Assembly (NCBI GenBank): GCA_018401135.1
Contig: JAGYLL010000006.1
Coordinates: 1-33,786, forward strand
Reading direction: 5' to 3'
DNA: 33,786 bases
DNA from: Candidatus Moraniibacteriota bacterium
Lineage (GTDB): Bacteria; Patescibacteriota; Minisyncoccia; Moranbacterales; GCA-2747515
Positions within the stretch are counted from its first letter, which is position 1, and each line of letters opens with the position of its first letter. Made by a program: the position numbers and the translations under genes. Shown here one piece after another: positions 1 through 33,786 of this stretch. The notes below the pieces were generated by a model. It saw only the letters and a list, made by a program, of their open reading frames with translations. It was not told the DNA's origin and ran no database searches.

Positions 1-68
1 ATACCGCTTTGCCTATAAAAAGAAAAGTTTACATTGTAACTCTTGTACACAAAACAAAACATAAGCAT

Positions 69-160
69 TGGCGGAGGGTGAGAGATTCGAACTCTCGAAG
101 CCCTTTTACAGGCTTACCCGCTTTCCAAGCGAGCGCAATCGACCACTATGCGAACCCTCC
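69..160 (-). tRNA. tRNA-Ser(GGA) with encoded CCA
   Basis: Reverse complement reads GGAGGGT...CTTGGAAAGC (anticodon GGA)...GAGAGTTCGAATCTCTC ACCCTCC G CCA; 7-bp acceptor stem, long variable arm, T-arm GTTCGAATC. Confidence 0.95.
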
Positions 161-235
161 TTTTTTTTCTAAAACTCCAAAAATTTTCTACCATTTCACA
201 AGAGTTTTTTCCAAACAATCTTTCTCATTCAAATA

Positions 236-673
236 CTATACCCCGTGAAGACGCAAAAAGGCAAGGTCTCGTATATCTTTTTCTCGATGAAGCGCTCTTT
301 TGTATCGTTTTACCCAATCAATGTCAACGAGAGAAAGAAGAGAAGAAAAATGACTGTGTTGTTTTACTTTTGTATAAGAAATATGGTGATCTCCCATTTT
401 CCAAAAGAGAAAAACTTCTATATTACCAGAAATAAGACGACATTCTTTCCAAGATTTTCCTTTTTCGGGAAGAACAAGTTTCCAATGATGCAAAAGCCAC
501 AATCGAAGAAACTCTCCTCCAGAAACCACAAGATCAATATCTCCTACGCATCGAAAATCGTGGAAGCGTAATGCTATAGAACTACTCCCAAAAACTACAA
601 CATTTTTTGGGTGTATTTTGAGAGAAAAAAGCTTAGAATAAAGAGGGTCTGAAGTCATATATTCTTGGTACAC
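236..673 (-). CDS. Small nucleotidyltransferase-fold protein
   Basis: 145-aa ORF with VVVFGSSSIALR ... GDIDLVVSG, resembling the GS-x-D-x-D motif of minimal nucleotidyltransferases. Confidence 0.6.
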   Translation of the reverse strand: MYQEYMTSDPLYSKLFSLKIHPKNVVVFGSSSIALRFHDFRCVGDIDLVVSGGEFLRLWLLHHWKLVLPEKGKSWKECRLISGNIEVFLFWKMGDHHISYTKVKQHSHFSSLLSLVDIDWVKRYKRALHREKDIRDLAFLRLHGV

Positions 674-729
674 TTCTTCTATTATACCACAAAAATCAAT
701 TCTTGTCTATACCTTTGAAACCCATTCTA

Positions 730-2124
730 TCACTTCACTCTCTGGAGCTTTACGGTTGTGTCAGAAACTGTCACGATCTCATCTCCTGATTGAATAATCT
801 CTTTTTCTTTGAGCGTTCTTGTGAGAAGCTCCACAAGATGTTCTTCGTTTTTTTCTTCGGGAAAAAGAAAGGCTCGTATACCCCAAACCAAAGAAAGTTG
901 TCTGTGGGTCATATCATTTTCTGTGGCAATATAGAGAGATGCTTCTGGGCGAAAGTGCGAAAGGAGTTTGGCGGTATATCCCGTAGTACTGGTAGCAAGA
1001 ATAGCGCGTACGTTATTTGATCTGGCAAATTCATATACTCCTCGAACCATATGAGCATAATTACTCTTCACACGCATTTCAAGCGTTTCATAGACATCAT
1101 CGTAGGGAGATTCTTCGGTGTTTTTTATAATATCAGCCATAACTCGTATCGTTTCTACAGGATATTTCCCCCCTGCTGTCTCTCCCGAAAGCATAGTGGC
1201 ATCGGTATGATCAATAACGGCATTAGAAACATCACTGATTTCTGCCCTTGTGGGTCGTGGGTTTTCCATCATACTCTCCAGCATTTGCGTAGCCACAATA
1301 ACAGGTTTGACTTGAAAAAGGCATTTGGCAATAATCTCTTTTTGTAAAAGAGTTACTCGACTTTGCTCTACTTCTATACCAAGATCTCCTCGTGCCACCA
1401 TAACAGCATCTGCTTCTCGAATAATTTCATCGAGATTTTCGATAGCGTCCTGTCGCTCTATCTTAGGAATAATCATTGGGTATGCTTCTCTAGAAGGATC
1501 TATCTCCTTCATAAGCTTTTTCAAAGCAAGAAGGTCACTTCCCCTCCCCACAAAAGAAAGTGCTATATAGTCCACATTATGCTGGAGAGAAAATCGAACA
1601 TCTCTTTCATCTTTGGGAGTAAGAACAGGGAGCGCAAGTTGTGCTCCTGGAAAATTCATCCCCTTGTGATTTTTGACCACACCACCGGTCAAAACTCGAC
1701 AAAGCCAACCTCGTTCTTGTCGCTCAATGCTCTGAAGAATAATTTTGCCATCTTCGATAAGAATATTTTGTTGTTCATGAAGTTGATCGAGAATATGAGG
1801 CTGATCTACACCTATACATAGCATTTCTTCTTCTCTTACTGCATCTTTTTCCACAAGAAGAACTTCGCTACTTATATCCAAAACAAGCTCTTCTTTCACA
1901 AATGTTCGAATTCGTGGGCCTTGAAGATCTGCAAGAATGGCTACCGTTTTTCCTGTACGCTGGGAAGCTTCTCTAATATGCGCAACACATTCAGCGTGCC
2001 ATTCGTGTTCGGAGTGGGAAAAATTAAGACGACAGACATTCATTCCTACTTCCATCATCTGACAAAGTATTTCTACTTCAAAAGATGCTGGACCAATAGT
2101 TGCTATAATTTTTGTTTGTTTCAT
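730..2124 (-). CDS. pyk: Pyruvate kinase
   Basis: 464 aa; KIIATIGPAS, MNVCRLNFSH, VMVARGDLGIEV, KPVIVATQMLESM, PRPTRAEISDVSNAV, DATMLSGETAGGKYP. Confidence 0.97.
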   Translation of the reverse strand: MKQTKIIATIGPASFEVEILCQMMEVGMNVCRLNFSHSEHEWHAECVAHIREASQRTGKTVAILADLQGPRIRTFVKEELVLDISSEVLLVEKDAVREEEMLCIGVDQPHILDQLHEQQNILIEDGKIILQSIERQERGWLCRVLTGGVVKNHKGMNFPGAQLALPVLTPKDERDVRFSLQHNVDYIALSFVGRGSDLLALKKLMKEIDPSREAYPMIIPKIERQDAIENLDEIIREADAVMVARGDLGIEVEQSRVTLLQKEIIAKCLFQVKPVIVATQMLESMMENPRPTRAEISDVSNAVIDHTDATMLSGETAGGKYPVETIRVMADIIKNTEESPYDDVYETLEMRVKSNYAHMVRGVYEFARSNNVRAILATSTTGYTAKLLSHFRPEASLYIATENDMTHRQLSLVWGIRAFLFPEEKNEEHLVELLTRTLKEKEIIQSGDEIVTVSDTTVKLQRVK

Positions 2125-2178
2125 AAAGTACTCTTTGTATTGAAAAATTTCTTATAAAGAAAGTATACCACAAAAAAT

Positions 2179-2213
2179 AAAAAAGGTCTTTCAAAAAAAT
2201 GAAAGCCTTTTTT
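2179..2213 (-). terminator. Intrinsic terminator (potentially bidirectional)
   Basis: AAAAAGG(T)CTTTC-AAAAAAAT-GAAAGCCTTTTTT hairpin with T-run, just downstream of the 2230..2622 gene. Confidence 0.75.
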
Positions 2214-2229
2214 ACTCTAAAAGAAAAAC

Positions 2230-2622
2230 CTATTTCTCACTAAGAAGAGAGAATCCTCCTATAAAAGGAAGTTCTTTTTTCTCACCTTTAAGAGCGGTAA
2301 GTATTCCCATAATAACAAGAATAAAAACAAAAATATTTCCTAAGGGAAGAATAACAAACCAACCAAAAAAAGGGATAAAAGTTCCTATCACATTCACGCC
2401 CAAAGCGGTGAGGAGAACAAGGAGTCCTTGATTGGCATGGTACAACGTAAAAGAATTTTTTTTATTTTCTATCAAAAAAGGAAGAAAGAAAATAACATAA
2501 GACATTGCTGCTATAACTTGTGTATTTCGATCTGAAGACTCTTGTCCTAATATTTCATTCTCACGATCTGGGGAAGTTGTTTCTTCTTGTTTTTCGCTTG
2601 TTTCTTGCTGTTCTTCATTCAT
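2230..2622 (-). CDS. DUF4870/Tic20-like small membrane protein
   Basis: 130 aa with acidic N-term then AAMSYVIFFLPFLIENKKNSFTLYHANQGLLVLL and hydrophobic helices; strong SD GGAGGTG upstream of ATG. Confidence 0.75.
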   Translation of the reverse strand: MNEEQQETSEKQEETTSPDRENEILGQESSDRNTQVIAAMSYVIFFLPFLIENKKNSFTLYHANQGLLVLLTALGVNVIGTFIPFFGWFVILPLGNIFVFILVIMGILTALKGEKKELPFIGGFSLLSEK

Positions 2623-2721
2623 AAAGACACCTCCTTTCCTTATTTTATATATATAAATACGCTTATTTTTTCTTTTTATTGTCTTTTATGTCTATAAATA
2701 TTTTTATACATTTCGTTGCTC

Positions 2722-2750
2722 TTGACAATATTTTTTTTCTATGCTATGAT
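2722..2750 (+). promoter_or_regulatory. Sigma70-type promoter for 6S RNA
   Basis: TTGACA (2722-2727), 17-bp spacer, TATGAT (2745-2750). Confidence 0.85.
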
Positions 2751-2756
2751 TCCTCG

Positions 2757-2945
2757 TTCCCAAATGAAGTTTGTTTTCCTCTGAGATGATCCGCGGATCC
2801 TGGGAAGTCCTATCTTTTCTTCTCAGGCGGGGGCTTTCGTTTTCATGGATGATTTGGTTTACGCTGGGTCAAACCTGAACACTGTCCTTACCCTTTATAT
2901 CGATAGATACGAAGGATTCTTCCGCGGATTCTCTTAGAGAAAAAC
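2757..2945 (+). ncRNA. ssrS: 6S RNA
   Basis: 19-position closing stem 2779-2797 with 2921-2939 (CTCTGAGATGATCCGCGGA / TCCGCGGATTCTCTTAGAG, one mismatch and a few G-U); 5' strand closely resembles remembered E. coli 6S 5' region CUCUGAGAUGUUCGC...; internal hairpin GGTTT..AAACC; length ~185-190 nt; consensus promoter. Confidence 0.85.
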
Positions 2946-2960
2946 TTTTTTCCAAAAAAT

Positions 2961-5900
2961 TTATAACTCCGTAACTCTACGGACTTCTTCTAAACTTGTT
3001 ACTCCAGCAAGTGCTTTGTCTATTCCGTCTATCACCATAGGTATCATTCCTTGTTCTATTGCAACATTTTGTACATCCATTCCTGATCCACCACCAAGAA
3101 TAACTTTGCTCAGTTCTTGATTTTTTATATCCATTCCTTCACTAATCATAGACATTCCTTTGTAGCCTATCCCTCGACATACCTGACAACCAACAGGCTC
3201 ATAGAGAAAAGAAAAGTCTGGTAAGGTTTCTTTTTTTGCTTTTCTCCTATACTCTGTATAGAAATATTTCATTTCTCTTTGTTCATCTTCTGTTGCTGGA
3301 CGCTTTTTCTTGCAATCACATAGATTTCGCAAAAGTCTTTGTGCCATAATAAAATTTACCGATGTAACAAGATCATTGGGAGAAATTCCCATATTTACGA
3401 GTCTTTGTATGGCAGAAGGAGCATTGTTTGTGTGAAGTGTCGAAAAAACAAGGTGTCCTGTAAGAGAAGATTTTACCGCCATTTGTGCTGTTTCTTCGTC
3501 ACGAATTTCTCCTACGAGAATAATGTCAGGATTCTGACGCAAAAGAGATCGTAAAGCATTAGAAAATCCGTACCCCTTAGATTCATCGGTTTGTGTTTGT
3601 AAGACACCGTTTATTCTATATTCTATGGGATCTTCTACTGTCATTATCTTTTTGTCGGGTTGATTCATTTTGGTAAGAATACTATAGAGCGTTGTTGATT
3701 TTCCTGATCCCGTTGGCCCAGTCGTAAGAATAATCCCATTGGGAATCCGTATAGCATCTTCGAGTCGAGATTTTGTCTCTTCTCGCATACCCAAAAAAGA
3801 CAATTCTCGAGATTGTGCTCCGATATTTAACAATCTCAAAACAGATGTCTCTCCGTAGCCCCCCAAAATAATAGAGACACGCACATCTACCGATTCTGTC
3901 TTTCCCACTTCTTCTGGCTCCCACTTAAGCGTAAACCGACTATCTCGCAAGCCCGCCTGTTCTTCAGTTTTTATATTTGAAAGGAGTTTTATTCTTCCCA
4001 AAAGATTTGGGTATCGAACATTGGGAATTTTCATAACCGATTGAAGTACTCCGTCGATACGAAAACGAATATTAACATCATCTTCTTCGGGCTCGATATG
4101 CACATCTTCTGCACCGAGAAAAAGAGCGTACCCCATAATACTCTGTAATATCTCTTCTTCTGAAAACTCCTTTGCATATTCTTGAAACTCTGTAATTTTT
4201 AACGTTATCTTTTTGAACTTTTGTGTTATGGTGTGGGCAATAAAAAGAGAGCTTCCTAGATAACGTGACATAAGTTTTTCATAGACCTCTTCCAAAAATT
4301 TAAATTGTCCCCCAACTCGCCACACCTCTTCCATAGAAGTTATTCCTTCTACGGCCTTAAGAATTCCATCTTGTGTCATAGTTATCATTCCATCCTCTAT
4401 AGCAACGGAGGTTATTTCATCTTCGGATGCCATTCTTTTTACAAGAACATCCACATTTTCCGTCATAAACATCACTTCGAAAATACCGATTCTTCCTTTG
4501 TAACCTGTATAATTACACTGTGAACATCCTTTGGCCCTACGAAGTTTCTCTATTTTTTGGGGAACAGTGATATTTGCTTTTGGAGAAATAAGTGAAAGGA
4601 TTTTCATTATCATTTCTGATGTTTTTTCAGCAGGAATATATTCTTCCGAACAATGAGGACACACTTTTCGTACAAGTCTTTGTGCCACAAAAGCATTTAC
4701 CGCAGAAGGAATAAGATCGGGTTTTATTCCAAGATTGATGAGTCGCGGAACTGATCCCGCTGAACTATTCGTATGCAGTGTTGTAAGAACTAAATGTCCT
4801 GTGAGTGCTGATTGGACAGCAATTTCTGCTGTATCTTCATCTCTTATCTCTCCAACCAAAATAATATCCGGATCTTGTCTTACGATAGAACGTAGGCCTG
4901 ATGAAAAAGTATATCCATTTTCAAGAGAGATATTCGTCTGAGAAATATTTTTCATTTCATATTCAACAGGATCTTCTATGGTAATAATTTTTACACCAGG
5001 TTCATTGAGTTGATTTAATATGCTATAGAGAAGTGTTGTTTTTCCTGATCCCGTTGGCCCAGTCGTTACAATCATCCCTGTAGTTTTCTTTAGTTCTTCT
5101 TGTAATTGATCATAGGCATATCCTCGCAAACCCAAATCTTCCATCGCAATAAAAACACCCCCTTGTTCAAGAAGTCGCATTACTATAGTTTCTCCAAAAC
5201 GACTTGGGAGGATACTTGCACGAACATCTATACGCTTTACTTTTTTATTTTCTTGTTTTGTGCCAACCTCTACCGAAAAATGTCCATCTTGAGAGCTTTT
5301 TCGTATATTAAGTTTCATCTTTCCCATCATTTTTACCCGAGAAACGATATAGGCGTATGATTCAAAAGGTAATATTCCTACATCTTGAAGGACTCCGTCT
5401 AATCGGTATCGCATACGAACACCTTCTTCTTGTGGCTCAAAGTGTATATCACTCGCTCGAAGAGAAACAGCTCCAGCGATAACTAAAGAAAATATCTCCG
5501 TTGTAGACATATCGAGAACATTTTTTTTCAAAGCAAAAAGCTCAGCAAATTGCTTTTGAAAGGCTGTGAAGTCATCTTCGGAAAGCTCAAGTTTCATTCT
5601 TTCTAAACTCTCAAAAAGAGAGAAATTCTTATAGCGATCATGCAGTCTTTGCAAAGAAGATTCTGAAACGATAAACCACGAAACAGTCCATCCATTTTCA
5701 TCAGCAATATCTTGCACGACCTTTTTAGCCTCTCCATTATCAGGTCGGGTCAAAACAGTATATAGTGTTCGTCCTTTACGTAAAAAAGCTCCTGTCTTAT
5801 ATTGAATGGCTATTTTTTCAGGAATCAATCGTACAAAATCAGTGTTTAAAGGGAGGATATTGAGATCAACATAGGGAAGATCTACCATCTGTGACAAGGC

Positions 5901-6014
5901 CATTGCATATTCTTCCTCGCTTTTTTCTCGCAGTTTCTTTAAAACATGATCGGTAAGAAAGTTTTTTTCTTCTCGAAAAAAATCAGATTTTGTATTTTTT
6001 GTGACGTGTACCAT
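2961..6014 (-). CDS. Tandem PilB/GspE-type ATPase fusion (two motor domains in one chain)
   Basis: 1017 aa; first Walker A TTGPTGSGKTTLLYSIL and second TTGPTGSGKSTTLYSIL; two DPDIILVGEIRDE(D/E)TA motifs; two Cys-rich zinc motifs (CPHC..CSQC and CDC..CQVC); T2SSE N-terminal domain only at the N-terminus. Confidence 0.93.
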   Translation of the reverse strand: MVHVTKNTKSDFFREEKNFLTDHVLKKLREKSEEEYAMALSQMVDLPYVDLNILPLNTDFVRLIPEKIAIQYKTGAFLRKGRTLYTVLTRPDNGEAKKVVQDIADENGWTVSWFIVSESSLQRLHDRYKNFSLFESLERMKLELSEDDFTAFQKQFAELFALKKNVLDMSTTEIFSLVIAGAVSLRASDIHFEPQEEGVRMRYRLDGVLQDVGILPFESYAYIVSRVKMMGKMKLNIRKSSQDGHFSVEVGTKQENKKVKRIDVRASILPSRFGETIVMRLLEQGGVFIAMEDLGLRGYAYDQLQEELKKTTGMIVTTGPTGSGKTTLLYSILNQLNEPGVKIITIEDPVEYEMKNISQTNISLENGYTFSSGLRSIVRQDPDIILVGEIRDEDTAEIAVQSALTGHLVLTTLHTNSSAGSVPRLINLGIKPDLIPSAVNAFVAQRLVRKVCPHCSEEYIPAEKTSEMIMKILSLISPKANITVPQKIEKLRRAKGCSQCNYTGYKGRIGIFEVMFMTENVDVLVKRMASEDEITSVAIEDGMITMTQDGILKAVEGITSMEEVWRVGGQFKFLEEVYEKLMSRYLGSSLFIAHTITQKFKKITLKITEFQEYAKEFSEEEILQSIMGYALFLGAEDVHIEPEEDDVNIRFRIDGVLQSVMKIPNVRYPNLLGRIKLLSNIKTEEQAGLRDSRFTLKWEPEEVGKTESVDVRVSIILGGYGETSVLRLLNIGAQSRELSFLGMREETKSRLEDAIRIPNGIILTTGPTGSGKSTTLYSILTKMNQPDKKIMTVEDPIEYRINGVLQTQTDESKGYGFSNALRSLLRQNPDIILVGEIRDEETAQMAVKSSLTGHLVFSTLHTNNAPSAIQRLVNMGISPNDLVTSVNFIMAQRLLRNLCDCKKKRPATEDEQREMKYFYTEYRRKAKKETLPDFSFLYEPVGCQVCRGIGYKGMSMISEGMDIKNQELSKVILGGGSGMDVQNVAIEQGMIPMVIDGIDKALAGVTSLEEVRRVTEL

Positions 6015-6082
6015 AAGAAAAAATTATATATACTTCTAGTATACTTCATTTTTCTTTTTTTACGAAATAGCAAAGAAGAAAA

Positions 6083-7207
6083 TTATATATTTTTGACAAG
6101 TTCTTCTATAAAAGCATTAGAAAAAGGCTCTTTTGCCTGAAAAAGAAAATAATTTCCTTGTACGGTTCCTTGTATATATTTTACTAGTTTTTCATACACT
6201 TCTTCATTTCGAGATCGTAATATGCCAGAAAAAGAACCTTCTTCTTTTTGGAATAATAAAAGAAAATGCGAAGCAGAAGAATAATGTGCTCGAACTTTTT
6301 CAAGTACAATAGTTACATCTTTTGGACCCGACCTACTTTGCACAAAATCTTCGAGAGAAATCATCGTCCACACAAGATTCCCTGTTTCTTCAAGATGAAG
6401 TTTTGTCAAAACTCTTCCTAATAATTTGAGAATATGGAAAGGCTGTGTTTTATAAAGATGTCTAATAATCTCTTGTTGATCAGCTCCAAAATCTATAAGA
6501 GAGGCTGAGTATTGCAAGGATTTCGGTTTCGTTTTAGATGATTGAAAGCTGTCTGTTCCCATAATAATACCTGCCAAAAGGCATTGTGCTATTTTTTCAG
6601 AGATATAACCTTCTTTTTCTTTCTCGAGAAAAAGTCCTGCGATAATTTCTGAAACACTCGACGCGGTAACGTCTATAATATTTGTCTGTGCAAACCGATC
6701 GTTATTACTTTGACAGTCTATGTTGATCAAAGGTATTTCAAAAAAAATATCTGGATTTTCTTCATAAATACTCCCTAGAGATTCTTTGTCTTTCGCTCCC
6801 AAAATAAAAGCGCCGTCATATTTCGTTTCCGCTGGAATAAACGAGAAATCTCTTGGGTCTATCGAGCTTTTCTGAGGTGTAATGTAAATACGAAAATCTT
6901 TTTCTCCTCTCTCTGTTCGAACATTTTCTATACTGTTGTGAGAAGTGTCGAAAATAATAACGAAATCACGCACACCCGAGAGGTCTTGGCGTATTTCTTT
7001 GGGATGAGGAAGGAAAGTAAGATCTTGCGAAGGGGAAAATGTCTGAGAAAAAACAAGTGTTGGTTCTTTATTTTGCTTTTCTAAAGCCAAAGAAAGTGCA
7101 TATCCAGCAGAAAGAATCTCTCCTGATGGGTTTTCTGGTAGAATAACCAAAGGAGTTGTATACTGTTTGAAAAAAGTAAAAAACTGTTCTCTTTCGTCCA
7201 ATGCCAT
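6083..7207 (-). CDS. DHH/DHHA1 phosphoesterase-like protein with degenerate catalytic motifs
   Basis: Layout follows NrnA-like proteins: LVILPENPSGEILSAGYALSLAL, VIIFDTS, PLINIDCQSNNDRFAQTNIIDVTASSVSEII, LLAGIIMGTDSF; start taken as MALDEREQ (7207). Confidence 0.7.
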   Translation of the reverse strand: MALDEREQFFTFFKQYTTPLVILPENPSGEILSAGYALSLALEKQNKEPTLVFSQTFSPSQDLTFLPHPKEIRQDLSGVRDFVIIFDTSHNSIENVRTERGEKDFRIYITPQKSSIDPRDFSFIPAETKYDGAFILGAKDKESLGSIYEENPDIFFEIPLINIDCQSNNDRFAQTNIIDVTASSVSEIIAGLFLEKEKEGYISEKIAQCLLAGIIMGTDSFQSSKTKPKSLQYSASLIDFGADQQEIIRHLYKTQPFHILKLLGRVLTKLHLEETGNLVWTMISLEDFVQSRSGPKDVTIVLEKVRAHYSSASHFLLLFQKEEGSFSGILRSRNEEVYEKLVKYIQGTVQGNYFLFQAKEPFSNAFIEELVKNI

Positions 7208-7248
7208 ATATTCTTTCCTTATGAGTATTTCTATCACGGTGAAGAAGA

Positions 7249-7277
7249 AGTGTAGACAAAAGAAATTGTTTTGTCAA
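7249..7277 (-). promoter_or_regulatory. Promoter for the DHH-like gene
   Basis: Minus strand TTGACA (7272-7277), 17-bp spacer, TACACT (7249-7254). Confidence 0.7.
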
Positions 7278-7302
7278 TGAAAGTTTTTTGTTTCAATGCT
7301 TT

Positions 7303-10300
7303 TTAGCACTTCCATGTAAAAGGATTCCACCATCTTTTGGAACATGTTGAAGATGCGGAAGAATCTTTTTGGAGTTGTTGTTTTTGTGTCGTTGATGTGG
7401 GAGGAGTTGGGTTTTGGTTAAGATTCTCGTTTTGATTTTGGTTTTGATTTTGATTTACATTTTCATCATTTCTACTTTGTTCTTCTTTTTCTTCTTCTTC
7501 CTTCTCGCTTTGACTTGGTGGTGTTTGTGGTGTTTGTTGTAGTTGTTGTGCTTTTTGTATTTCTTGATTCTCTTGTTCTTGTCCTCCTTCTTCCTCTTTC
7601 TTACTAAAGTCTATAGTCACTTGACTCTCTTGTTTGTTTCCTGCTTTGTCATAGGCTCGTATGTGGAGGGTGTAGATTCCAAGAGGGAGGGAATCAGGAA
7701 GGAAGTAGAAAGGATCGTTTTGTTTTCTCCACTTTCGTACAACCTTTCCTTGTTGGTTGTAGAGTTGGACTTGGTAGTGAGTGATTTCGGTAGTTTCGTC
7801 ACTGGCAAGAAAAGAGATGCTTTCTTGTGGGTCTCTGGTGGTAGTTTGTGGGAGGGGTTCTACAAAGCGTGGTTTGTCAGAGTCTATAGAGAGGGAGAAG
7901 AAAGAAGAGATATCAGAAGAGATGCCTTGTTCATTGGTAAAGGAGAGTGCATAGGATTGTTCTTTGTTGTTTTTTTGTTTGATATCTATATCCCATTTTC
8001 CTTGTTCGTCTATAGGGTGGGTAGAGAGTTTTTTGGTTCCTCCTTTTTTTGTTTTGGTATAGAGGGTGACGGTTCCTTTTTTTGAAGATTCATTCTTTCC
8101 TGTAAGGGTGGGGTCTTTTTTGTTGAGGTAGTTAGTATCGGAGAAAGAGAGGGAGTCTTTGGTATCAGTCGTCCAGGTATCTTTTTGGAGGGGTGGGGTT
8201 TGGGATTGGGATTCGTTTTGTGTTTGGTTTTGATTTTCATTTTGTGGTGGAGTTTGTGAGGGGAATTGTATGGTAAAAGATCCTGCTAGGCGTATTCCCG
8301 TATTATTTGATTCTGTAGGAGCAGAGTCGAAATGTGTTTCAATATCTGTTTGGAGATAGGATTGGGATGCTTCTATAGAGTAGGTTACTGTTTCGGTAGA
8401 AGTGAGGCTTTCTGGAAGAATATAAGAGCCTGTCCAAATGGTATCGCTATTTTCGTCGGTGGATGAGTAAGAAAGGAGAATTTTGTCTCCATTTTCCATA
8501 ATGACCTGCATAGCGTTTTCTCCATCAAAAACAGGATTTGTTTCTTGCATACTTGTCTTTACTCGAAAGTCGATTGTGTCACCAGCTTGTTTTGCTCCGG
8601 TAATGTCAGAGAGATCTGTAAGTGTCCAAGGGGCGAGAGCAAAGACTTTAGCAAAAGATTCGTCGATGAAACGAGTAGTGGAGCACATCGTCGTACAGTC
8701 AGGATCATCATAAATAACCACACCCTTATTAAATCCGACATATACCCAGCCACGCTCATCTGGGATGGCTTTGGAGAATTCGTATTGTTCCTTCTTCCCT
8801 TCCGGACCTTCCGGACGAGATATGTACGCATAGGGAATCTCCCATTTCAAAGCACCGTTTGCATCAATATAGCGAAATTGTTCTTCCACAACATCGAACT
8901 TAACAAGCTCACCCGAAACAAATTCAAATGTAGAGGAGTTTTGTAAATAATATCCGTTTTTTCCATCAGAAAATCCAAGTCTATCGGAATATGAAGATTC
9001 TTTTATTTGAAGTACTTCTCCAGTAGCACTGTCAATAACCTCCATTACTGCCGTAGCGTATGTTTTGCCATCAGCAATATCTCTTTTTGCTAAAAGATTT
9101 CCATCTTCACGAAGAATAATCTTTGCATATCCAAGTTCAGTATGTATACCTGCATCCCGTTCCCATTTAATCGTACCGTCAGGACGAATGGCGAGAATCT
9201 TTATGGGTGAAGGAAGAATTGTAAATGAAAAAGTTGTCCAATCAAAAGACATGTCAATAGGAAAAATCATATATATCGTCCCATCATTTCCTATGGTAAT
9301 CTTAGAGTCTATCCTCCCGCTATATATCTGCTCAATTGTTTTCTCTTCCAAGTTGATTGCCCAGAGTCCGCCCTTATCAACAAAAGACCCTGATTTGGTA
9401 ACTGAGACAACTACATACCCTCTCCCATCAGGCCCTATGCGCATAGGAGAAACACTCTTGCTTTCTCCAGACGCAAGTCCTTCGGGAACGACATTAAGCA
9501 CCGTTGTACTTTCAATGGTTCCATTGGGAGATTGCTCTACAAGAGTTGTGTTTACACTACTAGCATTATCTCTGGTGTAGTAAAGCTTTCCATTATTTCC
9601 CAGTGCCACGTTCTGCCCTCCATGAGCTCCGTGTGTTCCAGAAAAGTATACCCATTTCACTTCTCCCGTATTGGTATCGATAGCTTGAGAGTAATCGACA
9701 TTCATATTATCACTGTAGTAGACACCCTCTGAATCGATGAAGCCTCCTCCCAAATAGACTGCGGGTATTTGCCAGTTTTCCTTTCCGGTGTCTCGATTGA
9801 GCGAAAAGAGTCGCCCTTCACTGTTAAACATATGTCCTACGATAGCATCTTTTCGAGAAAAGAGATTTGCTGTATAAGGATCTCCAGAAATTCTTTCACT
9901 CATCCATCGGAAGGCAGGGTAGGTTTCGGAATTGAAATACGGGGTGCTATTGGTCGTTTGTTGATTTCCTCCCGTTACTGGCCATGGGTCATCTTCGGAA
10001 ATCGAAACTGTTTCTTGGAAGGTGCCTTGTCTCGGTGACCAATCAAAAGAAAGATTATCTATCGTGGGAGTGATGTTTGTATCCTCCGTGGTCATAAGGA
10101 TATTGATTCGAATAGATCGAGGATCAGCACAGGTAGTGTCCCATATATTACTGCAATACTCCAAGTACGGCATTACACTGAGATCAATCTCGGATGTTTC
10201 GGAAATATCAATGCCTCCTGAGTTTCCTGCAAGTATATAGTCTGGCCAGAGTTTACTATTTCTATCCATAACCTGCACTTTGAGCGTCGTGCCTTGTGGT

Positions 10301-10626
10301 ATAGTGGCATCTACCGAAAGCGTCCCCCATTGTGCAACGAGGAGCGGTCTGAGTGCAGTAGTTCTTGCATTTCCACTCGTCCTATAGGGAGGAGTAAAAG
10401 AAGTTTGACTTGCTGTATTGGTAAGTTGAAGCACTCCTTGAGCAGTATTAACATTTACATAGCTTCTTGTGGGAACGCCTGTGTTGTCAGAAAAGTCGTC
10501 TGCATAGAGTCCATTTTGATGATCTGTAGTAACAGTAGCATAGGCTGTATGTGTGAAAAAGGGGAATATCAAGGGAGTTATAAGTGCTATGAGTGCTGTT
10601 ATGGGGAAAAAATATTTTTTTCGCAT
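7303..10626 (-). CDS. Large secreted protein: PQQ/beta-propeller-like repeats, Ig-like domains, Q/N-rich C-terminus
   Basis: 1107 aa; signal peptide MRKKYFFPITALIALITPLIFPFFTHTAYA; repeats such as LFSLNRDTGKENWQIPA, IDTNTGEVKWVYFSG, IRPDGTIKWERDAG; Ig-like TLTGKNESSKKGTVTLYTK...; low-complexity tail. Confidence 0.85.
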   Translation of the reverse strand: MRKKYFFPITALIALITPLIFPFFTHTAYATVTTDHQNGLYADDFSDNTGVPTRSYVNVNTAQGVLQLTNTASQTSFTPPYRTSGNARTTALRPLLVAQWGTLSVDATIPQGTTLKVQVMDRNSKLWPDYILAGNSGGIDISETSEIDLSVMPYLEYCSNIWDTTCADPRSIRINILMTTEDTNITPTIDNLSFDWSPRQGTFQETVSISEDDPWPVTGGNQQTTNSTPYFNSETYPAFRWMSERISGDPYTANLFSRKDAIVGHMFNSEGRLFSLNRDTGKENWQIPAVYLGGGFIDSEGVYYSDNMNVDYSQAIDTNTGEVKWVYFSGTHGAHGGQNVALGNNGKLYYTRDNASSVNTTLVEQSPNGTIESTTVLNVVPEGLASGESKSVSPMRIGPDGRGYVVVSVTKSGSFVDKGGLWAINLEEKTIEQIYSGRIDSKITIGNDGTIYMIFPIDMSFDWTTFSFTILPSPIKILAIRPDGTIKWERDAGIHTELGYAKIILREDGNLLAKRDIADGKTYATAVMEVIDSATGEVLQIKESSYSDRLGFSDGKNGYYLQNSSTFEFVSGELVKFDVVEEQFRYIDANGALKWEIPYAYISRPEGPEGKKEQYEFSKAIPDERGWVYVGFNKGVVIYDDPDCTTMCSTTRFIDESFAKVFALAPWTLTDLSDITGAKQAGDTIDFRVKTSMQETNPVFDGENAMQVIMENGDKILLSYSSTDENSDTIWTGSYILPESLTSTETVTYSIEASQSYLQTDIETHFDSAPTESNNTGIRLAGSFTIQFPSQTPPQNENQNQTQNESQSQTPPLQKDTWTTDTKDSLSFSDTNYLNKKDPTLTGKNESSKKGTVTLYTKTKKGGTKKLSTHPIDEQGKWDIDIKQKNNKEQSYALSFTNEQGISSDISSFFSLSIDSDKPRFVEPLPQTTTRDPQESISFLASDETTEITHYQVQLYNQQGKVVRKWRKQNDPFYFLPDSLPLGIYTLHIRAYDKAGNKQESQVTIDFSKKEEEGGQEQENQEIQKAQQLQQTPQTPPSQSEKEEEEKEEQSRNDENVNQNQNQNQNENLNQNPTPPTSTTQKQQLQKDSSASSTCSKRWWNPFTWKC

Positions 10627-10774
10627 AGATTTTGTTTTTTTATAATTTACGATATATACAAGTATACCATAGGTTTGAGGAAAAGGTAAAAAATTGTGAG
10701 AAAAATGTTTTTTTCTTTTTTTCTTTATTCTTCTTTATCTTTCTTTTTTTTGTAAAACAGGGTATTCTTTTTTT

Positions 10775-11275
10775 ATGAAAAATTTTACAACTCTTTCTCG
10801 CAAAGAAACTCAAGAACTAGCAATGCTTTTTGCCGAGACGCTCCACTCAAAAACATTTCTCTGTCTTGATGGTAATCTGGGCGGGGGGAAAACAACCTTT
10901 GCACAAGGAATTCTTACTTTTTTCGAAGCAGAACCTCCCTATACGAGCCCAACGTTTTCTCTCATAAAAGAATATCCTCTCCCAAGAGAAAAAAATGGGA
11001 TTTCTTACATCTATCATATTGATGCTTATAGGATAGCTTCCCCTGATATTCTTTCTCTTGGATGGGAAGAAATCATTGAAAAACCTCAAAGTCTTATCCT
11101 TTTGGAATGGCCTGAGAATGTCTCGGAATATATACCCAAGACGGCTCTTTTTCTTACGTTTTCTCATCCTCAAAATCCTCACGATAAAGATACTCGTATT
11201 ATTACCCTTCCAAACAATCTCCCCCCAGACACCGTTTCCACCACAAACGCTTTGTCACAACATCATCTCGAGTAA
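10775..11275 (+). CDS. tsaE: tRNA threonylcarbamoyladenosine biosynthesis protein TsaE
   Basis: 166 aa; LDGNLGGGKTTFAQGIL, YTSPTFSLIKEYPL, IYHIDAYRI, LGWEEII, LLEWPENV. Confidence 0.95.
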   Translation: MKNFTTLSRKETQELAMLFAETLHSKTFLCLDGNLGGGKTTFAQGILTFFEAEPPYTSPTFSLIKEYPLPREKNGISYIYHIDAYRIASPDILSLGWEEIIEKPQSLILLEWPENVSEYIPKTALFLTFSHPQNPHDKDTRIITLPNNLPPDTVSTTNALSQHHLE

Positions 11276-14200
11276 ATACAAATATATTTTCTTTTTTTGA
11301 AAGGTATTGTTTTTGGTGAAACCTTATTCCACGTTCATAGAGAAGAAAATATATTCCTTCAAATACATATTTTTGTTTTTCGAGAGAAGCTCCCAAAACA
11401 GCCTCTTCTCGTGTCTCTTTTTCTTGTGCTTCTTGAGTTTCTTGAGTTTTTTGTTCCTGAAAAATAGTTGGGGAAATCCATATCCACAAACCCGAAGAAA
11501 GTCGGTATTCTTCATCATCAAGAATTTTTTCTTTTGCATATAAGAGAGAATCAGAAACTTTTTTATTAGGTTGTCTCAGTTCAATGGCTCCTGATGAATT
11601 TCTCAGAGAAAAAGCGCTATGTATTCTATAGAACTTGATAGATTTTTGTGGTTCTATTTCTAAAGACGTACGGATAGGATGATTGGTAAGTTTTTCAAAA
11701 CTTTCTCCTGTAGCAATTGACCAGCCCAAAAGATCAATCGTTTTTTCATCCTCATTATAAATTTCAATCCACTCGCCCTCTGTATCTTTCCCCGCTGGAT
11801 TTGGGAGCAGTGCAATAATTTTTGCCTTAAATTTTGGATACGGCACAATAACAATATCACGAGAAATAAATACATCTTCTATTCCATCACTTACTCGCAA
11901 TGTTACGGTGTACGTTCCTTTTTTTTCATAGGTATGTGAAGTGGTTTCTCTATAACTTTTCTTAGTATTTCCAAACTCCCAACGGTAAGTAAGATCATCA
12001 CCATCTTTATCTTCAACTCGAACAGAAAAGGGTGTGCTTACTCCTTCATAACCTTTTTTTGGAATAGTTTTTTCTTTAATTTTTGGAAGCGTATTAAGCT
12101 TATTTTTCTCTCCTGGTGTAAGGTGTTTACTATTTCGCAATTGATCCCTATCTCTATTTTTACTTATATTTTCTTTTGAACTTTCCCAAGAAACGACATC
12201 GATTGGATATCCACTTGCATCAAAAAGAGAAAGAGATTCTTTTGTGTTATTGAGAGCAAAGAGAAACTCCTCTCTAGAGAGAACCTTGTATTCCCCCGCA
12301 GAAAGGAGAGTATTTTGAGGAAAAATATATTCTTGCAAAGACTCGTCAACTATTTTCCAAAAACTCATATCCACAGAGCTTTCTCCGAAATTATAAAGTT
12401 CTATGTATTCATTTTTTTCTTCATCTTCTTTTGGATTGGGGAGTATCTCATTGATTTGAATCGTTGCTCCCGATTGAGATTGAGGAAATATGTTTTTTTC
12501 TTTTGGACTTCTATAGGGTGTTTTCTTCCACAGAGAGACTTCTTCAGAAAAAATAAAAGAAAAATCTTTTGTAGGTTTTTCATAAGACATACTTTCTACC
12601 ACAAAACCAGCGGGATCAAAAAGATATACGGTTTCTTTTCCTTGATCATTAAGAATAAAAGGAGTTTCTTTACCATATACTACTCTATACTCTCCAGGCA
12701 TAAGAACAGATTGATTGGGAAAGATATATCGATTTTTGGTCTCATCTCCCAATGACCAAAAACGTATATCTACAGGACTGTCTCCAAAATTATAAATTTC
12801 AATAAATTCATCTTTAGCTCCTGTTGACGGTCTTGGGAATATTTCATTGAGACGAATCGTGGAATTCTCTATTTTTGTGGCGAAAATATTCTTCTCTCCT
12901 TTTGTCACAAAGGGAGTTTCTTTCCAACTATTCTCATCGCGTGCCCAACTTTTTCCTTTTTGAGAATCCTTGTATTCAAATTCATCTACTATCCCCCCAC
13001 ATCTATCTAAAAGAGAGATTTTTTCATTACTATTGTTAAGAGAAATACCAAAATGTTCAGCTCTATATATACCAGGAGCAAGTATGCCTGAAAGTGCTTT
13101 TTTTGTTGTTTTATCTCCAATAAACCAACCTGAAAGATCAACGCTCTCCTCTCCATAATTATATAATTCAATAAACTCTTCTTGAAGGGACGTGTCTGGA
13201 TCGGGTAAAAGCTCTTCAAGACGAACGGTTTTTATTCCTTCAAAACCAAGAAAATTATTTTCTTCTCCTGGTGTTTCATTACAAACCCATTTCCATACGT
13301 CACCATCAAAAGAATAGGATTTTCCGTATTCGGCTTCTGGATACGAAACGCTATCCACAATTTGCAAATCAGGTGCGATAAGTTCTAGTGTATTTCCTTT
13401 ATCAATAAGAGAAAACTTTGCCTCATCGAGAAAAAACTTTTTTCCTTCTATTTCCCCTGAAAGACTTATACCTTTTCCTGATCTATCTTGAATCTTCCAA
13501 CCTTCAAGAGAAATAGACTCTTCTCCAAAATTAAAGATTTCTATAAATTCATCTTTAGTTCCTGTTGACGGTCTTGGGAGAAGCTCGTTAAATCGAAGTG
13601 TTTTTTTATATTCTTTTTCCTTTTCTTTTTCATTGTTTTTTCCTGGCGTTGATTGATATTGCCCCATCCACAGATCTTCTTTCTCAAAAAATGCAATACT
13701 ATAAAATTTTTCAAAAATAGTATCCAAAAAAACACTGTCTATGATTTCTTTATTTTTATTACAGAGTACTACTGTATTCCCAAGTGCCACAGTAAATCCT
13801 TTTTTAAAATCAGCTCCTAGAGAATCAGCGTAGCTATTTTCTGTGTTTGCTAGTACATAGAGTTTTTCACTTTCTATATGTACATCGGAAAATGTATGAA
13901 GAGATGAGGAGGTTTTTGATGAACAACTCACATCTTTATTTTCTCCTGTTATTTTACGAAGCGACCACCCGTCTACATCAATAGCTTCATTGCTAGGGTT
14001 ATATATTTCTATAAAATCCTCTTTTGTTTTTCCTGGCCCTCCCGTAAATCGAATTTCGTTTATGTATATTTTCTTTCCTTCTCTTTCTTCTCCACCTGTT
14101 TCACTTTCAATTTCATCTTTTTTTATGTTTTCTTCTTCACCAACTTCTTCATTTTTTTCAATACTGATATCTCCTTCAATTTGTTGTAAAATATCCTCTT

Positions 14201-14285
14201 CTTGTCCATACACAAATGGCCACATAAACAAGAAAATTCCCACAAAAAATACTATTTTTATAGATATCTGTAAAAAATATTTCAT
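11202..14285 (-). CDS. Secreted multi-lamin-tail-domain (LTD) protein with a PKD domain
   Basis: 1027 aa; signal peptide; six LTD-type units (INEIRFTGGPGKTKEDFIEIYNPSNEAIDVDGWSL, FNELLPRPSTGTKDEFIEIFNFGEESISLEGWKI, etc.); PKD-like VEDKDGDDLTYRWEFGN...TYTVTLRVSDG. Confidence 0.9.
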   Translation of the reverse strand: MKYFLQISIKIVFFVGIFLFMWPFVYGQEEDILQQIEGDISIEKNEEVGEEENIKKDEIESETGGEEREGKKIYINEIRFTGGPGKTKEDFIEIYNPSNEAIDVDGWSLRKITGENKDVSCSSKTSSSLHTFSDVHIESEKLYVLANTENSYADSLGADFKKGFTVALGNTVVLCNKNKEIIDSVFLDTIFEKFYSIAFFEKEDLWMGQYQSTPGKNNEKEKEKEYKKTLRFNELLPRPSTGTKDEFIEIFNFGEESISLEGWKIQDRSGKGISLSGEIEGKKFFLDEAKFSLIDKGNTLELIAPDLQIVDSVSYPEAEYGKSYSFDGDVWKWVCNETPGEENNFLGFEGIKTVRLEELLPDPDTSLQEEFIELYNYGEESVDLSGWFIGDKTTKKALSGILAPGIYRAEHFGISLNNSNEKISLLDRCGGIVDEFEYKDSQKGKSWARDENSWKETPFVTKGEKNIFATKIENSTIRLNEIFPRPSTGAKDEFIEIYNFGDSPVDIRFWSLGDETKNRYIFPNQSVLMPGEYRVVYGKETPFILNDQGKETVYLFDPAGFVVESMSYEKPTKDFSFIFSEEVSLWKKTPYRSPKEKNIFPQSQSGATIQINEILPNPKEDEEKNEYIELYNFGESSVDMSFWKIVDESLQEYIFPQNTLLSAGEYKVLSREEFLFALNNTKESLSLFDASGYPIDVVSWESSKENISKNRDRDQLRNSKHLTPGEKNKLNTLPKIKEKTIPKKGYEGVSTPFSVRVEDKDGDDLTYRWEFGNTKKSYRETTSHTYEKKGTYTVTLRVSDGIEDVFISRDIVIVPYPKFKAKIIALLPNPAGKDTEGEWIEIYNEDEKTIDLLGWSIATGESFEKLTNHPIRTSLEIEPQKSIKFYRIHSAFSLRNSSGAIELRQPNKKVSDSLLYAKEKILDDEEYRLSSGLWIWISPTIFQEQKTQETQEAQEKETREEAVLGASLEKQKYVFEGIYFLLYERGIRFHQKQYLSKKENIFVFTRDDVVTKRLWWKRCLGGDCLEG

Positions 14286-14297
14286 ATCGCCTCATCC

Positions 14298-14873
14298 CTA
14301 CATCTGAAATTCTTCCTTGTTGTGAATAATTTTTTGTACTTCTGTAAGATCTCTTTTGCGCATACTTTTTTGTAATTGTGCTAATTGATCTTTTATTTTG
14401 TAAGGATCTGGGACATTATGAAAAAGAAATCGTGGCTCTGTTCCTGCAGTTTGAACATATACTTCTCCATAGTGAAGAATAGTCGGAATAAAACCATGTA
14501 CTTCTGTAGTGATATCTTGTATTTTATTGTAATGCAGTTCGCTTACTTCTCGCATAAAAAGTCCTTTTTGCTCAACATTCACCACTCGTTTATTTGTAAT
14601 AATCCAGACATCGAGATAGTAATCAATCCAAATGATACTTGCTACTAACCAAAAAATAAGTAGAAGAAAGCTTCCAAAAAAGAAAAAAATCTTTTCATCT
14701 ATATTCTGTGCAAATAGCTGTCCCGCAACACCAAGAAATACAATGACGAGAAGTGTAGCAAATATAAGTGGAATAAACTGCCATAAAATATCAAACCAAT
14801 GTCGTCTAATAACTCCTTGTATTTCTTCACCTTTTTCTTGTTCTTTGAAATGATACTTTTCAAAATTTTCCAT
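14298..14873 (-). CDS. PH-domain (bPH2/DUF304-like) membrane protein
   Basis: 191 aa; two TM helices, then DVWIITNKRVVNVEQKGLFMREVSELHYNKIQDITTEVHG...GEVYVQTAGTEPRFLFHNVPDP. Confidence 0.85.
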   Translation of the reverse strand: MENFEKYHFKEQEKGEEIQGVIRRHWFDILWQFIPLIFATLLVIVFLGVAGQLFAQNIDEKIFFFFGSFLLLIFWLVASIIWIDYYLDVWIITNKRVVNVEQKGLFMREVSELHYNKIQDITTEVHGFIPTILHYGEVYVQTAGTEPRFLFHNVPDPYKIKDQLAQLQKSMRKRDLTEVQKIIHNKEEFQM

Positions 14874-14897
14874 AAAGTTTTGTACAGGAGTAAAAAA

Positions 14898-15119
14898 TTA
14901 TATTTCCAAAAATTGTGCCATATCTTGCAAAGGAAGAAGGAGGAAAAAAATAATATTAAAACCTAAGAGTATCCCACCAATAAGAAGAAATATAAATATT
15001 TGTTTTTGAGCAAAAGAATTATCTATAGAATATTTCCTTAAGTGGTATACGATGAAAATGGCCAAAATAAAAACTATACAAATAAAAAAGAAGTAAAGAA
15101 GAGAAATAAGATAAGCCAT
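14898..15119 (-). CDS. Small hypothetical membrane protein
   Basis: 73 aa with two predicted TM helices, fits between same-strand genes. Confidence 0.5.
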   Translation of the reverse strand: MAYLISLLYFFFICIVFILAIFIVYHLRKYSIDNSFAQKQIFIFLLIGGILLGFNIIFFLLLPLQDMAQFLEI

Positions 15120-15138
15120 ATAATAAAATATTATGTGT

Positions 15139-16122
15139 TTATGTTTTCTGCTTAAGATGACGAAGTCCCGCTTCTGTTACCACACGTCCTCGCGGAGTAC
15201 GTTCGAGAAATCCTAATTTCATCAAATATGGTTCGTAAACATCTTCAATAGTTTGAACCTCTTCTGAAGTTGCTGCTGCAAGAGTCTGTACTCCAACAGG
15301 ACCCCCTCCAAATTTATGTACAATAGCTTCTAGTATTCGTATATCAGAAGGATCAAGTCCCTTCTCATCTATTTCTAACATTTCTAGTGCTCGATTGGCA
15401 ATATCTTGCGTTATTATAAAAGCGTCTTCTATTTGAGCCACATCTCTTACTCTTTTGAGAAGTCTATTTGCTATACGAGGCGTACACCGAGAACACTGAG
15501 CTATGGTTAATCGTCCATCACTTTCAATCTCCATACCAAGTATTTTTCCTGCTCGATCAAGTATTTGCTCCACTTCATCTATTTCATAAAATTCCAAGCG
15601 ATGTACGATACCAAAACGATCTCGAAGAGGTCCAGAAATAGATCCTAGTCGTGTCGTTGCTCCTATGATCGTAAATTTTGGAAGGTCAAGTTGTAATGTT
15701 CTGGCTGAAGGACCTTTTCCAATAACAATATCTAATTTGTGATCTTCCATAGCAGGATAGAGAATTTCTTCTACAACCTTATTAAGTCTATGTATTTCAT
15801 CCACAAAAAGAATGTCTCCGTCATCAAGATTCGTAAGAATAGATCCCAAATCTCCTACACGCTCAATAGCAGGTCCGGATGTTACTTTAATATTAGCCCC
15901 CATTTCTCTTGCAATAATATGAGCAAGTGTCGTTTTGCCTAGTCCTGGAGGTCCGTAGAGAAGAGTGTGTTCTATGGCTTCTTTGCGTTTTTTGGCCGCA
16001 CCAATAACAATATTAAGATTTCTCTTTATTTTTTCTTGTCCCACATATTCCGCAAATGTACGCGGTCGTAGGGTTATTTCGACTTTTTCTTCTTCTGGTT
16101 GTTGAGAGGAATCCGTAATCAT
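15139..16122 (-). CDS. ruvB: Holliday junction branch migration helicase RuvB
   Basis: 327 aa; [67 protein letters not shown]. Confidence 0.98.
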
Positions 16123-16128
16123 AATTTT

Positions 16129-16158
16129 AGTATACCGATTTTATTACAAAATTGCCAA
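16129..16158 (-). promoter_or_regulatory. Promoter for ruvB, probably leaderless
   Basis: Minus strand TTGGCA (16153-16158), 18-bp spacer, TATACT (16129-16134), 6 nt before the ATG. Confidence 0.6.
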
Positions 16159-16180
16159 TTATTTCTGAGTCTTCACATCA

Positions 16181-16210
16181 TTGACAAAACTTTTTATTTT
16201 CTTATATGAT
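16181..16210 (+). promoter_or_regulatory. Promoter for 16246..16557
   Basis: TTGACA (16181-16186), 18-bp spacer, TATGAT (16205-16210). Confidence 0.7.
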
Positions 16211-16245
16211 GACTTTGTGTAGAAAATAGAGTTAGGAGAATTGCG

Positions 16246-16557
16246 ATGAGTTCATTTAAAAGAAGAATATTAACTCCTCAAGAAGAATTACTTGAGGGTA
16301 TCCTTTGGCTTTCTATGATAACGTTTTCAATGCTCGGTTTTCTCTTTGCTCTTTGGGATTGGGTAGGAACGCTACCCTCTCCATCGCCACAAGAACTCTT
16401 TTTTGTAATAAAAATGATAATAGGATCGATAGTAATCGGCGGAGCTATTGGAGCTCTTATTCCTCTTTGGAGAAAAACGGGCTCTGGAAAGTTGTATGGA
16501 ATAATAGTCATTGTATATCTTTTTTGGGGTTTGTGCCTTACCCAAACTCTCTCATAA
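16246..16557 (+). CDS. Small hypothetical membrane protein (3 TM)
   Basis: 103 aa, hydrophobic; AGGAG SD before ATG; promoter upstream and terminator downstream. Confidence 0.75.
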   Translation: MSSFKRRILTPQEELLEGILWLSMITFSMLGFLFALWDWVGTLPSPSPQELFFVIKMIIGSIVIGGAIGALIPLWRKTGSGKLYGIIVIVYLFWGLCLTQTLS

Positions 16558-16589
16558 ACCCTCCCTATTAGTCACGTTCATCCCCACCC

Positions 16590-16612
16590 CCGCTAGAAAT
16601 TTATGCGGGGTC
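16590..16612 (+). terminator. Intrinsic terminator
   Basis: CCCCGC-TAGAAATTTAT-GCGGGG followed by TCATTTTTTA. Confidence 0.75.
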
Positions 16613-16628
16613 ATTTTTTATATAAATA

Positions 16629-17159
16629 TTATTCTAGAGATAATAATTCATCAAGAATTTCTCGAGGAATAGGATCTCGCTTCGGACTTTCTCCTGGATA
16701 TTTCCATGCGCTAATAATACGAAACGTTTTCCCCTCTACTTGTCCATATCGATCAAAAAACTCTTTCCTTCTTTCTTCGCGAAATTTTTGTACTGGAGAT
16801 AACGTTTTTTCAAAAGAAGAAAAGGGTTGTTTTTCCATACTCATTATCTCTTTTTCCCCCTTACTTTTTTGAAAATTTTTTACAACTTCTCCGTTTTTTT
16901 GATTTTGTACCAACTGATACATTATCCATATTTCTTGACGATGCTTAGATGTTCCTCCAATTTGCATAGAAGCAATCATTCCCGGAACGATACTTTTTTC
17001 TATGCGATCTGGCTTACGAATAACTCGCTTAAGTCGTTGCTGACTCAAGCCGTATTGTCTCATTTTCCATTGACTATGATTGTGACATAATTTATAATGC
17101 TTTGAAAAAATTTTATCTATTTTCTCTTGAAACGCGAATGATTTTCCTTTCTTTATCAT
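16629..17159 (-). CDS. Hypothetical protein, DUF4258-like (weak)
   Basis: 176 aa; HNHSQWKMRQYGLSQQRLKRVIRKPDRIEKSIVPG resembles H..R....G(I/L)S..... pattern; isolated minus ORF in a coding gap. Confidence 0.55.
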   Translation of the reverse strand: MIKKGKSFAFQEKIDKIFSKHYKLCHNHSQWKMRQYGLSQQRLKRVIRKPDRIEKSIVPGMIASMQIGGTSKHRQEIWIMYQLVQNQKNGEVVKNFQKSKGEKEIMSMEKQPFSSFEKTLSPVQKFREERRKEFFDRYGQVEGKTFRIISAWKYPGESPKRDPIPREILDELLSLE

Positions 17160-17275
17160 CTCAAAAACTTATTATTAAAGCAAATATTAAACTTTTTTAC
17201 ATATAAAAAATAAAAGCTTCATATTACTAAGTTAGTATAAATTTTATATTTCTATCAAAATATTTTTTATAAAAA

Positions 17276-17298
17276 AACGCCAGCACTTAGCCAACGTT
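17276..17298 (-). terminator. Second (distal) intrinsic terminator
   Basis: Minus strand AACGTTGGC-TAAGT-GCTGGCGTT followed by TTTTT; includes G-U pairs. Confidence 0.55.
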
Positions 17299-17332
17299 TA
17301 TTTCTTTTCTTATGTATAAAAAAAACTTTTTA

Positions 17333-17357
17333 CCCCCGAAGAATCCTTTCTTGGGGG
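17333..17357 (-). terminator. Intrinsic terminator of the 75-aa gene
   Basis: CCCCC(G)AAGAA-TCCT-TTCTTGGGGG hairpin; minus-strand T-run follows. Confidence 0.7.
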
Positions 17358-17371
17358 GCACTCCATCTCTT

Positions 17372-17599
17372 CTAGGGCAGAGTTATGACTCCAAAGATCA
17401 TAAGAAGGGCTCCCGTGGAAATGAGTAGTACTGTAATCGGAAACAGCTTAAGAAAGCATGTAAAGAAACCTACTTGTTTTTGTTTGCAACTTAGAGCTAC
17501 GCTTTTATAAATAGCTCCTCCAAAAAGGATGGCTCCAACGGCAAATAAAAAAATTGACTTACATAGCTCAAGAAAAATTTCTAGACTCATAATGCCCAT
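17372..17599 (-). CDS. Small two-TM membrane protein, unknown
   Basis: 75 aa; SD AGAGGAAAACGCTATG; own promoter and terminators. Confidence 0.75.
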   Translation of the reverse strand: MGIMSLEIFLELCKSIFLFAVGAILFGGAIYKSVALSCKQKQVGFFTCFLKLFPITVLLISTGALLMIFGVITLP

Positions 17600-17665
17600 A
17601 GCGTTTTCCTCTTTTGTGTGAAGGTACTTTCATTGTTTCAATGTCAGCAAAAAACTGACCTTTTT

Positions 17666-17694
17666 ACTATTCCCTAGTTTTTTCTTTATGTCAA
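17666..17694 (-). promoter_or_regulatory. Promoter of the 75-aa gene
   Basis: Minus strand TTGACA (17689-17694), 17-bp spacer, AATAGT (17666-17671). Confidence 0.65.
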
Positions 17695-17713
17695 GATCTA
17701 AAAAAAATATCTT

Positions 17714-18607
17714 CTATTCTCCCAGCCCACTTCGCAATGCCAATACTCGCTCTTCCACAGGGGGATGGGTCATAAAAAGTTTTGTTATATTCTTTCCCTT
17801 AAAAGGATTGGAGATGAAAAGATGTGCTGTGGCACGATTGGCTGTATCGAGTGGCTTAGGGTCAGCACTTATTTTTTCCAATGCACTTGCAAGTCCTTCA
17901 GGATATCTTGTAAGAAGCGCACCGCTAGAATCAGCGAGAAACTCTCGTTTTCGAGAAACAGCCAGTTGAATAAGTATAGCTACAAGAGGAGCAAGGAGAG
18001 AAAGAATTATAGCAAGAATCATAAAAATAAGCTGTAGTTTTCCATCTCTATTTCCTCCTCGATGATTTCCAAGAAAAGCCCAATGCCGAAACCAATCTGC
18101 AAGAAGAGCTATAAAACCAACAAGAACGACTATCACGGTAGAGAGAAGAATATCTCTATTTTTGATATGAGAAAGCTCATGAGCAATAACTCCTTCAAGT
18201 TCTGTTTTGGTAAGTCGTTCAATAATTCCTGTAGTAAGAGCAATGACTCCATGTTCCGGATCTCTTCCTGTTGCAAATGCATTAAGTGCACTATCTTGCA
18301 TAATATAAATTTTTGGAACAGGCAATCCTGCGGTGATACAAAGATTTTCCACTATGGTATAGATACTACGAGCATTCTCCCGAGTTACTTCTTTGGCACC
18401 GCTCATAGAGAGTACGATTTTATCACTAAACCAATAGGAACCAAAGCTCATCACTACAGAAAAAATAATTGCCCCATAAAGAATACTACTCGATCCCATA
18501 GCTTGAGCAAATACATAACCCACTCCAATAACAAACACCAAAAACCCCGTGATATATATCCAAGTAAGTCGAACATTTCTATCTGCTTGTGTATAAAGAG
18601 TTGCCAT
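17714..18607 (-). CDS. htpX: HtpX-type M48 membrane metalloprotease
   Basis: 297 aa; VIAHELSHIKNRDILLSTV (HExxH), NAFATGRDPEHGVIALTTGI, FMTHPPVEERVLALR. Confidence 0.96.
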   Translation of the reverse strand: MATLYTQADRNVRLTWIYITGFLVFVIGVGYVFAQAMGSSSILYGAIIFSVVMSFGSYWFSDKIVLSMSGAKEVTRENARSIYTIVENLCITAGLPVPKIYIMQDSALNAFATGRDPEHGVIALTTGIIERLTKTELEGVIAHELSHIKNRDILLSTVIVVLVGFIALLADWFRHWAFLGNHRGGNRDGKLQLIFMILAIILSLLAPLVAILIQLAVSRKREFLADSSGALLTRYPEGLASALEKISADPKPLDTANRATAHLFISNPFKGKNITKLFMTHPPVEERVLALRSGLGE

Positions 18608-18743
18608 ACGTAATTATATCTACCTTCTCTTTATAAAGAAAAATATTCCTCATCAAAGAGTCTAAATAACAAAACAAATAAGAATAACTTTTCTGTTGGT
18701 ATCTAGAAACTTCTTTAAGAAAATAGATGAATTATTTTGTTTT

Positions 18744-19307
18744 CTAAAATTCTACTTTGACAGGATTTTTTGCACTTTCTTTTTCTGATTCATCAAGTTC
18801 AAAAAATTCTCGAACAGAGAAATTAAATACACCAGCTATAATATTTGTAGGCACTGTTTCTATTTTTGTATTGTAGTCTCTCACATTACCATTATAAAAA
18901 CGTCTTGATGCTTGTACTTTATTCTCTGTATCCGTTAATTCTCTTTGAAGTTCAAGGAAGTTTTCATTTGCCTTAAGATCGGGATAATTTTCAGAAACGG
19001 CAAAAAGACTTTTCAATGTTTCAGAAAGAAAATTTTCAGCCTGTGCTTTTTCTTGAGGAGCTTGTGCTTGCATAGCTTTTGTTCGAGCCTCTGTAACATT
19101 TTGAAATGTTTCTTTTTCATGAGAAGCATACCCCTTTACGGTATTTACCAAGTTTGGTATCAAATCATACCTGCGTTTGAGTTGCACATCGATATCACTC
19201 CATGCTTCTTCTACACGATTTTTAAACATGATAAGACTGTTATACGTAAGAATAGCCCAAACAACAACGAAACCTCCGATAATAAGTATTATAATTCCTA
19301 AAGACAT
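18744..19307 (-). CDS. lemA: LemA family protein
   Basis: 187 aa; [60 protein letters not shown]. Confidence 0.97.
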
Positions 19308-19456
19308 ATATTTTCTACGTTAAATCTATTAATGTATCTTTTATCAGATTAGCAACTTTTATCTATTTTGACAAGAACTTTTTTCTCTTTTTTTCTCCAT
19401 ATTTTTTATACACATATATCTATAAAAAACATCAGTTTCTTATGAAAAAATTTATA

Positions 19457-19486
19457 TTGATTTCTCTTGTCTGTATGGTGTATACT
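19457..19486 (+). promoter_or_regulatory. Promoter for DUF212 gene
   Basis: TTGATT (19457-19462), 18-bp spacer, TATACT (19481-19486). Confidence 0.5.
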
Positions 19487-19516
19487 AGAAAATAATAATT
19501 ATATTTTTTAGTATAT

Positions 19517-19960
19517 ATGTCTTTTCTCGAATCATGGGCGGTATTTCTCATACCAATTATTGTAGGAACTCTAGCGCAAGGAGTAAAATTCACCCTTTAT
19601 TCACTCAAACACGGATGGAATCCTCATTATGCACTTACGCATGGACATATGCCCAGTGCTCACACTGCTTTTATAACCTCTCTCGTAACGTCTGTTGCTT
19701 GGTATGAAGGACTAGATTCAGGTGCTTTCGCTGTTTCTATTATTCTTGCCATCATTGTTATCGATGACGCCGTGAGACTTCGTATGTATATGGGAGACCA
19801 AGGTCGATACCTGAATATGCTTATTCGTCAACTCGAGGTTAATGAAGAAAAATTTCCTCGTCTTAAGGAACGCATAGGTCATCGTATTAATGAAGTTATC
19901 GCTGGAGCTCTTTTTGGATTTTTCTTTTCTCTTCTTTTTGCTTACTTTTGGCCTTTTTAA
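19517..19960 (+). CDS. DUF212/YuiD-like divergent PAP2-family membrane protein
   Basis: 147 aa; AQGVKFTLYSLKH, GHMPSAHTAFITSLVTSVAWYEG, VIDDAVRLRMYMGDQGRYLN, HRINEVIAGALFG. Confidence 0.9.
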   Translation: MSFLESWAVFLIPIIVGTLAQGVKFTLYSLKHGWNPHYALTHGHMPSAHTAFITSLVTSVAWYEGLDSGAFAVSIILAIIVIDDAVRLRMYMGDQGRYLNMLIRQLEVNEEKFPRLKERIGHRINEVIAGALFGFFFSLLFAYFWPF

Positions 19961-19962
19961 TT

Positions 19963-20886
19963 TTATTTTTCCAGTAAACCATACCTTTCCAATAATCCAA
20001 CAGGGAGACAATCATCTGTTGGTGTATTAAACCTCCACCGATCAATGTCACTTTCAGAGAGAAGAGGATCTTTTACTCCTTGCTTCCCAACAATCCATTC
20101 TCCGATTGGAAGAGAACTATTTTGCAAAACTTCTCTATGATATTGTTCGGTATCAATAAAAACCCTACTTATTTCTCCGAGTTGTATTCCATGATTAATA
20201 TATACATGCTTTTCACATTCTCTCGAATTGCACTCTGATGGAAAAGAAGATATTTTTTCATCAGCAATAATCATTTCAAGAAGAATGTCGTCACGACGTA
20301 AATATTCAACAAAAGACCCTCCGACCGATGCTGAAAGATACGGTGAAAACTCCATAAATCGTGATCCCGCATGTTTTATTTCTAATCGCTCCTGTCTACA
20401 ATGCCTTTGGATAAATTCAATAACATTACGATTACTTTTTTCCCCAACCACCCTAGAAATTGCCTCTTTATTATCTGTTATCCGCTCCAAAATTTTTTCT
20501 AAAGAAAGATTTTTTGTCGCTTCATCCCAAGATACTAGATCTTCATCTTCAGCATAATCAAGGAAAAACTCTCTCACCCTCTTTTCGGATAATTCTCTAT
20601 CGAAATCTTCTAAATGATTATTTTCAACAGAATGTTCTCCTTCATTTAATGCACGAAGAAAAATATCTCTGGCTATTTTTCTGTAGTAGCGAACTTTTCT
20701 CCCCTTTCTATCTCTACTTGCACTCTCTACCATTTTTTCTCGCCTCTCCTCGCTAAAGAGTTTATTACATACTTCTTGCATTTCTTTCGTATCTTTACAA
20801 CGAAGAAGTTGCTGCTGGAGAATCCTTCCATCTTCGGTAGTAATACTCTCTTTTTCAAGAGAGGTCATTTTTTCAAAAAAATTCAT
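19963..20886 (-). CDS. Hypothetical protein, possibly ADP-ribosyltransferase-like C-terminal half
   Basis: 307 aa; ATGA overlap with murE stop; C-terminal SPYLSASVGGSFVEY...SRECEKHVYI with S-x-S and E-x-E about 37 residues apart. Confidence 0.6.
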   Translation of the reverse strand: MNFFEKMTSLEKESITTEDGRILQQQLLRCKDTKEMQEVCNKLFSEERREKMVESASRDRKGRKVRYYRKIARDIFLRALNEGEHSVENNHLEDFDRELSEKRVREFFLDYAEDEDLVSWDEATKNLSLEKILERITDNKEAISRVVGEKSNRNVIEFIQRHCRQERLEIKHAGSRFMEFSPYLSASVGGSFVEYLRRDDILLEMIIADEKISSFPSECNSRECEKHVYINHGIQLGEISRVFIDTEQYHREVLQNSSLPIGEWIVGKQGVKDPLLSESDIDRWRFNTPTDDCLPVGLLERYGLLEK

Positions 20887-22148
20887 ATCTCTTCTAATAA
20901 CTCTTTAATAACTTTTTTATCATTCCATGGAAGCATTTTTCCTTTCTCAAAAATTGTTTCTTCTGCACCTTTTCCTGTAACTACAACAATGTCCCCTTTT
21001 TGAGCTATACTCAAAGCTTTTTTCAAGGCTTCTCGACGATCAAAGATACGGAAATATTCAACGTTTTTTTCTTTCTTCTTAATACCTTTTTCGATTTCAT
21101 CAAGTATACGATTTGGGTCTTCCCAGTAAGGATCTTCATTGGTAAGAATAATAACGTCTGCATACCTATCTACAATATTTCCCATTAAAGGTCGTTTTCC
21201 TCTATCACGATCACCACAAGCACCAAAGACAGCAATTATCTTTCCTTCTTTTTTTGTTTGAGAAATAAAGGTATATACTGTTTTGAGCGCTTCTGGTGTA
21301 ACGGCATAATCAATTATTATAGTAAAACCCCTTTGATGAGAAATATATTCCATTCTTCCTGGTATGGTTTGTATTTTTGAAAGTGCCTTTCTGCTAATCC
21401 TTTTATCTATTTCCAAGACGTGAGCAACGGCAAGTGTTGCGAGAGCATTTTCTATATTAAACTCTCCGGGAAGAGAAAGGGAGAAATCTTCTTTCTCAAA
21501 AATAAATGTTGATCCACAAAGGTTTGATTGAACATTTTTTACACAAAAATACTTAACATTTTTTTCTTTATTTGTACAAGAAAGTCCGTAAAGTATTTTT
21601 TGCTTTGCCCCAACAGAAAGAAACTCTTGATAAGAAGGGAGTTTTTCATTGACAATAATGGTATTTGCTTTTTCGAAAAGTTTTCGCTTTGCTTTTCGAT
21701 ATCGATGCATTGTTTTATGATAATCTAAATGCTCGCGTGTGATATTGGTAAGAACAGCTATATCAAAATGTATCCCCCAAAGCCTATTTTGATCCAAAGC
21801 GTGAGAAGATACTTCCAAAATAGCATATTCACAGCCATTTTGAACAGCTTTTTGCAAAAATCCTTGTACAAAAAAAGAAGAGAGAGTTGTATATTTTGTT
21901 GTATTTATTGTCTCTTTTCCATTTATACAAAAATTGATAGTTGAGGCAAGTGCTACAGAATATCCCGCTTCACTCAAAACCTTTTCTATCATATTTGCTG
22001 TTGTTGTTTTACCATCAGTTCCCGTAATTCCTATAATTTTGAGTTTTTTTGCAGGAAATCCAAACCAAAAACAAGAAATGACCGCTTGGATAAGATGGTA
22101 AATATTCTTATACGATTGGGGAATGCTTTTTTTCAAATAATGAAACAT
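20883..22148 (-). CDS. murE: MurE-like Mur ligase (short N-terminus)
   Basis: 421 aa; IIGITGTDGKTTTANMIEKVL, YAILEVSSHALDQNR, NITREHLDYHKTMHRYRKAK, GRMEYI, FGACGDRDRGKRPLMG, LTNEDPYWEDPNRI. Confidence 0.88.
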   Translation of the reverse strand: MFHYLKKSIPQSYKNIYHLIQAVISCFWFGFPAKKLKIIGITGTDGKTTTANMIEKVLSEAGYSVALASTINFCINGKETINTTKYTTLSSFFVQGFLQKAVQNGCEYAILEVSSHALDQNRLWGIHFDIAVLTNITREHLDYHKTMHRYRKAKRKLFEKANTIIVNEKLPSYQEFLSVGAKQKILYGLSCTNKEKNVKYFCVKNVQSNLCGSTFIFEKEDFSLSLPGEFNIENALATLAVAHVLEIDKRISRKALSKIQTIPGRMEYISHQRGFTIIIDYAVTPEALKTVYTFISQTKKEGKIIAVFGACGDRDRGKRPLMGNIVDRYADVIILTNEDPYWEDPNRILDEIEKGIKKKEKNVEYFRIFDRREALKKALSIAQKGDIVVVTGKGAEETIFEKGKMLPWNDKKVIKELLEEI

Positions 22149-22149
22149 A

Positions 22150-23148
22150 TTATTTTCCTATGTGACGAAGCTTTCTTGCTATTTTATAGAGAAAATACCG
22201 CTTTGAATTAAGAATAATATCATACGTTCCAGGAAATTGTATACTTTCTGTTTTTGGGCAAAAAGAGGTTTTAAATCGGGTTATTCCCTCCCAATCTCCC
22301 CCCTCTTTATTCTGAGTGTCCTTCTCTTCACGTGAGAGAGAGACTCCTCCAAAATCATACCACATACATCCCCGTTTTTTCATATCTTGAATAGCCTGCC
22401 AATGAAGTAAAAAAGGTGCCATACAATTTCTTTGTTCGTCAGAAGATCCCCCGTGAAGATATATCGCGCAATCTTTTTGTATCATTATCATATTAATAGC
22501 AAGTACCGCATCTTCTCGTAAAGCTACATAGAGTTGTAATTTTTTCTCATCAAAAACAGTAAACATTTTTCTATAATATTCAAAGGAATGTGTTTTTATG
22601 TTTGCACGCTTGGCAGTAGCTTGGATAAGTTCAAAAAAAATCTTTTGATATTTTTCTTCTCTTGTTGCCACTATATGTACACCTTTTTTTTGTGCCAATC
22701 GAATATTGTAGCGAGTTTTTGTTTTCATAGAAGAAAGGAGTTGTTCTTCCGGTTGAGAAATATCCATAACAAGTATTTCTTGTGGTTGTATATTTTTTGG
22801 AGCAGGGACAAGACTTGCTTCTTGGGGGAGTTTTTCTTGTATTTCTTTAAAGATTTTTTTGTTCTCAGGTTCGATTCTTAGCCAAAAACATCCTCTTCCC
22901 TGAACTTCTTTTAAAAGATTGTGCATTTCTTCTTTTTGAAATGTTTCTTTGGATGAAACTTGTACTCTAGGTCCTCTTGGACAATAGGCATATTTTCCAA
23001 CCAAAGGAATCTCTTGTTCTATGCACAAACCCAAAATATGTTTATCTCCAAAACGAAACGTGTCATTCCCTACTTTATTTTGAAATTGTTCCCATTCAAA
23101 AGATTGTAAAAGCTGTTGCTCTCCTTTATACGTTTCTTTCATACACAC
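22150..23148 (-). CDS. FemX/FemAB-family peptidoglycan bridge aminoacyltransferase
   Basis: 332 aa; SFEWEQFQNKVG, KTRYNIRLAQKKGV, AINMIMIQKDCAIYLHGGSSDEQRNCMAPFLLHWQAIQDMKKRGCMWYDFGGVS. Confidence 0.88.
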   Translation of the reverse strand: MCMKETYKGEQQLLQSFEWEQFQNKVGNDTFRFGDKHILGLCIEQEIPLVGKYAYCPRGPRVQVSSKETFQKEEMHNLLKEVQGRGCFWLRIEPENKKIFKEIQEKLPQEASLVPAPKNIQPQEILVMDISQPEEQLLSSMKTKTRYNIRLAQKKGVHIVATREEKYQKIFFELIQATAKRANIKTHSFEYYRKMFTVFDEKKLQLYVALREDAVLAINMIMIQKDCAIYLHGGSSDEQRNCMAPFLLHWQAIQDMKKRGCMWYDFGGVSLSREEKDTQNKEGGDWEGITRFKTSFCPKTESIQFPGTYDIILNSKRYFLYKIARKLRHIGK

Positions 23149-23151
23149 ATT

Positions 23152-23724
23152 TTATTTTTTACCTAATTCTTTAAGTGCTCGTTTTATCCTCTGTCCAATA
23201 TCTATAATATCTTCTGGGACCACTTTCAAAACATCTCGTACGTCTGAGAGAGAATACCCCATAGAAACAAGTGCCTCGATAACATCTCCATCTCTTAGTG
23301 TTTTTTCTTTTGCCATACTTCCAATATCAGCGACTTTATTTTTTAACTCCAAAATGACACGGCTCGCGATTTTCTTGCCAATTCCAGGTACTCGTGTAAG
23401 TATGGAGCTATCTTCATTGAGAATGGCCGTTTGTATTGTTGTAACATCCGTGAGAGAAAGAATAGACAACGCTGCTTTTGGACCAATACCTGAAACACCA
23501 ATAAGAAGCTCAAAGAGTGCAAGTTCTTCCTCTTCAAGAAATCCATAGAGAGCAAAAATATCTTCTCGAACATGTGTGTGAATATGTAGAAAAACTTCCT
23601 GAAGTGAAGCTATTTTACCGAGAGTATACGTTGTTACAAAAACTTTATATCCCACGCCCTGTATACCTATAATGACGGATTGTGGACGAAGAAATAAAAT
23701 CTTACCAGAAAGAGTTGCTATCAT
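23152..23724 (-). CDS. ruvA: Holliday junction branch migration protein RuvA
   Basis: 190 aa; MIATLSGKILFLRPQSVIIGIQGVGYKV, LLIGVSGIGPKAALSILS, LTRVPGIGKKIASRVILELK, EALVSMGYS. Confidence 0.97.
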   Translation of the reverse strand: MIATLSGKILFLRPQSVIIGIQGVGYKVFVTTYTLGKIASLQEVFLHIHTHVREDIFALYGFLEEEELALFELLIGVSGIGPKAALSILSLTDVTTIQTAILNEDSSILTRVPGIGKKIASRVILELKNKVADIGSMAKEKTLRDGDVIEALVSMGYSLSDVRDVLKVVPEDIIDIGQRIKRALKELGKK

Positions 23725-23829
23725 AAAAAAAATTATTATTACTTCTTTTATAATAGCACTACTTTACCCCTCTTGCCAAAAAACACTAACCGTGCTACAA
23801 AGAATTGTATTCCTCTAAATGTCATACCT

Positions 23830-24108
23830 ATGCCAATCAAAGAATCTGCCAAAAAGTATATGCGAGTGAGTGATCGAAAAGCTCAACACAATAAACAAGT
23901 TGTTGGAATTTTTCGAAATGCTATCAAAAAAACTCGAGAATTCATCGCTACAAAAGACGTGGCGAGTGCTCAAGAATGGCTTAAAAGAGCTATTAAAGGC
24001 TTGGATAAAGCCTCTCAAAAAAAGATTATCAAAAAAAACACTGCGGCGAGAAGAAAGTCTCGTCTCAACAGTGCTGTGAAAAGTCTTGCTCTTAAAAGCG
24101 AGAAATAG
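23830..24108 (+). CDS. rpsT: 30S ribosomal protein S20
   Basis: MPIKESAKKYMRVSDRKAQHNKQ... KGLDKASQKKIIKKNTAARRKSRLNSAVKSL; start moved to the internal ATG at 23830 from family knowledge. Confidence 0.9.
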   Translation: MPIKESAKKYMRVSDRKAQHNKQVVGIFRNAIKKTREFIATKDVASAQEWLKRAIKGLDKASQKKIIKKNTAARRKSRLNSAVKSLALKSEK

Positions 24109-24129
24109 AAAATCTTCTATACAAAAGAA

Positions 24130-24154
24130 AAAATCGCTTTGTTTGAAGCGATTT
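24130..24154 (+). terminator. Intrinsic terminator (bidirectional)
   Basis: AAATCGCTT-TGTTTG-AAGCGATTT followed by TTTT. Confidence 0.85.
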
Positions 24155-24217
24155 TTTTGTTTCTTGGACACTCCTTATTACGCATGAAAAATAAACTCTT
24201 CTACAGCAAAATCTGGA

Positions 24218-25147
24218 TCAATTTTTCCGGTTTTTAGCAATATCTAGACGAGAGAGAGTGTTATCATATTCTTTGCTCCTTTCAAGAGAAATATTTGACG
24301 CATTTTTTATAATTTTTTCTACGACGAAAGGATTCATTTTTGCCTGAGAAGCAATTTCATTGACATTGTGTATATGTTTCTCTTCACGAAGAGAGAGTAC
24401 TTTTATTGCTGATCGAACAGCAAAAGCAAACATAGGAAGAAGATATGATGAATTTTCTCCTTGCCGATATTGATCTCTTACAAGAAAAAGAGATTGGGAA
24501 ATATTTTTAGATCCTAAGGTATCGAGAAGAGTAAATATAATGGAATCTCCTGTTTCTCTTATTAAATTTTCTACATCTTTTTTTGTAATTTTTCCCTTCT
24601 CTTGAGAACCAAAGAATAATTTCTCTGCCTCATTAGTAAATCGAAAGAGATCTCCCTGGGTTCTTTTTACCACCTCATCTACAGCATTTTCTTCAAAAAC
24701 TACTTCTGGATATGTTTTTTGTATATAGAGTTCTATCCACTGTTTCAAAGAAGCTCCTTTGAGAAGTTGAAATTCTTCTTTTTTCTGAGATTTTTTTGTT
24801 AATTCCTTATACAATCGAAGACGTTTGTCTACATTTCCCGCGCTAACAACGACACAAACATCATCCGAGTCAAATGTCATTTCTTTTATGTACTCCACTA
24901 TCTCATCAGACTTTTCTTTTTTAAGAGAAAATAAACCAGAAATTTGAACAAAGATACGAGAAGAAAAAAGATTGCCTCCTCGAATTCCCTCCAAAAAAGC
25001 AAAAACTTTTTTATGTTCTTCTATTTCTTCTATGTCTATTTTTCTCAACTCAGCTTTTTCTTTTTTTTCAGAGAAAAACTGCTTTCTTTGAGAAAGCAGT
25101 TTTTCATGTACTCTATACATATCTTCTCCATAAAGAAAAACGAGCAT
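24218..25147 (-). CDS. holA: DNA polymerase III delta subunit
   Basis: 309 aa; MLVFLYGEDMYRVHEKL, FTNEAEKLFFGSQEKGKITKKDVENLI, IIFTLLDTLGSKNISQSLFLVRD. Confidence 0.88.
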   Translation of the reverse strand: MLVFLYGEDMYRVHEKLLSQRKQFFSEKKEKAELRKIDIEEIEEHKKVFAFLEGIRGGNLFSSRIFVQISGLFSLKKEKSDEIVEYIKEMTFDSDDVCVVVSAGNVDKRLRLYKELTKKSQKKEEFQLLKGASLKQWIELYIQKTYPEVVFEENAVDEVVKRTQGDLFRFTNEAEKLFFGSQEKGKITKKDVENLIRETGDSIIFTLLDTLGSKNISQSLFLVRDQYRQGENSSYLLPMFAFAVRSAIKVLSLREEKHIHNVNEIASQAKMNPFVVEKIIKNASNISLERSKEYDNTLSRLDIAKNRKN

Positions 25148-25153
25148 ACATTT

Positions 25154-26422
25154 TTATTCTTCTTCACGAACATTATCTTCACTACCATCTTCAACTTTCT
25201 CCCCAGCACCCTCTTCCAATGGAGTCCAGCGAATAGTTTGTCCTGGCTCAAGAACCTCTACCCATACTTGTCCGACAACAAACACTATTTCTTTTCCAGC
25301 TTCATCATAAAAATACAATTTACTTGCAATATCTTCCTTATTTTTCTTCCAATTTCCTCGATATTCCTTCCCGTTCATATAATAATATGCCTGTCCACTA
25401 TCTACGGTATCAAACCATGGATCGCCAAGCTCTAGATTATTATATCTCCCGACACCAGAGCCAATACCAGCTTCTTCATCATCAGGAACTAAGTCCCATG
25501 GACTCTCTACCCCACGAGAAGCATAGTCTATAGAAAGATTGATTTGTTCTGATTTTGCTACCAAAACAACGACATTTTTTGGAGCGATACGCTCTCCATT
25601 ATTTCGATCTTTATCCGAGATATCATCCCAAAAACGAATATAGGAGTTTGTTTCTTTGTCATATTCATATTCCACATCATAAGGATTTGCAAAAGCTACG
25701 CGAAGCGTTCCTCCCCCTGGACGATCAGAAAGTGGTGCGTCTGTTTGGAAAGGGTATCCTTCAAATGTCGTCTCTTGTCTGTATCCTAAATCTTCTACTG
25801 CCTGGAGAATGCTTTCTCTTTTCATATGACCAGAATCTTCCATTCGCATAATGGGATCACTTTGCCAATTCCAACGATCACAATATTTTCCAGAGTACAC
25901 AAGACAATCAATATTATCAATAACATCTTTTTTGAGAAGCTCTAAAGCAAACACCGAACCTCCCCAATGAGCAAAGACAGCATCTAAACCTCGAGCAATA
26001 TGGATATAGTCGTGCCGAGAGCTTCTCATAGCACCAACTTCATCAGGAATTTCACACTGATAGACTCCCATAAGACGAGTTACGCTTGAAGTATAGGCTG
26101 GCATTTCAAAAACCATATCTGCCTGAGAAAACCCCGCTGCAGGACGTGCTTGTTTGTCTGCTGGTTGCATAACAGCTATTGGTCTCTTATTCCAATTTGC
26201 ACACTCTTTTCCCGAAAGCCCACTTCGATTTCCATCAACAAGTCTACTTGAAATTTCTGAGGGCTGTTCTACTTGTCTGCGAATTTCATCTACACGACTA
26301 GCACGAATTTTATCTTTGAAATAAAAGAAATAACTCAGAAGAAAAACAAGAAAGATCAAAAAAAGCAACAGGAAAAGCATCTGTTTTTTATCTTTCATTA
26401 TATTTTTTAATAATTCTTGCAT
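25154..26422 (-). CDS. DUF3048 (YerB-like) membrane-anchored protein
   Basis: 422 aa; N-terminal TM; NKRPIAVMQPADKQARPAAGFSQADMVFEMPA..TRLMGVYQCEIPDEVGAMRSSRHDYIHIARGLDAVFAHWGGS. Confidence 0.9.
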   Translation of the reverse strand: MQELLKNIMKDKKQMLFLLLFLIFLVFLLSYFFYFKDKIRASRVDEIRRQVEQPSEISSRLVDGNRSGLSGKECANWNKRPIAVMQPADKQARPAAGFSQADMVFEMPAYTSSVTRLMGVYQCEIPDEVGAMRSSRHDYIHIARGLDAVFAHWGGSVFALELLKKDVIDNIDCLVYSGKYCDRWNWQSDPIMRMEDSGHMKRESILQAVEDLGYRQETTFEGYPFQTDAPLSDRPGGGTLRVAFANPYDVEYEYDKETNSYIRFWDDISDKDRNNGERIAPKNVVVLVAKSEQINLSIDYASRGVESPWDLVPDDEEAGIGSGVGRYNNLELGDPWFDTVDSGQAYYYMNGKEYRGNWKKNKEDIASKLYFYDEAGKEIVFVVGQVWVEVLEPGQTIRWTPLEEGAGEKVEDGSEDNVREEE

Positions 26423-26484
26423 ATATTTTTACCTATTTTTTATTTTTTAAGTATACACTTTCTTATTATTTTTTACAACATTCT

Positions 26485-29190
26485 CTAAAGCTCCCCCCAA
26501 TTTTTCCCACTCGAAATATCCACGGTCAAAGGAACGTGTAATGTATATACATTTTCCATTATATATTTAACTTTTTGACTAAACATTTCTTCGAGGGTCT
26601 CAGGTATTTCAAAAATAAGTTCATCATGAATTTGGAGAACGAGTTTACTATGTTCTTTTTGTGAAAAAAATTCTTTCTCACAAGCAATCATAGCAAGTTT
26701 CATAATATCAGAAGCAAGTCCTTGTATAGGAAGATTAACCGCCATACGCTCTCCTGAAGAAACTACTTGAAAATTTGAACTCTGTATTTCTGGAATATAT
26801 CTTCTTCGACCAAGCTCTGTTTCTACATATCCCGTTTCTTTCGTATCTTTTTTTATCTTTTCTATATACTGAGCAAGTCCTGAAAAAGTATGCATATACG
26901 AATCAATAAATGTCTGTGCCTCTTCTCTTGAAACCCCCGATGCATTCATAAATCCAAATATCCCCATACCGTAGAGAACTCCAAAATTAAGGACTTTTGC
27001 TCGACGACGCATCGACTTTGTCACTTCTTCTTGTGCTACCCCAAAAACTTCGCTTGCTGTTATGGTATGAATATCTTTTCCTTTATGAAAGGCTTCAATC
27101 ATTTTAGCGTCTTCGCTCACGTGCGCTGCACATCGAAGGTCTATTTGAGAATAATCAGCGCTCACAAGAATAGTCCCCTCTTTGGCGACAAAAGCCTTTC
27201 GTAAAAGCCTTCCTAACGTACTTTTTATGGGAATATTTTGAAGATTAGGATCTGTTGATGATAATCGTCCTGTAGCAGTTATTGTCTGTTGAAATGTTGT
27301 GCGAATTCTTCCATCCTCTTCTACAAGTTTTGGAAGTGTCTCTATATAGGTAGTTTTAAGTTTGAATCTTTCTCGATACATCTCGATTGCCTCAGCAATA
27401 GGATAGGTTTTTTTCAGTTTTTGAAGTTCTGCAGAAGCCGTAGAATACCCTGTTTTCGTTTTTTTGATATTTTTTGTTTGTATCTGCAAATGATCAAAAA
27501 GAATTTCTCGTAATTGTTTCGTAGAGTTAATATTAAATTCTCTTCCAGCAAAGTCATAGATACGCTTTTCGAGTTCTTCTATTTCTTTATTTACCACCTC
27601 GGAAACATTTGTAAAAATTTCTTTGTCAAATTGTATTCCATTTCTTTCCATATCAACAAGAATAGGCGCTAAAGGAATTTCTATTGTTTCCAAAACATCT
27701 TTCAATGTTTTTGTATCTTCCTGATGAGCACTTTCTTTTTGTATTCTCTCCTGGAGGTTTTTATGTATGGCAAAAACCATTTCTGCCTTGCGACACAATG
27801 ATTCTTCTTTGGGTGAGAGTTTACCAGCATCATTTATTTCAAAAAGAGCCTCTTGTACACTCACCTCTTCCCACTCCTGGCCTAATTCAGAAAACGCCAA
27901 ACGTTTGAAAGAAATATCTCCCCCCTCCTGCAAAACATACGCCTCAAGAGAGACATCTCCCGCAACCACACCTTCAAATTGAAATCCACAAGAAAGAAAA
28001 AGATGTTTTGCTTCTTTGAGAGAGAAAAATATTTTTCGCACAGAAGATTTTTGGAGAAAATTTTGTATACCCTCTCTCGTTTCCTCATTGAGAACGACGT
28101 AAACAGATCCCTCTGTTTCTTGAGTATAAAAAACGATTCCCAAAAGAGATCCTATTCGAATAGATACTCCCTTCCAATCCAAAACAAGAACGACATCCTC
28201 TTTGAGCGTCTCCAAAAAATCCAAGCATTTTTGTTTCGTGTATATTTTTTCATATTTCTTTGGAGTAACTCCTTTCTTTTTTCCTTTTTTTGAAAATATT
28301 TCTCCTTCTTTTTTCGGAGAAAGTCTTTGCACAAGGGAAAAAAAATGAAAAAGAATAAACTGTTTTTTCACGTTTTCTCGAACAGCGTCTGAAAAAACAA
28401 ACTGGGCTTCCTGCTCTTTAAACTCATCCAAAGCATCTAAGCGAATCGTTCCCAACATTTTGGACTGAAAAGCTTGTTCTTTATCACGTTCTAGTTTTAA
28501 ACGAGAAGAAGGTGTAATCTCATCGAGATGATCATAGATATTTTCAAGTGTTGTGTATTTTTGAAGAAGTGTTGTTGCTGTTTTACTCCCAATACCCGAA
28601 ACACCAGGAATGGCATCTGAAGTATCTCCCGCAAGACCTTTGAAATCCGGAAGTGTTTCTGGGGCAAATCCATATTTTTCCACCACACCCTCACGATCAA
28701 AAAGCACGGTATCTTTTATTCCTCGTCTCATGGTAAACACACGGATATTTTCATCAACCAACTGCAAAGCATCAGCGTCCCCCGTTACGATAATAACGTT
28801 AAAGCCCTTCTTTGATGCGAGTTTTGCCAAAGATCCAATAACGTCATCCGCTTCAAATCCAGATTTTTCATATATGGGTATACCGAATGCTTGTACCACT
28901 TCTTTTACAAGAGGTATTTGTTCATAGAGATCATCTGGGGCTTTAACTCTTTTGGCTTTATATCCCTCAAAGGCTTTGTGTCGAAACGTCGGATCTGAAA
29001 GATCAAACGATGCTATAATATGTGTAGGATGAAACTTTTCGATCACTGAGAGAAGCGTCATCGAAAAGCCATACACAGCATTGACGACTTTTCCTTCTTT
29101 GGTAGTAAGAGGAGGAAGTGCGTGGTAAGCACGATGAATAATCGCATTGGAATCAAGAAGGAGAAGAGTTTGAGAAGACGTTTTTTTCAT
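26485..29190 (-). CDS. polA: DNA polymerase I
   Basis: 5' nuclease domain LLLLDSNAIIHRAYHALPPL, polymerase motifs LVSADYSQIDLRCAAHV, RRRAKVLNFGVLYGMG, LQIHDELIFEIPE; start taken as MKKTSSQ because upstream residues are extraneous hydrophobic sequence. Confidence 0.96.
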   Translation of the reverse strand: MKKTSSQTLLLLDSNAIIHRAYHALPPLTTKEGKVVNAVYGFSMTLLSVIEKFHPTHIIASFDLSDPTFRHKAFEGYKAKRVKAPDDLYEQIPLVKEVVQAFGIPIYEKSGFEADDVIGSLAKLASKKGFNVIIVTGDADALQLVDENIRVFTMRRGIKDTVLFDREGVVEKYGFAPETLPDFKGLAGDTSDAIPGVSGIGSKTATTLLQKYTTLENIYDHLDEITPSSRLKLERDKEQAFQSKMLGTIRLDALDEFKEQEAQFVFSDAVRENVKKQFILFHFFSLVQRLSPKKEGEIFSKKGKKKGVTPKKYEKIYTKQKCLDFLETLKEDVVLVLDWKGVSIRIGSLLGIVFYTQETEGSVYVVLNEETREGIQNFLQKSSVRKIFFSLKEAKHLFLSCGFQFEGVVAGDVSLEAYVLQEGGDISFKRLAFSELGQEWEEVSVQEALFEINDAGKLSPKEESLCRKAEMVFAIHKNLQERIQKESAHQEDTKTLKDVLETIEIPLAPILVDMERNGIQFDKEIFTNVSEVVNKEIEELEKRIYDFAGREFNINSTKQLREILFDHLQIQTKNIKKTKTGYSTASAELQKLKKTYPIAEAIEMYRERFKLKTTYIETLPKLVEEDGRIRTTFQQTITATGRLSSTDPNLQNIPIKSTLGRLLRKAFVAKEGTILVSADYSQIDLRCAAHVSEDAKMIEAFHKGKDIHTITASEVFGVAQEEVTKSMRRRAKVLNFGVLYGMGIFGFMNASGVSREEAQTFIDSYMHTFSGLAQYIEKIKKDTKETGYVETELGRRRYIPEIQSSNFQVVSSGERMAVNLPIQGLASDIMKLAMIACEKEFFSQKEHSKLVLQIHDELIFEIPETLEEMFSQKVKYIMENVYTLHVPLTVDISSGKNWGEL

Positions 29191-29196
29191 AGTATC

Positions 29197-29225
29197 AGTG
29201 TACAATCCCTGTACAAGAAATGCAA
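29197..29225 (-). promoter_or_regulatory. polA promoter (probably leaderless) overlapping TGTACAA direct repeats
   Basis: Minus strand TTGCAT (29220-29225), 17-bp spacer, TACACT (29197-29202), 6 nt before the ATG. Confidence 0.5.
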
Positions 29226-29276
29226 AAAAAGCTACTATAACACTAAAGAAAAATATAGTAATCATAGGTATCTTGT

Positions 29277-31679
29277 ATGGAAAATTGGCCAATATCGCCC
29301 GATCTCAAAAGAGAAAAACCGTATATGTTTCAAAGACGTCCAAAAGATACTCCCCAATCTCGTGATTTTTTTGGAACTTTACTTTCAGGAAATTATTTCA
29401 AAGATTTTCCTGAAGAAGCAAGACAGAAAATACTTCTTTATTGGAGAGAAAATGGTGTAAAGATACAACTACAATTTCAATACTTTCTCAGCCAAGCAAC
29501 TTCTCCAGAAGCTATGCGTGATCGCATTCAATCTTTTCTTTCCTTTCAAGAAGGTGGTGCTGAAATGATAGAAAAAATTTTCTTTATCGTCTCTTCTCTA
29601 GATTCAAAAAAGTCTGATACTTTATTTTCTCACTACGCTCAGCTTGCTCATTCTTTAGAAGAAAGAGCTCAAAAACTTTCTGATATTTTTTCTGATACTT
29701 TCAAAGGAATCTATGAAAGCTCTCCTGTGCTTAACAAAGAAACAATAACGAAATCTCTTCACCTTCGAGCTAATGCTCTTTTTTCTGAAACAGCAGAGAA
29801 TATTCGCTTAGGAGAAACGATTGATATCTCCGAAACTCTCCAAAAAATACAAGAAGAAGAAACCGCGCAAGAAGCTCTTTTACAAGAGATTTCTCATTAT
29901 GTCGAAACTATACGAACACTTTGTATTGATCTAAGAAAAAATCTTCTCGAAAAAGACGAACTAGCTAATAAAAAAAGAATTTCTCTTCTCGAAGAGGAAC
30001 GCTCTGGTCAAGAAAATGAAGAAGATCAAGAATTTCTCGAAATAGAAATTGCTTCTGCACATTTTGATGATGCAGAACTTGCACACGAACAAGACATTAC
30101 CGATGCTATGATCCTTTCCGAACAAGAAATTTCCCATCTTATCAAAGAATATTCTGATAAAAATCTTTATACAGAAATTCCCCCTTCCCAAAAACAAGCC
30201 CTACTTGGAAAACTCTCTTGTGCAAAAACGCTCTATCAGCATCTCCAGAGAAAATTTGAAGATGTTTTGTATGGACGAGAATCTGCCGTTCTTTCACAAG
30301 AAACGCTTAAAAATCTTTCTCTACAAACTATCGATGAAACACCCCCCGAATTACAAAAGGAAAGCATACAAAAATACCCGCCCTATTTTCCTGTTGGTAT
30401 ATCTGCCGATCTCAATCAATGGGAAAAAGTTTTTTCAGAAGAATGCTCTGTTGCCAAACCCATTGAACTTTATGCCTATCTTTTTTGGCTCAATAATCAA
30501 GAATCTCCTGTAGAAATCGTTATCTGCGATACTATACAAATCAATAATTATCTCGCGGAATACCCCCATCTCACTCAGCAAGAATCCTATGAAAAAGCTC
30601 GTCAAATAGGGTCGATCGAGGCACAAACCTATAGAAATATTATTGACACCTTTGGTCTCCACAATATTTCTTTGGTTCGGTACGATGAATTTCTTTCCTC
30701 TCCTCATACAACAGGAGAAAGAAAAACGTTTCAAGAATACAAGACTCTCTGCGAAACACTCTCTCAACATCCCCTGTTTGAAGCCGCCTTTCTCAATGCC
30801 GTACAAGAATCTCGAGCACAAACTCCCGAAGAAAAAAAACGTCATATAGGGTATGCCACAGAAGAAGTTGCATGGACTCTGGCGAAACGTGGAACCAAAA
30901 TAGGACATATCAATGAAGCACGTTATGATGCCCTTTCTTTTGCTCTTGAAGTTATCGAAGGAATCTTCCAACAAGAGAACAAAGGAGATATACTAGCACC
31001 AGAAAACGAAACCTTTCTCCAAGAAGTCCTGCAGTCTCTTGGAACTGTTCTTGCTCAAAGTTTTTCAAGAATTTTTGCTAGACTTTCAAAAAACACTCCT
31101 CAATACGACTATCTTAAACAATTAGAAGCCACTTTTTTTGGAAATCCAAAAACTCAAGGCTTTCTCAAGAGATCTCAAGTGGGAAAGAAAAAAGAAGGTT
31201 CATCTCTTACTCCTTCTCTCGTACAACAATACGTACAAAAACATAAACTTTTTGATCGTTATATCAGCCCTTCTGTCTCCTCAGTAAGTTTTGGGTATCG
31301 TCAAGCAGGGAAAAAAGAAGAAAGTGTTGTAAAATTTCGAGAACCCTATAGTACGTATTTTTATGACGATCCTGCGCATATATTTCTTCACGCTGATCAA
31401 ATTGTTGCTGTTCCCCAAGGAGCTCTTTCTGGAAAAATTCTCACCCTTCCTGCACAAAAACAACAAGAATATGCACAAAAAGTTATTCGGCCACTTATCA
31501 TTGAATATTTCAAAACACTCAAAACAGCACCCGAAGATTATTTTCTTTCTTTGGGAAAAGAGAGGGGGGCACTTTTTGAAGAATGCCGCTCTTCAGAGAC
31601 ACTCACCGATCTTCTCTCTTTCGTCCAAAAATACATTGTCCGTCCTTCTACCAATACGACTGCGGATACTGTTTCTTGA
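29277..31679 (+). CDS. 800-aa protein with cyclodipeptide-synthase-like central domain
   Basis: VGIS (G374, S376), VEIVICDTIQINNYLA...EKARQIG, GYATEE (Y526, E530), Y550; matches the remembered CDPS arrangement G35/S37/Y178/E182/Y202. Confidence 0.6.
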   Translation: MENWPISPDLKREKPYMFQRRPKDTPQSRDFFGTLLSGNYFKDFPEEARQKILLYWRENGVKIQLQFQYFLSQATSPEAMRDRIQSFLSFQEGGAEMIEKIFFIVSSLDSKKSDTLFSHYAQLAHSLEERAQKLSDIFSDTFKGIYESSPVLNKETITKSLHLRANALFSETAENIRLGETIDISETLQKIQEEETAQEALLQEISHYVETIRTLCIDLRKNLLEKDELANKKRISLLEEERSGQENEEDQEFLEIEIASAHFDDAELAHEQDITDAMILSEQEISHLIKEYSDKNLYTEIPPSQKQALLGKLSCAKTLYQHLQRKFEDVLYGRESAVLSQETLKNLSLQTIDETPPELQKESIQKYPPYFPVGISADLNQWEKVFSEECSVAKPIELYAYLFWLNNQESPVEIVICDTIQINNYLAEYPHLTQQESYEKARQIGSIEAQTYRNIIDTFGLHNISLVRYDEFLSSPHTTGERKTFQEYKTLCETLSQHPLFEAAFLNAVQESRAQTPEEKKRHIGYATEEVAWTLAKRGTKIGHINEARYDALSFALEVIEGIFQQENKGDILAPENETFLQEVLQSLGTVLAQSFSRIFARLSKNTPQYDYLKQLEATFFGNPKTQGFLKRSQVGKKKEGSSLTPSLVQQYVQKHKLFDRYISPSVSSVSFGYRQAGKKEESVVKFREPYSTYFYDDPAHIFLHADQIVAVPQGALSGKILTLPAQKQQEYAQKVIRPLIIEYFKTLKTAPEDYFLSLGKERGALFEECRSSETLTDLLSFVQKYIVRPSTNTTADTVS

Positions 31680-32475
31680 GCCAATCAGGTTGTAAGTCTT
31701 TACAATATTTCCGACCAATTTCCCAGAAAAAATTGTGAATAGAAAGCATTGTTTCATAAATTTCTTTGTTTTCTACAATAAATCCAATATGAATTTTTTC
31801 TGAAAAGGTCACAAAAGTTACTTTATTACTATACACATTGATCTCTGTTGTAAAAGGATATTTCTTATGATCCACAAAGAGAATTTCTGTAACATCATTT
31901 GCTTTATACCCTTTCATATATTCCAATGCCTCTATGTTATTGGGAATAATAACTTTTTCTTTGATGCCTAATCGTTTTCGTTTCGGTGCGTAGTATTTCG
32001 TATTCCATTCCTTAAGATACCGAGCATATCCAGCAACATCAGAAAATGTAAGGATCTCTTTGCCCCTATTATCATCAAGAGAGTCTTCCAAAACTTGCTG
32101 TATTCCTTCAATTCCTTCAAAAAACCGAACGCCCGGACGACCTGCCACAAGATTGTAATCAGATATAATAGAAGGAAGAGCACTTTCGAGTATGCGTTTG
32201 GCATCATAGGCTTTTTTTTCTTGACGCTCAGCAAACTCTTTGAGTAAAACAGGGTGTTTGAGAAAAAACGTAGCTACTTCACCAAGTGCTTCTTTTTTTT
32301 CTACCACACCCATCTCTTGTAAATCTTCTAGAATTTTATACACCAATCCTCTTTTGATCATTGTTTGTTTAGCAAGAGCGCTTGCTCGCATTTCTCCTCC
32401 TCTGAGAAGGGTTTCGTAGACAAGAGCTTGATTTTTTTCAAGTCCCGCTTGTTTGAAAATTTCTTCGTAATACAT
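31648..32475 (-). CDS. TrmB-family transcriptional regulator
   Basis: 275 aa; N-terminal wHTH AGLEKNQALVYETLLRGGEMRASALAKQTMIKRGLVYKILEDLQEMGVVEK and C-terminal RPGVRFFEGIEGIQQVLEDSL regulatory domain. Confidence 0.85.
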   Translation of the reverse strand: MYYEEIFKQAGLEKNQALVYETLLRGGEMRASALAKQTMIKRGLVYKILEDLQEMGVVEKKEALGEVATFFLKHPVLLKEFAERQEKKAYDAKRILESALPSIISDYNLVAGRPGVRFFEGIEGIQQVLEDSLDDNRGKEILTFSDVAGYARYLKEWNTKYYAPKRKRLGIKEKVIIPNNIEALEYMKGYKANDVTEILFVDHKKYPFTTEINVYSNKVTFVTFSEKIHIGFIVENKEIYETMLSIHNFFWEIGRKYCKDLQPDWLKKQYPQSYW

Positions 32476-32634
32476 ATATTTTTTGGTACTTTTTATTCTT
32501 TTTTCTTTCTCTATTCTACTCTTTTTATATTATTTTGTCAATATTTTATGACAAAATACTGCTTTATTATATGTGTTTTTATGTATTTTTTAAGTTTTTT
32601 TATCTATTTTAAGCTAATTATTGTACTTATTATA

Positions 32635-32663
32635 TTGACGAATATAGACAAAAATGCTATACT
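32635..32663 (+). promoter_or_regulatory. Strong sigma70-type promoter
   Basis: TTGACG (32635-32640), 17-bp spacer, TATACT (32658-32663). Confidence 0.75.
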
Positions 32664-32667
32664 GTGT

Positions 32668-33474
32668 TTTCGATGATAAAAACCCGTACATACTTCTTTC
32701 ATCGAAACCAGCACCTTCTCAATCTTGTTTTCCTCAAAGAGTGATGCGAAAGAAAACTCTTTTCTTATCCAAAAGGAAGCTAACACCATCATAATGATAT
32801 TGAGCTTTGTCCTTTTGTATAAAAAATATACATCTTCCTCCGCATCACCCTTTTCGGAAATATTCCACAAAAGGCACTGTACCTTAAAAGAATACCTGTG
32901 TCCGCGTTCGATCTCCCCTTGTAAGAGAGGGAGGGGTCGTATGGAAAATAGACACAGATATTTATAGAGAATTCATAACTATGAATTCTAACCGGAAAGA
33001 TCCCGTGAGATGCTTAAGAAAGTAAGAGGATGTCGGTGCATTCCGGTGCACGAGACATTCCGGCATCGTCTCGAGTATGGTATGTGGATTTGGTCTGACC
33101 CGATGATGGCATATATCCTGATGGGAGAAAGCATTTACTCCTTCCAACGCGTTGTGAGTGAAGATAAATCGCTTCGGACCGTCCCGCCAGAGGAGCATGA
33201 GCGATCAAACGTTCTTGTAATAAGATCGATCGTGGATGGAAGTCTAACCAGCTTCGACCCACGAAAATCTCTTTATAAGAGAAAAGGTTCTTTAAGAAAA
33301 GAAGGGTTTGGCGTTTTGTATGAAAACTCTGTTTTTGCCCAAAACGTCGAATCCTTCGACACATCGGAAATGGAAGTGTGGCACTCATCGCCCGCTTCGC
33401 AGGATATTTCCAAACCATCCAATAGCCCTCCGGGGTGCCCTTCGCGACGGTTCATGTGTCGCGGATGAGAAGGG
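32668..33474 (+). ncRNA. Candidate large structured RNA or very long structured leader, unknown family
   Basis: Many perfect helices from the predicted TSS onward, including GTGATGCG/CGCATCAC, AAAAGGA-AGCT/AGCT-TCCTTTT, and an 18-bp helix 33301-33318 with 33340-33357; no convincing ORF. Confidence 0.55.
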
Positions 33475-33493
33475 TCTCCAAAAGGAGAAAATC

Positions 33494-33786
33494 ATGAAAA
33501 AATTGAACAAGGCAGTCTTCAGTTTTTTGGCCAGTGCAAACAACGAGGAGATGCATGCAAAGCGTCTCTTCGAGGCGTTTTGCGCCCCATTCCCCTCGCT
33601 GGAGGCGATTCCAATTGTTTTCAGAGAGGTGTGGAACCTCCTCTTTTCGGTTCAATGGGGTGAGGAACCCCAGATGGACCGAATTGAGGCGGCACTCGCC
33701 CTGTGCTCCTGCGGGGGTGAGTGGCCAGGGCGGGTTGTGGTGGAGGACAAGGATGTCCTCATCATTCCGTATGTCGGAGATAGGAG
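33494..33786 (+). CDS. Hypothetical protein, truncated by window end
   Basis: ATG at 33494 after SD AAAGGAG; open to window end (MKKLNKAVFSFLASANNEEMHAKRLFEAFCAPFPSLEAIPIVFREVWNLLFSVQWGEEPQ...). Missing from the ORF track because no stop is in the window. Confidence 0.7.
   Translation, partial: MKKLNKAVFSFLASANNEEMHAKRLFEAFCAPFPSLEAIPIVFREVWNLLFSVQWGEEPQMDRIEAALALCSCGGEWPGRVVVEDKDVLIIPYVGDR

Follow-up and report, generated by a model that had tools for sequence, protein, structure and literature searches.

The C-terminal ~430 residues of an 800-aa protein are probably a divergent homologue of cyclodipeptide synthases (CDPSs) that works as an aminoacyl-tRNA-using acyl-serine enzyme, a reading to which we assign a probability of about 0.62. 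CDPSs build small cyclic peptides from tRNA-carried amino acids. The family is small, has two accepted subfamilies, and its members are normally ~240 aa long. The domain described here is a divergent relative that probably acts as CDPSs do at the acyl-serine step and falls outside both described subfamilies. The window, i.e., the whole stretch of DNA analysed (33,786 nt), is one whole contig of a host genome of 0.82 Mb, and the frame at 29277-31679 of the forward strand is open across 800 aa. The gene, its parts, and the neighboring gene are as follows.

29277..31679, forward strand: 800-aa protein with an ATG start, made of an N-terminal helical part, a connector domain, and a C-terminal CDPS-like domain
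29502..30011, forward strand: connector domain (aa 76-245), FLSxExGGxEMGEKI...FxxYA
30378..31676, forward strand: CDPS-like domain (aa ~368-800), from hhalign, AlphaFold, and Foldseek
30396..30404, forward strand: candidate nucleophile loop G374-I-S376, from family conservation and alignment to the CDPS GxS
30528..30530, forward strand: D418 (within CDTIQ), counterpart of ParcuCDPS D58
30852..30866, forward strand: Y526-x3-E530, counterparts of AlbC Y178 and E182
30897..30929, forward strand: family-specific motif K541-x-[GS]-H544-x2-E547-x-[RK]-Y550-D551
31335..31352, forward strand: family-specific motif F687-[RK]-E689-x-Y691-S692, near the C-terminus
31648..32475, reverse strand: TrmB-family transcriptional regulator (Pfam TrmB, E=5e-11), tail-to-tail with overlapping 3′ ends

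Elsewhere in the window, a FemAB-family protein (22150-23148, reverse strand; Pfam E=6e-43), whose family comprises aminoacyl-tRNA-dependent GNAT-fold ligases, adjoins a Mur-ligase-like gene (20883-22148). A surface-type protein of 1027 aa, encoded at 11202-14285 (reverse strand), combines six lamin-tail (LTD) repeats with a PKD domain. The GC skew changes sign at 6001-10000 (+0.12 vs about -0.1 elsewhere), over a large gene for Ig-like domains (7303-10626).

Searching the order yielded two relatives of the protein, L012 and L013, and a profile built from these and the window protein retrieved three more from GTDB genomes: L043 (Falkowbacteria, 39-42% identical over the CDPS-like domain), L044 (Magasanikbacteria, 32-36%), and L047 (a MAG protein, 26-27%). 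Altogether, the five homologues are 24-42% identical over this domain, and the family proteins range from 771 to 1387 aa. No family relatives were found when viral contigs and plasmids were searched. An apparent match at L004 in G014 (aa 650-765) was discarded as spurious, lying within a sigma-factor-like ORF, and weak profile matches in G436, G484, and G535 were judged by eye to be unrelated proteins. In L012/L045 (G121), an in-frame TAA inside the connector domain leaves the N-terminus truncated or interrupted.

Homology to CDPSs emerged at the level of profiles. By hhalign profile-profile comparison, the six-member family matched seven genuine CDPSs with 96.7% probability and E=4.4e-10; the score was 78, whereas 80 column shuffles reached no more than 23 and reversed profiles 12 to 13. 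With 11 CDPSs, the E value was ~1e-11. Moreover, L043, which is 42% identical to the window protein over the domain, matches PF16715 in the equivalent stretch with E=1.1e-5 and 25.7 bits, just below the cut-off of 27 bits. In the opposite direction, the family profile detected genuine CDPSs in whole genomes (G127, E=2e-7; G071, E=7e-7; L017, E=0.004), all of them CDPSs by Pfam; the genomes of the Pfam-positive CDPSs reached in this way were G127, G071, and G083. The window protein alone has no match to Pfam CDPS or NCBIfam, a PDB search returned nothing useful for it, and a PF16715 search of the whole genome misses it. The C-terminal half of the domain is divergent and without a CDPS match, including the part that carries F687-[RK]-E689-x-Y691-S692. 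The first-pass annotation had proposed that a large 800-aa protein hides a CDPS-like domain. This proposal is supported by the profile-profile homology with its shuffled controls, and further by the Pfam match of L043, the genome scans, the S/D/Y/E conservation, and the fold matches described below.

That proposal had been drawn from residue spacing. The positions given for G374, S376, Y526, E530, and Y550 are correct in the 800-aa translation, in which L379 and D551 were checked as well, and so are the distances of 150 residues from S376 to Y526, 4 from Y526 to E530, and 24 from Y526 to Y550. The AlbC residues that it had used for comparison (S37, N40, Y178, E182, Y202, and H203) agree with the published active site (PMC5935735; also PMC7566563). 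A GxS with Y-x3-E-x19-Y 125-170 residues downstream of it occurs in 1.6% of composition-preserving shuffles, and the remaining 34 stop-to-stop frames of ≥150 aa in the window all lack this pattern. Taken alone, the spacing match is only moderately unlikely and does not constitute proof.

Conservation within the family strengthens the case for the residues themselves, which the earlier reading expected to be kept in homologues. In the six-sequence alignment, G374, D418, Y526, E530, and Y550 are invariant in all six members; at position 376, L047 has Thr and the other five have Ser. Since only ~45 of the 471 columns of this alignment are invariant, the probability of G374, Y526, E530, and Y550 all being so by chance is ~0.096^4, or roughly 1e-4 by hand arithmetic. 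K541, H544, E547, and D551 are likewise invariant in 6/6 along with Y550. Between the mutual homologues L012 and L013, dN/dS is ~0.14 in the CDPS-like part, which places the domain under purifying selection. The G374-I-S376 loop aligns to the CDPS GxS. In alignments including those by hhalign, D418 pairs with the CDPS Asp, and Y526 and E530 pair with the CDPS Tyr and Glu that correspond to AlbC Y178 and E182. The D418 column is at least 90% conserved in the combined family and CDPS alignment, and the E530 column is invariant in 17/17 sequences, 11 CDPSs among them. In ParcuCDPS, D58 pairs with the catalytic Ser (PMC7613923).

The identity of the cyclization Tyr is less straightforward. AlbC Y202 relays a proton in cyclization (PMC5935735), and the first-pass annotation had equated it with Y550. 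The invariance and the exact spacing of Y550 speak for this assignment; however, the profile alignments do not pair the two residues, and in the predicted model Y550 lies in a helix that comes after a short strand at 540-542. In hhalign, the K-x-[GS]-H-x2-E-x-[RK]-Y-D stretch is an insertion relative to CDPSs, and neither the global nor the low-threshold mode of the program singled out a replacement for Y202. Besides Y550, H544 or Y691 are alternative candidates for this role. A possible equivalence of the FREPYSTY block to the last CDPS strand (cf. LIEAY at the end of L052) found no statistical support. If Y550 is the Tyr in question, the residue after it, where CDPSs carry His or Pro (residue 203), is Asp551 in 6/6 members. 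The equivalent of position 40 is Leu or Pro, not Asn; the N-x-Y-F loop that follows GxS in CDPSs is replaced by an insertion, and another insertion, long and helical, precedes the last conserved block. Thus, the earlier assignment to an "XYZ" type rather than NYH holds insofar as the domain is not NYH, but the subfamily is named XYP, and with Asp551 after the putative catalytic Tyr the domain would not be XYP either.

Structure prediction agrees with this picture. The AlphaFold model of aa 358-800 from the family plus CDPS alignment reached a pLDDT of 77.7 and a pTM of 0.80, and its top 14 Foldseek matches were all CDPS chains (including 9j61, 9gun, 5ocd, 5mlp, and 3oqh) with probability 1.00 and TM scores by target of ~0.5-0.6; as CDPS rows were present in the alignment, this match is not independent. 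Because such rows could bias the better model, one built from three family members only was searched too. That model was poor (pLDDT 41) and served solely as an independent query for the fold search, in which its top 13 matches were still CDPSs. Hence, in the comparison with CDPS and class Ic aminoacyl-tRNA synthetase (aaRS)-like structures that had been proposed at the outset, both models match solved CDPSs best, and the CDPS-like domain is predicted to have the class Ic aaRS-like Rossmann fold.

The CDPS-like domain forms the head of a larger scaffold. Its connector is common to proteins of 848-900 aa in related genomes (blastp of aa 82-192 vs L007, E=1e-8; aa 40-191 vs L008, E=5e-7), and a connector profile (A6) matches in 29/132 genomes of the order. 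In nearly all of these 29 genomes, the protein ends in another kind of head, for the most part GNAT-like; of five such heads tested, three pass the Pfam GNAT cut-offs, and the remainder look alike by eye. L044, with a CDPS-like head, and L008, with a GNAT-like head, have ~335 residues of their upstream helical parts in common (E=5e-15). Together, the common connector and this shared helical part indicate that different heads have been swapped onto the same scaffold. At all six CDPS-like loci and at 13 of the 20 assessable other loci (n=22, of which two end at a contig edge), a tail-to-tail gene of the TrmB family is found no more than 250 bp away. Since the host genome contains only two TrmB matches over the cut-off, this pairing is not background. 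These observations suggest a previously undescribed swappable-head system. The first-pass annotation had noted neither the exchange with a GNAT-like head nor the conserved TrmB neighbor. At L045:6511-8161 and L046:6535-8243, two TrmB-like genes stand in tandem beside the CDPS-like gene. A CPR cassette of helical scaffold, connector, and GNAT-like head, in most cases accompanied by a convergent TrmB-family gene, is seen at L118-L137, L007, L008, and L010; its scaffold is HEAT-like by one weak Pfam match.

Considering these features, we propose that the class Ic aaRS-like Rossmann domain would bind aminoacyl-tRNA and that the amino acid would be moved from the tRNA onto Ser376 with the help of Asp418 (a Ser/Asp pair), while Tyr526 and Glu530 would anchor the aminoacyl group, with Glu530 as the base. 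The acyl-enzyme would then pass the amino acid on, and the simplest acceptor would be a second aminoacyl-tRNA, giving a (cyclo)dipeptide. The tail-to-tail TrmB-family gene would probably control the CDPS-like gene. Tailoring genes (P450, cyclodipeptide oxidase) were looked for, and none occurs in the 33,786-nt window, a point against this reading.

The main rival to cyclodipeptide formation retains the aminoacyl-tRNA and the acyl-serine and has the amino acid handed, without cyclization, to a target held by the scaffold (a protein, peptide, or small molecule), the same job as that of the GNAT-like head. We regard this as possible, though on balance unlikely. In most other loci, the same connector carries GNAT-like heads, both head types have the same TrmB partner, and the known Tyr202-Pro/His mark and the post-GxS loop are lost; besides, the GNAT-fold Fem/MprF enzymes also use amino acids from aminoacyl-tRNA (PMC2922099). 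However, Y550, invariant and at the exact AlbC spacing, could still be the cyclization Tyr, and the GNAT-like heads look by Pfam like ordinary acetyl-CoA GNATs and need not use aminoacyl-tRNA. Somewhat more speculatively, one may envision a modular two-gene system, namely a scaffold with an exchangeable GNAT-like or CDPS-like head plus a TrmB regulator, in which the CDPS-like head would be a third CDPS lineage that moves amino acids from aminoacyl-tRNA to a scaffold-presented target and not only to a second aminoacyl-tRNA.

A degenerate or binding-only CDPS relative, i.e., an aminoacyl-tRNA sensor or decoy without catalysis, appears improbable. The Ser-to-Thr change in L047, the uncertain Tyr202 equivalent, and the lack of a CDPS match in the divergent C-terminal half would fit such a role, but all the other active-site positions are invariant at 24-42% identity, where most of the sequence has changed, and a dN/dS of 0.14 is at odds with it as well. 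More improbable still is a divergent class Ic aaRS or another HUP-domain enzyme that is not a CDPS. TyrRS and TrpRS do rank next after CDPSs in the fold search, and K-[IV]-[GS]-H loosely resembles KMSKS; yet the domain lacks a HIGH motif, its GxS-D-Y-E set is of the CDPS type, and the host genome already has two ordinary class Ic synthetases. Membership among class Ic aaRSs was rejected on hhalign E values of 0.6 for TyrRS and 0.04 for TrpRS, vs 4.4e-10 for CDPSs; the TyrRS/TrpRS profiles were built from the same genomes, and the TyrRS set includes a wrong ORF (L064), which could slightly weaken this control. Chance resemblance without homology, for which one could cite the loose pattern in 1.6% of shuffled sequences and the missing Pfam CDPS match of the window protein alone, is in effect refuted by the controls with shuffled and reversed profiles, and the profile, Pfam-homologue, genome-scan, and fold evidence also stands against it.

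The first-pass annotation considered a CDPS in a reduced genome remarkable. Such an occurrence is not new in itself, as the structure of ParcuCDPS from Parcubacteria RAAC4_OD1_1 has been solved and the enzyme characterised (PMC5816076, PMC7613923). In addition, 8/387 sampled genomes of the class (about 2%) encode genuine CDPSs over the Pfam cut-off, and CDPSs were also found at the level of the phylum. Among other CDPS genes encountered, L057:1426-2118 (forward strand) encodes a 231-aa Pfam-CDPS relative (E=1e-4, below the cut-off) that keeps ADTLQ and is without GxS. The CDPS gene of G234 (L022/L028) is split by an in-frame TAA, perhaps as a pseudogene or through a sequencing error. In L051:1174-2133 (reverse strand), a CDPS is fused to a SET domain, and in L021:2109-2630 (forward strand), a CDPS adjoins a SET-domain gene; the SET domain is possibly a methylation partner. 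Genuine CDPSs with a C-terminal SBP_bac_3 domain (E ~1e-16) are found in two CPR genomes, at L016:664-2097 (reverse strand) and L017:209-1603 (forward strand), and this fusion to a solute-binding protein is absent from the architectures in PMC5816076.

If the reading of the window protein as a divergent CDPS homologue is true, a deeply diverged CDPS lineage, missed by Pfam, retaining the acyl-serine machinery without the subfamily mark, and sitting in a GNAT-head position, would widen the known roles of aminoacyl-tRNA-dependent enzymes. It would also provide a testable handle on giant CPR proteins and their TrmB-type regulators, and imply that current family models under-count tRNA-dependent enzymes.

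Compared with known systems, the domain shares with ParcuCDPS (PDB 7QB8) and the AlbC-type XYP CDPSs the class Ic aaRS-related Rossmann core, the GxS nucleophile, an Asp that pairs with the Ser (D58 there, D418 here), and the helix with Y-x3-E (AlbC Y178/E182). In contrast to AlbC-type CDPSs, which are ~240 aa and stand alone, it is the C-terminal part of a 771-1387 aa protein, has insertions in two places (one following GxS, and a long helical one ahead of the last block), and bears its own K-x-[GS]-H-x2-E-x-[RK]-Y-D and F-x-E-x-Y-S motifs with no Y-P or Y-H mark. CDPSs fused to a C-terminal P450, methyltransferase, or ABC-transporter are known, and the isolated CDPS domain of one such fusion is active (PMC5816076). 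There, too, the CDPS resides within a longer protein, but at the N-terminus and followed by a second domain, whereas the present domain lies at the C-terminus and is preceded by a helical module. With the TyrRS/TrpRS catalytic domain, the relation is at the level of fold, as for all CDPSs; here neither HIGH nor a true KMSKS is present, and no profile match is seen. The GNAT-fold acyltransferases (Pfam Acetyltransf_1/6/7/10) occupy the same position behind the connector and have the same TrmB-type neighbor in related genomes, but their fold is unrelated to that of the CDPS-like head. Searches of open-licence papers did not turn up a CDPS-like head mounted on a scaffold whose other heads are GNAT-like. 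CDPSs in CPR and CDPS fusions were already known; what appears to be new here is a CDPS-like head in the scaffold position of a GNAT-like head.
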